Source: Thioclava marina (GTDB lineage Bacteria; Pseudomonadota; Alphaproteobacteria; Rhodobacterales; Rhodobacteraceae). Taken from it: a stretch of 64,000 nt of DNA. Below, piece after piece: positions 1 to 64,000 of the stretch (position 1 is the stretch's first letter; every line of letters starts with the position of its first letter). The DNA lies in contig NZ_MPZS01000002.1 of assembly GCF_002020135.1 (NCBI RefSeq), forward strand, positions 620,001 through 684,000, written 5' to 3'. The notes under the pieces are model-generated. The model did no database searches. It was not told the origin of the DNA and worked only from the letters and a program-made list of their open reading frames with translations. The position numbers and the translations under genes are program-made.

Positions 1-237
1 TTCGTGTGTGTGCACATATGATGACCAACTTGGCACATCTGACCGGATGAACTTGAGCGCTTTTTCCTGATCTGAAAGCCAGATGCGCACGCCCCGGCGC
101 CACGCTCCAATCCGCTCCTCAAGCGCTGCATTCCAGAGATCGGCCAGAAGGCAGTGTTTATGCCAAAGAGACGCTGCCTGAGAGCGGCTCGGGTAGATTT
201 TATAAGAAAGGGATCTAATCTCTGACATTGAAGCCAT
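1..237 (-). CDS. tnpB: IS605/IS607-type TnpB (OrfB) transposase-associated protein, N-terminal part, runs off window
   Basis: The minus-strand reading frame is open for 79 codons and continues beyond base 1. Residues about 11-47 read YKIYPSRSQAASLW... then DLWNAALEERIGAWRRG. This resembles the N-terminal helix-turn-helix of IS200/IS605-family OrfB/TnpB proteins, where a 'YP-x-x-x-Q' segment is followed by 'x-x-WNxALE'. TnpB proteins are RNA-guided nucleases encoded in insertion sequences; their RuvC and zinc-finger parts and the omega-RNA end of the gene would lie outside this window. The start is uncertain: ATG at 237, 228 or 267 are all in frame and none has a clear Shine-Dalgarno site. Its GC content is lower than that of neighbouring genes, fitting a mobile origin. 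No TnpA is visible. Whether the gene is intact cannot be judged. Confidence 0.65.
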   Translation of the reverse strand, partial: MASMSEIRSLSYKIYPSRSQAASLWHKHCLLADLWNAALEERIGAWRRGVRIWLSDQEKALKFIRSDVPSWSSYVHTHE

Positions 238-569
238 TATAAAAAAAATCAAAATAAATCGCAACATAAAAATAATAACTCATTAAAATAACACCCACAC
301 CAATCCTCAAGGCCGATTAGAGAAAAACAAAACAAGCGCCACCAGAGACAACACCAAGTCCCAAAATAATAAAACGCTAATCGAAAATCTTTCGGGACCA
401 ATACACTTAAATAATAAATAATTTTTGGAAATTCGTGTGGCGAGGAAACTCACCTTAGCTCATAGCTTTGGTCCAATTGGCCAAGAGTTACGAGGATGCG
501 GCGCACCCAAGAAATCAGCACCGTGCTCACTCAGATGACAAGAGACGAAAGCCGGACCCAAAGTCAAAA
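238..569. other. AT-rich non-coding island upstream of tnpB
   Basis: Bases 238-475 are strikingly rich in A and T (runs of A, AATAATAA-type words), while the rest of the window is roughly 60-65% GC. I find no convincing reading frame in it. It directly abuts the tnpB start, so it is probably the left-end or leader part of the insertion sequence or other acquired DNA. Bases 476-569 return to normal composition; a possible ORF beginning at 496 overlaps the hydrolase gene antisense and is not supported. Confidence 0.5.
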
Positions 570-587
570 TTTGCCGTCTGCGGCAAA
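570..587 (-). terminator. Rho-independent terminator of the hisD operon
   Basis: A perfect 7-bp stem TTTGCCG/CGGCAAA with a 4-base loop is followed, reading on the minus strand, by TTTTG. It lies 58 bases after the stop codon of the nitrilase-superfamily gene and closes the minus-strand operon. Confidence 0.7.
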
Positions 588-645
588 CCAGGCCTCTCCT
601 TCCTTCAACTCCCTTGGTCCTGACGCTTCTCGCCACTCCCGAAAG

Positions 646-1515
646 CTACCAAAGCTTCCTTGCCTGCTCCGCCCAATGTTTGAAAGGCAAAACGGCCCCC
701 TCGGCGCGGCTTCGGGCCACCAGATCGAGATCCACTTTCGCCAACACCCAGCCGGGTGAGTCGAACGCCCCTTCCACCACCACGCCGCTCTCGGGCCAGA
801 GCCCATCGGGCGGCGCGAAGATCGCGGCCGCGCCCCGGTTCTCATCGACTGCCGGGCACCAGAGCGCATCGCCCACGGTCGGCGCCTGCACGGTCACGCA
901 TTGGTTTTCCAGCGCCCGCGCCATCGTCCCGATCCGCACCCGGTTATAGCCCGCGACCGTGTCGGTGCAGGAGGGCACGAGGAGGATCTCCGCCCCGGCT
1001 TCCGCCAGTGCGCGCGCCAGCAGGGGGAATTCGCTGTCGTAGCAGATCGTGACGCCGATCTTGCCAAGCGCGGTGTCGAACAGCACCAGCCCCTCGCCCG
1101 CATCGACATGCCAGATCTCGCGCTCGAAACGGGTCATGATCGCCTTGTCCTGATGCCCGATCAGCCCGCCGGGGCCAAAGAGGCTCGCCCGGTTCACGCG
1201 CTTGGCGCCCTCGATCACCGGGCCCGAGGGCGCAAGGATATGCACTCCATGTCGCGCCGCGAGACGCGCGAAGAGCGCCTCCATCTCCCCGCGCACCCCC
1301 GCGACATGGGTCAGCGAGGCTTCCAGGTCGGCGGCAACCTCCGCGCCACCAAGGCTCGCCAGCTCCATCGCCCCGTATTCGGGAAAGACCAGAAGCTGCG
1401 CACCCTGCCCTACGGCCCCCGCCACCCAGGCCGAAACCTTCGCTGCATAGCCCGCCCAATCCTCGAACCAGTCGAGAGGATAGGCCGCCGCGGCAATCGT
1501 GACCTCGCGGCTCAC
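646..1515 (-). CDS. Carbon-nitrogen hydrolase family protein (nitrilase superfamily amidase)
   Basis: A 289-residue cytoplasmic enzyme of the nitrilase superfamily, which hydrolyses amide or nitrile C-N bonds through a Glu-Lys-Cys triad. All three residues are visible: Glu46 in LLVFPEYGAM, Lys124 in GHQDKAIM, and Cys158 in GVTICYDSEFP. Length is normal for the family. The longer open frame reaches 1578, but the GTG at 1515 overlaps the TGA of the upstream acetyltransferase gene (GTGA), the usual translational-coupling arrangement, so I chose it. It is the last gene of the hisD operon. The substrate cannot be told; omega-amidase-like, N-carbamoyl-amine or other small amides are all possible. 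Confidence 0.88.
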   Translation of the reverse strand: MSREVTIAAAAYPLDWFEDWAGYAAKVSAWVAGAVGQGAQLLVFPEYGAMELASLGGAEVAADLEASLTHVAGVRGEMEALFARLAARHGVHILAPSGPVIEGAKRVNRASLFGPGGLIGHQDKAIMTRFEREIWHVDAGEGLVLFDTALGKIGVTICYDSEFPLLARALAEAGAEILLVPSCTDTVAGYNRVRIGTMARALENQCVTVQAPTVGDALWCPAVDENRGAAAIFAPPDGLWPESGVVVEGAFDSPGWVLAKVDLDLVARSRAEGAVLPFKHWAEQARKLW

Positions 1516-2093
1516 AGCTTGCGCCTCCAGAATTGCAGCGCCTTCTCGGTCTGGTGTTCGTCCCCTAGATCGGTCCATTTGAACCGCGCGATCACGCCCT
1601 CCATCGGCGCATAGCCGCGCTTGCGCCAGAACGTATCGAGCGGGCGGTAATCGGCGGGCTTCAAGGGATGATCGTCGGGCCGGATTACCGAGCAGAAAAC
1701 CGAATGGCTCCGCCCCAGCTCGCGTGCATGGGCCTCGCGGTGATCGAAGAAAGCATGGCCCACTCCCTGCCCGCGATATTCCGGCAGCAGAACCGACTCG
1801 GCGCAGTAGAACACGTCTTCCAGCTTCAACCCCGTGCCCGCGAAGGGCGCTGCGAAATCATCGGCGTGATCTTCCAACGGCGTGCCCGTCGCCGCCCCCA
1901 CCAGTCGGCGCCCGTCGAACGCGCCGACAACGACGGCGGCCTCAGACTCCCGGTAACTCTGGATATAGCGCCGCTCATAGTCCAGCGAGCCGTCATAGAT
2001 ATAGGGCCAGTCCCGAAACACCGCGATCCGCAGCCGAGCCACATCCTCAAGCGCGGCGTCGAGCGCCTCGCCGGTCAGCCGACGGACCTCCAT
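1512..2093 (-). CDS. GNAT-family N-acetyltransferase
   Basis: A 193-residue GCN5-related acetyltransferase that would use acetyl-CoA to acetylate an amine. The acetyl-CoA pyrophosphate-binding signature is seen as LPEYRGQGVGHAFF (R/Q-x-x-G-x-G/A), preceded by the strand AESVLL. A conserved-looking C-terminal part (LDTFWRKRGYAPMEGV) matches the GNAT 'x-FY-x-x-x-GF' region, with W in place of Y. The start ATG at 2093 overlaps the upstream TGA (TGATG); a GTG at 2096 is an alternative. Sits fifth in the hisD operon. Acceptor substrate unknown. Confidence 0.85.
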   Translation of the reverse strand: MEVRRLTGEALDAALEDVARLRIAVFRDWPYIYDGSLDYERRYIQSYRESEAAVVVGAFDGRRLVGAATGTPLEDHADDFAAPFAGTGLKLEDVFYCAESVLLPEYRGQGVGHAFFDHREAHARELGRSHSVFCSVIRPDDHPLKPADYRPLDTFWRKRGYAPMEGVIARFKWTDLGDEHQTEKALQFWRRKL

Positions 2094-2500
2094 CACGAGA
2101 CCTGCGCGATCCAGTCGGCGAGGTTGTAATAGGTGACCACCCGCGTGATCTTGCCCTCATCGAGCGAGAAGAACGCCCCTGCCGGCAACACGTAGGATTG
2201 CCCGCGCGCCTCGGGCAGCCCGTCATCGGTCTCCAGATAAACACCGTTGACGATGAACTCGGCAGCGCCGCGCGTGCCCGCGTCATTGGCCATGATCACC
2301 ATGTCGGTCAGCTGCTCGCGATAGCAGCGGCTCATATGCTTGTTGAACGCACGGAACGCCTCGACCCCGTGACGGATCTTGCCCTCGTTCACATGATGAG
2401 CAAAGGGATCGCCCAGCAGCGCCTCCATCCCCGCGGTGTCGCCCGCGTTGAAAGCGTCATAGTAACGCGTGATCGTGTCGAGAGCGCGGGCGCGTGGCAT
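2093..2500 (-). CDS. SnoaL/NTF2-like (ketosteroid-isomerase-type) protein
   Basis: A 135-residue protein of the NTF2-like alpha+beta cone fold. The opening ITRYYDAFNAGDTAGMEALL is characteristic of SnoaL-like and ketosteroid-isomerase-related proteins, followed by HHVNEGKIRHG and a C-terminal strand pair with FFSLDEGKITRVVTYYNLADW. Members bind small hydrophobic molecules or act as isomerases, cyclases or dehydratases; no specific reaction can be assigned. The ATG at 2500 has an AAGGAG site 7 bases upstream, so this start is preferred over the longer frame to 2590, which would overlap the upstream gene. Four bases separate it from the phosphatase gene. Confidence 0.85.
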   Translation of the reverse strand: MPRARALDTITRYYDAFNAGDTAGMEALLGDPFAHHVNEGKIRHGVEAFRAFNKHMSRCYREQLTDMVIMANDAGTRGAAEFIVNGVYLETDDGLPEARGQSYVLPAGAFFSLDEGKITRVVTYYNLADWIAQVS

Positions 2501-2504
2501 GGGC

Positions 2505-2957
2505 TTACTCCTTGGGGGGGCCAAAGCGGTTGATGATATGGCGGCGGATCTGATCGCGCGTGTCGCGATAGGCGGCAAGCTTGGCCTCACGCGTCTCGCC
2601 GATGCCGGTCGGATCGAGGATCGGCCAGTATTCCACCTCGAGATGGAAGAACCGGGTCAGTTCCAGCGCCTGACGCTGCGAGGCGGGCGAAAGCGCGATC
2701 ACCAGGTCGAAAGCCGAGAGATCATCGCCCCATTCCTGCAACTCCTGGAAGGTGCGGGCCCGGTGCCGCTCAAGGTTGACCCCGATCTCGGCCATCACGG
2801 CGATGGTGAACCCGTCGATCTCCAGATCGGATTTCACACCGACCGACTGCACATAACAGTCGGTGCCGTAGAATTTCTTCATCATCCCCTCGGCCATGGG
2901 GGAACGCGTGGAATTGTGATCGCACGCGAACAGAACCGAGTTGGGAAGTTCGCCCAT
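2505..2957 (-). CDS. Low-molecular-weight protein tyrosine phosphatase / arsenate-reductase-like protein
   Basis: A 150-residue protein with the LMW-PTP active-site loop C-x5-R-S near the N terminus (Cys12, Arg18, in FACDHNSTRS) and the general-acid Asp in PILDPTG (Asp115). These define the LMW phosphotyrosine phosphatase / thioredoxin-coupled arsenate-reductase fold. The second and third Cys needed for ArsC-type arsenate reduction are not obvious, so a phosphatase is more likely. It lies 5 bases after UPF0262 and is cotranscribed with hisD, an arrangement I recall from Rhodobacterales; the physiological substrate is unknown. Confidence 0.85.
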   Translation of the reverse strand: MGELPNSVLFACDHNSTRSPMAEGMMKKFYGTDCYVQSVGVKSDLEIDGFTIAVMAEIGVNLERHRARTFQELQEWGDDLSAFDLVIALSPASQRQALELTRFFHLEVEYWPILDPTGIGETREAKLAAYRDTRDQIRRHIINRFGPPKE

Positions 2958-2962
2958 TGCGC

Positions 2963-3439
2963 TTACCTCGGAGCAAGCACTGCGACGAGAGTGAAGAGGC
3001 GGCGCGCCGTGTCGATGTCGATCTCGGCCTTGCCTTCGAGGCGTTCCTGCAGAATGCGCGCACCTTCGTTATGGATACCGCGCCGCGCCATGTCGATCGC
3101 CTCGATCTGGCTCGGCGGAAGTTTCTTCACCGCCTCGAAATAGCTCTCGCAGATCTGGAAGTAATCCTTCACCGCCTGCCGAAACGGACCGAAGGACAGA
3201 TGGAACTCCGCGACCTTCGCGCCGCTCTCGGTCTGCGTATCGAAGACCAGCCGCCGGTCGCGCACACCCAGCGTCAGGGCAAACGGCCCTTCGGGCGCAG
3301 GCTGACCGTCCCGGCCCGGAATGTTGAAACTGTTATCTTCCAGCAGGTCGTAGATCGCGACCTTGCGCTCCTGTTCGATCTCGGGCGAGGGCGCGGGAAT
3401 GCCCCCAGTATCGAGCTGGATATGAGAAATCCGGGCCAT
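2963..3439 (-). CDS. UPF0262 family protein
   Basis: A 158-residue cytoplasmic protein recognised as UPF0262. Hallmarks are an N-terminal ISHIQLD, the stretch YDLLEDNSFNIPG, LSFGPFRQAVKDYFQICESYFEA, and AIDMARRGIHNEGA near the C terminus. The family is conserved in alphaproteobacteria and often encoded beside hisD, but has no established function. The ATG at 3439 shares its A with the hisD stop (TGATG); the GTG one codon upstream is an alternative start. Confidence 0.88.
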   Translation of the reverse strand: MARISHIQLDTGGIPAPSPEIEQERKVAIYDLLEDNSFNIPGRDGQPAPEGPFALTLGVRDRRLVFDTQTESGAKVAEFHLSFGPFRQAVKDYFQICESYFEAVKKLPPSQIEAIDMARRGIHNEGARILQERLEGKAEIDIDTARRLFTLVAVLAPR

Positions 3440-4752
3440 CACTGCCCTCCTTCGTCATTGAGCGCATCGAGCCGCGCGCGGACCGACAGCCCATGCGCCT
3501 CGAGGCTTTCCGATTTCGCCAGCACCTCCGCCGAGGGACCAATCGCCTTCAGCGCGCCGGGCGTCATCTTCGCCAGCGTCGTGCGCTTGACGAAATCCAT
3601 CACCGAGAGCCCCGAGGAGAACCGCGCCGAGCGCGCCGTGGGCAGGACGTGGTTCGGCCCGCCGATATAATCGCCGATCGCCTCGGGCGTGTAGGCGCCC
3701 AGGAAGATCGCGCCGGCATGGGTGATCGCCTCCGCCAGCCAATCGGGATCGGCCACGCAAAGCTCCAGATGCTCAGGTGCGACCCGGTTCGACAGCTCGG
3801 CGGCTTCCATCAGGTCGCGCGCCACGATCACCGCGCCGAAATCGCGCCAGCTCGCGCCTGCGATCGCACGACGCTCCAGCGTCTCGAGCCGTTTCTCGAC
3901 CGCCGCCACGACCGCCTTGCCGAAGGCCTCATCGGTAGTGATCAGGATCGCCTGCGCGCTCTCGTCATGTTCCGCCTGGCTCATCAGGTCGAGCGCGATC
4001 CAGTCCGGATCGCCCGTGCCATCCGCGATCACGAGGATCTCCGAGGGCCCCGCGATCATGTCGATACCGACGCGCCCGAAAACGCGCCGCTTGGCGGCGG
4101 CGACAAAAGCGTTGCCCGGCCCGGTGATCTTGTCGACGGGCGTGATCGTCTCGGTCCCGTAGGCCAGCGCCGCGATCGCCTGCGCGCCGCCCACCCGGTA
4201 GACCGTATCGACGCCCGACAGTTGCGCGGCCAGCAACACCAGCGGATTGACCGCCCCGCCCGGGGTCGGACAGGCGACCACCAACCGCTCCACGCCTGCG
4301 ACCTTCGCCGGGATTGCATTCATCAGCACCGAAGAGGGATAGCTCGCGAGGCCACCGGGCACATAAAGCCCCGCCGCCGAGACCGGCCCCCAGCGCCAGC
4401 CAAGCTCCGCCCCGCTCGCGTCGATCCAGCGTGCGTCATGCGGCATCTGACGCTCGTGATAGGCGCGGATGCGTTCGGCCGCGAGTTCCAGCGCCGCGCG
4501 CTCTTCGGCGGGCACCTTGGCCACTTCCGCCGCGATCTCTTCGGGCGAGAAGGCCAGCGTCTCGGGCGTCAGCTCCAACCGGTCGAATTTGGCGGTCAGT
4601 TCGATCAGCGCCGCGTCGCCGCGCGCGCGGATATCCGCGATGATCCCGGCCACGACCGCATCCACATCGGGGCTGTCCTCGCGCTTCATACCCAGAAGCT
4701 CGACAAATCGGGCCTCGAACCCATCCTCGCGCGTGTCAAGAAAATGCGGCAT
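3439..4752 (-). CDS. hisD: Histidinol dehydrogenase
   Basis: A 437-residue enzyme catalysing the last two steps of histidine synthesis, L-histidinol to L-histidine with two NAD+, using one zinc per subunit. Clear family segments are GGLASYPSSVLMNAIPAKVAG, DKITGPGNAFVAAAKR and the zinc-site regions: Gln and His in MSQAEHDESAQ, His in VAPEHLEL, and Asp in GDYIGGPNHVLPT. Length is normal. It heads a six-gene overlapping operon (UPF0262, phosphatase, SnoaL-like, GNAT, hydrolase) in which no other his gene is present. Confidence 0.97.
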   Translation of the reverse strand: MPHFLDTREDGFEARFVELLGMKREDSPDVDAVVAGIIADIRARGDAALIELTAKFDRLELTPETLAFSPEEIAAEVAKVPAEERAALELAAERIRAYHERQMPHDARWIDASGAELGWRWGPVSAAGLYVPGGLASYPSSVLMNAIPAKVAGVERLVVACPTPGGAVNPLVLLAAQLSGVDTVYRVGGAQAIAALAYGTETITPVDKITGPGNAFVAAAKRRVFGRVGIDMIAGPSEILVIADGTGDPDWIALDLMSQAEHDESAQAILITTDEAFGKAVVAAVEKRLETLERRAIAGASWRDFGAVIVARDLMEAAELSNRVAPEHLELCVADPDWLAEAITHAGAIFLGAYTPEAIGDYIGGPNHVLPTARSARFSSGLSVMDFVKRTTLAKMTPGALKAIGPSAEVLAKSESLEAHGLSVRARLDALNDEGGQ

Positions 4753-4833
4753 CGACAGTCTCCTATTCCGCCTTTCGGATTAGAGGCTCCGCGAGCCCCC
4801 CGCAAGCGCCGCCCCTGCCGATGAAGACATTTC

Positions 4834-4868
4834 CGCTTCGCCTTGGTGAAAATATCCCCGCCGGAGGC
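4834..4868. repeat. Rhodobacterales-type intergenic element (CCTCCGGCGGGGATATTTT)
   Basis: Read on the minus strand, the spacer between DUF2948 and hisD contains GCCTCCGGCGGGGATATTTT followed by CACCAAGGCGAAGCGG. I recall closely similar strings (CCTCCGGCGGGGATATTT plus a CCAAGA..GAAG tail) as frequent intergenic sequences of Rhodobacterales genomes. Only one copy is noticed here. Function unknown. Confidence 0.5.
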
Positions 4869-4890
4869 ATCCCCGGCCGCAAAGCGCGGC

Positions 4891-5370
4891 TCAGTCGGGA
4901 TGATGCGGCGCGTGTCCCGAGGGCGCGCGATAAGGCCGCTCCACGTCGCGCAGATCGACATCGAGGCATTCGACATCTGCCGCCAAGGCGCCATCTCCGG
5001 CCAGCGTCAGGGTGACACGCCCCGCCCCGTCGTCTTTCTCCTCGAAAGAGATATCAAGGATCGACAGCACCACATCGCGATCCGAGCGATCGATTCCCAT
5101 GCTCGCGACATGGGTCACGTCCGACAGCACCAGAAGCGCGCGCACCCGTTCGTAAGGGCGTTTCTCGGCCTCTGCCGCCGTCTTGTCTTCCCAGCGGAAG
5201 CGGTTGATCAGCAGCGCCAGCCTGCGGGCCTTGGCCTCCCAGGCGATCTCGGTGATGGGCAGGATCGCGTCCTGTACCAGCGCGGCGATCACCGCGAGGT
5301 CTTCCTTGGTCTCGGCGCGCAGCGCAATCGCGCCTTCGCCACCATCTTCGAATTTCGCGTCACGGGTCAT
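4891..5370 (-). CDS. DUF2948 family protein
   Basis: A 159-residue cytoplasmic protein. The pattern LRAETKEDLAVIAALVQDA, WEAKARRLALLINRFRWED, RVRALLVLSDV and a C-terminal LAGDGALAADVECLDVDLRDV matches DUF2948, a family of unknown function that in Rhodobacterales commonly sits between murA and hisD, as here. The final HAPHHPD is a His/Pro-rich tail. It is 51 bases downstream of murA and probably cotranscribed. Confidence 0.85.
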   Translation of the reverse strand: MTRDAKFEDGGEGAIALRAETKEDLAVIAALVQDAILPITEIAWEAKARRLALLINRFRWEDKTAAEAEKRPYERVRALLVLSDVTHVASMGIDRSDRDVVLSILDISFEEKDDGAGRVTLTLAGDGALAADVECLDVDLRDVERPYRAPSGHAPHHPD

Positions 5371-5421
5371 GGGCCACCTCTGCTACTCGATATGGGAAGA
5401 CCGGGCGCGATTGCCAGTCAA

Positions 5422-6690
5422 TCAGCTTGCTTTCACGCGCTCGATATGGGCACCGACGCCCTTGAGCTTCTCCTCGACCCGCTCATAGCCGCGATCGAGG
5501 TGATAGACGCGGCTGACCACCGTTTCGCCCTCGGCTGCGAGCCCTGCGAGAATCAGCGACACGGAGGCGCGCAGATCGGTCGCCATGACCGGCGCGCCTT
5601 TCAGCTTCTCGACGCCGTGCACGGTCGCGTGCCCGCCATGCACCTCGATATTCGCACCCATCCGCATCAGCTCGGGCGCATGCATGAAGCGATTCTCGAA
5701 GATCTTCTCCTCAAGAACCGACGTCCCCTCGGCGGTGCACAGAAGCGCCATCATCTGCGCCTGCAAGTCGGTCGGGAAGCCGGGGAAGGGTTCGGTCACC
5801 ACGTCGACCGCGCGGATGCGGCCATTCTTGCGGCTCACCTTGACGCCCGTATGGGTCTGCTCGACCGAGACACCGGCGGCGTCGAGCTTCTCGCAGAAGC
5901 TCTCGATCAGGTCGATCCGTCCGCCCAGACACTCCACCTCGCCGCCGCAGATCGCGGGTGCAAGCATATAGGTGCCCAGCTCGATCCGGTCCGCGACGAC
6001 CGGGTGCGTCGCACCATGGAGCCGGTCCACGCCCTCGATCACGATCTCCGAGGTGCCGTCGCCCTCGATCTGCGCCCCCATCGCGCGCAGGCATTTCGCG
6101 AGATCCACAATCTCCGGCTCGCGTGCGGCATTCTTCAGCACCGAGGTGCCCTTCGCCAGCGACGCCGCCATCAGGAAGTTCTCGGTCGCACCGACAGAGG
6201 CGAAACGCAACTCATGGACGGCGCCTTTCAGCCCGCCCTTCGCCTCGGCATGAAGATAGCCGTCCTTCAGCTCGATCTCCGCACCGAGCGCCGAGAGCGC
6301 ATCGACATGAATATCCATCGGGCGCGCGCCGATCGCGCAGCCGCCGGGCAGCGACACGACCGCATGGCCCAGACGCGCCAGCAGAGGGCCAAGCACCAGA
6401 TTCGACGCCCGCATCTTCCGCACGATGTCGTAATCGGCGACCGGGTTGATCTCGCCATGGCACGAGGTCGCCAGAACCTTGCCGTCCTGCAGCGCCGTCA
6501 CCTCGGCCCCGAGAGAGGCCAGAAGCTCGGTCATCGTGCGAATGTCAGAGAGGCGCGGCGCATTGGTCAGCGTCAGCGGCTCGTCGCTCAGAAGCGTCGC
6601 CGGCATCAGTGCCAGACAGGCGTTCTTCGCACCCGCGATCGGGATTTGCCCGGAAAGCGGCCCGTTGCCGCGCACGACGATGCTATCCAT
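5422..6690 (-). CDS. murA: UDP-N-acetylglucosamine 1-carboxyvinyltransferase
   Basis: A 422-residue enzyme catalysing the first committed step of peptidoglycan synthesis: enolpyruvyl transfer from PEP to UDP-GlcNAc. Lys22 in PIAGAKNA and the catalytic, fosfomycin-target Cys118 in [11 protein letters not shown] are present. The two-domain alpha/beta repeat extends to the normal C terminus ([19 protein letters not shown]). It starts one base after the stop of the small basic protein upstream, so the two are probably cotranscribed. Confidence 0.97.
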
Positions 6691-6691
6691 C

Positions 6692-6862
6692 TCAACTGCC
6701 CTCGTTCTCGTTATCCTTGGGCGCGGAGCTGGCGGATTTGCGCGCGCGCGCCTGTGCCTTGCGCCGGTGCAAATTCGCCCGTAGCGCTTCGGCGCGGCGT
6801 TCCTCGCGGCTCATCTGCGCCTCGCGGGACTTGCCCGATCCGTCTTTGTCTTCGCCCGTCAT
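6692..6862 (-). CDS. Small highly charged protein encoded immediately before murA
   Basis: A 56-residue, Arg/Lys/Glu-rich protein (core [18 protein letters not shown] then KAQARAR) with an acidic C-terminal tail, probably helical. The frame is open upstream to 7039, but that part would overlap the tRNA gene antisense; the ATG at 6862 with GGGGCG upstream is the likely start. The stop is one base before murA, indicating a shared mRNA. I recall similar short proteins before murA in Rhodobacteraceae but know no function. Confidence 0.65.
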
Positions 6863-6982
6863 GGCGCCCCGTTTAACGCGACCTGCAAATCCTGTCGAGA
6901 GAGAGCAAGATTTACCCTTGCACCCCTCGGCGATTGCGTCTAAATCCCCGCCCACGGTCGAAGCGACGGACCGAAAACCGGC

Positions 6983-7057
<75 letters not shown>

Positions 7058-7173
7058 CTTCCCCCCTCAAAGAAGTCACCCGCGATTCGTTGTCGAAGTG
7101 CTTGCGCCTTGCGCAGCGCGGCCGGGCCTCTGCCGCCCTGCGCCCGTGGTCCTCTCGGCTTTGCATCGACAAA

Positions 7174-7201
7174 GAAAGGGCCACCTCTCGGCAGCCCTTT
7201 C
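7174..7201 (-). terminator. Rho-independent terminator of the TPS operon
   Basis: An 8-bp perfect stem GAAAGGGC/GCCCTTTC with a 12-base loop is followed on the minus strand by TTTGTCG. It lies 23 bases after the tpsA stop codon. The remaining bases 7058-7173 show nothing else recognisable. Confidence 0.7.
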
Positions 7202-7224
7202 CCTGTTTCGCTCTTTGGCAACGC

Positions 7225-10200
7225 TCACTCCGCCGAGGAGATCACCCAGGTGACGCGCGGATCTTCCTCTTCCGCACTGGAACTCGGCAGTCGTATCAAG
7301 GCCCCCGGACGCGTCACGCCCGCGGGGGCACCCGAGGTGGTGGTATAGGGGAAGCCAAGGATATCGGTCTCCACGCCCACCTCGAAGCCATAGCCCTGAC
7401 CGCCATTGACGCCTGCCCCGCCGAGGCGACGGTTCAGTACCAACCCTTCGGTCACGGTCAGGTCGATCCGGTTCGACTGGGTGAAGCTGTACTTGCCGTC
7501 GTTGATCGCCAGCGTCTGCGCATCGGCCACGGTCGAGAGCTGATCGTAGACCGCCTGCGCCAGCACCGAGAAGCCTTGCTGGTAGAACCAGACATCGCCG
7601 CCGATCACCACGTCGAGACCGTTGAGCACCGGCCCGGCATGGCTCACCTGACCCGTCGTGATCCGGCCCCGCACGAGGTTGAGCGGTCCGCGCGCCCTGT
7701 CACGGCCCGTCAGGCGGTCGCGCACATCGTCGAAATACTGGCCCTCTGGGATGAACAGGATCGGACCGTCACCGATCGAAGCCACATCGACATAAGAGGC
7801 CATGCCGTCATCATGCCCGTCGAGGGTCAGCGCGAGCGCATCCTCGGGGGTCATGTCATAGAGCTGGGCGTCGATGTAATCGGCATGCAGCCCCAGCGTC
7901 TTGCGCACGTTCACGAAGCCCGCATAAAGCGTCGAGCCCGGATTGCGCGCACGCAGATCGGCATTGTCGGGCGCCTGTGCCTCGCGCCGCCCGTAGAGTT
8001 CGGGATGGATCAACGCCATCGCGGTCTCATCGGCCAGATCGACGCTCGCCCCTCCGATGATATTCACATGCAGCGCGTCGTCGGCTGCCAGCATCACATC
8101 GGTCCGCGCGCCCAGCACACCAAGCTCCATCGTCCCGCCCATCGTATCGAGATAGAGCCCGCCATTTTGCGAGAGCGCGAAGCCTACCCGCATATCACCC
8201 GCGGTCTCCGTGTAGTTCACGTCGCCATCGGCGTAGAAATGACCCGTGGTGCCGGGGGACATGTCGCCCATGAAGGTCGCGCCGGTCTCGCCGGTGATCG
8301 CACCACCGAAGGCGAAGAGCCGGACATCGCCACCCGACATCGTCGCGCCATCCGAGCGGATATCGCCCGTGCCCGCCGAAATAACGATCGGCGAGGCGTC
8401 ACCGGAGATGACATCGCGCACGGTGATCGGGCCACCCGCATAGAGGTCGATCAGCCCGCTATCGGTGCGCAGCTGATCCAGCCGGATCGCGTCGCGCTCG
8501 TTGAGATGCATCGGACCATTCGCGACCTGCGCCGTGACATGGTCGAAGGCGACCGGTAGCCCATCGGGGCCGACCGGGGTCAGCGCGCCGAGGGTCAGGA
8601 CCGCGCCCGCCCCCGCAGCATTCGCCTCGAGCACCGTGCCGGTCTGGCCCGAAGCGATCGAGAGCGCGCCATCGACCGAGAGGGTCAGCGCCGGGTCAGC
8701 GGTGCTTTGCGTCACCACATGCGATGCGATCATGTCGCCCTTCACGCCGATCTTGATCGTGCCGGTTCCGGCGTCGATCGCGGTCCCGGCCGCCTGTCGC
8801 AGCAGCCCCGCGGACAGGATCGAGATCGCCCCGCCATGGCTGAGAATATCGGCATTCGCGACAAGGCTGGTCACATCCAGACCGAGCGCTCCACCTTGGG
8901 TGGTAATCCCCGGACCTGCCAGCAATGTCAGCGGCGCGTTGGTCGAGCTCAGCGCAATCGCCCCGGAGCCGCCTGCCGTGACCTCTTCGATATCGGTCGC
9001 ACCATCGCGCAGCCCGATCCGGATATCGCCGTCAACGGTCTTCGCGTAGAGGCGTCCGGTTTTCACGTTCAGCGGCGCCGCCGAGCCGATCGCGCCGTTC
9101 GCGCTCAGCTGGGTGCGGCTCGCGATGATGCGGCCCTCGGTGATCGAGCCCGCCGCGACATGCACTTCGTCGGGCGACGAGATGGTGCCGATGGTCAGCG
9201 CTCCGTCCACGACCAGATCGGTCATCGACCCGGCGGTGAGCTGGGTCAGGCTGGTGATCGTCAGATCATCCGCCTCGTGAAGCCAGAACGGCGTGAGCGC
9301 GGTGCCAGTCGCGGCGTAGTTCAGCCCGACAAGCGCGGTCTCGAGGCGCTTGGTCTCGGTGCCGACCGGACCGCCGGTGACGATGGTGAGCGTGCCGCCC
9401 TTCACATCGGTGCCGCTCGATCCGGTGAGATCGATGCCACTTGCCGTGCTCAGCGTCAGGGCCGATGCGGTGCCGAAGCTCACCGTGTCGGTGCCGATGA
9501 AGGACATCAGCGCATCGGTGCTGATGGCCCCGCCGCCCGCGATCGAGGCCCGCGTGATCGGCAGGTCTCCCGTGGCCGTCAGCCAGGCATCGCCCGAAAG
9601 CGTCTCGAGATCGAGTGCGCCGCCATTCGCGGTATCGGTCAGTTCGATCGGAAGCGGCGTGGCCTGCGTGCCAACCGAGGCCCCCGAGAGCGTCAGGCTG
9701 CCCGCACTTATGCGCACCGCACCCGTCGCCAGCGCATCGGTGATCGCACCAGTCGCGCTGATGCGCACCGCACCCGGTGCATAGATCTCGGCCAGGGGCA
9801 GATCGCCGGTCGCCGCGATATTCACCTCGACGCCCGAACGCGCGGTCAGCATGCCACCGGTGCGAACCGCGACGGTCAGCGGGTTGTCCTGCGTCGCGAT
9901 CGGCGCGTCGTTGCCGCTCTCGAGCACGATGATCCGACCCATCACCGCAGGTTCGCTGCCATGGGCATCCGACATCATGCCGTTGATCTTCACCGTCACG
10001 TCGCGCGCTGCGTTCACGAGATGCAGTGCGGCCGGGGTTTCGGCGCCGAGATAGACATCGGTGCCTTCCGAGATCGCGGTGAGCGTACCGACCGGCGCAT
10101 CATTCGCGTCGAAGCCGGTGAAGGCGAAGTTCAGATCCTCGGCCCGGCGCACGACGACCTTGCCGTCAGCGGTGAAGGTCAGATCGGACGGCTCAGCCTG

Positions 10201-13200
10201 CGACAGGATCTGCAGATCCTGCGTGAGATCATTGGTCGAACCCACCGTGTAGGGATCGAGCATCTCACCGACCGTTCCGCCGGCGCTCAACGTGATGTCG
10301 CCATAGGCCGTGACGTTGGGATCCTCGATCCGGGTATTGGTATCGCCGGTGCCCTTGATCAGACCCGCCCGGATCCAGTGCTTGAGCTCATCCGTGGTCC
10401 AGCCGATCCCTTCGAGGATCTGCGCCTGATCGCTGGCCGTCGGGACGTAGGTGAAGGTCTCCTGCTCTGCGCTCTCCGCGTTCCACTCCGCATAAAGCCC
10501 CTGCTGCTCTGCCACGTAATTGTCGAGCTGCGTCTGGGTCCAGCCGCCAGAGCTAAGGGCATCCGCCGTGGCCTGATCGATCGTGTAGTCGATCGGATTG
10601 CCGCCCGCCGCACGCCGCTCGCGCCAGTATTCGCGATAGGCATGCTCGCGGGCATTGGCGAGCGCGTCGAGCTGCTGCTGCGCGCGGTCATCCTGCGCGA
10701 CCGCATCGTCGAGCCCCATGTCCTGCGTCCAGAGCTTCGCCAGTTCGGACTCGGAGCGGATATCGCGGACCTCGACATTGTTGCGATCGAGGATCGACCC
10801 GCTCGCCGCACTCAGCGTGACCGAGCCAAGCTGCGAGGTGACACCATGCAGGGGCAGATCGCCCGTCAGCGCGCTCACATGGACATCGTTGAGCGCGGTC
10901 ACATCGAGCACACCGCCCTCATGGGTCACCCAGATCGGGGCGCCCGACTGACCGACCGCGCCGTTGATCGAGACCAGGTCGATCGAGCTCGCGACAATCC
11001 CGCCCGTCGAGGCATCCGCCATGGTGATGTCGCCATCAGCGGTCAGCGTCACCACCCCCGTCATCGGCGCGTCGCTGGTGGCCGGACGATCTTTGGTGGT
11101 CACGCTCACGAGGTTCATCGCCCCCGACAGCTCGCGGATATTGACCGCGCTGCCGCCCGCTGCCGTCAGCGTCGAGCCTTCCGACTGATCGATGCGGAAC
11201 GCGCCCGAGCTGCCCGCGATCCGGCCGTTGACGGCCGAGACATCGAGATTGGCCAGCGTGGCGGTGACTTCCGAGCCTGCGGTCAGCACAGAGCCCGCGC
11301 TCGAGGTGATCTTGCTATCGCCAACCACGTTGGAGACCGTATCGGTGAAGATCACGTCCCCTTTCGAGGTGATGTTCAGCCCACCCGTATCCGAGCCGCT
11401 GAACACGATCTCGATCGGGTAATCGGCCTTCAGACGATGCGTATAGAGCACGTTCGACGTGACCGTCTCGTTCCAGCTCTTGTAGACATCGCCGATCCCG
11501 AGGATGCGGCGGTCATCCGTTTTGACGGTGCCTTTCTTGGTGTTCTGCGACGTCAGCGAGCCGGTGAAGCCATAGTCATACACACCGCCATTGATCGAGG
11601 TGTTTTCCGAGGCGACGTAATTGCCGTCGGCCCCGAAGGCGACAGTCGGATCGAGCGGCGTGACCTTCGGATCGTAGACCTTGGACGAAATCGACTCGCC
11701 AAGCTTGAACCAGAAGTAGGAAGTCTTCTGGCTATACTCGACAACCTGCGTAACGACCTCGGATTGCAGCACGACGAAGTCTCGATTCAGCGTCGGCTGG
11801 TAGCTGCCCTCGCGCCCGTCGCTCACGCTGCTGGACGAAACCAGCGTCGTCGGGATTACGCGGGTGACACTGACGCTGTTGGGATCGGTAGGATCGCCAT
11901 AGGTAAGGGTCTCGGTGTCGAAGGTGCTGGAGTTGTCCCTGACGTAGAGCGTGCGGCCGATGCGAGTGAATTCGGTGACCCGCGCGGCCCCGTTGACCGC
12001 CTTGGCAGGATCGGTGTCGGTGATCCGCACCACGCCTTCGATGCCCTGCTCGTTCGCCCCCGGATCGCCGGTGTCGACGCGCCCGAGCACGACCGGAAGT
12101 GAGGTGTCGTTGTTGACGGTGATGCTGCCATAGCCGTCGAGAGACTCGATCTTGCCACCACCGGTAGAGAGGATCTGGCCGGTGATCTCGACGCGCCCAC
12201 CCTGCACGACCATCGGATCGATCACGATCGCGCCGGTCTGCTCGCCCTTGTCGTTGAGCATGGTCGGGTCGTATTTCACCCAGACATCCGAGGTGACATT
12301 GGCATTGCGCGTGACATTGGGCGTGACCGGCTCGGACGGGTCGAACAGAACCGTCGGCGTGGTCGTCGAGAAGCCCGCGATGTCATCCATCAGCCCCGCG
12401 GCAATGTCGATCTCGTAAGAGCCCACACCCGCCTGGATCAGCCCGTTGATATTGAGCTTGTCTGCGGTGATGTAGACATTGCGCCCGGCGCGGATCGCGG
12501 TCGGCCGTGCGCCGAGCTCGAAAGCGGCGACATTGCCGATATCGAGCGTGGTGGTCGAGAACGGGACCGTAAGGTCGCCGCCTGACCTGCCGGTCACGGT
12601 GAAGCCGCTGGTGATCCATGCGCGCGCGTCGTCATCGACCTGCTGGAAGTAGTTGTCATAGATCGAGCGCGGATCTCCCGAAACATTGCGCAGCCCCGGC
12701 GTGTAGCCCTGCGTGAAGTCGCGCCCGGCGCTCAGACGAATCGTCTTGGCCGAGATGTCGGCCTGTACGTCGAGATCGCCGAAGTTGGAATTGATCAGGA
12801 CCGTGCCGCCCATGTTGGTGATCGGACCGCCAACCTCGATCGAGCCGTTGCCATAGGTCACGACCTCGATCTTCGGCTCGCCCGCATCGGTGCCCGAGAT
12901 CATCGTGTAGTCGATCGGGGCGCCCTTGGGGTTGGCGAGGTTCTGGATTTCCTGCGGCGTCTTGACGGTCACGTCGTTGAAGACGATCCGCCCGCCCTCG
13001 TTCCACGGGATCTCCATCGAACCTGTGTTCACATAGGCATCGGAATAGACATGCACGAGGATCAGCGCATTGCCCGGCGCATCGAGCGTGCCGGTCGAGG
13101 CGCCCTGGACCGTGTCGGCGCGCAGATAGATGCTGCCTTCAGAGGCACGGATATCGGGTAGATCGATGAAATCGGCATTGCCACTGAAATCGGCCTGACG

Positions 13201-16200
13201 GGTGATGAGCGAGGCAAGCTCGTCATTCCACGCCTGCACGGCCTGCGCATCCTGGCTCAGAATCGGATCGTTGATCTTCGACTGAAGTTCCGCAATGCGC
13301 GCGTCGAGCAGATCGCTCAGCGGCACGTTCTCGCGGATCATCGCCGCGATCTCGGCCGCCGAGTTGGTCGGATCCTCGAGGATGCCGCGGGCGTCCTCAT
13401 CGGTGAACCAGATCTGCTGGCCCGAGCCGTTGACGTAGTATTCCGACGAATTGTCGAGCTGGTTGTTCTGATCGAGGATCAGGATCTGCTTGTTGCGCGA
13501 GCCCGCGCGGACATAGCCGTTCACCGTGATCAGGTTGTCGCCGGTATCGGTGGAGGTACCGCTCTCGATGTCGAGGCTGACCGGATCACCGCCGAAGGCT
13601 TCGCTCAGTGCCGAACCGATCGCCGCCGCGACCTCGCGGTAGAGATCCTTGCCACGGCCATAGCCGATGACCTCTCCACCGCCACGCTCCGCGAAGATGT
13701 AGACGTCATGCACCGCCGCGACGCTGGAGCCGGTGTCGATATTCACGCGCTGATTGGCGTTGGCCGTCGCATCCGCGACCGGGGTGATCGGGATCGGGAT
13801 CGCGGTCTTGTTGAAGACGCGCGTCTCGGCCTTGACCGCGACCTGCTGCGCCCCGTTCGACGTATAGCCAGATTTGAGCTGAATATCGGTCAGCGATTGC
13901 AGATCCGCACCCGAGTTCAGCGTGATCTGGTTGTCGGCGTTATAGGTCGCGTAAGTCTTGCCCGAGGCCGCCCCCGAGAGACCGTAGGAGGTCGTGTCCA
14001 CCTCGGAATAGAGGTTCGCATCCCCGCCCGCATAGAGCTGAAGCACATCGACCGCGAGCAGCTTCGCAGCACCGATCGTCACATGCGCGGTATTGCTCTG
14101 CACGTCGAGCGTGCTCTGGCCGATCGGGCTTGCGATCGCGCCCCCGGAATCGAGTTTGAGCCGGTCGGTCAGCGCCATGTTGGTCGCGGCGCCGAGACGG
14201 AAGACCTGGTTGTTGTCCGGCAGCCCGGTCTGCACCAGCGCCGCATCGTCACTGACCACGAGATCGGTGGAAGCGTTGACCGTCACCTCGCTGCGCATCG
14301 CCGCGACGTCGATCGCACCGCCCGAGCCGGAAACGACGTTGTAGCCGTCATCGGGCCGGTTCATCGAGGTTTCCGCCCCGATATCGATGTTCTTCGCCGC
14401 AATCGTGGTCTTGCCACCCAGCGTCAGCGCGGTCGTCGCCGCGATCGTGGTTTCGCTGAAGGCCCCCGAATATCCCAGCGCGGCTGCGCTGGTGGAATCG
14501 ACCTGGCTGCCGAAGGTGCCTGATTGCGCTGCGGTGATCTGGAGCTGATCCGTTGCGGTGATGACGGTTGTGGTGGTCGCCCCGATATTGAAGATCGAGC
14601 GCGTGTCCGTCCTCACATGGGTCTCTGCCCCAGAGCCCGAGACAAGCCCGCCCGAGCCGGAATCCGATTTGGCGACGGCACTGGGCGCATTGCCGGTCGA
14701 AAGCGTCACGACCCGTCCGCTCAGACGCGCGTTGTCGAGATTGAAGACGACATCGCCGCTGCCGCCATTCGCGGTGTCCTGACCGGCGGTCGCCAGCGTG
14801 AGGCCGATCGCGACCGCGCCGCCGGAGCGGCCCGTCGCATAGGCTTCCGCCTTCACCGCGCTCGCATCCGCGCTCAACTCGAGCGTGCCGGTCGCGATAT
14901 AGGTGCCGCTCATCGTCGAGGTGATGGCGTGTCCCGTGAAGGCCTTGGCATCCGCGCCGTTGCCCGACAGCAGCCCGCCAGAGGTCGAGTGCGCTTCGGC
15001 ATAGCTCGATGTGAAGCCGGAATTGAGCTTGATCTCGGAATTGATCGCAATGTTGTTCGCCGTGACGTCGGCCTCGAAAATCGTCGCCACGTTCATGTTG
15101 GCGCGCGAGGTCGCGACACCGGCTCCGATGGCGATACCGCCGCCGACCGCGATACCTTTCGCATAGGCCTTGGCCGAACCCGCGCTCGTGTTCTCCAGAT
15201 CGAAAGCTCCGGAGCTGGTAAAGGTGTAGTCGCGGGCCGTGACAAGGCTGTTGCCGCTGTTCGTCGCGGTCACGATCACCGCGTTGACGCCGCCCGCGAT
15301 ACCGCCCGAGCTCCCTTCGCCCGTCGCGGTGACGCGCGTGGTGTCGCTGGTCGAGATATTGGTTCCGCCCGATCCGCTCGAGATCGAGCCCGAGTTGCCG
15401 CCTGCCGCGCCGATGGTGATTGCGCTCGTTCCGACGCTCGTCGCATCCGAGACGGCAACCCCCGCCGCGCCGACGATCGCGACATTCACATTGTAGCTGT
15501 CGGTGCTGACCAGACCCGAACGGTCCGCGCTCAGCGCGACCGACTTGCCCGAGATCGCGACCGCATCGCCCACGGAGACCGAGGCGCCCGCGTCGAGCTT
15601 GGCCACCGAGACGCCCGCGCCGCCGGTATACCCGCCCGAGGCGGAGGCCGTGGTCACCGAGGAGGAGATCAGCGGATTGGTGTCGAGCTGACCGGTCGCC
15701 GCGCCAAGATCGACCGCACCGCCCGCGCTCAGCACCGCGCCGCTCTGCAACTCGATGCCCGCACCCGTCGCCACGTTCGAAATCGCGATACCGCTCGACG
15801 CGCCGCCGAAGATCGAGCCCGAGCCCGCGCCCGCATCCTGCGTGACGCGGATCTTGGCCGAGCTGTCGACCTTGATATCGCCGTCGGAATAGAGCTTGGC
15901 CGAGCCGATCGTGACCGAGACCTGATCGGTGCCAGCCGCGGACGGGTCGAGGCCCTGGCGCGTCGCGACGATCTGGCTTTGCGTGTCCGAACCACCCGCG
16001 AAGCCGACCACCGAGCCTGCGGTGTTCTGCTTGTCCTGATCGCTCGCGTTCGCATCCAGACCGCTATCGCCGTTCTGATCGCTCGACAGGTCGCTGTTGA
16101 TCGAGGCGAGCGCATCCGAGAGGTTGCCGCTTTGATCATCGACGGTGCCGCCCAGTTCCGCGACGGACAGCGCTGCGCCGACGCTGATCGCCCCGCCGCC

Positions 16201-19200
16201 AATCGCGACGACAGTCGAGCCGAGTTCACGCTCGGACGCCGCCGAAATGGTGATGCCCTTCTGGCCCACGCCGCGCGTGCCGCCCGCATTGTAATTCGCG
16301 GTGATCGACGCCCCGTCACCGATATTGACGGTCGTCGTGCCTTGCAGGTTTGCGTAATCGAGGCCAAGCCCCACGCCCACTGCGCCGCCCCCAACGGAGC
16401 CCGCGACACCGGTGATCGTCGCCTTCTCGAAGGCCGTCAGATCGATCTTGCCCGCGGCACTCAGGCTCTGCCCGTCAGCGATGGTCACGCCGGTAAAGGT
16501 CCGGTCCACGAGCACATTGGCCGAGAGCGCAACGCCCACGCCGCCAACCGCACCCGCACCCACATAGCCCTGCTGGGTCAGGTAGGATTTCGCGTTGACC
16601 CCAAGATCGCCGCCTGCCGTCAGATAGGCTTTCTGGCCCGCGCGGCCGTTTCCGACCGTCACCTTCGAGCTGCCATCGACCACGGTCACCTGAATCGCGC
16701 CGCCCACCGCGACGAGCCCGCCGCCGCCGCTGCCGGTCATCGCATAGATGTCGTTGTCGATCTTGCTGTCGATGTTCAGCGCACCGCCCGCTTCAAGCGA
16801 ACCGCCCCCGATGGCGACATCCGCCGTCGAGGAGAGCACGTTGACGTTCCCGTTCCCGGTCACCCCGACGAAACCGCCACCGATCCCTGCCACGAAGCTC
16901 GTGAGCACGGATTTGCTGTTGGCATTGATCGTCAGCGCATCGGCCGCGTTGAGCTGCGCATCATAGGTCGCGACCTTCGCCGCCGAAGTGACAACCGTGG
17001 TCGCCACGCTCGCGCCAACGCCCGCAGCGCCGCCGATGCCGACATTGACGGTATAGGAGGTCGACGAGTTCGCCACATCCGCGTTCACCAGAACGTCCTG
17101 GCCCGCATTCGCGGTGGCGGTGCCGATATCGCCCTCGAAATCCGCGTCGTTCTCGGGGTTGATCCGAACGAGGCTTTCGCCGGTCTCCGAGCCGAGCTGC
17201 ACCAGTGCCTCGTCATCAATGAGATTGAGGGCGAAGAGCGCACTCACGCCCGCGACCCCGCCAACCGAGCCATTCGCGGTCAGCATCGAGATCGCGCTGC
17301 GCGCCTGAGCATTCACCGCGAACCCGCGCGTCGAGCGCGTTGCGCCGTCAGCATCATCCCAGCTGATCGCGCTTTCACCCAGCGCGGTCACGCGCGCCGT
17401 GTCGAGAACGGCCGCCTTGACGCGGTTCTTGATCGTGTTGATCGAGGCCGAGACGCCGACACCCGCCGTCGCCCCGCCCGAGAAAGACAGGTTGACGCCT
17501 GGCGTGTCGCCGCGCGCGTCCTCCGTCGAGCCGGGCTTCGACTCTTCCGACCCGCCAAGAAGCGAAATCGTGGTCTTCGACTGGCCATCGACCAGGATCG
17601 AGCCGCGCGCCACCACATCCGAGCCATAAAGCGTATTCGCGCTCGTGCCGCTCACCGGATCGACGAGCGCGATCGGCTCGCCCTGGATCAGTGCCTCGAC
17701 AGTGTTCGCGGCAGTGTTGTTGACACCCGTGCCGGTCACGCCGACCGTGCCGCCTGCCCCCGAGATCGCGCTGCCCGAGAAGGTCGTGGTCTCGTAAGCG
17801 CCAAGTACCACCGAGCTTCCGCTGCGCACCGTGCTTGAGGTGATGTCGGCACGCACGGTCTGATAGGAATTGTTGATCACGATACCAAGACCGACCGAGG
17901 CACCGCCCGAGCCCGCGAAGGCACCGGCCTTGCCCGTCAGCGACGGAGTCGAGGTCGCTGAAACAGAGAGGCTGCCCACCTGCGCCTCGGAGCGACGCAG
18001 CCCTGCGTAGACCTCGCCATTGGCCACGTTGACGGCGAAGCTGCCCGCGAAGGCGCCGCTGCCACCGCCGCCCGCGCCGACCGAGAGCGATTCCAGCGTC
18101 ATGCCTTGCGTCGCCGAGATCGTCAGCGCGCCCGCATTCGCCAGCGGATTGGCCGCATCCTCGGTCTCCTGCCGCGCCAGGATCGCGGCATCCTCGATCG
18201 CTGCTTCAGTATCGTCGGACATCACGTTGACGACGATCGCGCCTCCGATACCCGCCTGCCCGCCGATCCCGGCGGAACCGGCCAGCGCCTTGATCGTGCC
18301 GGTTTGCGTCGTACTCAGCGAGACATCGCCGCGATCGGTGCGCAGCGCGGCGCGCGCGCCCGTGCCATTGCCGCGAATATGCGCATCAGCCTGGCGGTTC
18401 ATCACGTTGACGAGAATCGAACCCGCCCCGCCGACACCGCCCGAGCCGCCGCCCGACACGGCGGCCGTCTCGATCGTGCCGGTCTGCATCGCACTCAGCG
18501 CCACCGAGGGAGCTGAGGTTTCCGCATCCGCCGGAAGCACCAGTTCCGCTTCGGTCTTGCCGAAGAGCAGGTTCACCCCGATGCCCGCGCCGACACCTGC
18601 GCCAGAGCCGCCGATCGCGACCGCACCCGCGAGCGAGCGGATCGTGCCGGTGGTCGAGGCATTGATCGTGGTGGCGGGAAGCGCGGGCGCCGTGCCCGAA
18701 AGCTCGACCCGGGCGCGGGTGACCGCATCGGCATCCAGCGTCAACGCCAGTTTGCTCGCGTCGAAATCGGGTGCCTTGGTCGTGTCGCTCACGCTCGTCG
18801 CGAGATTTGTCAGAGCCGTATCCCGAAGGCCGGCAACCTCGCTCTGAGCACCACCGACCGGATCATCGCTCGCCGGTCCGGGCAGCGGATCGACGCTCGG
18901 ACCATCCGTGCCGGGCTGGCCGATCTGAGCATAGACCACGGAGCCGCCAACCGCAGCCTGCCCCGAGGCCGCGCCCGAAACCGCAATCGCGTCAATCCCG
19001 GCGGTATCGGTCGCCGAGACGGACAGCGAGTCGCCAGTCACCGCTTCGGAACTCACGAGATCGGCGGTCGTGCCGCCATGGATCGTGGCCACGGTCAGCG
19101 CCACGCCCACCGCGGTCGCGCCACCCGCTCCGGCAGCGGCTCCAGACAGGATCGAAATCTGCCCCGTGCGCGTCGCACTGAGCGAAATCGCCCCGGTGCC

Positions 19201-22200
19201 TGCGTCGATCGAGGTGCTCGTCGCATTCACCGAGGTCGTATTGCCGATATCGCCGATCGCGAGCGAACCCGCCACGGCAGTCGGACCTGCGCCTGTAAGC
19301 GTCAAGCCAACGGCCGCCGATTTGAGCGTCGAGCCATTCGTGGCCGTCAGGCTCACGCCCTCACCCGACAGGGTCGCGCCATTCGTCAGAACGCCGGTAT
19401 CATGGCCGATGAAATTGGCCGAGATCGCGCCGCCGACTCCGCTGCCGTTCGCACTCACCACCGCACCGCCAGCAAGGCTCTCGATCAGGCCCGTATCGTC
19501 TGCGGTCAGGCTCAACGCGCCACCTGCGCCAAGCGTCGCACCGACGCTCGAGACCTGCGTGACCGCTTGCGAATAGTTCACTGTCACCGCCCCGCCGAGC
19601 GAGGTGTCGCGCGATGCGCTCAGCGCCACGGCGGCCGAACGGATCGTGCCATTCGCGGTCGCGTCGGCCGCGATCGTGCCCGCTCCGGTGGTGGTGAGAT
19701 GCGCGCCGTCGAGATTGACGCTGGTGGTGTTCTGCGTCAGCAGGTTGAGCGTGCTCGCGAAACCACCCGCGCTGCCATTGGAGGCCGCCGCACCGCCGCC
19801 GATGCTGGAAATCGTCCGCGTGCCGGTCGCATTCAGAGCGATACTTTGCGCATCCAGCGCCTCGGTCCCAGCGGCCGAAACGACGACGCCTGCGGTGATG
19901 TTGTTGGCCGAGATCCCCGCCCCCGCAGCCGTCTGCTCGTTCGCCACCGCGCCCGCGACGGCGATCGAGAAGATCGTACTCGTTCCGGTCGCATCGAGGG
20001 TGATCGTGCCCGTCCCGCCGGTGCCACCCTGTCCTGTCACCACGGCATCGGTCATCGTCGCGCCGGTATCGGCCGAGATGACGTTGACCGTCGCAGCACC
20101 GCCATAGGCATTGTCGCCATTGGCAAGCGCACCGCCGAGCGAGAAGATCGAATTGGCCTCGGTTGCGCCGATATTGATGGAGCTGGCCGAGATGCCCAAC
20201 CGGTCCGCATCCGGCCCGTTGCCGGTCACATCCGCCCGCGCGCCGCCGGTGATGTTATTGACCGAAACAGAGCCCGCGATCCCGGTCTTGCCCGAGCCTG
20301 CCGATACACCGAAGCCGTAGATCGACTGGGTGCTGTTGGCGATGATCCCGAAGGCACCGGTGTCGATGGTGCTCGCGCCGGTGAGCTTGGCCGTCGCGCT
20401 GCGGGTCACGGTGTTGACCGCGATCCCGATGCCGACGCCGTAGCCTTTGGTCTTGTCCATGTTGATGCCGACGCCGCCGCCGATCGCGACCGTGGTCGAG
20501 CCATCGGTGGCCGAAAGATCGAGCTGGCTCGAGGTGATGTAGGCATCGGCGATGCTGGCGGTCGTACCGCCATCGAGTACCGCGACCGCGACCGAGCCCG
20601 CCAGCGCGATATCGCCGCGCGAGGTTCCCGCACCGCCCACGGCCACGTTCACCACCGTCGCGTGATCCTCAGCGCCGATCGTCACCGCGCCACCCGCGTT
20701 GATCGTGGCGTTCGAGACCTCGGAACTGAGCTTGCGCGTGTCGACCATCACCGAGAAAGCCCCGGCGATCGCGTTGGTGTCCTGCGCCTGACCCAGACCC
20801 GCCGACACGGCCCCGCCAACCGCGATCTGCACCGCGTTGTTCTTCGCCGTCTGGCTCAGGGTCGAAGCGAGCTCGATCGTGCCCTGGGTGTTGATCGCCG
20901 CCGTGGTCTCGTTGCCGAGCGACAGGTTGAGCGACGCGACGCCGGTAACCGCCCAGCCCGATTTCTGCGTATTGCCGTCGCTATCGGATGGCGTGTCCAT
21001 GCTCTGCTGGGCATCGATCGCGTCGTTCTCATCCTCGGCAAAGAGCCAGGACGGAATGATCGTGTCATCGTCCTGGCTCGTCTGATCCGGCTCGGCTTGC
21101 TGCGTGGGCTTGCCCTGGACCTTGGAACCGGCCACGCCGACGACGACATCGACCGTTGCGTTCTCGGCACTGATGACGAGGCTGTCCGCGTCGATCACCG
21201 TGCTGCCCGCGTTCACCGCCGGGGCCGCCGGGTCGTCAGGGCCAATCCCTGCCCAGACCTTGCGACCGGTGATGTTGAGGCCGACCGAGGCCCCGACACC
21301 GATGTTTTCCGAGGCCGAAATCGCGCCCGCCGCCGCCCAGTCGACGGACTCGTCCTTGGCCGAGATCGTCACGGCGCCTGCGGTGACCGAGGCGTCGTCA
21401 CCGATCCGCGCCGTGGTCTCGGCATCGGCGATATTGGTCGCCACCGTCGCGTTGACGGCCGTGCTCGCGCCCTGCCCACCCGAGAAGCTCAGGATGCCCG
21501 TGATGTTGCGGGTATAGGCGGTGACATTGGTCGCGTTGGTGCCCGCATTGATCGTCGCCCCGGATTCGACCACCGAGGAGACCTTGCTGCCGACGCGGTC
21601 CACATTGATCGCGACACCGATCGCGTCGTTGACCTTGGCATCGCCCGAGATCGGGTTCTTCTTGGGCAGGTTGGCGACGTGGAGGAACCAGCCCTCCTGG
21701 CTGGAGAGCACATTCATGTCGCCGGTCAGGTTCAGCACCGCGCCGTCACGCACCACCGCCTGCGTCGTGTTGTCGGTGTTGAAGACATTCGCGGTGATAC
21801 CGAGGGCGAGCTTCTGCTGATCCTCGGGAACGACCGGGCGCGAGCCATCGCTCGGGACGGGAGCTTCGGCTTTGCTCTTGACGTCGGTTGTGATGAGGTT
21901 GAGCGGATTGAGCGTGTCGAGAAGACCCGGCGCGTCAGGCGTCTCGAGATTGGCTGCATCGGTCGGATTGTCGGGCAGCGCTTCGTAAGCGGTGACCTGA
22001 CTGACGAACTGCTCCCACTTGTCGCGGATATCCTGAATCGGATCCGCATGCGGGAAACGGGTCCGGGCTTGCACCGTGGCACCAGCTGCATTCACCGTGG
22101 CGTCCGCCCCGATCTCGGCCTGCGTGTCGCCCGCCATGGTCGAGACCGATGCGGTCAGCATCAGAGCCTGCGAATATTTGCCGAGCAGTTCATCTTGGGT

Positions 22201-25110
22201 GATCGTCGCGTTCGGGTGCGCGGCATTGTACCGGTCGAGCACTTTCTTCGCCGCGAAATTCAGCGTTCCAAACGCCGCCGAGACGCTGCGCGATAGCGCA
22301 CTGCCGCCCTCGGTCACCGAGGCAAAGCGATAGGCTGAGTTCACAGACACATTCTGACCGGTAGCCGTGACATTGGTCGCGCCCAGCGCGGTGAGCCCAT
22401 TGGCATTGCTCAGATCGTGGTAATTCCCGCCCAGCGTCGCGTAGGTGCTGTCATTGTCGACCTGCACGTCGATCGCGACGCCAAGGCCCAGATGCGGAGC
22501 GCGGTTCGGATCGACCGGCTTGCCCTGGATTTTGCTCTGCGCGCCGGGGATCGCCTGAACGAGGGTGCTGTCGGCTGCCTTCTGCTTGGCGATCTTGGTC
22601 GCCGGATTGGCCACGCCCATCGTCGCGGTGGTCGCGTGAACCTTGTTGAAGAACAGCGTCTCGGCGTCGAGATCGAGCGCACCGCCGGTATTGACCGTGC
22701 CGCCCAGCGCAGCCTCGGTGAGCGATTTGGACACATCGACGCTGACCGCGAGCGCCCCGAGGCCTTCCATGCCGGCATTGGCGCCGGTGGTTATCGAATG
22801 GGATTTGCCGGTATACGCGCCCGCATAGAGTGCGCCCGCCGATGTCGTGGTGCCCCCTTCGACAATCAACTGATTGGTGAGGTTGCGCGTCGTGACCACG
22901 ACCGCCGCCGCGACATCCTTCACCTTCTTCGCAGCGATCGAGACCGTGTGATCCTCGGCTGCGGTGCTGGCGAGGCGCATGTTGCCTGCCCCGGTCGTCA
23001 GCGAATTGCCCGAAAGCAGCACTTGGCTCGCAACCTGGCTGTCGGCCACGACAACGCCCAGCGCATAGGCCTTGGGGGCGATCGAATAGCTGGTCTGCGC
23101 ATGCGACTGGATCAGCATCGCGTCCTGCGAAGGATCCCATGCCGCAGGCAGCTTGATCGACAGGCTGTAGGGCACGCCGCCGCCCAGCAGGCTTCCGGTC
23201 GCGTTGTCCAGAATATCCTGCGGGGTCGAAGTGAAGCTCAGCGGCGGATCGGACAGGAAGCCGTAAGTGTTCTCGAGCAGACCCGTCGCACCAAGCTGGC
23301 CGTTATCGGCCGCGGTATCGGTGTTGAGCACGCGCGGCGCGAGGTAGCGGTCCTTCCAGTTGCCGTCCGCCGTCAGGGTGCTGTCGGTGATCGTCACATT
23401 GGACTGCGCGTTGAGCACCTGAACCTGAAGCGGCACGAAACCGTTTGCGGCGCTCGCGCCTTGGGTGAACAGCCCCTCCATCATGTCGATGCCGGAATTG
23501 ACGGTCGTCAGCAGGCTGTCTTCGTTCGTCGCGTCCTCGAGCCCCTCGACTTGCGCGGCCTCGACGCTGTCGACATCGCTGCCCAGCGTATTCGAGACGG
23601 TCGCGACCGAGTTCACCACGATCGAACCCGCTTTCAGATCGGCACTGGTGATCGTGATCGAGGCGGTCTCGCTGTCGGGGTTGATCGCCCAGACGATCCC
23701 CGTGTTGAAGGAGCGCGCCGAGAGCAGCAGCATCCCGCCGCCATCGGCGCCGGTGCTGTCGGCCCGGATCGTGGTGCCGGACTCGACGTTGATATCCTGC
23801 GCGGCGACATAGATCGACCCGGCGGTGCCCGCGCCGGGCCCGCCGGTGATCGGATCGCCCGCACCATCGGCGCGCGTCGAGATATTGTCGCTCAGCGTGA
23901 CGGTCTTGTCCGCCGCGATGGCGAGGTCGCCGCCATGGGTCGTGATCGTGCCCGCCGTCGAGATATCCTGCCCGCGCAGGAAGACCGAACCGGCCGTCCC
24001 GTTCGGCGCGGACATGTCGAAATCGCCCTGAGCGCTCAGCGTATTGCCATCGGTGGGCCCAGCGCGCAGCACGAAAGCCCCGCCGTCACCCGCGGTCGAG
24101 CTCGCATCGACCTTGAGGCTCGGCTCCATCGAGGCCGACCCTTCGGTATAAAGGAAGATCGTACCGCCCTTGCCGGTGCCTGTCGGATCGCTCGCGCCCG
24201 TGCCGGAGACGTCATAGGTGCCGCCTGCGCTCAGCGTGCCCTGCGCTTCACCAAGGACGACGCCCCCCGTCGCGGTCGTCCCCGTTCCGCGCTTGGCCGA
24301 AATCGTGCCCGAGCTGGAGATCCCGCCCTTGGACACGAGACGGATCACCCCACCCTGACTGACAAGCCCCGCCGCCTGCGGCGTTCCGTCGACGTTGACG
24401 CCGACCGAGACCGGACCGAGCGCCGTCGGATCCTCGACCGTGATCCGCCCCCTCAGCAGCATCCCCGCCCCACCCGAACGCAACGCCAGCCGCGCCGCAT
24501 TGATCTGGCCGTCGATGGTGATCTGGCCCGTATCGCTGAGCGGTTCGGAGCCCGCGAAAAGCTGTGCCGTGGGCGAGTCGAGCCCGACGGTCAGGTTGCC
24601 ATCCGCCTCATTCGTCAGGCTCGCGACGAAATCCGAGGTCGGAGCACTCATCGTCAGCTGCCCGGCATTGATCGTGCCGCTGGAGCTGACGACGAAGCCG
24701 TCCGAATTCACGAAGAAGACGTTGCTGCCGATCGCGGTCGCCGAATTCAAGACATTCGGATCAACGATTTTCATCGCATTCAGCGTGCCCGCGATCGTGC
24801 TCTGCCCGCCATTGATGATGTTGACCAGCGCATCCGTGTTGAGCGGCTGATACACATTGACGGTCGAGCCTGCGTTTACATTGAACTGGCTGAACTTGTT
24901 GTAGGCGGTCGAGCCCTGAATGTTCGAAGTGGTGACGTCGGTGGTGGTGCCCGAGGTCACGACATTCGTGGTGGACGTGGCCGCGATCACATCGGCAAAG
25001 GTCGGAAGGGCTGCGAAGAGGGCCGCCGCAGAGACACTGGAGAACCAGCCAAGCCGCATGAGGATCAGGCGGCTCAGAGAGCGTTTCGTCGTCTTACGGC
25101 GGTCCATCAT
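7225..25110 (-). CDS. Giant filamentous-haemagglutinin-type TPS exoprotein (TpsA adhesin)
   Basis: A 5,961-residue secreted or surface-exposed adhesin. The start ATG at 25110 (second ATG at 25107) follows GGGGAA; the frame extends to 25158 without a better site. Residues 1-39 form a long basic signal peptide (RRKTTKRSLSRLILMR, then a hydrophobic stretch ending LPTFA). Residues about 40-200 form the TPS secretion domain (FSQFNVNAGSTVNVYQP, INGGQSTIAGTL, NVFFVNSDGFVVSSSGTIN). Most of the rest is repetitive Gly/Ala/Ser/Thr beta-helix with many 'GGxxxVGxxxxVN' modules, as in filamentous adhesins (the LktA-like filamentous adhesin group seems closest). Helical, charged insertions occur near residues 3,900-3,975 and 4,780-4,930. 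The C terminus (about 5,700-5,961) is less repetitive. I noticed no cysteine. It is the last gene of the operon after its transporter TpsB and two IalB-like proteins; a role in attachment or biofilm is inferred. Confidence 0.93.
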   Translation of the reverse strand: MMDRRKTTKRSLSRLILMRLGWFSSVSAAALFAALPTFADVIAATSTTNVVTSGTTTDVTTSNIQGSTAYNKFSQFNVNAGSTVNVYQPLNTDALVNIINGGQSTIAGTLNAMKIVDPNVLNSATAIGSNVFFVNSDGFVVSSSGTINAGQLTMSAPTSDFVASLTNEADGNLTVGLDSPTAQLFAGSEPLSDTGQITIDGQINAARLALRSGGAGMLLRGRITVEDPTALGPVSVGVNVDGTPQAAGLVSQGGVIRLVSKGGISSSGTISAKRGTGTTATGGVVLGEAQGTLSAGGTYDVSGTGASDPTGTGKGGTIFLYTEGSASMEPSLKVDASSTAGDGGAFVLRAGPTDGNTLSAQGDFDMSAPNGTAGSVFLRGQDISTAGTITTHGGDLAIAADKTVTLSDNISTRADGAGDPITGGPGAGTAGSIYVAAQDINVESGTTIRADSTGADGGGMLLLSARSFNTGIVWAINPDSETASITITSADLKAGSIVVNSVATVSNTLGSDVDSVEAAQVEGLEDATNEDSLLTTVNSGIDMMEGLFTQGASAANGFVPLQVQVLNAQSNVTITDSTLTADGNWKDRYLAPRVLNTDTAADNGQLGATGLLENTYGFLSDPPLSFTSTPQDILDNATGSLLGGGVPYSLSIKLPAAWDPSQDAMLIQSHAQTSYSIAPKAYALGVVVADSQVASQVLLSGNSLTTGAGNMRLASTAAEDHTVSIAAKKVKDVAAAVVVTTRNLTNQLIVEGGTTTSAGALYAGAYTGKSHSITTGANAGMEGLGALAVSVDVSKSLTEAALGGTVNTGGALDLDAETLFFNKVHATTATMGVANPATKIAKQKAADSTLVQAIPGAQSKIQGKPVDPNRAPHLGLGVAIDVQVDNDSTYATLGGNYHDLSNANGLTALGATNVTATGQNVSVNSAYRFASVTEGGSALSRSVSAAFGTLNFAAKKVLDRYNAAHPNATITQDELLGKYSQALMLTASVSTMAGDTQAEIGADATVNAAGATVQARTRFPHADPIQDIRDKWEQFVSQVTAYEALPDNPTDAANLETPDAPGLLDTLNPLNLITTDVKSKAEAPVPSDGSRPVVPEDQQKLALGITANVFNTDNTTQAVVRDGAVLNLTGDMNVLSSQEGWFLHVANLPKKNPISGDAKVNDAIGVAINVDRVGSKVSSVVESGATINAGTNATNVTAYTRNITGILSFSGGQGASTAVNATVATNIADAETTARIGDDASVTAGAVTISAKDESVDWAAAGAISASENIGVGASVGLNITGRKVWAGIGPDDPAAPAVNAGSTVIDADSLVISAENATVDVVVGVAGSKVQGKPTQQAEPDQTSQDDDTIIPSWLFAEDENDAIDAQQSMDTPSDSDGNTQKSGWAVTGVASLNLSLGNETTAAINTQGTIELASTLSQTAKNNAVQIAVGGAVSAGLGQAQDTNAIAGAFSVMVDTRKLSSEVSNATINAGGAVTIGAEDHATVVNVAVGGAGTSRGDIALAGSVAVAVLDGGTTASIADAYITSSQLDLSATDGSTTVAIGGGVGINMDKTKGYGVGIGIAVNTVTRSATAKLTGASTIDTGAFGIIANSTQSIYGFGVSAGSGKTGIAGSVSVNNITGGARADVTGNGPDADRLGISASSINIGATEANSIFSLGGALANGDNAYGGAATVNVISADTGATMTDAVVTGQGGTGGTGTITLDATGTSTIFSIAVAGAVANEQTAAGAGISANNITAGVVVSAAGTEALDAQSIALNATGTRTISSIGGGAAASNGSAGGFASTLNLLTQNTTSVNLDGAHLTTTGAGTIAADATANGTIRSAAVALSASRDTSLGGAVTVNYSQAVTQVSSVGATLGAGGALSLTADDTGLIESLAGGAVVSANGSGVGGAISANFIGHDTGVLTNGATLSGEGVSLTATNGSTLKSAAVGLTLTGAGPTAVAGSLAIGDIGNTTSVNATSTSIDAGTGAISLSATRTGQISILSGAAAGAGGATAVGVALTVATIHGGTTADLVSSEAVTGDSLSVSATDTAGIDAIAVSGAASGQAAVGGSVVYAQIGQPGTDGPSVDPLPGPASDDPVGGAQSEVAGLRDTALTNLATSVSDTTKAPDFDASKLALTLDADAVTRARVELSGTAPALPATTINASTTGTIRSLAGAVAIGGSGAGVGAGIGVNLLFGKTEAELVLPADAETSAPSVALSAMQTGTIETAAVSGGGSGGVGGAGSILVNVMNRQADAHIRGNGTGARAALRTDRGDVSLSTTQTGTIKALAGSAGIGGQAGIGGAIVVNVMSDDTEAAIEDAAILARQETEDAANPLANAGALTISATQGMTLESLSVGAGGGGSGAFAGSFAVNVANGEVYAGLRRSEAQVGSLSVSATSTPSLTGKAGAFAGSGGASVGLGIVINNSYQTVRADITSSTVRSGSSVVLGAYETTTFSGSAISGAGGTVGVTGTGVNNTAANTVEALIQGEPIALVDPVSGTSANTLYGSDVVARGSILVDGQSKTTISLLGGSEESKPGSTEDARGDTPGVNLSFSGGATAGVGVSASINTIKNRVKAAVLDTARVTALGESAISWDDADGATRSTRGFAVNAQARSAISMLTANGSVGGVAGVSALFALNLIDDEALVQLGSETGESLVRINPENDADFEGDIGTATANAGQDVLVNADVANSSTSYTVNVGIGGAAGVGASVATTVVTSAAKVATYDAQLNAADALTINANSKSVLTSFVAGIGGGFVGVTGNGNVNVLSSTADVAIGGGSLEAGGALNIDSKIDNDIYAMTGSGGGGLVAVGGAIQVTVVDGSSKVTVGNGRAGQKAYLTAGGDLGVNAKSYLTQQGYVGAGAVGGVGVALSANVLVDRTFTGVTIADGQSLSAAGKIDLTAFEKATITGVAGSVGGGAVGVGLGLDYANLQGTTTVNIGDGASITANYNAGGTRGVGQKGITISAASERELGSTVVAIGGGAISVGAALSVAELGGTVDDQSGNLSDALASINSDLSSDQNGDSGLDANASDQDKQNTAGSVVGFAGGSDTQSQIVATRQGLDPSAAGTDQVSVTIGSAKLYSDGDIKVDSSAKIRVTQDAGAGSGSIFGGASSGIAISNVATGAGIELQSGAVLSAGGAVDLGAATGQLDTNPLISSSVTTASASGGYTGGAGVSVAKLDAGASVSVGDAVAISGKSVALSADRSGLVSTDSYNVNVAIVGAAGVAVSDATSVGTSAITIGAAGGNSGSISSGSGGTNISTSDTTRVTATGEGSSGGIAGGVNAVIVTATNSGNSLVTARDYTFTSSGAFDLENTSAGSAKAYAKGIAVGGGIAIGAGVATSRANMNVATIFEADVTANNIAINSEIKLNSGFTSSYAEAHSTSGGLLSGNGADAKAFTGHAITSTMSGTYIATGTLELSADASAVKAEAYATGRSGGAVAIGLTLATAGQDTANGGSGDVVFNLDNARLSGRVVTLSTGNAPSAVAKSDSGSGGLVSGSGAETHVRTDTRSIFNIGATTTTVITATDQLQITAAQSGTFGSQVDSTSAAALGYSGAFSETTIAATTALTLGGKTTIAAKNIDIGAETSMNRPDDGYNVVSGSGGAIDVAAMRSEVTVNASTDLVVSDDAALVQTGLPDNNQVFRLGAATNMALTDRLKLDSGGAIASPIGQSTLDVQSNTAHVTIGAAKLLAVDVLQLYAGGDANLYSEVDTTSYGLSGAASGKTYATYNADNQITLNSGADLQSLTDIQLKSGYTSNGAQQVAVKAETRVFNKTAIPIPITPVADATANANQRVNIDTGSSVAAVHDVYIFAERGGGEVIGYGRGKDLYREVAAAIGSALSEAFGGDPVSLDIESGTSTDTGDNLITVNGYVRAGSRNKQILILDQNNQLDNSSEYYVNGSGQQIWFTDEDARGILEDPTNSAAEIAAMIRENVPLSDLLDARIAELQSKINDPILSQDAQAVQAWNDELASLITRQADFSGNADFIDLPDIRASEGSIYLRADTVQGASTGTLDAPGNALILVHVYSDAYVNTGSMEIPWNEGGRIVFNDVTVKTPQEIQNLANPKGAPIDYTMISGTDAGEPKIEVVTYGNGSIEVGGPITNMGGTVLINSNFGDLDVQADISAKTIRLSAGRDFTQGYTPGLRNVSGDPRSIYDNYFQQVDDDARAWITSGFTVTGRSGGDLTVPFSTTTLDIGNVAAFELGARPTAIRAGRNVYITADKLNINGLIQAGVGSYEIDIAAGLMDDIAGFSTTTPTVLFDPSEPVTPNVTRNANVTSDVWVKYDPTMLNDKGEQTGAIVIDPMVVQGGRVEITGQILSTGGGKIESLDGYGSITVNNDTSLPVVLGRVDTGDPGANEQGIEGVVRITDTDPAKAVNGAARVTEFTRIGRTLYVRDNSSTFDTETLTYGDPTDPNSVSVTRVIPTTLVSSSSVSDGREGSYQPTLNRDFVVLQSEVVTQVVEYSQKTSYFWFKLGESISSKVYDPKVTPLDPTVAFGADGNYVASENTSINGGVYDYGFTGSLTSQNTKKGTVKTDDRRILGIGDVYKSWNETVTSNVLYTHRLKADYPIEIVFSGSDTGGLNITSKGDVIFTDTVSNVVGDSKITSSAGSVLTAGSEVTATLANLDVSAVNGRIAGSSGAFRIDQSEGSTLTAAGGSAVNIRELSGAMNLVSVTTKDRPATSDAPMTGVVTLTADGDITMADASTGGIVASSIDLVSINGAVGQSGAPIWVTHEGGVLDVTALNDVHVSALTGDLPLHGVTSQLGSVTLSAASGSILDRNNVEVRDIRSESELAKLWTQDMGLDDAVAQDDRAQQQLDALANAREHAYREYWRERRAAGGNPIDYTIDQATADALSSGGWTQTQLDNYVAEQQGLYAEWNAESAEQETFTYVPTASDQAQILEGIGWTTDELKHWIRAGLIKGTGDTNTRIEDPNVTAYGDITLSAGGTVGEMLDPYTVGSTNDLTQDLQILSQAEPSDLTFTADGKVVVRRAEDLNFAFTGFDANDAPVGTLTAISEGTDVYLGAETPAALHLVNAARDVTVKINGMMSDAHGSEPAVMGRIIVLESGNDAPIATQDNPLTVAVRTGGMLTARSGVEVNIAATGDLPLAEIYAPGAVRISATGAITDALATGAVRISAGSLTLSGASVGTQATPLPIELTDTANGGALDLETLSGDAWLTATGDLPITRASIAGGGAISTDALMSFIGTDTVSFGTASALTLSTASGIDLTGSSGTDVKGGTLTIVTGGPVGTETKRLETALVGLNYAATGTALTPFWLHEADDLTITSLTQLTAGSMTDLVVDGALTIGTISSPDEVHVAAGSITEGRIIASRTQLSANGAIGSAAPLNVKTGRLYAKTVDGDIRIGLRDGATDIEEVTAGGSGAIALSSTNAPLTLLAGPGITTQGGALGLDVTSLVANADILSHGGAISILSAGLLRQAAGTAIDAGTGTIKIGVKGDMIASHVVTQSTADPALTLSVDGALSIASGQTGTVLEANAAGAGAVLTLGALTPVGPDGLPVAFDHVTAQVANGPMHLNERDAIRLDQLRTDSGLIDLYAGGPITVRDVISGDASPIVISAGTGDIRSDGATMSGGDVRLFAFGGAITGETGATFMGDMSPGTTGHFYADGDVNYTETAGDMRVGFALSQNGGLYLDTMGGTMELGVLGARTDVMLAADDALHVNIIGGASVDLADETAMALIHPELYGRREAQAPDNADLRARNPGSTLYAGFVNVRKTLGLHADYIDAQLYDMTPEDALALTLDGHDDGMASYVDVASIGDGPILFIPEGQYFDDVRDRLTGRDRARGPLNLVRGRITTGQVSHAGPVLNGLDVVIGGDVWFYQQGFSVLAQAVYDQLSTVADAQTLAINDGKYSFTQSNRIDLTVTEGLVLNRRLGGAGVNGGQGYGFEVGVETDILGFPYTTTSGAPAGVTRPGALIRLPSSSAEEEDPRVTWVISSAE

Positions 25111-25158
25111 CGCATTTCCCCGTATGCTTCGCGGCCCCCCACGGGCCGCGTCAGACAC

Positions 25159-25794
25159 TTAGCCTTCGGCTTTCTTCAGAACTTCGAGAGCCTTGCTGAA
25201 GTCCTTGGTGCTGACGCGCAGCACGATCGGCTTTCCGGTCGCGGTCGGCTTGTAGCCAAACAGGATCGCCGGGTTCTCGTCGAAGAGTTTCAGCTCGTCT
25301 GCGGAAAGCGGCGCGGCGGCCTCGCAGATACCGTTGAGGCAGGTCTGCCAGACCATGTCGCGCTGCTTGAGGTCTTCCTTGTTTTCGAAACGGTAGACCG
25401 CGCCGCCGGGCAGATAGACACCCATCGGCACCTGCGCGATCAGCACCGCGCCATCCTTGGCGGGCATCGCGATGAACCGGGCGAGAAGCTGGTTGGAGCT
25501 CTTGACGCGCTGCTCCTGCACGAGCTGACACACCGTCTTTTTCACGGTCGCGGCCTGGCAAGACAGGATCCAGTCGCCAAAGGCCGTGTTGTTGGCGATG
25601 TCGGCCACTTCGGTCGGCGCGGTGGTTTCTGCCGCCTGCGCCATGGTCTCGGGCTTGGCGGCGGGCTTGGTCGCATCCTTCGCTGCGGTCTCGGCCCAGC
25701 CAGCCGGAGCGAGGCAGGTCAACGCGAGCGCCCCCGCGGCAAGCCCCTTCGCGATCCGCGACCGCGTCACGCCCTTGTCTTCCATCCAGTTCAT
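25159..25794 (-). CDS. IalB-family (invasion-associated locus B) periplasmic protein, between tpsB and tpsA
   Basis: A 211-residue exported protein. After a signal peptide (LAAGALALTCLAPAGWAE) and a low-complexity Ala/Lys/Glu/Pro linker, the IalB domain reads FGDWILSCQAATVKKTVCQL, then LIAQVPMGVYLPGG, and WQTCLNGICEAAAPLS. Four Cys of the mature domain (in WILSC, TVCQL, QTCLNGIC) fit two disulfides. IalB proteins are named after a Bartonella invasion locus; their molecular role is poorly known. The ATG at 25794 is preceded by GAGGAG, 14 bases after the tpsB stop and 48 bases before tpsA starts. Its position suggests a periplasmic helper, for example chaperoning the TpsA passenger on its way to TpsB. 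This role is inference. Confidence 0.85.
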   Translation of the reverse strand: MNWMEDKGVTRSRIAKGLAAGALALTCLAPAGWAETAAKDATKPAAKPETMAQAAETTAPTEVADIANNTAFGDWILSCQAATVKKTVCQLVQEQRVKSSNQLLARFIAMPAKDGAVLIAQVPMGVYLPGGAVYRFENKEDLKQRDMVWQTCLNGICEAAAPLSADELKLFDENPAILFGYKPTATGKPIVLRVSTKDFSKALEVLKKAEG

Positions 25795-25808
25795 TCGCTC
25801 ATTTCTCC

Positions 25809-27374
25809 TCAGAATTTGTAATCGAGCCCGACATAAACCGTCGGCTTGCCCACATCGGTAAACCCAAGCGTTTCCTTCAGCGGCACACCGACACTTGCCA
25901 GCATTGCCGTCTTCTCCTTCAGCATCACCGCCGCGCCGACCCCGGCCGAGGCCAGCACGTCCTGACTGGAGTCGAACCCGCCCGACTGGCGGTAGGGAAC
26001 GATCACGGCCGCATCGATGAAGGCGAAAGGACGCACGTTCAGCTTGCCTTCCATCAGGCTCCAGGGCTGGGCGCGCGAGAGCTGGAGGTTCAGCACGAGA
26101 CCGGAATCGCCACCGCGCACCTCGCTCGGATAGCCGCGCACGCTGCCCGCGCCACCCGCGGTGATCAGCCGCGAGACTGGCAGGTTCTGGCCCGGAGCTA
26201 TCTGGTAGGTCGCGGTCGCGTCGAATTGCAGCCGCTCGCCCAGCCGCGTGCTCAGGGAGGCATCGCCATAAACCAGCTGGTAAGAGCCCTCGGTTTCGGA
26301 AGTGCCTTTCGCATCCGCCCGTCCGATCCGTGCACCTATGCCGAAACTGATCTGCGTCCGTGGCCATTGCCGGTAGAAACGCCCGACCGCGTAGATCTCG
26401 CGCAGCGTGATGTCGGAAAACCCGAGCGTCCCCGCCTTCGAGCGGTTGCGTCCCGCATCAACCCCGGCCTCGATGGTGAAATAGCGATCGGGACGGATCT
26501 TGACGGGCTGGCGGTAGTTGATCGTGAACTCGGTCGAATCCGAGGTGATCTGGACCGGGGTGAACTCGCCGCCGATGATCGAGCTGTTCGACGAGCTGAT
26601 CGCGCCGGTGATCACGCCCCCGCGCGTGCCGATGGGCCGAGAATAACCCAATGACAGCGCATAAGCCCCTTGCGATTTCTGCGCCTGGAACGAGAGCGCA
26701 TCGCGCACGCCCGAGACGTTCGACCAGCGCAGGAAGACCGAGGCGCGCTCGCGCCCGGTTTCGGGGCGGCCGTAATTGTCGAGCGAGAGCGTGGCGGCAA
26801 AGCGCTTGGGCGGCTCACCATAGATCGTGGCGATGGTCGTGCCCGGCTCGGTACCGGGGGAGAATTTCAGCGAGGGCTGGATGTCATAGGACAGATCGAA
26901 CACCCGCAGCTCGCGCGAGATCTGGTCGAAATCGGGCTTCTGGCCAGGGGTGACGCTGATCCGGTCGTTGAGGAAGGTCGGGTTGGTGCGCGGGAAACCG
27001 TCGATGCGCACGCTTTCGATCTTCGCCTCGATCAGCGCGACATGGAGCACCCCGTTGCGGATTTCCTGCGGCGGCAGGATCGGTTCCGCCGTGGGCACGC
27101 CCTGTGTCAGGTACAGCCGCTTGATCTCCGCGATCATCGCTTGCAGATCGGCAAAGCTGATGGGGCGTCCGGTGTAGCGGTCGGCAACCTCCTGAAGCTG
27201 ATCGGGCGTGAGATAGCTCGAGGGATCGAAGACCACCTTGCTCAGGGTAAAGGTCTGAACCGGCGTTGCCTGCGCGGCGGGCTGTTGCTCTGCGCGCGCC
27301 TGCGACGGCAGCACAAGCGGCGACAGGGCGAGCACGGCGCCGAAAAGCGCGAGAGAAAAGATCCACGGTCTCAC
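25809..27374 (-). CDS. TpsB: ShlB/FhaC/HecB-family outer-membrane transporter
   Basis: A 521-residue outer-membrane protein of the Omp85/TpsB superfamily that secretes the partner exoprotein. A signal peptide (IFSLALFGAVLALS...ARA) is followed by a periplasmic POTRA region at about residues 45-200 (LTPDQLQEVADRYTGR, VPTAEPILPPQEIRNG, VSVTPGQ-like) and a 16-strand-type barrel to the end. Within the barrel the diagnostic loop-L6 motif VRGY is residues 412-415, in GGAGSVRGYPSEVRGGDSG. The protein ends in Phe (YVGLDYKF), as expected for an outer-membrane barrel. The GTG at 27374 overlaps the upstream TGA (GTGA) and precedes the signal peptide directly, so it is preferred to the longer frame from 27560. 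Confidence 0.93.
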   Translation of the reverse strand: MRPWIFSLALFGAVLALSPLVLPSQARAEQQPAAQATPVQTFTLSKVVFDPSSYLTPDQLQEVADRYTGRPISFADLQAMIAEIKRLYLTQGVPTAEPILPPQEIRNGVLHVALIEAKIESVRIDGFPRTNPTFLNDRISVTPGQKPDFDQISRELRVFDLSYDIQPSLKFSPGTEPGTTIATIYGEPPKRFAATLSLDNYGRPETGRERASVFLRWSNVSGVRDALSFQAQKSQGAYALSLGYSRPIGTRGGVITGAISSSNSSIIGGEFTPVQITSDSTEFTINYRQPVKIRPDRYFTIEAGVDAGRNRSKAGTLGFSDITLREIYAVGRFYRQWPRTQISFGIGARIGRADAKGTSETEGSYQLVYGDASLSTRLGERLQFDATATYQIAPGQNLPVSRLITAGGAGSVRGYPSEVRGGDSGLVLNLQLSRAQPWSLMEGKLNVRPFAFIDAAVIVPYRQSGGFDSSQDVLASAGVGAAVMLKEKTAMLASVGVPLKETLGFTDVGKPTVYVGLDYKF

Positions 27375-27898
27375 GGTGCACCATCCCCCTCGCCGGCGCG
27401 TTCGAGTGCCTTGGTCAGACCCATCAGTGAAACGTCGAAGCTGATCGGCGGCACATTGGGTGCTGGCCGGTAGGTCAGGGTGGCGGACGAAGCGCGTTTC
27501 CAGCCCGCGAGCCCCTGCGCGTCGAGGTCGAGCCGCGCTTCGCAAGCACCAGGAACACATTGGATGAGGCGCAACTCTTGCGCCTTGTGACCCGGCACTT
27601 GCGCAAACGCGCCCGAGCCGAGATGGATCTGCTGCGGCAATAGCACCTGCAAGCGCACGCCCCCCTTGTCTGCGGGCTGCACCCGCAACGTCGCCAGCCA
27701 GGTCCGGTCCTTCGCGAAAGTCGTCGTCGATGCGATGCAGGGTTGCGGGGTGCCGGGACAGGTCGCGGACCAGTCTCGGAACGCCCAGCTCTGCGGCGCA
27801 GCATCAGCGGAACTCGAAAAGAGGGTGATCCCGACCACACACAGGACCGCCCGCGTCAAAGACACTCGAACCAAATCCGCCGTCAGACATTCAAACAT
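27371..27898 (-). CDS. IalB-family protein, first gene of the TPS operon
   Basis: A 175-residue exported protein with an N-terminal hydrophobic segment (RAVLCVVGITLFSSSADAA) and an IalB-like domain: WAFRDWSATCPGTPQPCIAS, LATLRVQPADKGGVRLQV, LIQCVPGACEARLDL. The four Cys of the mature part fall at positions equivalent to those of the second IalB protein of this operon, although overall similarity is low. ATG at 27898 is chosen; a TTG lies two codons upstream. A hairpin lies just before the start. Its stop overlaps the tpsB start, so translation of transporter and IalB is coupled, arguing for a direct role in the secretion pathway. Confidence 0.75.
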   Translation of the reverse strand: MFECLTADLVRVSLTRAVLCVVGITLFSSSADAAPQSWAFRDWSATCPGTPQPCIASTTTFAKDRTWLATLRVQPADKGGVRLQVLLPQQIHLGSGAFAQVPGHKAQELRLIQCVPGACEARLDLDAQGLAGWKRASSATLTYRPAPNVPPISFDVSLMGLTKALERAGEGDGAP

Positions 27899-27905
27899 GC
27901 GCAAC

Positions 27906-27940
27906 CCATTTGAAAACGGCCCGGAGGCCGAGACAAATGG
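27906..27940 (-). promoter_or_regulatory. Two-tier hairpin covering the ribosome-binding region of the TPS operon
   Basis: On the mRNA (minus strand) an outer 7-bp stem CCATTTG/CAAATGG encloses an inner 5-bp stem CGGCC/GGCCG with loop TCCG. It ends seven bases before the first start codon, so the only G-rich stretch before the ATG (AATGGG) lies partly in the 3' arm. Such a structure could lower or condition translation of the first gene. The pairing is seen directly; its effect is inference. Confidence 0.5.
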
Positions 27941-27972
27941 TCAAAACGCCTGGACCGGATTTACGGCATATC

Positions 27973-27994
27973 CACGGTGATGACCGACACCGTG
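27973..27994. promoter_or_regulatory. Inverted repeat CACGGTG-N8-CACCGTG downstream of the TPS promoter
   Basis: Perfect 7-bp arms separated by 8 bases lie just downstream of the proposed start of transcription. The element could be an operator or a second 5'-UTR stem-loop; no regulator gene is adjacent. Confidence 0.4.
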
Positions 27995-28011
27995 CGTCTT
28001 CAGACACGAAA

Positions 28012-28041
28012 AGGTTAATTTTGGGTGCGACGTTTTGTCAA
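28012..28041 (-). promoter_or_regulatory. Sigma-70-type promoter of the TPS operon
   Basis: On the minus strand a perfect -35 TTGACA (28041-28036) is followed after 18 bases by TAACCT (28017-28012), which keeps the key T, A and final T of a -10 box. It lies about 115 bases upstream of the first start codon and implies a 5' UTR of roughly 105 bases. Confidence 0.55.
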
Positions 28042-28399
28042 TGCATTCTGGGCCAAGAAAAAAAGGGGTGCGAGCGGGCAACACCCCGTTCATGCGTCGC
28101 AGTTTGCGAAAATACGGAGGTCTGAATTTCGCCTGCGTAACCGATGAGCCGCAGAAAACGGCTGGCCCGGACGACAGGCCAGCTCACGCCGTATCACGCG
28201 TCTGTGCGTTAATTTCAAGGCTTTCTCAGTGCACAGGGATCGCGTCGCGACCGGATCGGAAACTTGTTTTTCGAAGGTCACCCTTCTGTCACAAACCTTT
28301 TCAACCTGCGAAGGTCATGGCCCGAACGCCGTCGAGGGCCGAGGCGTAAAAATTGCCCTAAGGTAAAGAAAGTGATCAAAACTCGCGCCGTGACCGCGC
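28042..28399. other. Non-coding gap between the GAPDH 3' end and the TPS promoter
   Basis: No supported gene. It holds a perfect 7-bp inverted repeat GCTGGCC/GGCCAGC with a 9-base loop (28161-28183) but no T-run, and a small palindrome TCGCG-T-CGCGA near 28244. The 60 bases after the gap stop codon are relatively AT-rich. A GAPDH terminator is expected here but I see no clear one. Confidence 0.4.
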
Positions 28400-29386
28400 T
28401 CAGTTCATCCGAAGCGCCATATCGAGCATGCGATTGGAGAACCCCCACTCGTTGTCATACCAGCCAAATACTCGAATCAAACCGTGATTGGTCGCACGCG
28501 TTTCCGGCAGCGCCATCACGACGCTTTCGGGCCGCGCGCGCAGATCCGTCGAGACGAGCGGGCGCTCGGTGACACCGATCACCGCACCGGGCGCCGCCGC
28601 CGCTTCGCGCAGCACCGCGTTGACCGCCTCGACCGATGCGGGACGCGCGACCGTCACCGCGAGATCCACCGCCGAGACGGAGGCGGTGGGCACACGCACC
28701 GCCTGCGCGATCAACCGGCCTGCAAGATCGGGCAGTACCTCTTCCATGAGGCGGCCCGCCGATGTCGTCGTCGGCACCATCGAGAGCGCCGCAGCGCGCG
28801 AGCGCTCCATCGGGCCGCGCGGTTTGTCGACCGTGGGCTGCGAACCCGTATAGCAATGCACCGTCGTCATCGAGCCGGTCACGATGCCGAATGCCGCATC
28901 GAGCAGCCGCGCGAGCGGCGCCAGCGCATTCGTCGTGCAGCTCGCATTCGAGACGATCTTCTGCCCGTTGAGCGCCGCGTCATTGGCCCCAAGTACGACC
29001 GTGATCTCCGCCGCTTTCGATGGCCCCGAGACCAGCACCCGCGCCGCCCCCGCGGCCAGCCCTTGCCCTGCGATCTCCGCGCTGTCGGCGCGCCCCGTAC
29101 ATTCCATCACCAGATCGACGCCCGCCAAATCAAAAGACGAGATATCGGAGGCGCGATGGAGCGCGATGCGCCGCCCGTTCACCACGAGCGCGCCATCTTC
29201 AAGGCTCACCGTCCCGCGCCACGGACCGAAGACGCTGTCATATTCGAAGAGATAGGCGAGCATCTCGGGTGCTTCGATATCGTTGACGCCCGTGATCTCG
29301 AGCCCCGGCCAGCGCTCGGGCGCCTCCGCCCAAGCCCGCAGGACCGAACGTCCGATCCGCCCGAAACCGTTGATGAAAACACGCAT
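28400..29386 (-). CDS. gap: Type I glyceraldehyde-3-phosphate dehydrogenase family protein
   Basis: A 328-residue NAD-dependent GAPDH-type enzyme of central carbon metabolism. The N-terminal GFGRIGRSVLRAW is the Rossmann nucleotide-binding loop; Asn35-Asp36 in GVNDIEAP is typical of NAD preference. Catalytic Cys150 (SNASCTTNALAP) and His177 (TTVHCYT) are present, and the C terminus WYDNEWGFSNRM is canonical. The region PRGPMERSRAAALSMVPTT differs from the usual 'DLRRARAAA-x-NIIPSSTGAA' sequence, so this may be a second, specialised paralogue. Monocistronic by context; a second gap elsewhere in the genome cannot be checked. Confidence 0.9.
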   Translation of the reverse strand: MRVFINGFGRIGRSVLRAWAEAPERWPGLEITGVNDIEAPEMLAYLFEYDSVFGPWRGTVSLEDGALVVNGRRIALHRASDISSFDLAGVDLVMECTGRADSAEIAGQGLAAGAARVLVSGPSKAAEITVVLGANDAALNGQKIVSNASCTTNALAPLARLLDAAFGIVTGSMTTVHCYTGSQPTVDKPRGPMERSRAAALSMVPTTTSAGRLMEEVLPDLAGRLIAQAVRVPTASVSAVDLAVTVARPASVEAVNAVLREAAAAPGAVIGVTERPLVSTDLRARPESVVMALPETRATNHGLIRVFGWYDNEWGFSNRMLDMALRMN

Positions 29387-29469
29387 CGCGCACCTCCTGC
29401 TTCGCCCTTACCCCCGCGCGGGGCAAAGGGGAAGCGCGCGATTGTCACCGATACGGGCCCGCCTGGTCC

Positions 29470-30561
29470 TCAGGCGGCGATTTCGCGCACCGTGATCTCG
29501 TAGGTGAAGCTCGCCGGGTCGAGACTGTCGCGCCGCACCCCGTCCAGCTCCGCCTGCGGATACATCAGGTAGGGAACCTTGGGCCCATCCGAGCCGGGCA
29601 GCGTCACGTCATGCGCATAGTTATAGGCCACCCAGTTGCCTTCCCACGCCCCGAACAGAGCGCGGCGCACATCGACCACTTTCGGATCGTCGAGCTTGAG
29701 ATTTCCGGGCGGTTCTTCGAGCATCACCTTGCGCACATCGGCGGGGTCCACCGGCACCCAGCCATGCGCGTCGAGGTAGACCTCGGCGCGGCAATGCTGG
29801 GCCTTGGTGATATCGGCCAACTTCGCACCGAGGCTCTTGTAACCGAACCGCGAAGGCGCGACGCGCAGGCCATAGACATCGCGCGCCGGAAGCCCTGCCG
29901 CCCGCGCCAGCCCTACGAAGAGCGCGTTGAGATCGGCGCATTTGCCACTCAGATCGCCCATCGTCAGCATCGAAGCGATATCGCCCAGACCGCAGCCCCG
30001 TGTCTTCGGGTTGCGCGCAGTGTTCTCGACGATCCATTCATAGATCGCGCGCGCCTTCTCGAGATCGCCGCGCTTGCCACGGGTGATCTCGTCGGCGGTC
30101 TCACGCACGATCCCGTCGGTCGGCAGCAGATCGGTCGGCGCGAGGTAACGCGCGCGTTCGTCCGCGCTCAGCGGAGTGACCTCCTGCGCCGCGTCGAGAT
30201 CGACGACGAAATCCTGCGTCGAGGCGATGGCGACGAGCACCAGTTCGCGCGGAGCGTCGGACGGGCCCCAGACCGCATGAAGCATGCGTGTACCCTTTTC
30301 GGGGTCGACCACCAGTTCGGTGCTTTGCGCCCCGCTCGTCCAGCTCGCCTCGCCCGGTTTCATCCAGCCCGCCTCATGGACCGACGGCACCGGCAACCAG
30401 AGCTGCGCGCCCTTGTCGCTTGCGGGGAGCGTGACCTTGGTGACCAGCTCGAACTTGCGCCAGCCCTCGGGCTTCGGCGTGAAGGCCGCCAGCGACATGC
30501 GCGGCATCATCATCATGCCCATCGCTGCCGCACCGCATTGCATCAGGTTGCGTCTGTTCAT
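29470..30561 (-). CDS. Exported transglutaminase-like (cysteine protease fold) protein
   Basis: A 363-residue protein. The N terminus MNRRNLMQCGAAAMG resembles a twin-arginine signal (RR then N-L-M), followed by hydrophobic residues, suggesting export of a folded protein. The transglutaminase core has Cys208 (LSGKCADLNALF), His256 (AQHCRAEVY) and Asp272 (WVPVDPAD), giving the Cys-His-Asp triad of the papain-like fold. The start at 30561 has GGAGG 7 bases upstream; the longer frame to 30750 would overlap the divergent acetyltransferase gene. Substrate unknown; members hydrolyse or remodel peptide and isopeptide bonds. Confidence 0.88.
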   Translation of the reverse strand: MNRRNLMQCGAAAMGMMMMPRMSLAAFTPKPEGWRKFELVTKVTLPASDKGAQLWLPVPSVHEAGWMKPGEASWTSGAQSTELVVDPEKGTRMLHAVWGPSDAPRELVLVAIASTQDFVVDLDAAQEVTPLSADERARYLAPTDLLPTDGIVRETADEITRGKRGDLEKARAIYEWIVENTARNPKTRGCGLGDIASMLTMGDLSGKCADLNALFVGLARAAGLPARDVYGLRVAPSRFGYKSLGAKLADITKAQHCRAEVYLDAHGWVPVDPADVRKVMLEEPPGNLKLDDPKVVDVRRALFGAWEGNWVAYNYAHDVTLPGSDGPKVPYLMYPQAELDGVRRDSLDPASFTYEITVREIAA

Positions 30562-30730
30562 CGCCTTGCCTCCGGCTGTGTCCGCGTTGGCGAAACTTCT
30601 AGGACCGCCACCGGCACACCACAACCTCGCACCCGCCGTGGCACGCAAAGAAATTTCTGCGATTGCGCTCGGCAGGCGCTGAACTATCTTGCCCCGGTCA
30701 TCGACGCGCCTGCACGAAGGATAGCCCGGC

Positions 30731-31198
30731 ATGAGCACCGACATCACCATCGCCCGCGAAACCCCGCTCGGCCCCGATCTGACCGAGCTTCACGCGCGTC
30801 ATACCGCTGCGATGCATGCCGACACCCCGCCCGGTTCGATCCACATGCTGCCCGCCGATGCGCTGGCCGCGCCCGAGATCGCCTTTTTCGTGATGCGCCG
30901 CGCAGGTACGCCCGTGGGGATGGGCGCCTTCAAGCGGATGTCGGCGCAGGAGGCCGAGATCAAGTCGATGCATGTGCTCTCGGAGCTGCGTGGACAGGGG
31001 CTCGCGCGGGTGATGCTCGATCACCTCATCAGCGAGGCCCGCGCCGAGGGGATCACCCGGCTCAGCCTGGAAACCGGAGCACAGGCCTCCTTCGAGGCGG
31101 CGCGTCAGCTCTACCTGCGCGCGGGCTTCACGGAATGCCCGCCCTTCGCCAGCTACCGCCCCGATCCCAACTCGGTCTTCCTGACACGCACGATCTGA
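30731..31198 (+). CDS. GNAT-family N-acetyltransferase
   Basis: A 155-residue acetyltransferase, one of the few plus-strand genes. The GNAT core is clear: AEIKSMHVLSELRGQGLARV (strand 4 and the acetyl-CoA loop), then LSLETGAQASFEAARQLYLR and AGFTECPPF at the end. The pattern resembles YsnE-type small acetyltransferases. It starts 170 bases from, and divergent to, the transglutaminase gene, with tRNA-Arg immediately downstream. Confidence 0.9.
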   Translation: MSTDITIARETPLGPDLTELHARHTAAMHADTPPGSIHMLPADALAAPEIAFFVMRRAGTPVGMGAFKRMSAQEAEIKSMHVLSELRGQGLARVMLDHLISEARAEGITRLSLETGAQASFEAARQLYLRAGFTECPPFASYRPDPNSVFLTRTI

Positions 31199-31239
31199 GC
31201 TTGCACGCCCGGGCGTGATCGCGCATTTAAGGGTCGCGC

Positions 31240-31316
31240 GGTCCCTTAGCTCAACTGGATAGAGCAGCTGACTTCTAATCAGCAGGTTGAGGGTTCGAGT
31301 CCTTCAGGGATCGCCA
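31240..31316 (+). tRNA. tRNA-Arg (TCT)
   Basis: Cloverleaf: acceptor GGTCCCT/AGGGATC (one G-T pair), D arm GCTC...GAGC, anticodon stem GCTGA/TCAGC with loop CTTCTAA (anticodon TCT), T stem GAGGG/CCTTC (one G-T pair) with loop TTCGAGT, discriminator G and encoded CCA. Confidence 0.97.
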
Positions 31317-31365
31317 GTTTTTTCCGACAGGCGCGAGCAGGCATATCCGCCCTCGCCCACCGTGT

Positions 31366-32334
31366 TCAGGCCCGAGCCGCAACCTGCTCGGCAATGATGC
31401 AGAGCAGCTCGAACATCACCGTCGCGCCGAGATAGGCCGTGCCCCCCGCGGAGTCGAAGGGCGGAGAGACCTCGACGAGATCGGCCCCGACGACCTTCAC
31501 ACCCTTCAGTTCGCGCACCACCTGCAAGGCCTGATAAGAGTTCGGCCCGCCGATCTCGGGCGTGCCGGTTCCCGGCGCGAAAGCGGGGTCGATGAAGTCG
31601 ATGTCATAGGAGATATAGGTGTCGCCCTGCCCGACGATCTCGCGCGCCTCCGCCATCACGTCTTCGACGCCGCGAGCGTGGAATTCCTCGATCGGGATCA
31701 CGCGGATGCCGACAGAGCGGGCGAAATCACGATCCTCCTGATCGTAGGTCGAACCGCGAATGCCGATTTGGCAGACCCGCTTGGGATCGAGCAGGCCTTC
31801 CTCGACCGCGCGGCGGAAGGGCGTGCCATGGGTGTACATCATCCCGTTGAAGTAGGAATGGAAGAGGTCGGTATGGCTGTCGAAATGGATCATGCCCACC
31901 GGCGCTTTTGCCGCCACCGCGCGCAGAACCGGCAGTGAGGTCAGGTGATCTCCGCCTGCCGTCAGCGGCACGATTCCGGCCTCGAGAACGCGCGTGTAAA
32001 ACCGCGTGATCCGGCCCATCGCATCCTGAATATCGGCGGGATTGGGCGAGACATCCCCGAGATCTGCGCAGTTCGCCAACTCGAAGGGGCGCACACGGGT
32101 CGCTCCGTTCTCGGCGCGCAACATCGAGGACATGTCACGAAGCTGGCGCGGCCCGTGACGCGGGCCGGGACGGTTCGTGGTACCGCTATCCCACGGCACG
32201 CCGATCAGGCCGATCTGCACCTCGGAGAGGCGCGCGTCGTCGAGCCCGACATGGGGCAGGCGCATGAAGGTCGGGATACCGGCGTAACGCGGCATCTCCA
32301 TTGCGGAAACGGGGAGGAAGAAGGGATCGTTCAT
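31366..32334 (-). CDS. Agmatinase/guanidinobutyrase-like ureohydrolase
   Basis: A 322-residue enzyme of the arginase/agmatinase family, which hydrolyses a guanidino group to urea and an amine using two Mn ions. All ligand motifs are seen: His130 in AGGDH, Asp152/His154/Asp156 in FDSHTD (Ser replaces the usual Ala), and Asp244/Asp246 in SYDIDFIDPAFAPGTGTPE. The segment MYTHGTPFRRAVEEGLLDP resembles guanidinobutyrase and guanidinopropionase (GbuA/GpuA) more than arginase. It is the last gene of the ABC-transporter / creatininase / SDR operon, which suggests its substrate is a guanidino acid produced by the upstream enzymes. The exact substrate is not deducible. Confidence 0.9.
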   Translation of the reverse strand: MNDPFFLPVSAMEMPRYAGIPTFMRLPHVGLDDARLSEVQIGLIGVPWDSGTTNRPGPRHGPRQLRDMSSMLRAENGATRVRPFELANCADLGDVSPNPADIQDAMGRITRFYTRVLEAGIVPLTAGGDHLTSLPVLRAVAAKAPVGMIHFDSHTDLFHSYFNGMMYTHGTPFRRAVEEGLLDPKRVCQIGIRGSTYDQEDRDFARSVGIRVIPIEEFHARGVEDVMAEAREIVGQGDTYISYDIDFIDPAFAPGTGTPEIGGPNSYQALQVVRELKGVKVVGADLVEVSPPFDSAGGTAYLGATVMFELLCIIAEQVAARA

Positions 32335-32343
32335 CGTGGGTCC

Positions 32344-33090
32344 TCAGGTCATCGCGCTGCCGCCATTCACGCCGAAGACCTGCCCGGTGATGAACCCGGC
32401 GCCGGGTCCGGCGAGAAAGACCGCCATCGCTGCTATTTCCTCGGGCGCTCCAAAGCGTCCGAGTGGGGTGTCGAGATCCTTGGCCAAGGCCTCGGGGCTC
32501 ATGTTCTCGGGGCTCGTCATGTCGGTCACGGTCGAGCCCGGTGCGATCGCGTTCACGAGGATCGCGGGCGCAAGCTCGCGCGCGAGCGAGCGGGTCAGGC
32601 TGACCACGCCCCCCTTGGAGGCGGCATAGGCCGAGAGCCCCTCGCGGCCCAGATGCGCCAGATCCGAGGCGATGGTGATGATCCGCCCGGCCTTGGTCTT
32701 GGCCGCGCTCATCCGGCGCGCCGCCTCGCGCGTGGTCAGGAAACTGCCGCGCAGGTTCACCGCGATCACCCGGTCAAACTGCTCGACCGGCATCTCGGTG
32801 ATCGGGGCTTCGCGCAAGATACCCGCATTGGCCACGACGATATCGGGGGAACCAAGGCGTTCCTCCACCGCATCGAAAAACGCGACCACATCGGCCTCGA
32901 CAGACACATCGGCCGTGAAGGCGAAGGCAGGTCCGAGGGCTGAAAGCTCGGCCTCGGCGCGGCCCGCACGCGGATCGCCCGGATGGCAGATCGCCACGCG
33001 CGCGCCCTCGGCCGCGAGCGCCTTGGCGATCGCAAAACCGATGCCGCGCGTGCCTCCGGTGACGAGAGCGGTCTTTCCCGAAAGCGTCAT
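32344..33090 (-). CDS. Short-chain dehydrogenase/reductase (SDR)
   Basis: A 248-residue classical SDR. It has TGGTRGIGFAIA (nucleotide loop), the strand-4 motif VVANAGI in place of NNAG, and the catalytic Ser and Tyr-x-x-x-Lys (IASDLAHLG...YAASKGG). The C terminus FITGQVFGVNGGSAM is typical. The ATG at 33090 overlaps the TGA of the preceding SDR gene (ATGA). Paired with a second SDR in the operon, it probably oxidises or reduces a hydroxyl/keto group of the pathway intermediate. Confidence 0.9.
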   Translation of the reverse strand: MTLSGKTALVTGGTRGIGFAIAKALAAEGARVAICHPGDPRAGRAEAELSALGPAFAFTADVSVEADVVAFFDAVEERLGSPDIVVANAGILREAPITEMPVEQFDRVIAVNLRGSFLTTREAARRMSAAKTKAGRIITIASDLAHLGREGLSAYAASKGGVVSLTRSLARELAPAILVNAIAPGSTVTDMTSPENMSPEALAKDLDTPLGRFGAPEEIAAMAVFLAGPGAGFITGQVFGVNGGSAMT

Positions 33091-33848
33091 TGCAGGATCT
33101 CTCCGCGGTCGATGGAAATGGCTTGCCCGGTGATATTGGCCGCCGCGTCCGAAGCGAGGAAGAGGTAAAGCCCCGCGACGTCCTTGGGCTCCATCAGTCC
33201 GCCGATGGATTGCGCCGCCATCACCTCGCCCAGAAGCTCGAACTCGGGTCGGCCGGTCGATCGCGACATCGCAGCAAGCGAGGCCATCGCCGCATCGGTT
33301 TTCACCCAGCCCGGGCAGACCGCGTTCACCGTGATCTCGCGCGGGCCAAGCTCGCGCGCCCAGGTGCGCGCCAGCCCGATCATCGCGTGTTTCGAGGCGG
33401 CATAGGCGGAAAACTCCGGCACCGAGGTCTTGCCCCAGATCGAGGAGGTCAGGATCACCCGCCCCCTGTCGCGGATGCGTGAGACCAGAGCGCGCGTCAC
33501 GTTCTGCGTGCCGGTGACATTGACCGAGATCACCCGCTCGAAAGTCTCGTCGGTCGCGGGTGTGGGACCGTTGAGCGGCGTCGGGCGTTCCATCCCGGCA
33601 TTGTTCACCAGCACGTCGAGGCTCTCGATACCCAAGAGCGCATCGGCCAGCGCGGCTCGATCGGAGATGTCGCACAGGATCGGGGTCGCGCCGAGCGCGC
33701 TGGCCGCCGCAAAGACCTCTTCACTCTCGGCCAGGATCGTCAGATCGGCTCCGGCCTTCGCGAAGCCTTCTGCGATGCCGTAGCCAATGCCTCGGCTCGC
33801 CCCGGTGACCAGCACGCGCGTGCCGCTGTAATCGAAAGAGGCGCGCAT
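33087..33848 (-). CDS. Short-chain dehydrogenase/reductase (SDR)
   Basis: A 253-residue classical SDR: TGASRGIGYGIAEGF, LVNNAGMERPTP, catalytic Ser in ILTSSIWGK and YAASKHAMIG, then VNAVCPGWVKTD and ITGQAISIDRG. A Met/Ala/Ser-rich lid (AMASLAAMSRSTG) follows the PGWVKT motif. The ATG at 33848 overlaps the creatininase stop (TGATG). About one-third identical by eye to the next SDR in the operon, so the two are distinct enzymes rather than a recent duplication. Confidence 0.9.
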   Translation of the reverse strand: MRASFDYSGTRVLVTGASRGIGYGIAEGFAKAGADLTILAESEEVFAAASALGATPILCDISDRAALADALLGIESLDVLVNNAGMERPTPLNGPTPATDETFERVISVNVTGTQNVTRALVSRIRDRGRVILTSSIWGKTSVPEFSAYAASKHAMIGLARTWARELGPREITVNAVCPGWVKTDAAMASLAAMSRSTGRPEFELLGEVMAAQSIGGLMEPKDVAGLYLFLASDAAANITGQAISIDRGEILQ

Positions 33849-34627
33849 CAGCCGAGCTCGTAGAATTCGTGTTTCACGGCGGCCGAGATGTCGCGCAGAT
33901 ATTGCGAGGCGATCAGCGCGCCTTTCTCGGGGCTGGCGCCCTTGGCCGAGATCAGCGAGCCCTCTTTCGCGACCCACTCGCGACGCGGCGGCCAGGTGTC
34001 GTAGCAGGGCGCATCGGCGGGTGCGTTGTCGGGTACCTTGTCGAAGAGCACCAGATCGGGGCGGTAATGCATCATCAGCGAGGTCTCGAGCACGGCGGCA
34101 TGTTCCAGCTCGATCCCCGGGTAGCCGTCGGGGAAAACCTGCCCGAGCGTCTCTTCGGTCAGGAACTCCCAATGTTGGAGACACATCACCCGCACGCCCT
34201 TGTCACCGACCTCGCGCATCGCGAGGTCGATCCCCTCGTTGAGGAACCAGAGGTTCTCGTAATTGCCGTCGAGTACGCAGATCCGGCGTGCGCCATGGCG
34301 CACGAGTTCGCGGATGATATCGCGGATGATGCTGCTCAGCGTCTGCCCGTCGAGCCCGGTCGAGCCGGGAAAGAACGGCCCGCCTGCCGAGCGCGTCATC
34401 GACTTGTAGCCATAGGTGACGGGCGCCGCGACCACGCCGCCCACCGCCTCGGCCACATCCTTCGCGATCGCCGAGGGCACGAGATAGTCGAGCCCCATCG
34501 GCAAATGCGGCCCGTGCTGCTCGAGCGCGCCAGTGGGAATGAAGACGACCGGGTTCGATTTCAACGCCTCGGCATATTCGGGCCAGGTCATTTCCGGCAT
34601 CACATGGGTGCGCATCGTCTTGCTCAT
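33848..34627 (-). CDS. Creatininase-family amidohydrolase (creatinine-amidohydrolase-like) with altered metal ligand
   Basis: A 259-residue protein aligning along its length with Pseudomonas creatininase, a dinuclear-metal enzyme that opens the creatinine ring to creatine. Shared features recalled from that protein are GALEQHGPH (Glu36, His38), Asp47, YGYKS, FPGSTGLDGQTL, RELVRHGARR, WEF, EHAAVLETSLM and SAKGASPEKG. The expected metal ligand His in 'NGHYEN' is replaced by Asn122 (DGNYENLWF); Glu124 is kept. This could shift metal choice or substrate. The ATG overlaps the stop of the ABC ATPase gene (ATGA). I infer hydrolysis of a cyclic amide (lactam, hydantoin-like or creatinine-like) imported by the transporter. 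It could instead act on another cyclic amide such as those handled by IolN-type members. Confidence 0.82.
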   Translation of the reverse strand: MSKTMRTHVMPEMTWPEYAEALKSNPVVFIPTGALEQHGPHLPMGLDYLVPSAIAKDVAEAVGGVVAAPVTYGYKSMTRSAGGPFFPGSTGLDGQTLSSIIRDIIRELVRHGARRICVLDGNYENLWFLNEGIDLAMREVGDKGVRVMCLQHWEFLTEETLGQVFPDGYPGIELEHAAVLETSLMMHYRPDLVLFDKVPDNAPADAPCYDTWPPRREWVAKEGSLISAKGASPEKGALIASQYLRDISAAVKHEFYELG

Positions 34628-35412
34628 TCGTGTTGTCCTTCTTCGCGCATCAGGCGCATGATCTTGCGTTCCAGCTCGGCATAGCCGGGCGTCTGAACCA
34701 GCTCTTCCTTGGAGCGGATACGGCCACCGGATTTGAAGGCGGGGATGATCTCTTCCTTCACCCGGCCGGGATGGGCGGAGAGAAAGACGATCTTGTCGGC
34801 AAGGAAGATCGCCTCCTCGATGTCATGGGTGACGATGATCATGCCGGTCTGGGCCTGTTCGGCCACGTCGATCATCAGTTCCTGCATCTGCCAGCGGGTC
34901 TCGGCATCGAGAGCGCCGAAGGGCTCGTCCATCAGCAGAAGTTCGGGCCCGTTGGCGAGCGTACGCGCAATGGCAACGCGCTGGCGCATTCCGCCCGAGA
35001 GCTGGGAGGGATAGGCGTCGAGGAATTTCGACAGGCCCACGAGACGGATGAAATGCTCCGCCCGCTCGCGCCGTTCGGCGGCGGGCACGCCGTTGATCTT
35101 CATGCCGAACTCGACATTGCGGCGCACCGAAAGCCAGTCGAAGGAGGTATAGGCCTGAAAGACCATCCCGCGGTCGCGCCCGGGGCCGGTGACCGGCGTC
35201 TCTCCCAGGGTGATCGCGCCACCCGTCGGCGTCTCAAGCCCCGCGATCATCCGCAGCACCGTCGATTTGCCGCAGCCCGAGGGACCGAGCAGGACCACGA
35301 TCGAATTGCGCTCGACCTCGAAGGAGACCTTGTCGACGGCGGTCAGTTCCCGCCCCTTCGCAAGCGCGAAGGTCTTGGAGACCTCATCGAGATGAAGAAC
35401 AGCCGAGCTCAT
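34624..35412 (-). CDS. ABC transporter ATP-binding protein (SsuB/TauB/NrtD type)
   Basis: A 262-residue ATPase of the nitrate/sulfonate/taurine subfamily. Walker A is GPSGCGKST, the Q-loop VFQAYTSFDWLSV, the signature LSGGMRQRVAIARTLA, Walker B LLLMDEPFGALDAET, and the switch His is in IVTHDIEEAIFLAD. The Phe-Asp-Trp-Leu stretch after the Q-loop is common in this subfamily. It overlaps the permease stop (TGATG) and the creatininase start (ATGA), so it is tightly coupled. Confidence 0.93.
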   Translation of the reverse strand: MSSAVLHLDEVSKTFALAKGRELTAVDKVSFEVERNSIVVLLGPSGCGKSTVLRMIAGLETPTGGAITLGETPVTGPGRDRGMVFQAYTSFDWLSVRRNVEFGMKINGVPAAERRERAEHFIRLVGLSKFLDAYPSQLSGGMRQRVAIARTLANGPELLLMDEPFGALDAETRWQMQELMIDVAEQAQTGMIIVTHDIEEAIFLADKIVFLSAHPGRVKEEIIPAFKSGGRIRSKEELVQTPGYAELERKIMRLMREEGQHE

Positions 35413-36224
35413 CAGCGTTTCTCCTGAAGATAGGGGAAGAGCCAGCGATGCGCGGCCTTGAAGAGCAGGTCGAACAGAAGACCCAGCGCCCCGATGACGA
35501 TGATCCCCGAGAGGATCTCGTCTGTCTTCAGGAAGCGCCGCGCACGCATCATCATCGCACCGATACCGGTGGTCGAGGCGACGATCTCGGCAATCACGAG
35601 ATAGGTCCAGGTCATCGCCAGCATCTGTCGCATTGCGGTGACGATCTCGGGCAGGACGGCGGGCAGCACCACGTTAAGCACCGTCACCTTGCGGTTCGCG
35701 CCCAGCGTCAGCGCGGTCTCGATCAGCTCTTTGCGCACGGTCTTCGTGTGATCCATCACCAGCGTGATCAGGAAGAACACCACCCCGAGGAACAGGAGCG
35801 CCAGTTTCGGCGCCTCGCCCGTGCCGAACCACATCAAGAGGATCGGGATGAAAGAGGGCGCGGGCAGGTAGCGCCAGGCCGAGACGAAGGGCGCGAAGAT
35901 CGCCTCGATGGCGGGAAAGGTTCCCATCATCACGCCCAGCGGGACCGAGAGCGCGCTCGCCATCGCGAAGGCCAGCACCACGCGCCAGACCGAGATTCCG
36001 ATATCGCCGATGAAGCCGCGATCGACGAAGAGGTTCCAGGTGGTCTCGAAGACCTGCACCGGCGAGGGCACGAGCAGCGGGTTCACCATGCCGCTCTCCG
36101 AGGCGATCAGCCAGATGCCGAAGAACAGCACCCAGATGGCGATGGCCGAGAGCACGGCCTGTCGGCGCGAAACGGGGCGCCGAACTTCGAGAAAACGCGG
36201 TTTATGCGGGCTGGGGTGACGCAT
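35412..36224 (-). CDS. ABC transporter permease (SsuC/TauC type)
   Basis: A 270-residue inner-membrane protein with about six hydrophobic segments, the first near residues 25-45 (AIAIWVLFFGIWLIASES). The EAA-type coupling motif ETALTLGANRKVTVLNVVLP lies in the C-terminal half. It matches BPD_transp_1 permeases of the nitrate/sulfonate/taurine transporter class. The long N terminus before the first helix is basic. Separated from the binding-protein gene by a hairpin-bearing spacer. Confidence 0.92.
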   Translation of the reverse strand: MRHPSPHKPRFLEVRRPVSRRQAVLSAIAIWVLFFGIWLIASESGMVNPLLVPSPVQVFETTWNLFVDRGFIGDIGISVWRVVLAFAMASALSVPLGVMMGTFPAIEAIFAPFVSAWRYLPAPSFIPILLMWFGTGEAPKLALLFLGVVFFLITLVMDHTKTVRKELIETALTLGANRKVTVLNVVLPAVLPEIVTAMRQMLAMTWTYLVIAEIVASTTGIGAMMMRARRFLKTDEILSGIIVIGALGLLFDLLFKAAHRWLFPYLQEKR

Positions 36225-36248
36225 GTCAGAGCCTGTCTTGATCAGATA

Positions 36249-36283
36249 CGGACGCCGCCCTTGGTGGGGATGGGCGACGTCCG
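36249..36283 (-). other. Intercistronic hairpin between binding protein and permease genes
   Basis: On the mRNA, a 12-bp stem (CGGACGTCGCCC with GGGCGGCGTCCG, one G-U pair) with an 11-base loop and no U-run. Such spacers commonly protect the upstream binding-protein message from 3' decay, raising its level over the membrane subunits; that role is inferred. Confidence 0.6.
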
Positions 36284-36290
36284 CAGGGGT

Positions 36291-37355
36291 TTACTCGTTC
36301 GGACCGAAGGACTGGCGGTAGCCAGAGGCCACGAGGTCCCCCATCAGCGAGCAGTCGATGGCCGAGGTCACGTCGACCTTGTTGGTCATCAACCCGAGCT
36401 TGATCCACCAGTCATTGGTGAGTGCGGCCGCCTCCGGCATGAAGCCGTTCTTCAGGCCAAGCGGCATGTCACCCTCGAGCACGCCACAGGCTTTCGCGGA
36501 TTCGTCGAAGTCGAACATGTAGATGCCGCCCTCGAAGCTCTTGCCGTTGGTGCCGATGACATACCCGATATCCTCGGCCGGCCATTGCAGGAAATCGGCC
36601 AGCATCTGGTTGGTTTCCTCGACATGGTCGTGCCAGTAGCCCAGACCCTCCCAGCGCGCCTTGAGCACTGCAAGCGCCGCATCGCGGTCCTTCGCGATGA
36701 AGTTCTTGTTCATGTAGAGCGCATCCATGAAGATCCCGGTTTGCAGGACCTCGGGCTTGGACGTGTCGGTGACGCTTTTCGCGCCCGGGCTCGCCTCGAG
36801 AACTTTCGAGATCCAGGGCTCGTACATATAGGCCGCCGAAAGATCGCCCGAGAGCATCGGTCCCACTGCCTCATCGGCATTGAGGTTGACCCATTCGACA
36901 TCACCCGGCGCGATCCCTTCCCCGTCGAGCCAGACACCCATCAGGAGCTGGCCGATATAGGCCTGCGGGGCGGCGACCTTCTTGCCCTTGAGATCGGCGG
37001 CGGTCACATCGGGGGCAAGGATCACGTGATCCACACCGTAAGAGGGGTTGAGCAGCGCGACATTGACGACGTCGGTTCCGCGATCGGCCACCAGCGGCGT
37101 ATAATCCGCGGTGCAGCCGTAGACATCGACCTGCCCCGCCGCGAGCGCCGCATGGCCGCCGAGCGGGTCTTCGAAGATCGTGATGTTCAGGTCGTAATCG
37201 GGGATGAGGTCTTTCTGTTTGGCAACCTCAAGCATCGCGTAGCCCGGCCAGGAGACGCAGACGCCGACATTGACGGTTTCTTTTGCGAAGGCGGCGGTGG
37301 TGCTCAATGCGGCGGCGAGCGTCGCGGCCGGAAGGAGGAGCGGAAGAGTACGCAT
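36291..37355 (-). CDS. ABC transporter substrate-binding protein (SsuA/NMT1-like)
   Basis: A 354-residue periplasmic protein. Signal peptide LPLLLPAATLAAALSTTAAFA is followed by a mature start KETVNVGVCVSWPGYAML, typical of SsuA/TauA/NMT1-like binding proteins. Further matches are the loop DPLGGHAALAAGQVDVYG and KGKKVAAPQAYIGQLLMGVW. The many Trp, Tyr and acidic residues in the cleft region (WPGY, ADYTPL, YMYEPW) would suit a polar, possibly cationic ligand, but this is only suggestive. First gene of the operon, 145 bases from the divergent TetR gene, with AGAGGA 7 bases before the ATG. Confidence 0.9.
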   Translation of the reverse strand: MRTLPLLLPAATLAAALSTTAAFAKETVNVGVCVSWPGYAMLEVAKQKDLIPDYDLNITIFEDPLGGHAALAAGQVDVYGCTADYTPLVADRGTDVVNVALLNPSYGVDHVILAPDVTAADLKGKKVAAPQAYIGQLLMGVWLDGEGIAPGDVEWVNLNADEAVGPMLSGDLSAAYMYEPWISKVLEASPGAKSVTDTSKPEVLQTGIFMDALYMNKNFIAKDRDAALAVLKARWEGLGYWHDHVEETNQMLADFLQWPAEDIGYVIGTNGKSFEGGIYMFDFDESAKACGVLEGDMPLGLKNGFMPEAAALTNDWWIKLGLMTNKVDVTSAIDCSLMGDLVASGYRQSFGPNE

Positions 37356-37401
37356 GATTCGATCCTCTGTGCGTGATGGCTTCTGTCACAATCTTTGTCT
37401 C

Positions 37402-37432
37402 GAAAAATTTTTTAGGCAATAAAAAATTTTTC
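37402..37432. promoter_or_regulatory. AT-only palindromic operator between TetR gene and ABC operon
   Basis: Perfect 13-bp arms (GAAAAATTTTTTA and its complement) flank GGCAA. The element lies in the middle of the 145-base divergent spacer, and its 12 inner arm bases are only A or T in an otherwise GC-rich genome. Position, size (31 bases) and symmetry fit a TetR-family operator controlling both directions; it may also supply -10/UP-like AT content. Confidence 0.65.
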
Positions 37433-37500
37433 TGGCTTAATCTTTCTTGTCCCTTCAAGCTGGACGCGTTAGTCAAGGCTGAATTCAAGGAGGCTCCCTC

Positions 37501-38124
37501 GTGTCCGGGTTGAGAGAAAAGCAGAAGGCAGATCGACGCCGCCGAATCCTCGAAGCGGCGCGCAAGCTCTTTGCCAAGGCCGGTCCCGACGCGACCACGA
37601 TCGAGGCGATCGCCGACGCGGCCGGGGTCTCGGGCGTGACCGTGCACAATTACTACGGAACGAAATCCGGCGTGTTGCTGGCCCTTGTGGCCGAGAGCGA
37701 CCGGGAGCTCCTGGAAAAGATGGCGCGTGAATTGCCCGGGCAAAGCGACGATGTGATCGACCTCGCACGCCGCTTCGCCGCGATCATCCGCGACCACGCG
37801 ATCACCTTCCTCGACAAGGAGATCTGGCGGCAGGTCTTCGCCGCCTCCATCGCCGAGGCGAATTCGCGCTTCGGCAAATCCTATCACTCGCTCGACCATC
37901 AACTCGCGCTGGTACTGGTGCGCGAGATCGAGGTGCTTCAGGCGCGGGACGCGGTCTCTCCGGACGTTTCGGCCTATGATCTCGGCAAGGCGATCTTCAG
38001 CCTTCAGAACATGCGTTTCGTGAATTTCATCTCTTTCGACGAGATGACAGATGTCGAAAGCGATGCGGCCTTTCTGCGTGACTTGCGCTCGATCTTCGGC
38101 GCCCTGCCCCCTGACCGGCGCTGA
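37501..38124 (+). CDS. TetR/AcrR-family transcriptional regulator
   Basis: A 207-residue regulator. The N-terminal HTH covers about residues 12-58: RRRRILEAARKLFAKAG, TIEAIADAAGVSGVTVHNYY then GTKSGVLLALV, the classic TetR pattern with Tyr-Tyr-Gly-Thr-Lys at the end of the recognition helix. The C-terminal ligand-binding domain is helical. The start is GTG at 37501 with AAGGAGG 7 bases upstream. Transcribed divergently from the ABC/creatininase operon, so it most likely represses it until the substrate or an intermediate binds. Confidence 0.9.
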   Translation: MSGLREKQKADRRRRILEAARKLFAKAGPDATTIEAIADAAGVSGVTVHNYYGTKSGVLLALVAESDRELLEKMARELPGQSDDVIDLARRFAAIIRDHAITFLDKEIWRQVFAASIAEANSRFGKSYHSLDHQLALVLVREIEVLQARDAVSPDVSAYDLGKAIFSLQNMRFVNFISFDEMTDVESDAAFLRDLRSIFGALPPDRR

Positions 38125-38157
38125 CCACGCGCCATCGGCCGAAACGATCCCGCCAGT

Positions 38158-39105
38158 TCAAAGTTCGGGCGTCATCTCGCCGCAGAGTGCGCGACCGAGA
38201 CGCGCCTGTTGAGCGTGCCGATCAGGACTGAAGGACAGCGCGTGGTTGAGCTTGGCGAAGGCGGCCTCGACGGTCATGTCGCGCCCGTCGATCACGCCGT
38301 GATCGCGCAGGACCGCGCCAGCTGCATAGGTTCCAAGCGCGATCCCACCCTCGGGACACTGGCTGACCGCGATGACCGGAATGGCGCGCGCTTGCGCGGT
38401 GGCGAGCGCCTGACGCAACCCAGCGGTATCTGGTGCGGTACCCGAGCCGTAGCAGCGCAACACGAGCCCGTCGCAGACCTGCGCGGCATGCTCGAAAAGG
38501 CTCTCTTCCATTCCCGGCGCCACGGCGAGAACGGCAATCCGCGCCGGAGCGATCGGGTGACGCCGGAGCGCAGCGCCCGGCTGGCGGGGCGGGATCTCCG
38601 AAGGGTCGGCATTGAAAGCGTCGAAAGCACGCGAATGGCTCTTGCGGACCCGCGCGCCATGCAGAAGGCGGCCTCCGAATTGCACCCAGACGCCGGGCTC
38701 GGCCGAGCGTGCAGCGTCGAGCGCATCAAGCAGGTTGCGTCCGCCATCCGAGCCCTCGACCGTCAGCGGCAACATCGCCCCCGTCACGATCACAGGCTTG
38801 CCCAAGCCCTCAAGCGCGAAGCACAGCGCGCCTGCGGTGTAGGCCAGAGTATCGGTGCCATGCGTCACGACGAACCCGTCGAAAGCGTCGTAATGGGTGG
38901 CGATCTCGCGGGCGATCCGGTCCCAGTCGGCAGGTGTTGCGTTCGCGCTGTCGATAAGCGGTGCGAAGGCGCGGATCTCCACGCCTTCGAACGCATCCGC
39001 GTGATCTGCGAGGAACCCCTCGATCACGCCGGACGCGGGTGCAAAACCATCAGGCGTGGCGATCATGCCGATCGTACCGCCGGTATGGATCAGCAGGATC
39101 GCCAC
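38158..39105 (-). CDS. L-asparaginase-family amidohydrolase
   Basis: A 315-residue protein hydrolysing asparagine (or a related amide) to aspartate and ammonia. Both active-site Thr motifs are present: ILLIHTGGTIGM at the N terminus and FVVTHGTDTLAYTAGAL, followed by LPLTVEGSDGGRNL. There is no signal peptide, so it is a cytoplasmic type-I-like enzyme. The start is GTG at 39105, five bases after the bioY stop; no better start exists downstream of that stop. Being in the bioMNY transcript, it may be coexpressed with biotin uptake for no obvious biochemical reason. Confidence 0.9.
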   Translation of the reverse strand: MAILLIHTGGTIGMIATPDGFAPASGVIEGFLADHADAFEGVEIRAFAPLIDSANATPADWDRIAREIATHYDAFDGFVVTHGTDTLAYTAGALCFALEGLGKPVIVTGAMLPLTVEGSDGGRNLLDALDAARSAEPGVWVQFGGRLLHGARVRKSHSRAFDAFNADPSEIPPRQPGAALRRHPIAPARIAVLAVAPGMEESLFEHAAQVCDGLVLRCYGSGTAPDTAGLRQALATAQARAIPVIAVSQCPEGGIALGTYAAGAVLRDHGVIDGRDMTVEAAFAKLNHALSFSPDRHAQQARLGRALCGEMTPEL

Positions 39106-39110
39106 GGTGC

Positions 39111-39656
39111 TCAGGCGCGCGAGAGCACGCTCGAGGGGCGCGCCTTGGCCAGAGCCGAGGTCAGCGCACCGGCGACCGCTGCCTTGATCAGGTCACCGGG
39201 GATGAAGACGAGCATCAGCGAGGTGCTCTCGGTCAGGCTCTTGCCAAGCGCGAGCGACAGACCCACGATCCCCATCGCATAGGACAGCACGATCCCGCCG
39301 AGGATCGAGGCCACGAAGACCGACACGGCGAGCGGCGGCTGGCGCCATTTCTCGACGATGAACCCGATGAGCCAGGCCGCGACCGGCCAGCTGAAGAGGA
39401 AACCGCCCGTCGGGCCGAAGAAGACGCCCAGACCGCCCCGGCCACCAGCCAGAAGCGGCAGGCCCACGGCCACGAGCAGAAGGAACAGAAGAACCGCCAG
39501 CGCCCCGCGTTTCGAGCCCAGCACCGCGCCGGCCAGCATGATCCCGAGGCTCTGCGCCGTGATCGGCACGCCAAAGCCCAGCGTGATCTTGGGGATCAGC
39601 CCCAGAACGGCGATCAGCGCCGCAAAAAGCGCGATCAGCGCGACATTCTTTTCCAT
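39111..39656 (-). CDS. bioY: Biotin transporter substrate-binding membrane subunit BioY
   Basis: A 181-residue membrane protein, the S component of the biotin ECF transporter. Recognisable BioY features are LGLIPKITLGFGVPITAQSLGIMLAGAVLG near the N terminus, a central GGRGGLGVFFGPTGGFLFSWPVAAWL, and LSLALGKSL before VFIPGDLIKA. About six transmembrane segments. Starts directly after the bioN stop codon. Confidence 0.95.
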   Translation of the reverse strand: MEKNVALIALFAALIAVLGLIPKITLGFGVPITAQSLGIMLAGAVLGSKRGALAVLLFLLLVAVGLPLLAGGRGGLGVFFGPTGGFLFSWPVAAWLIGFIVEKWRQPPLAVSVFVASILGGIVLSYAMGIVGLSLALGKSLTESTSLMLVFIPGDLIKAAVAGALTSALAKARPSSVLSRA

Positions 39657-40271
39657 CTAATTCTCCCTTTCAGATGTGAGCCCTCCCCGGGCCCGAAGCG
39701 CATCGCCGACATGGTCGGCGTCGTCAAGCGCAAGAAGCGTGAAGGGCAGCACGAGCCGCCAACTTGGCCGCCGTGTTGCCCGCGCACGCCAGCTCTCGGT
39801 CAGCCGCGTGCCCTTTCCCATGAGCACCGGCACCATCCGGATCACCAGCGCGATCGCGATCTCCAGCACCTGCGTCGGCATCCCGAGTTTGCGCAGCGGC
39901 GTACTCAGCCAGCTTACCACCGCGATCATGTCGCTCAGCCGCGTCGTCATCGACACCAGATTGGCCAGCGCCACCGCCGAGATCATCCGCATCACGATCA
40001 TCAGCCCGTCGGCGATCTCTCCGATCACCACCTGCCAGATGCCGACGATCACGATGAAGGGCCAGAGCACCTTGAGCGCGCGCAGCCCCGAGCGCAGAAA
40101 CGCCCGCCCCGGTGCGGCATAGGCGGCGAGGATCGTCAGAAGGATCGCCAGATGCGCGTAGGGGCTGGTGATGTAGAACAGCCCCAGCGTGCTCGCGCAG
40201 AGCCCCGCGAGCTTCAGGCCTGCGGGCCAGTCATGCGCGCGGGTCTTAACCGGAGAGGTCAGCGATATCAT
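39657..40271 (-). CDS. bioN: ECF transporter transmembrane (T) subunit BioN
   Basis: A 204-residue membrane protein of the CbiQ/EcfT family coupling BioM ATP hydrolysis to BioY. Hydrophobic segments near the N terminus (YAHLAILLTILAAY) are followed by a C-terminal coupling region containing ARATRRP, the Ala-Arg-x signature of T subunits. Starts within the 3' end of bioM (26-base overlap) and abuts bioY, so the three are translationally coupled. Confidence 0.92.
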   Translation of the reverse strand: MISLTSPVKTRAHDWPAGLKLAGLCASTLGLFYITSPYAHLAILLTILAAYAAPGRAFLRSGLRALKVLWPFIVIVGIWQVVIGEIADGLMIVMRMISAVALANLVSMTTRLSDMIAVVSWLSTPLRKLGMPTQVLEIAIALVIRMVPVLMGKGTRLTESWRARATRRPSWRLVLPFTLLALDDADHVGDALRARGGLTSEREN

Positions 40272-40992
40272 CGGCCTCTCCCTGTCGCGTCATCTCTTCG
40301 ATATAGGCAGGCAGGACCTCGCCCACGGCGCCGTGCATCCGCAAGCGCCCCTGATCGAGCCAGAGGACCTCGTCATAGGTCTCGACCTCGCGCGGATCAT
40401 GGGTGATCTGGATCAGCGTGCCGCGATAGAGCCCCAGATAACGCGCGAGCTGCGCCTTGGTCGGAATGTCGAGACCCGAGAAGGGTTCGTCGAGGATCAA
40501 AAGTTTCGGCGCCATCGCGCTCACCGCCATCAGGCACAGAAGCTGCTTCTGGCCCTGGCTGAGCGTCGTCACATAAGCATCGCGCCAGCCCTCTTTGTCG
40601 AAGCGTGTCAGCGTCTCGTGCGCCTGCGCTTCTGCGGCGCGCTTCGAGGCCCCTTGCTGGCGCAGCCCGAAGGCGATCTCCTCGAGCACGGTCGGGAAGA
40701 TGATCTGGTGATCGGGGTTCTGGAACAGGATGCCCACTTCGCGCAGCGCCGCCTTGCGGTCGGTGGCAAGGTCGTAGCCATTGATCCGCAAACTCCCCTG
40801 CGTCGGTGCGATCAGCCCCGCGAGCAGCCGCGCCAGCGTCGATTTTCCCGATCCGTTGCGCCCGACGATCCCGATCCGGCGCGCGCGCGTCTCGACGGAA
40901 ATATCTTGCAAAACCACGCGCCCTTCGAGCTCGTGGCCCAGAGCATCAAGCCGGAGATGACTCGCGGCGGGGATCGGATCAGTTCCGGACAT
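40246..40992 (-). CDS. bioM: ECF transporter ATPase BioM
   Basis: A 248-residue ABC ATPase energising biotin uptake. Walker A GRNGSGKSTLARLLAG, Q-loop ILFQNPDHQIIFPTV (an NPDxQ motif typical of ECF ATPases), signature LSQGQKQLLCLMAV and Walker B LLILDEPFSGLDIPT are all present. First gene of the bioMNY-asparaginase operon. Confidence 0.94.
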   Translation of the reverse strand: MSGTDPIPAASHLRLDALGHELEGRVVLQDISVETRARRIGIVGRNGSGKSTLARLLAGLIAPTQGSLRINGYDLATDRKAALREVGILFQNPDHQIIFPTVLEEIAFGLRQQGASKRAAEAQAHETLTRFDKEGWRDAYVTTLSQGQKQLLCLMAVSAMAPKLLILDEPFSGLDIPTKAQLARYLGLYRGTLIQITHDPREVETYDEVLWLDQGRLRMHGAVGEVLPAYIEEMTRQGEADDIADLSG

Positions 40993-41081
40993 GCGCGCGT
41001 GCTTACACGCAGCCGCGCGCGCTTTCCAGATGGCATTGGTCGTAGAGAAAGAACCTATGGCAGCCAGCCCCGGAACGAAAA

Positions 41082-41107
41082 CGCGCGAGGCACCCCTGCC
41101 CCGCGCG
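41082..41107 (-). terminator. Rho-independent terminator after the BCCT gene
   Basis: An 11-bp stem (CGCGCGGGGCA with TGCCTCGCGCG, one G-U pair) and CCCC/GGGG loop is followed on the minus strand by TTTTCG, 23 bases after the BCCT stop codon. Confidence 0.75.
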
Positions 41108-41130
41108 CTTTCCCCTCAACTGAGCGATGC

Positions 41131-42771
41131 TCAGCGCGGTTCGCTGCGCAGTCCCTTGAAGATCGCCCAGCACATCACCAGGAGGACGAGCGTGAAGGGC
41201 AGCCCGGTCGAGATGACCATTGCCTGCAAAGCGCTCAGCCCGCCGCCGACAAGCAGCACGATCGCGACCGCGCCCTCGAACGTCGCCCAGAACACACGCT
41301 GCGGCACCGGTGCATCGACCTTGCCGCCCGCGGTGATCGTGTCGATCACGAGCGAGCCCGAGTCCGACGAGGTCACGAAGAACACGATGACCAGAACGAT
41401 CGCGATGACTGAGGTGATCGAGCTCAGCGGCAGCCCTTCGAGCATCGCGAACAGCGACAGCGGCGGGTTGTAGCTGTCGATCACGTTCGCCTTCACCAGC
41501 GAGCCTGCCGGATCCGAGATCACCTGATCGATCGCCACGCCGCCGAAGACGGCCATCCAGAGCACGCAGACCAGCGAGGGGATCAGCAGCACGCAGATGA
41601 TGAACTCGCGCACGGTGCGGCCGCGCGAGACGCGGGCGATGAACATGCCGACGAAGGGCGACCAGGAGATCCACCACGCCCAGTAGAACGCGGTCCAGCC
41701 GTCGCGATAGACGTCATCCGTGCGTCCGACCGGGTTCGAAAGGGGTATGATGTCCTTCGCATAGGCCAGAAGTCCTTTTCCGAAATCGGTGAAGATCGCC
41801 AGTGTCGGTCCGGCGAGGAGCACGAAGACCAGAAGCAGCGCAGCAATCCCCATGTTGATCTCCGACAGCAGCTTCACCCCGCCATCGAGACCCCGCAGAA
41901 CCGAGAACAGCGCGATACCGGTGATAATAGTGATCAGGACGATCTGCACCGTGGTATTGATCGGCACGCCGAAGACGTGGTTCAGACCCGCATTGGCCTG
42001 CTGCGCGCCGAAGCCGAGCGAGGTCGCCAGACCGAAGAGCGTGGCAAACACCGCGAGGATGTCGATCACGTGGCCGGTCCAGCCCCAGATCTTCTCACCG
42101 AAGATCGGGTAGAACGCCGAGCGGATCGTCAACGGCAGCCCCTTGTTATAGGAGAAGAGCGCCAGCGCCAGCGCCACCACCGCATAGATCGCCCAGGGGT
42201 GCAGACCCCAGTGGTAGATCGTGGCCGCAAGGCCCATCTCCTTGGCCCGCTCGACATTGGCCGGGATCAGGTTGCCATCGGCGTCAAAGGGCGAAGGCGT
42301 GCCCAACGGCTGAGAGATCGCCATGTGGTAGACCGGCTCGAGCACACCGAAGAACATCAGGCCAATGCCCATGCCGGCGGCGAAGAGCATCGCGAACCAG
42401 CCGATATAAGTGTAGTCGGGCTCGGCATCCGTGCCGCCCAGGCGGACCGCGCCGTAGGGGCTCACGATCAGCGCGAGGCAGAAGATCACGAAGATGTCCG
42501 CGGCGCTCAGGAAGAACCAGTCGAAGGTCGAGGTCAGCCAGGGGCGCATCGCCCCGAAGACCGCGCTCGCCTGCTCGGGCAGGGCCAGCGCGTAGAAGAC
42601 GAAGGCCACGATGGTCAGTGCGGAGACCAGAAAGACCGGGTTGTGAACGTCGAAACCGAAGGGACCGAGCTGCCCCTCCAGATTGTCCTGACCGATTTCG
42701 TAATCGGTGTCGATGATTTGGGTTTCCCCCTCCGGGGCAGGTATTCCCTGAATGTCCTCAGGTTCGGCCAT
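41131..42771 (-). CDS. BCCT-family betaine/choline/carnitine transporter
   Basis: A 546-residue inner-membrane secondary transporter with about twelve hydrophobic segments. BCCT signatures are the Trp/Gly motif GWFAMLFAAGMGIGLMFFGVLEP and FYWAWWISWSPFVGMFIARVSRGRT in TM8, plus TSSDSGSLVIDTITAGG. Substrates of the family are quaternary ammonium compounds such as glycine betaine, choline, carnitine or DMSP; most use Na+ or H+. The N terminus is long and acidic; the C terminus is short, lacking an extended osmosensing tail. Lies 42 bases downstream of a universal stress protein gene and is probably cotranscribed. Confidence 0.95.
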   Translation of the reverse strand: MAEPEDIQGIPAPEGETQIIDTDYEIGQDNLEGQLGPFGFDVHNPVFLVSALTIVAFVFYALALPEQASAVFGAMRPWLTSTFDWFFLSAADIFVIFCLALIVSPYGAVRLGGTDAEPDYTYIGWFAMLFAAGMGIGLMFFGVLEPVYHMAISQPLGTPSPFDADGNLIPANVERAKEMGLAATIYHWGLHPWAIYAVVALALALFSYNKGLPLTIRSAFYPIFGEKIWGWTGHVIDILAVFATLFGLATSLGFGAQQANAGLNHVFGVPINTTVQIVLITIITGIALFSVLRGLDGGVKLLSEINMGIAALLLVFVLLAGPTLAIFTDFGKGLLAYAKDIIPLSNPVGRTDDVYRDGWTAFYWAWWISWSPFVGMFIARVSRGRTVREFIICVLLIPSLVCVLWMAVFGGVAIDQVISDPAGSLVKANVIDSYNPPLSLFAMLEGLPLSSITSVIAIVLVIVFFVTSSDSGSLVIDTITAGGKVDAPVPQRVFWATFEGAVAIVLLVGGGLSALQAMVISTGLPFTLVLLVMCWAIFKGLRSEPR

Positions 42772-42813
42772 ATGCCGTCCTCCTGTCCTTGTGTGTTGAT
42801 TCTTGGTGCGCGT

Positions 42814-43230
42814 TCAGCCGCGCACGAGAAAGACCGAAGCCTGCGCATGGGCCGCGAGATGACCACCGTGCGACGCCCAGACATAATCCGCGACATTGGG
42901 CAGATGCGTGGCCATCACGACGAGATCCGTTCCCAAGGTCTTGCTTGCTTCGAGCAAGTGCTTGTCGAGGTCGATCGCAGGGTCGTGCGCAACGATCATA
43001 TGCGCGGCGCTTCGATAGCCCTTTTCTGCGGCCTTGGAGGACGCGAATTCCTTCAGACGCGCCTCGTATTCCTTCGGATTGTGCCCGAGCGCATTCGGCT
43101 CCGGGCTGGTGACGCCCACGAAGATCACGTCGGCATCATGCGTGGTTGCGAGTTCCGCTACGATGCTCAGCGCCTTGCCCATCTTTTCGACATGACGCAG
43201 ATCCACCGGAACCATGATTTTATTGAACAT
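42814..43230 (-). CDS. Universal stress protein (UspA family)
   Basis: A 138-residue protein with the Usp fold: MFNKIMVPVDLRH at the start, the second-strand DADVIFVGVTSPEP, and the C-terminal LGTDLVVMATHLPNVADYVWASHGG followed by QASVFLVRG. The ATP-binding G-x2-G-x9-G-S/T motif is degenerate (SHGGHLAAHAQAS), so nucleotide binding is uncertain. Its place before a BCCT transporter is reminiscent of TeaD, a Usp protein encoded with an osmolyte transporter, and suggests transporter regulation. Confidence 0.9.
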   Translation of the reverse strand: MFNKIMVPVDLRHVEKMGKALSIVAELATTHDADVIFVGVTSPEPNALGHNPKEYEARLKEFASSKAAEKGYRSAAHMIVAHDPAIDLDKHLLEASKTLGTDLVVMATHLPNVADYVWASHGGHLAAHAQASVFLVRG

Positions 43231-43434
43231 TTTAATCCCTCACGTTTCCGTAGTTCCCGGCGAGAGCATGCGGGGAACCTATCCGACCAACGGGTGCCTT
43301 GGGGTCGGGTTCCAAAAAACGTGAATAAAATCATATGAAATGACACAGGAACGGGGCGCGAGCGTATCGCTCCCGAGCAGTTTGCAGCCGCCGTTCCGAA
43401 AAGCTTCGCGGGCGCTTCGCGACACGGAATAGCA

Positions 43435-43464
43435 AAACGCCCCGGCCTTGCGGTCGGGGCGTTT
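43435..43464. terminator. Bidirectional-looking terminator after rpmD
   Basis: A perfect 10-bp stem AAACGCCCCG/CGGGGCGTTT with a 10-base loop, followed on the plus strand by CGTTTTT and on the minus strand by TGC. It lies 25 bases after the rpmD stop and ends the ribosomal operon before the stress-protein gene. Bases 43231-43434 show nothing else but probably contain the usp promoter. Confidence 0.75.
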
Positions 43465-43488
43465 CGTTTTTCACCAGAACCGTTTGGC

Positions 43489-43674
43489 TCAGGCTTTTTC
43501 TTCGATGATCGCCACGAGGTGCGGGATCTTCGCGACCATGCCACGCACGGCCGGGGTGTCTTCCAGCTCGCGGGTGCGGTTCATCTTGTTCAGACCCAGA
43601 CCTTTCAGCGTCTCACGCTGGATGGCGGGGCGACGGATCGGCGAACCGATCTGCTTGACGACGATGGTAGCCAT
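43489..43674 (-). CDS. rpmD: Ribosomal protein uL30
   Basis: 61 residues; [40 protein letters not shown] and a [11 protein letters not shown] end are diagnostic of bacterial L30, a small 50S protein. It is the last gene before the terminator; rplO and secY, which usually follow, are absent here. Confidence 0.97.
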
Positions 43675-43686
43675 TGATCGCTCTCC

Positions 43687-44256
43687 TTACGCTTCCGAAG
43701 CTTCGGCGGTCGCCTCAGCCTCGGGCTTCTTCAGGATGTCGGCCACTTTCTTGCCACGGCGCGCTGCCACCTGACGGGGGCTCGCTTCCTTGGTCAGACC
43801 GTTCAGCGTGGCGCGGATCATGTTGTAGGGGTTCTGCGAGCCCAGCGACTTCGACACGACGTCCTTGACGCCGAGCATTTCGAAGACAGCACGCATCGGA
43901 CCACCTGCGATGATACCGGTACCTTCCGGGGCGGTGCGCATCACAACACGACCGGCGCCGTGACGGCCCTCGATGTCGTGGTGCAGGGTGCGGCCGTCAC
44001 GCAGCGGCACGCGAACCATCTGGCGCTTCGCCTGTTCGGTCGCCTTGCGGATCGCTTCCGGAACTTCCTTGGCCTTGCCCTTGCCGAAGCCGACACGGCC
44101 GCGCTGGTCGCCGACGACCACGAGGGCTGCGAAGCCGAAGCGCTTACCACCCTTCACGGTTTTCGACACACGGTTGATCGCAACAAGGCGATCGGCGAAT
44201 TCCGGGGTTTCTTCGCGCTCTTCGCGGCGGCCCCGACGGTTGTCACGTTCTGCCAT
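43687..44256 (-). CDS. rpsE: Ribosomal protein uS5
   Basis: 189 residues. The RNA-binding motif [19 protein letters not shown] and the conserved [19 protein letters not shown] / [18 protein letters not shown] identify S5, part of the mRNA entry channel of the 30S subunit. The ATG at 44256 ([14 protein letters not shown]) follows GAAGGA; the frame is open to 44289. The C terminus carries an Ala/Glu-rich tail ([10 protein letters not shown]). Confidence 0.97.
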
Positions 44257-44310
44257 AAGGCATTCCTTCTCGTGATGGCGTGGTAACACGCCGTTTCATC
44301 CAATCCAGGT

Positions 44311-44365
44311 GAGCGCCCCATCGCGGGGACGCTCCCGGATCATCGGGGTGGCGTTGCCGCCACCC
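44311..44365 (-). other. Tandem hairpins between rplR and rpsE
   Basis: Two stems fall in the 117-base spacer: GAGCG-CCCC with GGGG-A-CGCTC (44311-44334) and a perfect 8-bp GGGTGGCG/CGCCACCC with loop TTGC (44346-44365). The spacer is unusually long for this operon. They may act in mRNA processing, attenuation or ribosomal-protein feedback; no U-run is present. Confidence 0.5.
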
Positions 44366-44373
44366 TCCGGTTC

Positions 44374-44733
44374 TTAGAACTTCAGACCGCCTTCGCGGGC
44401 TGCATCGGCAAGCGCCTTGATCTTCCCGTGGAACAGGAAGCCGCCGCGATCGAAGTAGCAGGTTTCGACACCGGCTTTCTTCGCACGCTCGGCGATCGCA
44501 GCACCGACTTTCGCCGCCGCTTCGACGTTGTTCTTGCCGACGACGCCGAGATCTTTCTCGAGCGACGAGGCCGAAGCCAGCGTCACGCCGTTGACGTCGT
44601 CGATCAGCTGAACGCTGATGTTCTTCGACGAGCGGTGAACCGAAAGACGGGCGCGACCAGCGGCCATCTTGCGAAGTTTGTTCCGGACGCGCAGGCGGCG
44701 CTTGAGGAACAGATCCCGTTTGCTGTTTGCCAT
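44374..44733 (-). CDS. rplR: Ribosomal protein uL18
   Basis: 119 residues. Basic N terminus [14 protein letters not shown], the 5S-rRNA-binding strand [18 protein letters not shown], and the C-terminal [27 protein letters not shown] are typical of L18, which anchors 5S rRNA in the 50S central protuberance. Confidence 0.97.
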
Positions 44734-44744
44734 TTTCGCGTTCC

Positions 44745-45278
44745 TTACTTCTTCTTACCTTCTTTGCGGAAGATATACTCGCCCTTGTAGCGGATGCCCT
44801 TGCCCTTGTAGGGCTCCGGCGCACGCCACTCGCGGATGTTGGCCGCAACCTGGCCCACCTGCTGCTGGTCGATACCTTCCACAACGATCTCGGTCTGCTT
44901 CGGAGCCGTCACGGTCACGCCGTTCGGGACTTCGAAGTTCACCTCGTGCGAGTAGCCGAGCGACAGCTTCAGGACGTTGCCCTGCATCTGGGCGCGGTAA
45001 CCGACACCCTGGATTTCGAGCTCTTTCTTGAATCCCTCGGTCACGCCGGTGACGAGGTTGGCGACCTGCGAGCGCACCATGCCCCATTGCTGGCGGGCGC
45101 GCTTCGACTGGCCACGCGGGGTGACCTTGACGGCGTTGTCTTCGACCGCGAGGGTCACGTCGTCGGTGGCGGTGAAGGTGCGGGTGCCTTTCGGCCCCTT
45201 CACCTCGATGGTCTGGCCCGACAGAGACGCCGAAACGCCGCTGGGAAGCTCGACCGGTTTCTTACCAATACGAGACAT
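44745..45278 (-). CDS. rplF: Ribosomal protein uL6
   Basis: 177 residues starting [15 protein letters not shown], the standard L6 start, with two similar domains and the conserved [20 protein letters not shown] and [20 protein letters not shown]. The frame is open to 45344 but the ATG at 45278 fits the family. Confidence 0.97.
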
Positions 45279-45288
45279 TGAGCCCTCC

Positions 45289-45687
45289 TTAGAACACGGT
45301 GCAGAGCACTTCACCGCCAACATTGGCAGTGCGCGCACTTGCATCCGACATCACGCCCTTCGAGGTCGAGACGATGGAAACGCCCAGGCCCTGACGGACC
45401 GACGGCACGTCCTTGGCAGCCATGTACACACGACGGCCGGGGGTCGAAACGCGCTTGAGTTCGCGGATGACCGGGGTGCCTTCGTAGTACTTGAGGCTGA
45501 TTTCGAGCTCCGGATGACCTTTCGAGTCAGCGGTTTTCTCATAGCCACGGATGTAGCCCTCGTCCTTGAGCACGTCGAGCACCCAGGCGCGCAGCTTCGA
45601 AGCCGGCGTACGGACGGTGGATTTGCCACGCATTTGAGCGTTGCGGATGCGGGTCAGCATATCGCCGAGAGGATCGTTCACAGACAT
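45289..45687 (-). CDS. rpsH: Ribosomal protein uS8
   Basis: 132 residues beginning [19 protein letters not shown] and ending with the S8 signature [21 protein letters not shown]8 binds 16S rRNA helix 21 and is the classical translational repressor of the spc operon. Confidence 0.97.
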
Positions 45688-45697
45688 GTCGCCCTCC

Positions 45698-46003
45698 TTA
45701 CCAGCTCGACTTCACCATGCCGGGGATCTGGCCATAGGAGGCCAGGTCGCGCAGCATGATCCGCGAGAGTTTGAGCTTACGGTAGTAAGCATGGGGACGA
45801 CCGGTGAGCTGGCAACGATTGTGCAGCCGGGTCGCCGACGAGTTGCGGGGCAGTTCCGCGAGTTTCAGAGACGCCTTGAAGCGGTCTTCCATCGGGCGGT
45901 CCTGATCCGCGATAATTTCCTTGAGCGCGGCCCGTTTCGCAGCGTACTTGTTCACAAGACGCTGGCGCTTAACTTCGCGCGCAACCATGGATTTCTTAGC
46001 CAT
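45698..46003 (-). CDS. rpsN: Ribosomal protein uS14 (zinc-independent type)
   Basis: 101 residues, the long C-minus form: no CxxC zinc motif, with [21 protein letters not shown] then [15 protein letters not shown]. Starts [17 protein letters not shown]. Part of the 30S head. Confidence 0.97.
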
Positions 46004-46022
46004 TGATTGAGTTCCTCCGCGA

Positions 46023-46580
46023 TCAGGCGTTGAAAGGCATGTTGAAAGCTTTCAACAGCGCCTTCGCTTCGGCATCCACGTCAGACGTGGTCACCATGAT
46101 GATGTCCATGCCGAGAACCTCGTCGACCTTGTCGAAGTCGATTTCCGGGAACACGATGTGTTCCTTGAGGCCCATGGCAAAGTTGCCGCGGCCGTCGAAG
46201 GACGGTTTCACGCCGCGGAAGTCACGGACGCGCGGCATGGCGACGTTGATCAGACGGTCGAGGAATTCGTACATCCGGTCGCCGCGCAGGGTGACTTTGC
46301 AGCCCAGCGGCATTTCTTCACGGACGCGGAAGCCTGCGATCGACTTCTTCGCCTTGGTCATCACGGCCTTCTGACCGGCGATGAGCGAGAGCTCCTCGGC
46401 AGCCTGCTTGACCTTCTTGGTGTCCTTGACGGCTTCACCAACGCCCATGTTGAGAACGATCTTCTCAAGGCGCGGGATCTGCATGTCGTTCTTGTAGCCG
46501 AACTCTTCTTTCAGCGCCGCACGGATCTGGTCCTTGTAGAGCGCTTTCAGACGCGGAGTGTAGGTCGCTTGATCAAGCAT
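46023..46580 (-). CDS. rplE: Ribosomal protein uL5
   Basis: 185 residues: [20 protein letters not shown], the rRNA-contacting [19 protein letters not shown], and the C-terminal [21 protein letters not shown]5 binds 5S rRNA. Start overlaps the rplX stop (TGATG). Confidence 0.97.
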
Positions 46581-46885
46581 CAGATCGCCTCCCCGGTGGT
46601 CTTGGCGAAACGCACCTTCTTGCCGTCTTCCTCACGGAAGCCGACGCGGGTGGCTTTGCCGTTGGCATCCATCAGAGCCAGGTTCGACAGGTCGATCGGC
46701 ATCGCCTTCGGCTGACGGCCACCCTGGGTGGTCTGGGTCTGACGCTGGTGACGGATCGCGACGTTCACGCCGTCCACGACAGCCTTGCCGGCTTTCGGGT
46801 CAACCGAGGTGATCTCACCTTGCTTGCCCTTGTCCTTGCCGGCGAGCACGACGACCTTGTCGCCTTTACGGAGTTTAGCAGCCAT
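46580..46885 (-). CDS. rplX: Ribosomal protein uL24
   Basis: 101 residues; [21 protein letters not shown] is the KOW motif of L24, an assembly initiator of the 50S subunit. The ATG at 46885 overlaps the rplN stop (TGATG); a GTG one codon upstream is an alternative. Confidence 0.97.
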
Positions 46886-47253
46886 CACAGCACCTCCGGA
46901 GCAAGCGAGATGATCTTCATGAAGTTCTTGGCGCGCAGCTCGCGCACGACCGGCCCGAAGATACGGGTGCCGACCGGCTCGCCCGCGTTGTTCAGGATGA
47001 CGGCGGCGTTGCGGTCGAAACGGATGGCGGTGCCATCTTCACGACGAACTTCCTTGGCGGTGCGCACGACGACGGCCTTGCGGACGTCACCTTTCTTCAC
47101 GCGGCCGCGCGGGATCGCTTCCTTGACCGACACCACAATGATGTCGCCCACGGATGCGTAACGGCGGTGCGAGCCGCCGAGGACCTTGATGCACTGAACT
47201 CGGCGAGCGCCGGAGTTGTCAGCGACATCCAGATTGGTCTGCATCTGGATCAT
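46885..47253 (-). CDS. rplN: Ribosomal protein uL14
   Basis: 122 residues starting [20 protein letters not shown], with [18 protein letters not shown] and [21 protein letters not shown]14 forms an intersubunit bridge. Preceded by a 77-base spacer carrying the shared ribosomal-leader element. Confidence 0.97.
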
Positions 47254-47290
47254 GGGGTTACTCCCGACCTTTGGGGACGCCTATGCAGTA

Positions 47291-47327
47291 AGGGCCCCAG
47301 GGTTTCGAATACTGGCGATATGGCCCC
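47291..47327 (-). promoter_or_regulatory. Shared leader element, copy upstream of rplN
   Basis: Read on the minus strand: GGGGCC, 11 bases, ATTCGAAACC, then GGGGCCCT. The same arrangement precedes rplB and rpmC. It lies between rpsQ and rplN, 38 bases before the rplN start. Confidence 0.4.
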
Positions 47328-47330
47328 GGC

Positions 47331-47564
47331 TTACGCCGAAACCACGACCCGCCAGCGCTTGGTCTTCGAGATCGGCGCGCATTCTTCGATGCGAACAATG
47401 TCACCGGTCTTGAACTGGTTTTCCGCGTCATGGGCGCGGTATTTCTTCGATTTCCGGATCGTCTTCTTGAGAACCGGATGCGTGAAGCGGCGCTCGACCG
47501 AAACGGTGATGGTCTGGTCGTTCTTGTCCGACGTCACGGTGCCTTGCAGGATGCGTTTGGGCAT
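47331..47564 (-). CDS. rpsQ: Ribosomal protein uS17
   Basis: 77 residues: [40 protein letters not shown] and [20 protein letters not shown] are the S17 OB-fold signatures. Confidence 0.97.
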
Positions 47565-47576
47565 AGGAAGCTCTCC

Positions 47577-47777
47577 TTACTTCGCGGCTTCAGCGGCTTT
47601 GGCGTTCAGCACGGTCTTGATCCGCGCAACGTCACGACGAACGGTGCGCATGCGCGCGGTGTTCTCGAGCTGGCCGGTGGCTTGCTGAAAGCGGAGGTTG
47701 AAGGCTTCTTTTTTCAGCGCGACGAGCTGATCACGCAGCTCATCAGGCGTCTTCGCCTTGAGTTCTTGGGCGTTCAT
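47577..47777 (-). CDS. rpmC: Ribosomal protein uL29
   Basis: 66 residues: [40 protein letters not shown] and [17 protein letters not shown] match L29, located by the exit tunnel. It heads the distal ribosomal segment because two plus-strand genes separate it from rplP, so it needs the promoter proposed just upstream. Confidence 0.97.
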
Positions 47778-47800
47778 CCCGGGTCCTTTCTTGGCATCAG

Positions 47801-47867
47801 AGGGCCCCTCGCGGGTGACCCTGTATCTGATGGGTTATGTCGGTCCTGAATTCAGGAACTCGGGGCC
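47801..47867 (-). promoter_or_regulatory. rpmC leader with shared element and 14-bp palindrome
   Basis: The leader between the proposed promoter and rpmC contains the shared arrangement GGCC-N12-ATTC...GGGGCCCT. Inside it lies a perfect palindrome TCCTGAATTCAGGA (47844-47857), centred about 10 bases after the expected transcription start, a position suited to repressor binding. The function is inferred. Confidence 0.4.
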
Positions 47868-47894
47868 AATATCAGAGAGAATCGGATATGGCAA
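47866..47894 (-). promoter_or_regulatory. Proposed promoter of the rpmC-rpmD segment
   Basis: On the minus strand TTGCCA (47894-47889, 5 of 6 matches to the -35 consensus), a 17-base spacer, and TATTGG (47871-47866). A promoter is required here because the adjacent upstream genes are on the opposite strand. Confidence 0.5.
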
Positions 47895-47962
47895 GGATTG
47901 TTTGGCCTTTGCCCTCCGATCGGGTAGGAGAAGGCAACTTCCCCCTCTCGGAGCGCCCAGCC

Positions 47963-48586
47963 ATGTCGCAAATCGAAAGCCTCTTCGCAACCCGCCTTTA
48001 CCGCGCGAAACTCTCGGAACTCGGCCCCAAGGTCGACACCGACGAGTTGGAGGCCTCGTGCTACGCGATCGCCGAGGATGACGAGGCGGGCCAGGAATGG
48101 TGCGAGGAGAACGGCTATCCGGGCTATACGTCCTACGCCTCGCTCACCGACCTGCCCTGGCGCTTCCCGATCTTCGACGACATCGTGAAATCGCTAGACA
48201 AGCACGTCGCGGCCTTTGCCGAGGATCTGCAATTCGAGCTTGGCGGCGGCAAGCTGGTGCTGGAGGATCTGTGGATCAACATCCTGCCCGAGGGCGGCAC
48301 GCATGGCTCGCATATCCACCCCCATTCGGTGATCTCTGGCACGACCTATGTCGCGATGCCCGACGGCGCCTCGGCACTGAAACTCGAAGACCCGCGGCTG
48401 GCGATGATGATGGCCGCACCGACGCGGGTGAAAACCGCACGGCGAGAATTGCAGCCCTTCATCTACGTCGCCCCCGAGCCCGGCGAGGTGCTTCTCTGGG
48501 AAAGCTGGCTGCGCCACGAAGTGCCGATGAACATGTCGGAATACGACCGGATCTCGGTGAGCTTCAATTACAAGTGGGTGGAGTGA
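47963..48586 (+). CDS. Putative 2OG-Fe(II) oxygenase-like protein (TIGR02466-type)
   Basis: A 207-residue protein inserted, on the opposite strand, inside the ribosomal cluster. It starts MSQIESLFATRLYRAKL, has WINILPEGGTHGSHIHPHSV with SGTTYVAMP, and ends with GEVLLWESWLRHEVPMN and YDRISVSFNYKW. This agrees with the TIGR02466 family, predicted double-stranded beta-helix 2-oxoglutarate/Fe(II) enzymes; candidate iron ligands are His117/His119 and His185, with Arg196 for 2OG. A ribosomal-protein or translation-factor hydroxylase is an attractive guess given the location but is unproven. The ATG at 47963 (GGAG 9 bases upstream) is preferred to the upstream in-frame 47837. Confidence 0.8.
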   Translation: MSQIESLFATRLYRAKLSELGPKVDTDELEASCYAIAEDDEAGQEWCEENGYPGYTSYASLTDLPWRFPIFDDIVKSLDKHVAAFAEDLQFELGGGKLVLEDLWINILPEGGTHGSHIHPHSVISGTTYVAMPDGASALKLEDPRLAMMMAAPTRVKTARRELQPFIYVAPEPGEVLLWESWLRHEVPMNMSEYDRISVSFNYKWVE

Positions 48587-48663
48587 GGCGGAGCACATCC
48601 CTTTACATTCCCTCGTTCCGACACAGTTGAAGCAACGCAATAAAACTGTTCAAGGAGTGAGAG

Positions 48664-49065
48664 ATGACAAACGCCCCCGCAACCTTGTTCGATGCGCTGG
48701 TCACACCGGGTATCATCCTTTTCACCGAGCGATTTGACGACTGCGTTGTCTTCTACCGGGACAAGCTGGGGCTGCCTGTCTGGTTCGAGAAGCCAGACTT
48801 GTGCTGTCTGCGCTTCGGCTCCGGCTATCTGATGGTGGAAACCGGCGGGAACGCGAGTGCCGAACGCAAGGCGATCGCCGAGAACCCTACCGTGCTGCGC
48901 TTCAACGTGGCCGATGTCGAGCTATCGGCACGCCTTCTCGCAGCGCAGGGCATCGGTGTGAAGATAACACACCATGACTGGGGAACGACGGGCGCCTTTC
49001 TGGATCCCGACGGGAATGTCTGCGGCCTCAAGGATGCGGACGACCCCTATTTTTCTCAACCTTGA
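48664..49065 (+). CDS. VOC-superfamily (glyoxalase/bleomycin-resistance-like) protein
   Basis: A 133-residue protein with two beta-alpha-beta-beta-beta halves: GIILFTERFDDCVVFYRDKLGLPV, FGSGYLMVETGG and then LRFNVADVELSARLLAAQG, WGTTGAFLDPDGNVCGLKD. The pattern 'F-x-DPDGN' is diagnostic of the vicinal-oxygen-chelate fold. Reaction unknown. AAGGAG lies 6-7 bases before the ATG. Follows the oxygenase-like gene by 77 bases on the same strand. Confidence 0.88.
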   Translation: MTNAPATLFDALVTPGIILFTERFDDCVVFYRDKLGLPVWFEKPDLCCLRFGSGYLMVETGGNASAERKAIAENPTVLRFNVADVELSARLLAAQGIGVKITHHDWGTTGAFLDPDGNVCGLKDADDPYFSQP

Positions 49066-49100
49066 GACGCCGCCTACCGGAACGCGCCCCACACAAACCA

Positions 49101-49128
49101 AAAGCCCCGCCATCTCTGGCGGGGCTTT
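49101..49128. terminator. Bidirectional terminator between VOC gene and rplP
   Basis: A perfect 11-bp stem AAAGCCCCGCC/GGCGGGGCTTT with a 6-base loop, followed by CGTTTCTC on the plus strand and TTGG on the minus strand. It would stop both the plus-strand VOC transcript and the minus-strand rplB-rplP transcript, 25 bases past the rplP stop. Confidence 0.8.
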
Positions 49129-49153
49129 CGTTTCTCTCGCGGTCAGACCGGGA

Positions 49154-49567
49154 TTACCAGTCCTGACGCTCGACGATGCGGCAGGCAACGGGGAGCTTCG
49201 CGGCGCCGAGGCGCAGGGCCTCACGCGCGACGACTTCGTTGACGCCGTCGATTTCGAACATCACGCGGCCGGGTTTGACCTTGGCGGCCCAACGGTCGAC
49301 CGAGCCCTTACCTTTACCCATACGGACTTCGGTGGGTTTCGCGGTGATCGGGGTATCCGGGAAGATCCGGATCCAGACACGGCCCTGACGCTTCATGTGG
49401 CGGGTGATCGCACGACGCGCGGCTTCGATCTGACGGGCGGTGACGCGCTCGGGCGCCACTGCCTTGAGGCCGAAGTGACCGAAGTTCAGGTCAAAGCCAC
49501 CTTTGGCTTCGCCGTGGATCCGGCCTTTGTGCATCTTGCGGAACTTCGTCCGTTTCGGTTGCAGCAT
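49154..49567 (-). CDS. rplP: Ribosomal protein uL16
   Basis: 137 residues starting [16 protein letters not shown], with [20 protein letters not shown] and [16 protein letters not shown]-type loop (here [20 protein letters not shown]). L16 lies near the A-site tRNA elbow. Last gene of the middle ribosomal segment. Confidence 0.97.
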
Positions 49568-49581
49568 GACTATCTACTCCC

Positions 49582-50289
49582 TCAGCGATCGCGACGCGGG
49601 CCGCGCGGAGCCGGGCCCTCTTGGGCTTCGGCGTGCTTGCGGTCGCGAGCTTGCGGATCATGTTCCATGATCTCGCCTTTGAAGATCCACACCTTGATGC
49701 CGATGATCCCGTAGGGGGTCATGGCTTCGGAGAGTGCGTAATCGATGTCGGCACGCAGGGTGTGCAGCGGCACACGGCCTTCGCGATACCACTCGGTGCG
49801 CGCGATCTCGGCACCGCCCAGACGGCCGGCGACGTTGACGCGAATACCAAGGGCACCCATGCGCATCGCGTTCTGCACGGCGCGCTTCATGGCGCGGCGG
49901 AACGAGACACGGCGCTCGAGCTGCTGAGCGATCGACTCGGCGACGAGCTGCGCGTCGAGTTCCGGCTTGCGGACTTCGACGATGTTCAGGTGCAGCTCGC
50001 TGTCGGTGAAGTTCGCCAGCTTCTTGCGCAGCGCTTCGATGTCAGCGCCTTTCTTGCCGATGATGACGCCCGGACGCGCAGCGTGAATGGTCACGCGGCA
50101 CTTCTTGTGCGGACGCTCGATGATGACGCGGCTGACGCCGGCCTGCTTGGCTTCCTCGTGGATGAACTCGCGGATCTTGAGATCCTCGAGCAGGAGGTTG
50201 CCGTAGTCCTTGCTGTCGGCGTACCAGCGGCTGTCCCAGGTGCGGTTGACCTGGAGGCGCATGCCAATCGGATTGACCTTCTGACCCAT
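49582..50289 (-). CDS. rpsC: Ribosomal protein uS3
   Basis: 235 residues: [20 protein letters not shown], the KH-domain [18 protein letters not shown], and the C-terminal [20 protein letters not shown] / [21 protein letters not shown] charged extension rich in Arg, Glu and Pro ends the protein. Start overlaps the rplV stop (TAATG). Confidence 0.97.
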
Positions 50290-50669
50290 TACGCTTGCTC
50301 CTCGATCTGGCGCACCTTGATGGTGAGTTCCGAAAACGGCTTCATGATCTTGCCGAAGCGGCCACGTGCCCGCGGACGGCCACGCTTCATCACCAGGTTC
50401 TTGCCAACCCAGGCTTCGGCCACGACGAGCTCATCCACGTCCAGGCCGTGGTTGTTCTCAGCGTTGGCGATCGCCGACTGGAGGCATTTCTTCACGTCGA
50501 CAGCGATACGCTTCTTCGAGAAGGTGAGATCGGCCAGAGCCTTGTCGACCTTCTTGCCACGGATCATCGCAGCGACGAGGTTCAGTTTCTGCGGCGAGGT
50601 GCGAAGCATGCGGGTTTTCGCCATTGCTTCGTTGTCCGCCACGCGGCGCGGATTCTTTTCCTTACCCAT
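50289..50669 (-). CDS. rplV: Ribosomal protein uL22
   Basis: 126 residues: [40 protein letters not shown] and the tunnel beta-hairpin [20 protein letters not shown]22 lines the exit tunnel and is a macrolide-resistance hotspot. Confidence 0.97.
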
Positions 50670-50674
50670 GACGA

Positions 50675-50953
50675 TTACTTCCTCTTGGCTTTCTTGTCGG
50701 CCGCATGCCCGTAGTAAGTACGGGTCGGCGAGTATTCACCGAATTTCTGACCGATCATTTCCTCGGTGACGTTCACCGGGATGTGCTTCTGGCCGTTGTA
50801 GACCCCGAAGGTGAGGCCCACGAATTGCGGCAGGATGGTGGAACGACGCGACCAGATCTTGATCACTTCGCCTTTGCCCGACTCGCGCGCCTTTTCCGCT
50901 TTCTTCAGCAGATAGGCGTCAACGAAAGGGCCTTTCCAAACAGAACGAGACAT
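50675..50953 (-). CDS. rpsS: Ribosomal protein uS19
   Basis: 92 residues: [40 protein letters not shown] and [20 protein letters not shown] are diagnostic of S19 in the 30S head. Confidence 0.97.
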
Positions 50954-50956
50954 ATC

Positions 50957-51796
50957 TTAGCGACCCTTCTTCTTCGCGTGACGCGAACGCAGGATGTACT
51001 GGTCCGTCTTCTTGTTCGAGCGGGTGCGCTTGCCCTTGGTGGGCTTGCCCCACGGCGTCACCGGGTGACGGCCACCCGAGGTGCGGCCTTCACCACCACC
51101 ATGCGGGTGGTCGATCGGGTTCATCGCGACACCGCGAACGGTCGGACGCACGCCCATGTGGCGCTTGCGGCCGGCTTTACCGAGGTTCTGGTTCGAGTGG
51201 TCAGCGTTCGACACGGCACCGATGGTGGCCATGCATTCCTGACGCACGAGGCGCAGTTCGCCCGAGCTCAGACGCAGCTGTGCGTAGCCGCCGTCACGGC
51301 CGACGAACTGGGCGTAGGTGCCCGCGGCGCGTGCGATCTGGCCGCCCTTGCCGGGCTTCAGCTCGACGTTGTGGACGATGGTACCGATCGGCATGCCCGA
51401 GAAGGGCATCGCGTTGCCCGGCTTCACGTCCTGCTTGGCGCCCGCGATCACGGTGTCGCCGACAGCGAGACGCTGCGGAGCGAGGATGTAGGCGAGCTCG
51501 CCATCTTGATACTTGATCAGCGCGATGAAGGCGGTGCGGTTCGGATCGTATTCGATCCGCTCGACGGTCGCCGGAACATCGAACTTGCGACGCTTGAAGT
51601 CGACGATGCGGTAGAGACGCTTGGCGCCACCACCCTTGTGCCACATCGTGATCCGCCCGGTATTGTTCCGGCCACCCGTCTTGGTCAGACCCTCAGTGAG
51701 GGCTTTGACCGGACGGCCTTTCCAAAGCTCCGAACGGTCGATCAGAACCAGCCCACGCTGGCCCGGCGTCGTCGGTTTATACGACTTGAGTGCCAT
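50957..51796 (-). CDS. rplB: Ribosomal protein uL2
   Basis: 279 residues: [40 protein letters not shown], and the peptidyl-transferase-region loop [20 protein letters not shown], whose conserved His ([10 protein letters not shown]) is intact. Heads the middle ribosomal segment, since the SH3-domain gene lies on the other strand upstream. Confidence 0.97.
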
Positions 51797-51849
51797 GCTT
51801 TCTGTCTTCCGTTAGCTTGCGGCGAGTTGCCTCGCCTGTCTGTGTGTAT

Positions 51850-51889
51850 AGGGCCCCGAAGGTCCCCGAATTCAAAAATCACGGGCCCC
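51850..51889 (-). promoter_or_regulatory. Shared leader element, copy upstream of rplB
   Basis: On the minus strand: GGGGCC, 12 bases, ATTCGGGGACC, TTC, then GGGGCCCT. It lies in the rplB leader, about 54 bases before the start codon and downstream of the proposed promoter. Matches copies before rpmC and rplN. Confidence 0.4.
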
Positions 51890-51919
51890 GGAACGAATCC
51901 GAGGCCTCGAGACTGGCGC

Positions 51920-51948
51920 GATGTAGCAGGGATGCGGGGGTGAGTCTA
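51920..51948 (-). promoter_or_regulatory. Proposed promoter of the rplB-rplP segment
   Basis: On the minus strand TAGACT (51948-51943), 17 bases, TACATC (51925-51920). The match is moderate, but a promoter is needed because the upstream neighbour is on the plus strand. The spacer contains CCCCC, as in the two strong ribosomal promoters of this window. Confidence 0.4.
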
Positions 51949-52052
51949 TAGGCTTGGGCCTGAATTCGCGCATGATGCGCCGCCGCAACTGGAATTCGCG
52001 GCATGAAGACGCCACAGTGGCTGCTAGGCAGACAACAACAACAGGAGCCCCC

Positions 52053-52358
52053 ATGCGTCGAGCGATCTTCAGTCCGCTGGCCACCGCCCTCGCGACGGCC
52101 ACCCTTCTCGCCCCCCCTGCCCTCGCCGATGCCTGGCGCGGCACCTATCTGGTCGCCGGGGTGAAGGGCGAGGACATGCTGAAAATGCGCGAGGGCCCCG
52201 GCACCGGCTACCAGGTGATCGTGGGGCTTCCCAACGGCACGGTCGTCCGTGTCCAGAGCTGCGAACGGATCGGCAATACCCGCTGGTGCAATATCCGGCT
52301 CGACCGCGCGCCGGGGCTCAAGGGCTACGTCTCCGAGAGCTACCTTCGGGAGAAGTGA
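52053..52358 (+). CDS. Secreted SH3-domain protein
   Basis: A 101-residue exported protein: signal peptide (PLATALATATLLAPPALADA) followed by one bacterial SH3 domain, TYLVAGVKGEDMLKMREGPG and TGYQVIVGLPNGTVVRVQSC, ending KGYVSESYLRE. Two Cys (VQSC and WCNI) could form a disulfide. Such domains often bind cell-wall peptides. AGGAG is 7 bases before the ATG. It sits alone on the plus strand between rplW and rplB. Confidence 0.85.
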   Translation: MRRAIFSPLATALATATLLAPPALADAWRGTYLVAGVKGEDMLKMREGPGTGYQVIVGLPNGTVVRVQSCERIGNTRWCNIRLDRAPGLKGYVSESYLREK

Positions 52359-52392
52359 GGGCCCGGCCCTACCTGCGCCAACCATCAAACGA

Positions 52393-52420
52393 AAAGGCCC
52401 CCGCGAACGCGAGGGCCTTT
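52393..52420. terminator. Terminator between SH3-domain gene and rplW
   Basis: A stem AAAGGCCC-C-CGCG/CGCG-A-GGGCCTTT with an AA loop and one internal mismatch lies 34 bases after the plus-strand stop and 24 bases after the rplW stop on the other strand. T-runs are short, but the A/T flanks suggest a bidirectional terminator. Confidence 0.6.
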
Positions 52421-52443
52421 CCAATTTCACGATCCGGAACGGA

Positions 52444-52740
52444 TCAGAGACCGGTCGACACGTCGATCGTGTTGCCTTCTTCCAGCGTCACGTAGGCTTT
52501 TTTCACGTCCGAACGCTTGCCCGGGATGCCCCGGAAGCGCTTGGTCTTGCCTTTGGTGATGGTGGTGTTGACCGCCTTCACCTTGACGCCGAAGAGGGTC
52601 TCCACGGCTTCCTTGATCTGCGGCTTCGAGGCGGTTTTCGCCACTTCGAAGACCACGGCGCCGTTCTCCGAGGCCATGGTGGCTTTCTCGGTGATGATCG
52701 GCTTGACGATCACGTCGTAATGTTCGGGTTTCGCGCTCAT
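52444..52740 (-). CDS. rplW: Ribosomal protein uL23
   Basis: 98 residues: [40 protein letters not shown] and GVKVKAVNT then [18 protein letters not shown]23 is the exit-tunnel docking site for trigger factor and SRP. Overlaps the rplD stop (ATGA). Confidence 0.97.
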
Positions 52741-53357
52741 TTCAGACGAGCCTCCAGAGCTTCGACACCCGCCTTCGTGAGCACGAGCGTGTCACGCTTG
52801 AGGATGTCATAGACATTGGCGCCCATCGAGGGCAGCACGTCGATGCCTTCGATGTTGCGCGCGGCTTTGGCGAAGTTCTCGTTCACCTCGGCACCGTCGA
52901 TCACCAGGACCTTCTTCCAGCCCAGCTCCTTCGCGGCTTTCGCAAGCAGCTTGGTCTTGGCTTCGGCCATCACGGCATCGTCCAGCACCACCAGCTTGCC
53001 GCTGGCCGCTTTCGACGACAGCGCGTGCTTCAGACCCAGAGCCCGGAACTTCTTGGGCAGGTCATGAGCGTGGCTGCGCGGGGTCGGGCCCTTGTAGACA
53101 CCACCCTTGCGGAAGATCGGAGCCTTGCGGGAGCCGTGGCGTGCGCCACCGGTGCCCTTCTGGCGGTAGATCTTCTTGGTCGAGTAGCTGACTTCCGACT
53201 TGGTCAAGACCGAGTGGGTGCCAGCTTGCGCTTTCGCACGCTGCCAGCGCACGACGCGGTGCAGGATGTCCGCACGCGGCTCGAGCCCGAAGATCTCGTC
53301 GGAGAGGTCGATCGAACCGGCCTTGCCGGCGTCGAGTTTGATCACGTCGAGTTTCAT
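52737..53357 (-). CDS. rplD: Ribosomal protein uL4
   Basis: 206 residues: [40 protein letters not shown] and [20 protein letters not shown], the conserved tunnel loop, then a Rossmann-like C-terminal half. In E. coli L4 represses the S10 operon. The ATG at 53357 overlaps the rplC stop. Confidence 0.97.
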
Positions 53358-54220
53358 CACTTGTCTCCTTCGGGCGCGTCACCCGCGTCGTCAGCCTTGT
53401 CGGCCTCGATCGAGGCTTCGGCTTCCTTCAGCGCGGCGGCTTCCTGAGCAGCTTGCTCTTCGGCGAGACGCTTGGCTTCGGCCTCGGCCTCGGCAGCAGC
53501 GGCGGCGGCAGCTTCTTCAGCGGCTTTCGCGGCGGCTTCGGCAGCCGATTTCAGCGCGGCCGGGTAGATCACGTTCTCCGAGAGCGGCTTCTTCACGGCG
53601 TCTTTCACCGTGACCCAGCCACCCTTGGCGCCCGGGACCGAACCCTTGACCATGATCAGGCCACGATCGGCGTCGGTCTTGACCACTTGCAGGTTCTGGG
53701 TCGTGACGCGGACGGCACCGAGGTGACCGGCCATCTTCTTGCCCTTGAACACGCGGCCCGGATCCTGACACTGACCGGTCGAACCGTGCGAGCGGTGCGA
53801 GATCGACACGCCGTGCGAGGCGCGCAGACCACCGAAGTTGTGACGCTTCATCGCACCCGCGAAACCCTTACCGATCGAGGTGCCCGCGATATCCACGAAC
53901 TGACCTTCGAAGTAATGGTTGGCGGTGATCTCCTCGCCCACGTCGATGAGGTTTTCCTCGGCGACGCGGAATTCGGCGACCTTGCGCTTGGGCGCCACGT
54001 TCGCTTTCGCGAAGTGACCGCGCATCGCAGCCGTGGTGCGCTTGGCCTTGGCTTCGCCGGCGCCGAGCTGAACGGCCGTGTAGCCGTCCTTGTCGGCGGT
54101 GCGCTGAGCCACCACCTGAAGTTTGTCGAGTTGGAGAACGGTCACAGGAACCTGCTTGCCGTCCTCGAGGAAGAGCCGGGTCATGCCCAGCTTCTTGGCG
54201 ATAACACCAGTCCGCAGCAT
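53357..54220 (-). CDS. rplC: Ribosomal protein uL3 with long Ala/Glu-rich C-terminal tail
   Basis: 287 residues, longer than the usual 210 or so. Residues 1-220 are standard L3 ([20 protein letters not shown], the [20 protein letters not shown] loop, [20 protein letters not shown]). Residues about 221-287 are an Ala/Glu/Lys-rich tail that should form a long charged helix. It would project from the ribosome surface; its role is unknown. Start at 54220 has AAGGAG 6 bases upstream. Confidence 0.96.
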
Positions 54221-54230
54221 GTTGCTCTCC

Positions 54231-54539
54231 TTAAACCTTGATCTCGACGTCAACGCCCGCAGCGAGGTCGAGCTTCATCAGCGCGTCCACGGTCTGGGGG
54301 GTCGGGTCGACGATGTCGAGAAGACGCTTGTGCGTACGGATTTCCCACTGGTCGCGCGACTTCTTGTCGATGTGCGGACCACGCAGAACCGTGAATTTCT
54401 CGATCTTGTTCGGAAGCGGGATGGGCCCGCGAACCTGGGCACCGGTGCGTTTCGCGGTGTTGACGATTTCCTGGGTGCTGGCGTCCAGCACGCGGTAATC
54501 GAACGCCTTGAGCCGGATGCGGATATTTTGGCCGGTCAT
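54231..54539 (-). CDS. rpsJ: Ribosomal protein uS10
   Basis: 102 residues: [40 protein letters not shown] and [21 protein letters not shown]10 is also NusE, part of transcription antitermination complexes. First gene of its segment, 96 bases downstream of a strong promoter. Confidence 0.97.
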
Positions 54540-54634
54540 ATGTCATGCCTCTCGCATGGCGTGAAGGTTGAGAGGCAGACGGCACCGAATGTGGCGCCTG
54601 CGTCGAACCTGTAATCTTGGCAGATCAGGCGCGT

Positions 54635-54663
54635 CCTCTATGGGGGTTCCCTGAGTCTGTCAA
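54635..54663 (-). promoter_or_regulatory. Promoter of the rpsJ (S10) segment
   Basis: On the minus strand a perfect -35 TTGACA (54663-54658), a 17-base spacer and TAGAGG (54640-54635). It resembles the str promoter in this window: same -35, same spacing and a CCCCC run next to the -10. Confidence 0.7.
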
Positions 54664-54670
54664 GAGCGAA

Positions 54671-54741
54671 TGGCGCGCCTTTCGGCGCACCATCCAAATT
54701 CTTGTCCATTGTCGTTTTTCGGGACCGGAAAACCGGCCCCG
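54671..54741 (-). other. Two hairpins between tuf and the rpsJ promoter
   Basis: Just after the tuf stop lies a 9-bp stem CGGGGCCGG/CCGGTCCCG with loop TTTT (54720-54741). Next is a 9-bp stem TGGTGCGCC/GGCGCGCCA capped by GAAA, a GNRA-type loop (54671-54692). Neither has a downstream T-run, so partial termination or 3'-end protection of the tuf message is more likely than efficient intrinsic termination. Confidence 0.5.
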
Positions 54742-54752
54742 AGAGCGTCAGG

Positions 54753-55928
<1,176 letters not shown>

Positions 55929-55961
55929 GATGGCCTCCTGTCATTTCGTGACGTTGGAGAG

Positions 55962-55981
55962 GCGCCGGGTCGCCCCGGCGC
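55962..55981 (-). other. Intercistronic hairpin between fusA and tuf
   Basis: A perfect 8-bp stem GCGCCGGG/CCCGGCGC with loop GCGA on the mRNA lies between the fusA stop and the tuf start, with no T-run. Likely an mRNA-stability or processing element that helps give the high relative level of EF-Tu. Confidence 0.5.
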
Positions 55982-55988
55982 GCATCCC

Positions 55989-58112
55989 TTACGCGTATTT
56001 CTTCTGGATCTCGTCCGAGATGTTCTGCGGCACGGCTTCGTAGTGATCGAAGATCATGGTGAAGACCGCACGGCCCGAGGACATCGAACGCAGGTTGTTG
56101 ATGTAGCCGAACATGTTCGCGAGCGGCACGAAGGCGTTCACGACCACCGCGTTGCCGCGGGTGTCCTGGCCCTGCACCTGGCCGCGACGCGAGGTCAGGT
56201 CGCCGATGATGCCGCCGGTATATTCTTCCGGCGTCACCACTTCGACCTTCATCATCGGCTCGAGCAGCTTCGCGCCGGCCTTGCGCAGACCTTCACGCAT
56301 CGCCGCACGGGTCGCGATTTCGAACGCCAGAACCGAGGAGTCGACGTCGTGGAACGCACCGTCAATCAGCGCGACCTTGAAGTCGATAACCGGGAAGCCG
56401 GCGAGCGGACCGGAGTCCATGACCGACTTGATGCCCTTTTCGACACCCGGGATGTATTCCTTCGGAACCGCACCACCGACGATGCGCGACTCGAAGGAGT
56501 AGCCTTCGCCCGGCTCGGTCGGGGTGATCTCGAGTTTCACGCGCGCGAATTGGCCGGTACCACCGGTCTGTTTCTTGTGCGTGTAGTCGATTTCGGCCGG
56601 CTGCGAGATGGTCTCGCGGTAGGCCACCTGCGGCGCACCGATGTTCGCCTCGACCTTGAACTCGCGCTTCATGCGGTCGACGAGGATGTCGAGGTGAAGT
56701 TCGCCCATGCCCTTCATGATGGTCTGGCCCGACTCGAGGTCGGTCTCGACGCGGAAGGACGGGTCTTCGGCAGCCAGGCGCTGAAGGGCGAGGCCCATCT
56801 TTTCCTGGTCGGCTTTCGACTTCGGCTCAACGGCGATCTCGATGACCGGATCGGGGAAGGTCATGGTTTCGAGCACGACCGGCGCGTTGACGGCGCAGAG
56901 CGTGTCGCCCGTGGTGGTTTCCTTCAGACCGGCCAGCGCGATGATGTCGCCGGCGTAAGCCGATTCGATCTCTTCGCGGTTGTTCGAGTGCATCATCATC
57001 ATACGGCCGAGGCGCTCTTTCTTGCCCTTGGTCGAGTTGAGGATCGAGTCACCCTTGTTGATCACGCCCGAGTAGATACGGGTGAAGGTCAGCGAGCCGA
57101 CGAAGGGGTCGTTCATGATCTTGAACGCGAGGCCCGAGAAGGGCTCTTCGTCCGAAGCATGACGCGCGATGTTGCGCTCTTCGCTCTCGTCGTCCGGCGA
57201 GAAGCCCATGTAGGGCGGCACGTCGAGCGGCGAGGGCAGGAAGTCGACCACGGCGTTGAGCAGCGGCTGGACGCCCTTGTTCTTGAAGGCCGAGCCGCCG
57301 AGAACCGGCACGAAGGACATCGACAGGCAGCCCTTGCGGATCAGCTTGCGCAGCGTCGGGACATCCGGCTCTTCCCCTTCGAGGTAGGCCATCATCGCGT
57401 CGTCGTCCATTTCGACGGCGTGCTCGATCATGTGCGCACGCCATTCGTCGGCGGTCGCCTTCAGATCGTCACGGATCGGCTGACGCACCCAGGCAGCGCC
57501 CAGGTCTTCGCCTTTCCAGACCCACTCTTCCATGGTGATCAGGTCGACGATCCCCTCGAGCTGGTCCTCGGCGCCGATCGGGAAGTTGACCGGAACCGGG
57601 ATCGCACCGGTGCGATCCTTGACCATCTTCACGCAGTTGAAGAAGTCAGCGCCGATCTTGTCCATCTTGTTGACGAAGACGAGACGCGGAACCTTGTAAC
57701 GGTCGGCCTGACGCCACACCGTTTCGGTCTGCGGCTCCACACCGGCGTTACCGTCGAGCAGCGCAACAGCACCGTCGAGAACCGCCAGCGAACGCTCGAC
57801 TTCGATGGTGAAGTCAACGTGGCCGGGGGTGTCGATGATGTTGTAGCGGAACTTGGTGTCGTCGGTGCCTTCAGCCGTCGGATCTTCCTGCCACTGCCAG
57901 AAGGTCGTGGTCGCAGCCGAGGTGATGGTGATCCCGCGTTCCTGCTCCTGCTCCATCCAGTCCATGGTCGCGGCGCCGTCGTGGACTTCGCCGATCTTGT
58001 GGGACTTGCCGGTGTAGTAGAGGATCCGCTCCGTCGTGGTGGTCTTGCCCGCATCGATGTGGGCCATGATCCCGAAGTTGCGGTAACGCTCGAGGGGATA
58101 ATCGCGTGCCAT
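55989..58112 (-). CDS. fusA: Elongation factor G
   Basis: 707 residues. GTPase motifs [46 protein letters not shown] and [10 protein letters not shown] are intact; later domains show [14 protein letters not shown] and [20 protein letters not shown]. Catalyses ribosomal translocation and recycling. Third gene of the str segment. Confidence 0.98.
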
Positions 58113-58130
58113 AATGGCGTCCTTCCGTTA

Positions 58131-58613
<483 letters not shown>

Positions 58614-58985
58614 TTACTTCGGACGCTTCGCGCCGTATTTCGAACGGCGTTGACGACGGTCTTTGACACCTTGGGTATCCAGCACACCGCGCAGGATGTG
58701 GTAACGGACACCCGGAAGGTCTTTCACACGACCGCCGCGGATGAGAACAACCGAGTGCTCTTGCAGGTTGTGCTTCTCGCCCGGGATGTAGGAGATGACC
58801 TCGAAGCCATTCGTCAGGCGCACCTTGGCGACCTTACGCATAGCGGAGTTCGGTTTCTTCGGCGTCGTGGTGTAGACGCGCGTGCAAACGCCACGCTTCT
58901 GCGGGCATTCTTGGAGGTGCTGCGACTTAGAGCGCTTCACCTTGGGCTGCCGCGGTTTGCGGATCAGCTGTTGGATCGTCGGCAT
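58614..58985 (-). CDS. rpsL: Ribosomal protein uS12
   Basis: 123 residues: [40 protein letters not shown] and [20 protein letters not shown]. The two streptomycin-sensitivity lysines (KKPN and GVRYH region context) follow the sensitive consensus. Heads the str segment with a leader of about 210 bases (58986-59200), unusually long and without a reading frame I can support. Confidence 0.97.
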
Positions 58986-59204
58986 TCGGTTCCCCGTTCT
59001 GCTGTCAATACTCGCCCCGTTTCCGGAGGCGCCACTTCTCGACACGTTCCCGCGCGGATTCGCGAAAACGCCAAATCGCATTCCTCCCCGGCCCGAGGAC
59101 CGCGGTGAATGCGTTGAATTCCAGAGGATCGGGGCGAAAACCCGGATCTTGACCACTAGAAATCGGCTACCCTCAGGACATACTGCGCCCGTCAGGTAGC
59201 GCGG

Positions 59205-59233
59205 CGTATAGGGGGAGTCGGTTAGGTTGTCAA
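59205..59233 (-). promoter_or_regulatory. Promoter of the str segment (rpsL-rpsG-fusA-tuf)
   Basis: On the minus strand a perfect -35 TTGACA (59233-59228), 17 bases and TATACG (59210-59205). The -35 hexamer overlaps the stop codon of the PAP2 gene, so the promoter starts inside the preceding cassette. Confidence 0.75.
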
Positions 59234-59967
59234 CTCTTGCGCCGGAGCCCTGCGCGGATCGCGGGCACCCAGCCCGCAAAGAGCAACCCCCAGAGAAGCC
59301 ACGCCACCGAAAGCGACACGAGCCCCGCGAAATAGGTGTCCGACAGGAAGTGCCGGCCCGTCCCGATCCGCTGAAGCACGATGAAGAGCGCCACGAAAAC
59401 CCCGATGGCGCGGAGGTAGACCACCCCCCAGTGCGGCAAGGACTTGCGCCACAACTCCGCGCCAAGCCAGATCAGGATCGCCAGCGCCACCGCCGCCGAG
59501 ACCTCGCCTGACACGAAAGAGCAGTTTTTCGCGCATTGATCGGTGAAGGTGCCCGCGAGGGTAAAATGATGCTCGCCGCCGAAGAGGTCGACATTGGCAG
59601 GCCGTGCCCGTCCCGAATTGGCCTTGAGGATGCCGTTCACGATCAGGATCGGCCCGAGGAAATACAGGAGCCCCACAAAGCCCCAGATCCGAGCGGGGAT
59701 TGCGAACACCTTGCGATGACGCAGCCCTGCGAGCGGCCAGGCAATGAGCGAGATCAGGAAAAGGACGATCGAGACATCCCAGATTCGCTGGCGGAACCAT
59801 TCCCAGAGCGGGTTGGTGATGACCGTGAAGCCCTCACCCGCGCGGTAGAACAGGCCTGCGACTCCGGTGTCGAGCCCCGGGATCGCGCGAAACAGCACGA
59901 ACCCCAGAACCCAGGCCGCGAGCAATGCCCAGCCGGTAAGGATCATGTCAATCTTCGGCTCGGACAC
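59230..59967 (-). CDS. PAP2-family membrane phosphatase
   Basis: A 245-residue membrane protein with about six hydrophobic segments and the three PAP2 motifs. Motif 1 is Lys115-x6-Arg122-Pro123 (KANSGRARP). Motif 2 is [10 protein letters not shown], with Glu155 where 'PSGH' members have His. Motif 3 is Arg200-x5-His206-x3-Asp210. PAP2 enzymes dephosphorylate lipid phosphates such as undecaprenyl pyrophosphate or lipid A (LpxE/LpxF types). With the upstream GT39, LAB_N and GT2 genes, a lipid-A or carrier-lipid substrate is likely. GTG at 59967 has GGAGG six bases upstream; ATG at 59946 is an alternative. Confidence 0.85.
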
Positions 59968-61396
59968 AGCGCGCCTCCACTCGATAGGCTTGATAGCCTT
60001 TGCCAGCCCAGGTGCCGCTTGCATCCAGGACCCCGACAGGCGCGACCGGACCCGCACCGCAATCGGGCGCATGGTCGGAAACCACCAGAAGCTCGCCCGT
60101 GTAATGCTCCGGCAGCGGCCACATCTGTTCGTAATAGCTCTCGGCACGTCCGCGCGGCGCGGGGGCGTAGACCACAATTCCGGCATCGCGACCGGTATAG
60201 TAGAGGTCAGCGAGGATTGCCCGGTTGTCCGCGTAGACCGGCACGCCCGTCTGCTTGGCCAACGCGAGGATCGAGCGGCTCAAATCTCCCTGCCCCAGCC
60301 AGCGCTTGAGAAGCGGCGCGCCATCGCGCTCGGGCCATGGCGCCAGCACCGTCAGAACCGGGATCGCCAGCGCGATCACGACATTCACCGCCAGCGCGAT
60401 CCAGCGCCACGCGCCGCGCAGCACCATCGCCGCCAGAACCGTCCCTGCGAAATAGGCCGCCACGGCCCAGTTCGCATAGGCCCGATCCAAGAGCGCCTCG
60501 AGCGTCACGGCGACCAGCGGTGGCAGCGAAAGCATCGCGAGCCCACGCTTGGCCGGGTCGCGCCAGCTGGCATAACCGATCAGCAGCGCCGCCATCGTCA
60601 CCGGACCGAAGACCGCGAACTGGCTGCCGAAGAACTCCGCCATCGAGCCGAAATTCAGCGCCGCTCCGGTGCGTACCCAGCCCACATTGTCCATCGTATG
60701 CGAGACCGTAGTGAGCCCGTTGTTGAGGTTCCAGATCACGTTCGGCGCGATCACCGCCCCGAAAACCAGGGCCGCGATCACCACATTTCGCCAGCCGACC
60801 CGCCATGCGGGAGAAACCAGCGCGGCGAGGGCGAGGCCCGGGATCAGGTAGATCGCGGCATATTTGGCCATGAAGGCCAGGCCGGCGCAGATCCCCGCCG
60901 CCAGAGCATCGACAGCACCCCGCCCCTGCCCCGCGCGATGGAAAAACAACAGCGCCAGCGCGTAAAAGGGCGCCATCACCGTATCGGTCGAGATCAGCAC
61001 CGAGCCGAGCGCGACGAAAGGCAGCGTCACATAGAGCGCCGCCGTCCAGACCGCCACGGACCGACCCGCGATCCGTGCCGCGAGCGCACCGAGCGCCAGC
61101 GCCGTGACCCCGTGCAGCACCGCGCCGGGCATACGCACCCAGAACGGTGCATCCGACCCTGCAAGATCGGTGACCGCGCGGATCAACCAACCGATCAGAG
61201 GCGGCTTGGAGTAATAGCCGAAATCGAGATGCTGGCCCCAAAGCCAGTATTGCGCCTCGTCGACGAAAAGATCGGTGCGGTTGAACGCCAACAGCCCCAG
61301 CCGCAAGACCGTGACGGCCGCGACGACGATCAGGGCCGGGCCGAACCAGCCGCCCCGATCCGCGCCGAGATCAGGCTTCGCGGCGACGCTTGGCAT
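59948..61396 (-). CDS. GT39/ArnT-like membrane glycosyltransferase
   Basis: A 482-residue polytopic membrane protein of the dolichyl-phosphate-mannose-protein mannosyltransferase / ArnT class (GT-C fold). The first periplasmic loop holds the acidic motif RTDLFVDEAQYWLWGQHLDF then GYYSKPPLIGWLI, as in ArnT and RgtA-type enzymes that move a sugar from polyprenyl-phosphate onto lipid A or LPS core. About ten to twelve hydrophobic segments precede a soluble C-terminal periplasmic domain (about residues 370-482). It begins inside the LAB_N gene (26-base overlap). Sugar and acceptor unknown; aminoarabinose or galacturonic acid are family precedents. Confidence 0.88.
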   Translation of the reverse strand: MPSVAAKPDLGADRGGWFGPALIVVAAVTVLRLGLLAFNRTDLFVDEAQYWLWGQHLDFGYYSKPPLIGWLIRAVTDLAGSDAPFWVRMPGAVLHGVTALALGALAARIAGRSVAVWTAALYVTLPFVALGSVLISTDTVMAPFYALALLFFHRAGQGRGAVDALAAGICAGLAFMAKYAAIYLIPGLALAALVSPAWRVGWRNVVIAALVFGAVIAPNVIWNLNNGLTTVSHTMDNVGWVRTGAALNFGSMAEFFGSQFAVFGPVTMAALLIGYASWRDPAKRGLAMLSLPPLVAVTLEALLDRAYANWAVAAYFAGTVLAAMVLRGAWRWIALAVNVVIALAIPVLTVLAPWPERDGAPLLKRWLGQGDLSRSILALAKQTGVPVYADNRAILADLYYTGRDAGIVVYAPAPRGRAESYYEQMWPLPEHYTGELLVVSDHAPDCGAGPVAPVGVLDASGTWAGKGYQAYRVEARCVRAED

Positions 61397-61676
61397 AGAT
61401 CAGCCAGAGATTGCGCGAATAGATGAACACGCCCAGCGACTGGCCGAGAATGAAGACCGGGTCCTTGCGATAGACCGCGTAGCTGAACAGCATCAGCCCG
61501 CCCGCGAGCGAGAAATACCAAAACGCCAGCGGCACGACGGAATCGCGCTGCCGCTCGGAGGCGATCCATTGAACGATGAAGCGCCCGGTGAACATCAGCT
61601 GCGCGAGCAGACCGAAGATGACCCACCAAAGCTCGGTGATGCTGTCCACATGCAGCATGTTCATCAGCCATTGCAT
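61371..61676 (-). CDS. Lipid-A-disaccharide-synthase N-terminal-domain (LAB_N) membrane protein
   Basis: A 101-residue protein with about three transmembrane segments: LWWVIFGLLAQLMFTGRFIV, QWIASERQRDSVVPLAFWYF and GQSLGVFIYSRNLWLIYAKR. The 'QWIASERxxxSVVPxxFWYFSxxGG' pattern is the LAB_N family, often found free-standing beside lipid-modifying glycosyltransferases. Probably a small flippase- or partner-like component; exact role unknown. Four bases after the GT2 stop. Confidence 0.88.
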   Translation of the reverse strand: MQWLMNMLHVDSITELWWVIFGLLAQLMFTGRFIVQWIASERQRDSVVPLAFWYFSLAGGLMLFSYAVYRKDPVFILGQSLGVFIYSRNLWLIYAKRRREA

Positions 61677-61680
61677 CGGC

Positions 61681-62412
61681 TCACTCCTCGCGTGCGATCT
61701 CGCTGGCGCGCGCCTTCTTGCGCCGCTTCAGGAGCCAGGCGACGCCCATCAGGTCGACGATGCCGACCAGACCGCGTTGCAGGTTGTTGTAATTCGACCG
61801 TCCGCCCCCGCGCGAGCGGTGCGTCACGTCGACATGCGCAACCTGCCAGCCATCGCGCGAAAACAGCGCGGGCAGGTAGCGGTGCATGTGATCGAAATAG
61901 GGAAGCGCGAGGAAAGCCTCGCGCCGGAAAGCCTTGAGCCCGCACCCTGTGTCGCGCGTGCCGTCCTTCAGGATCGCGGAGCGGATCTTGTTGGCGAATT
62001 TCGAGGCGAGTTTCTTCGAAAGCGTATCCTGCCGCCCGACCCGCTGTCCGGCGACAAGCCCCACCGCGTCGGACCCCGCCGCGCGCAGCGGCGCCATCAG
62101 CGCAGGCAGTTCCGAGGGCGGGTTCTGCCCGTCACCATCGAGCGTGCAGATGATCTGCCCTTTTGCCGCCAATACGCCCGAATGCACGCCCGCACTCTGG
62201 CCCGCGGAGTTCGGGTGATGCAGCAGACGCAGGTTGGGATGGCTCTTCATCCGCTCGCGCACGATTGCCCCCATCCCGTCATCCGAGCCGTCATCGACCA
62301 CGATCACCTCGTAGTCGCAGACCGGCGCGCAAGCGGCGTCGATCTCGTCGAGCAGCGACGCGATATTGGGCGCCTCGTTCTTGGCGGGGATGACGATGGA
62401 AATTTCAGGCAT
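61681..62412 (-). CDS. Family 2 glycosyltransferase (DPM1/ArnC-like)
   Basis: A 243-residue cytoplasmic GT-A enzyme: SIVIPAKNEAPNIASLLDEI, VIVVDDGSDDGM, the donor/metal motif ICTLDGDGQNPP (D-x-D-type) and TRDTGCGLKAFRREAFLALP. The pattern matches polyprenyl-phosphate glycosyltransferases such as dolichol-phosphate-mannose synthase and ArnC. It probably makes the polyprenyl-phosphate sugar used by the GT39 enzyme encoded two genes downstream. First gene of the cassette. Confidence 0.92.
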   Translation of the reverse strand: MPEISIVIPAKNEAPNIASLLDEIDAACAPVCDYEVIVVDDGSDDGMGAIVRERMKSHPNLRLLHHPNSAGQSAGVHSGVLAAKGQIICTLDGDGQNPPSELPALMAPLRAAGSDAVGLVAGQRVGRQDTLSKKLASKFANKIRSAILKDGTRDTGCGLKAFRREAFLALPYFDHMHRYLPALFSRDGWQVAHVDVTHRSRGGGRSNYNNLQRGLVGIVDLMGVAWLLKRRKKARASEIAREE

Positions 62413-62517
62413 GAAAGGCCGAACTCTTGGCTGGGCGCGAAGGCGGGTTCCTCTTAGCCGCGCCGCCCCGGCTTGTAAACGAGTCTTGCGGCACGGACCG
62501 ATCCGCGCCGCAGGCGA

Positions 62518-63231
62518 TCAGCCGAATTTCGCGAAGAGCATCGCGTAGCTCGGCTTGAGTTTCGTACGTGCGACCATCGCGCGGGCGACATCTCCCGAAA
62601 TCGCGGCGTCGTAGAAAAACGCGACCGAAACCGCGAATCCATCGACGAGCTTCTGATACCCTTCGGCAGTTTCGGCCTCCGGGGCAGGATGTTTCACGAT
62701 CTGAGCGGCGAGATAGCTCAGAAGAGAGGCATCGGCGATCAACTCGCGCCCGCCTTCCTCGCCCAGATTGACGTAATCCGTGGTCAGCACTCGCTCCATC
62801 TGGGCGTGATAGGCGTTCATCCGGTCTGAAAAGCCGACGATACCGTTGCGCACATGCAGGTCGCCGATTGCCTCACGTACGCCTTCGAGCGTCTCATGCG
62901 CTTCGGGAAGCTGGTTCGCCTCGACCTCTTCACTGGCCTTCGCCGCAAGCTCGGTCACCGTCTCGAACGTCGCACCAAGCACCGGATCGTCGGCATATTG
63001 CGGCGGCGGGTCGGCCGACCAATTTTGCGTGATCTTCGCCCATTCCGTGGAGAAACGCTCCAGCGCGGCCGCGGTCTCGGGGCCCTTACCCTGGTTCGAC
63101 AGGAACAAGGCCGAACGATAGGTGCCGTAGGCTGCCCGCAACTGCGCCTCGCTGTCCTGAAACGGACCGGCCCAGAGCGTTCCCGCACCGAGCGCCGTCA
63201 TACCGAGTGCCAGAATCGTCGCCTTCAACAT
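62518..63231 (-). CDS. Exported helical protein of unknown function
   Basis: A 237-residue protein I do not recognise. Signal peptide LKATILALGMTALGAGTLWA, then a mature protein beginning GPFQDSEAQLRAAYGTYRSA, all predicted helical with a 'four-helix' look. Notable segments are SALFLSNQGKGPETAAALERFS, EAHETLEGVREAIGDLHVRN and YHAQMERVLTTDYVNL. No CxxCH haem motif and no Cys. The ATG at 63231 has GAGGGA 9 bases upstream; the frame is open to 63366. A periplasmic binding or scaffold role is possible. Lies between rpoC and the glycosyltransferase cassette on the same strand. Confidence 0.7.
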   Translation of the reverse strand: MLKATILALGMTALGAGTLWAGPFQDSEAQLRAAYGTYRSALFLSNQGKGPETAAALERFSTEWAKITQNWSADPPPQYADDPVLGATFETVTELAAKASEEVEANQLPEAHETLEGVREAIGDLHVRNGIVGFSDRMNAYHAQMERVLTTDYVNLGEEGGRELIADASLLSYLAAQIVKHPAPEAETAEGYQKLVDGFAVSVAFFYDAAISGDVARAMVARTKLKPSYAMLFAKFG

Positions 63232-63301
63232 CGCAATCGTCCCTCTTGCCGTCATCGCGTCGCGGGCAAGGTGCGCGGCTTTGCCCGCCAAGACAAGCAA
63301 A

Positions 63302-63330
63302 ACCCCCGCGCGGACGGACCGCGCGGGGGT
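63302..63330 (-). terminator. Rho-independent terminator after rpoC
   Basis: A perfect 12-bp GC-rich stem (ACCCCCGCGCGG and its complement) with a 5-base loop is followed on the minus strand by TTTGC. It lies 32 bases after the rpoC stop, ending the rpo transcript before the exported-protein gene. Confidence 0.85.
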
Positions 63331-63362
63331 GATTTTCACTCGATCAAACCTCGGTTTGAGGA

Positions 63363-64000
<638 letters not shown>

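Follow-up and report, generated by a model that had tools for sequence, protein, structure and literature searches.

Which compound does Thioclava marina handle with an operon in which an ABC importer is followed by a creatininase-family amidohydrolase, two short-chain dehydrogenases/reductases (SDRs) and a ureohydrolase? The window, i.e., the whole stretch of 64,000 nucleotides that was analysed, had been described in a sequence-only reading as carrying a seven-gene operon and a divergent TetR gene, and all eight genes were recovered, in the families that it had named, along with a palindrome in front of the operon:

36291-37355, minus strand: NMT1/SsuA-type substrate-binding protein, the first gene of the operon, with a signal peptide-like N-terminus (Pfam NMT1)
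35412-36224, minus strand: ABC permease, TauC/SsuC-like (BPD_transp_1; NCBIfam TauC 149 bits against a cut-off of 342)
34624-35412, minus strand: ABC ATPase, TauB/SsuB-like (ABC_tran; NCBIfam taurine ATPase 235 bits against a cut-off of 357)
33848-34627, minus strand: creatininase-family amidohydrolase (Crn), the proposed ring opener (PF02633, E 3e-52; TIGR04448)
33087-33848, minus strand: SDR1, short-chain dehydrogenase/reductase (adh_short_C2; S-Y-K and Rossmann motifs intact)
32344-33090, minus strand: SDR2, FabG-like short-chain dehydrogenase/reductase (adh_short_C2; motifs intact)
31366-32334, minus strand: ureohydrolase of the GbuA/GpuA (guanidino-acid hydrolase) group, the proposed urea-releasing step (PF00491, E 3e-90)
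37501-38124, plus strand: divergent TetR-family regulator (TetR_N), with homologues similarly placed in most loci
37403-37431, no strand: AT-rich interrupted palindrome in the TetR/binding-protein intergenic region, a probable TetR operator

The answer that we favour, and hold to be reasonably probable, is that the operon lets the cell take up and degrade a small guanidino compound with a ring (a cyclic acylguanidine, or guanidino-lactam). Its genes are tightly packed, with stops and starts that overlap by 1 nt (permease/ATPase), 4 nt (ATPase/Crn), 1 nt (Crn/SDR1) and 4 nt (SDR1/SDR2), and with gaps of 66 nt between binding protein and permease and 9 nt between SDR2 and ureohydrolase. A survey that used the window's binding protein alone as its query matched 45 loci in named genomes; 41 of these had the transporter and both SDRs in a constant order, and a divergent TetR gene accompanied most of them. 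Since the gene set is repeated in 41 loci, the association far exceeds chance, and the proposal that these genes form one conserved catabolic unit was upheld; their scattering in related genomes, which the earlier reading had named as a ground for abandoning it, was looked for and was not what we found. The 41 loci span Alpha- and Gammaproteobacteria (Rhodobacterales, Hyphomicrobiales, Halomonadaceae, Ectothiorhodospiraceae and Marinobacterium), and the hosts are chiefly marine or halophilic, e.g., Thioclava, Aliiruegeria, Thalassovita, Tropicimonas, Hoeflea, Roseibium, Oricola, Marinobacterium, Halomonas and Ectothiorhodospiraceae, with some soil bacteria as well. A motif check found the SDR motifs intact in 44/45 SDR1 and 44/44 SDR2 homologues; the PDB relatives of the SDRs were generic. 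The ureohydrolase was absent nearby in three fully flanked loci (L062, L073 and L081), a point against the favoured reading.

Within Thioclava the binding protein is patchy (10/16 genomes). A tRNA-Arg gene (tct, 31240-31316) lies just past the end of the ureohydrolase gene, convergent with the operon, and is a possible insertion point; the idea of an island there was not sustained, as the asparaginase/BioY flank was not syntenic with the tRNA in four other Thioclava genomes and no empty site was seen.

The palindrome at 37403-37431 is unique in the window, with none expected by chance. A strict pattern proved too tight (8/39 loci), and scoring was therefore by graded match: the consensus AAAATTTTTATTGnATAAAAAnTTTT was matched at 17 or more of 26 positions in 38/39 loci, of all three types described below, vs. 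0.1% of 1719 control stretches. That the operator is common to the three types supports one common signal, and control by TetR through the palindrome is the mechanism that we infer. Riboswitch control was considered, and an Rfam search near the operon returned only a tRNA.

What supports the proposed ring opening as a core step is the enzyme that takes the place of Crn at other loci. The 41 loci fall into three architectures: type A, with Crn before the SDRs (15 loci, the window included); type B, with Crn after the SDRs (11 loci), its Crn only about 41% identical to that of type A; and type C, the 15 loci without Crn, in every one of which the gene for a PuuE-like hydrolase of the NodB fold adjoins TetR. 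No Crn locus, of the 26, has the PuuE-like gene, so that the two hydrolases never occur together. On a tree of the binding proteins the three architecture states need at least four changes, and the PuuE state at least three. The best named relatives of the PuuE-like hydrolase include the allantoinase PuuE, whose substrate is “a small cyclic imide” (PMC3084791). The PuuE-like hydrolase scores so far under the cut-off of the PuuE equivalog (84 bits, cut-off 425) that it constitutes a distinct subfamily. The repeated swaps suggest the same job for both enzymes, namely hydrolysis of a cyclic amide, and the predicted ring-opening step has its strongest evidence in the fact that one slot is filled by cyclic-amide hydrolases of two unrelated kinds. 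A ring opener had also been sought downstream of the ureohydrolase in the Crn-less loci, and none was there.

The claim that the ureohydrolase is GbuA/GpuA-like was borne out at the level of sequence, which predicts a guanidino-acid hydrolase. Its best solved relative is the 3-guanidinopropionase GpuA (408 bits, 58% identity), and the binuclear metal ligands (H, DxHxD, DxD) are kept in 38/38 ureohydrolases. Tyr157, a specificity residue according to Lee et al. (2011), is likewise kept in 38/38. All 38 also have an arginine at the equivalent of GbuA Arg72, a residue that reaches in from the neighbouring subunit and could contact the substrate carboxylate (PMC9772407). In active-site loop 1, the residue Asn154 is Phe in 22/38, including the window, Asn in 15 and Gly in one, and because of this change the exact substrate of GpuA need not apply. 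A second ureohydrolase subgroup, used by Shinella and Gemmobacter, is without the Arg72 and Tyr157 equivalents and therefore probably has another substrate; at L041 (a Roseovarius THAF9 plasmid, 7181-8143), L093, L098 and L137 its members, about 80% identical to one another, lie in or beside the enzyme module. The ureohydrolase homologues of Ruegeria pomeroyi and Paroceanicella were considered as module members and both proved to lie outside it. In R. pomeroyi (megaplasmid locus L096, 7985-9966) two adjacent arginase-family genes, the second 68% identical to the window ureohydrolase, accompany a glycine-betaine-type ABC importer; metformin hydrolase is a known case of a two-subunit ureohydrolase.

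The enzymes also occur in other company. Shinella has ureohydrolase-SDR-SDR-PuuE with an APC permease, Gemmobacter has the same series with a cytosine-permease (NCS1) homologue, and Rhizobium CIAT894 combines Crn, ureohydrolase and SDRs with a class V aminotransferase; the pairing of the module with NCS1 or APC permeases implies that the pathway is defined by its enzymes and not by one transporter. In two distant clusters (L141 and L142) an isochorismatase-family hydrolase joins Crn and both SDRs, as does a fatty-acid-desaturase-like protein, and no ureohydrolase match was found in either; such a replacement, which we count in favour of the main reading, is as expected if these clusters acted on a ureide analogue. 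In Salipiger an NtaA/DmoA (FMN) monooxygenase accompanies Crn and SDRs, and no ureohydrolase was found nearby, a further point against the favoured reading. At L130 and L131 a fatty-acid-desaturase-like protein and a spermidine/putrescine-type importer adjoin an SDR1 homologue, and L130 also has a PuuE-like gene. In these desaturase and monooxygenase variants, hydroxylases may supply the alcohol for oxidation by the SDRs. On plasmids of Rhizobium and Phyllobacterium (L123 and L124) a PuuE-like hydrolase, an agmatinase-family gene, a class V aminotransferase and an amino-acid ABC importer occur together without SDRs, possibly a related pathway in these legume symbionts.

The L141 and L142 clusters lend some weight to the alternative that survives best, unlikely as we judge it to be: that the imported cyclic amide or imide has no guanidino group (it might be, e.g., a hydantoin-type ureide), the ureohydrolase attacking some other amidine, such as a formimino group. 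Arginase-family enzymes do also hydrolyse formimino compounds, and there was an NCBIfam hutG match, under its cut-off; the window ureohydrolase, however, is much closer to GpuA and GbuA than to formiminoglutamase, and at the Arg and Tyr positions it agrees with the guanidino-acid hydrolases.

Next in standing, and a poor prospect in our estimation, is an ordinary creatinine operon, in which Crn would be a true creatininase and the genomic creatinase would split creatine, unless the ureohydrolase did so as an analogue of creatinase. The window Crn, whose fold matches creatininase with a TM of 0.85, does pass the TIGR04448 creatininase cut-off (318 vs. 235 bits) and is the only creatininase-family gene of the genome. 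The residues tell against this reading. Numbered on the P. putida creatininase, E34, H36, D45, E122, E177 and H178 are kept in the module Crn, whereas H120, a metal-ligand position, is Asn in the window Crn and most of its type A relatives, and Trp174 of the substrate flap, which has a role in holding creatinine, is Ile in the window and Ile, Phe, Tyr or Thr in all module Crn. Trp174 was the target of published creatininase mutants (PDB titles 3a6e, 3a6f), and it is kept in six creatininases outside the module (L034, L036, L043 and L046 among them), three of which adjoin a creatinase. The loss of Trp174 and the H120N change thus make the classical creatinine route unlikely here. No creatinase was found at the window's operon or at the module loci, except near L069, which itself has no Crn, and creatinine breakdown has no role for two SDRs.

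The earlier statement that creatinase and urease are missing stands for the window and fails for the genome: urease is encoded elsewhere, and a true creatinase, which scores 520 bits against the P. putida creatinase 1chm, lies on another contig (C3:414579-415763; L161, L168), a point in favour of creatinine. Against this, creatinase occurs in 10/16 Thioclava genomes, comprising the three of type A and genomes without Crn, and is absent from the two of type B, a distribution in which it does not track Crn. The substrate is probably not creatinine, and the contention that this is something other than the classical creatininase-creatinase route was sustained.

The binding protein (AlphaFold pLDDT 90.7) has TauA, SsuA, Thi5 and ThiY-type proteins as its nearest folds, at 12-20% identity, and since these bind sulfonates, pyrimidines, nitrate and others the fold was uninformative as to ligand. 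That the operon encodes a sulfonate or taurocyamine importer, joined to unrelated enzymes merely by co-regulation, is very improbable: the Tau/Ssu proteins are the nearest to all three transporter components, but each scores far under its NCBIfam equivalog cut-off, no desulfonating enzyme was found among the Pfam families of the operon genes, and the enzyme module also travels with other transporters.

For the cyclic guanidino compound that we prefer as substrate, the route would run as follows, its chemistry, step order and guanidino substrate all being proposals. The NMT1-type ABC transporter would import the compound, under the control of TetR acting through the AT-rich palindrome; the creatininase-family enzyme would hydrolyse the ring amide to yield a guanidino acid; the two SDRs would oxidise or reduce a hydroxyl or carbonyl group, before or after ring opening; and the GpuA-like ureohydrolase would release urea and leave an amino acid, the urea being a potential source of ammonia through the genomic urease. 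We know of no counterpart to the SDR step in any known guanidine pathway, and this counts against the proposed route. The resemblance to GpuA points weakly to two carbons between the guanidino and carboxyl groups and hence to a six-membered ring of the 2-amino-4-pyrimidinone type. A more specific proposal, which we put forward as tentative and rather doubtful, is a widespread and hitherto undescribed pathway of nitrogen acquisition from a cyclic acylguanidine with six ring members (of the 2-amino-4-pyrimidinone or reduced pterin type), in which creatininase-family and PuuE-family ring openers are interchangeable and the GpuA-like ureohydrolase acts last.

In the open-access literature, searched for creatininase in combination with ureohydrolase, agmatinase, Trp174, SDR or Ruegeria, no description of such a pathway or operon was found. 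Each of the enzyme families is known; what appears, provisionally, to be new is the way they are combined, the exchange of one ring opener for another and the diagnostic substitutions in Crn. Many marine bacteria have genes annotated as creatininase or agmatinase that probably bear the wrong name and belong to a single unrecognised pathway, and knowing the ligand would bring to light a naturally occurring cyclic nitrogen compound consumed by marine and soil bacteria. The swap of two unrelated ring openers makes a direct functional test possible.

Set beside known systems, the operon is in each case alike in part. With the TauABC and SsuABC sulfonate importers its transporter shares fold and subunit composition, and differs in its sub-cut-off scores and missing desulfonase. 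With the classical creatinine route (creatininase, creatinase, sarcosine oxidase) it shares ring opening by a creatininase-family enzyme and a later release of urea, but it has an arginase-family ureohydrolase in place of a creatinase at the locus, two SDRs, a Crn that has lost Trp174 and, in the window, H120, and elsewhere a PuuE-like alternative opener. PuuE, among the NodB-type cyclic-amide hydrolases, opens a small cyclic ureide, and its relative in the type C loci substitutes for Crn, although as a separate subfamily. The likeness to P. aeruginosa GpuA (and GbuA) consists in 58% identity to GpuA, all of the metal ligands, Tyr157 and the Arg72 equivalent; the window ureohydrolase departs from GpuA in the Phe at Asn154 and in its setting among a ring opener, SDRs and an ABC importer.
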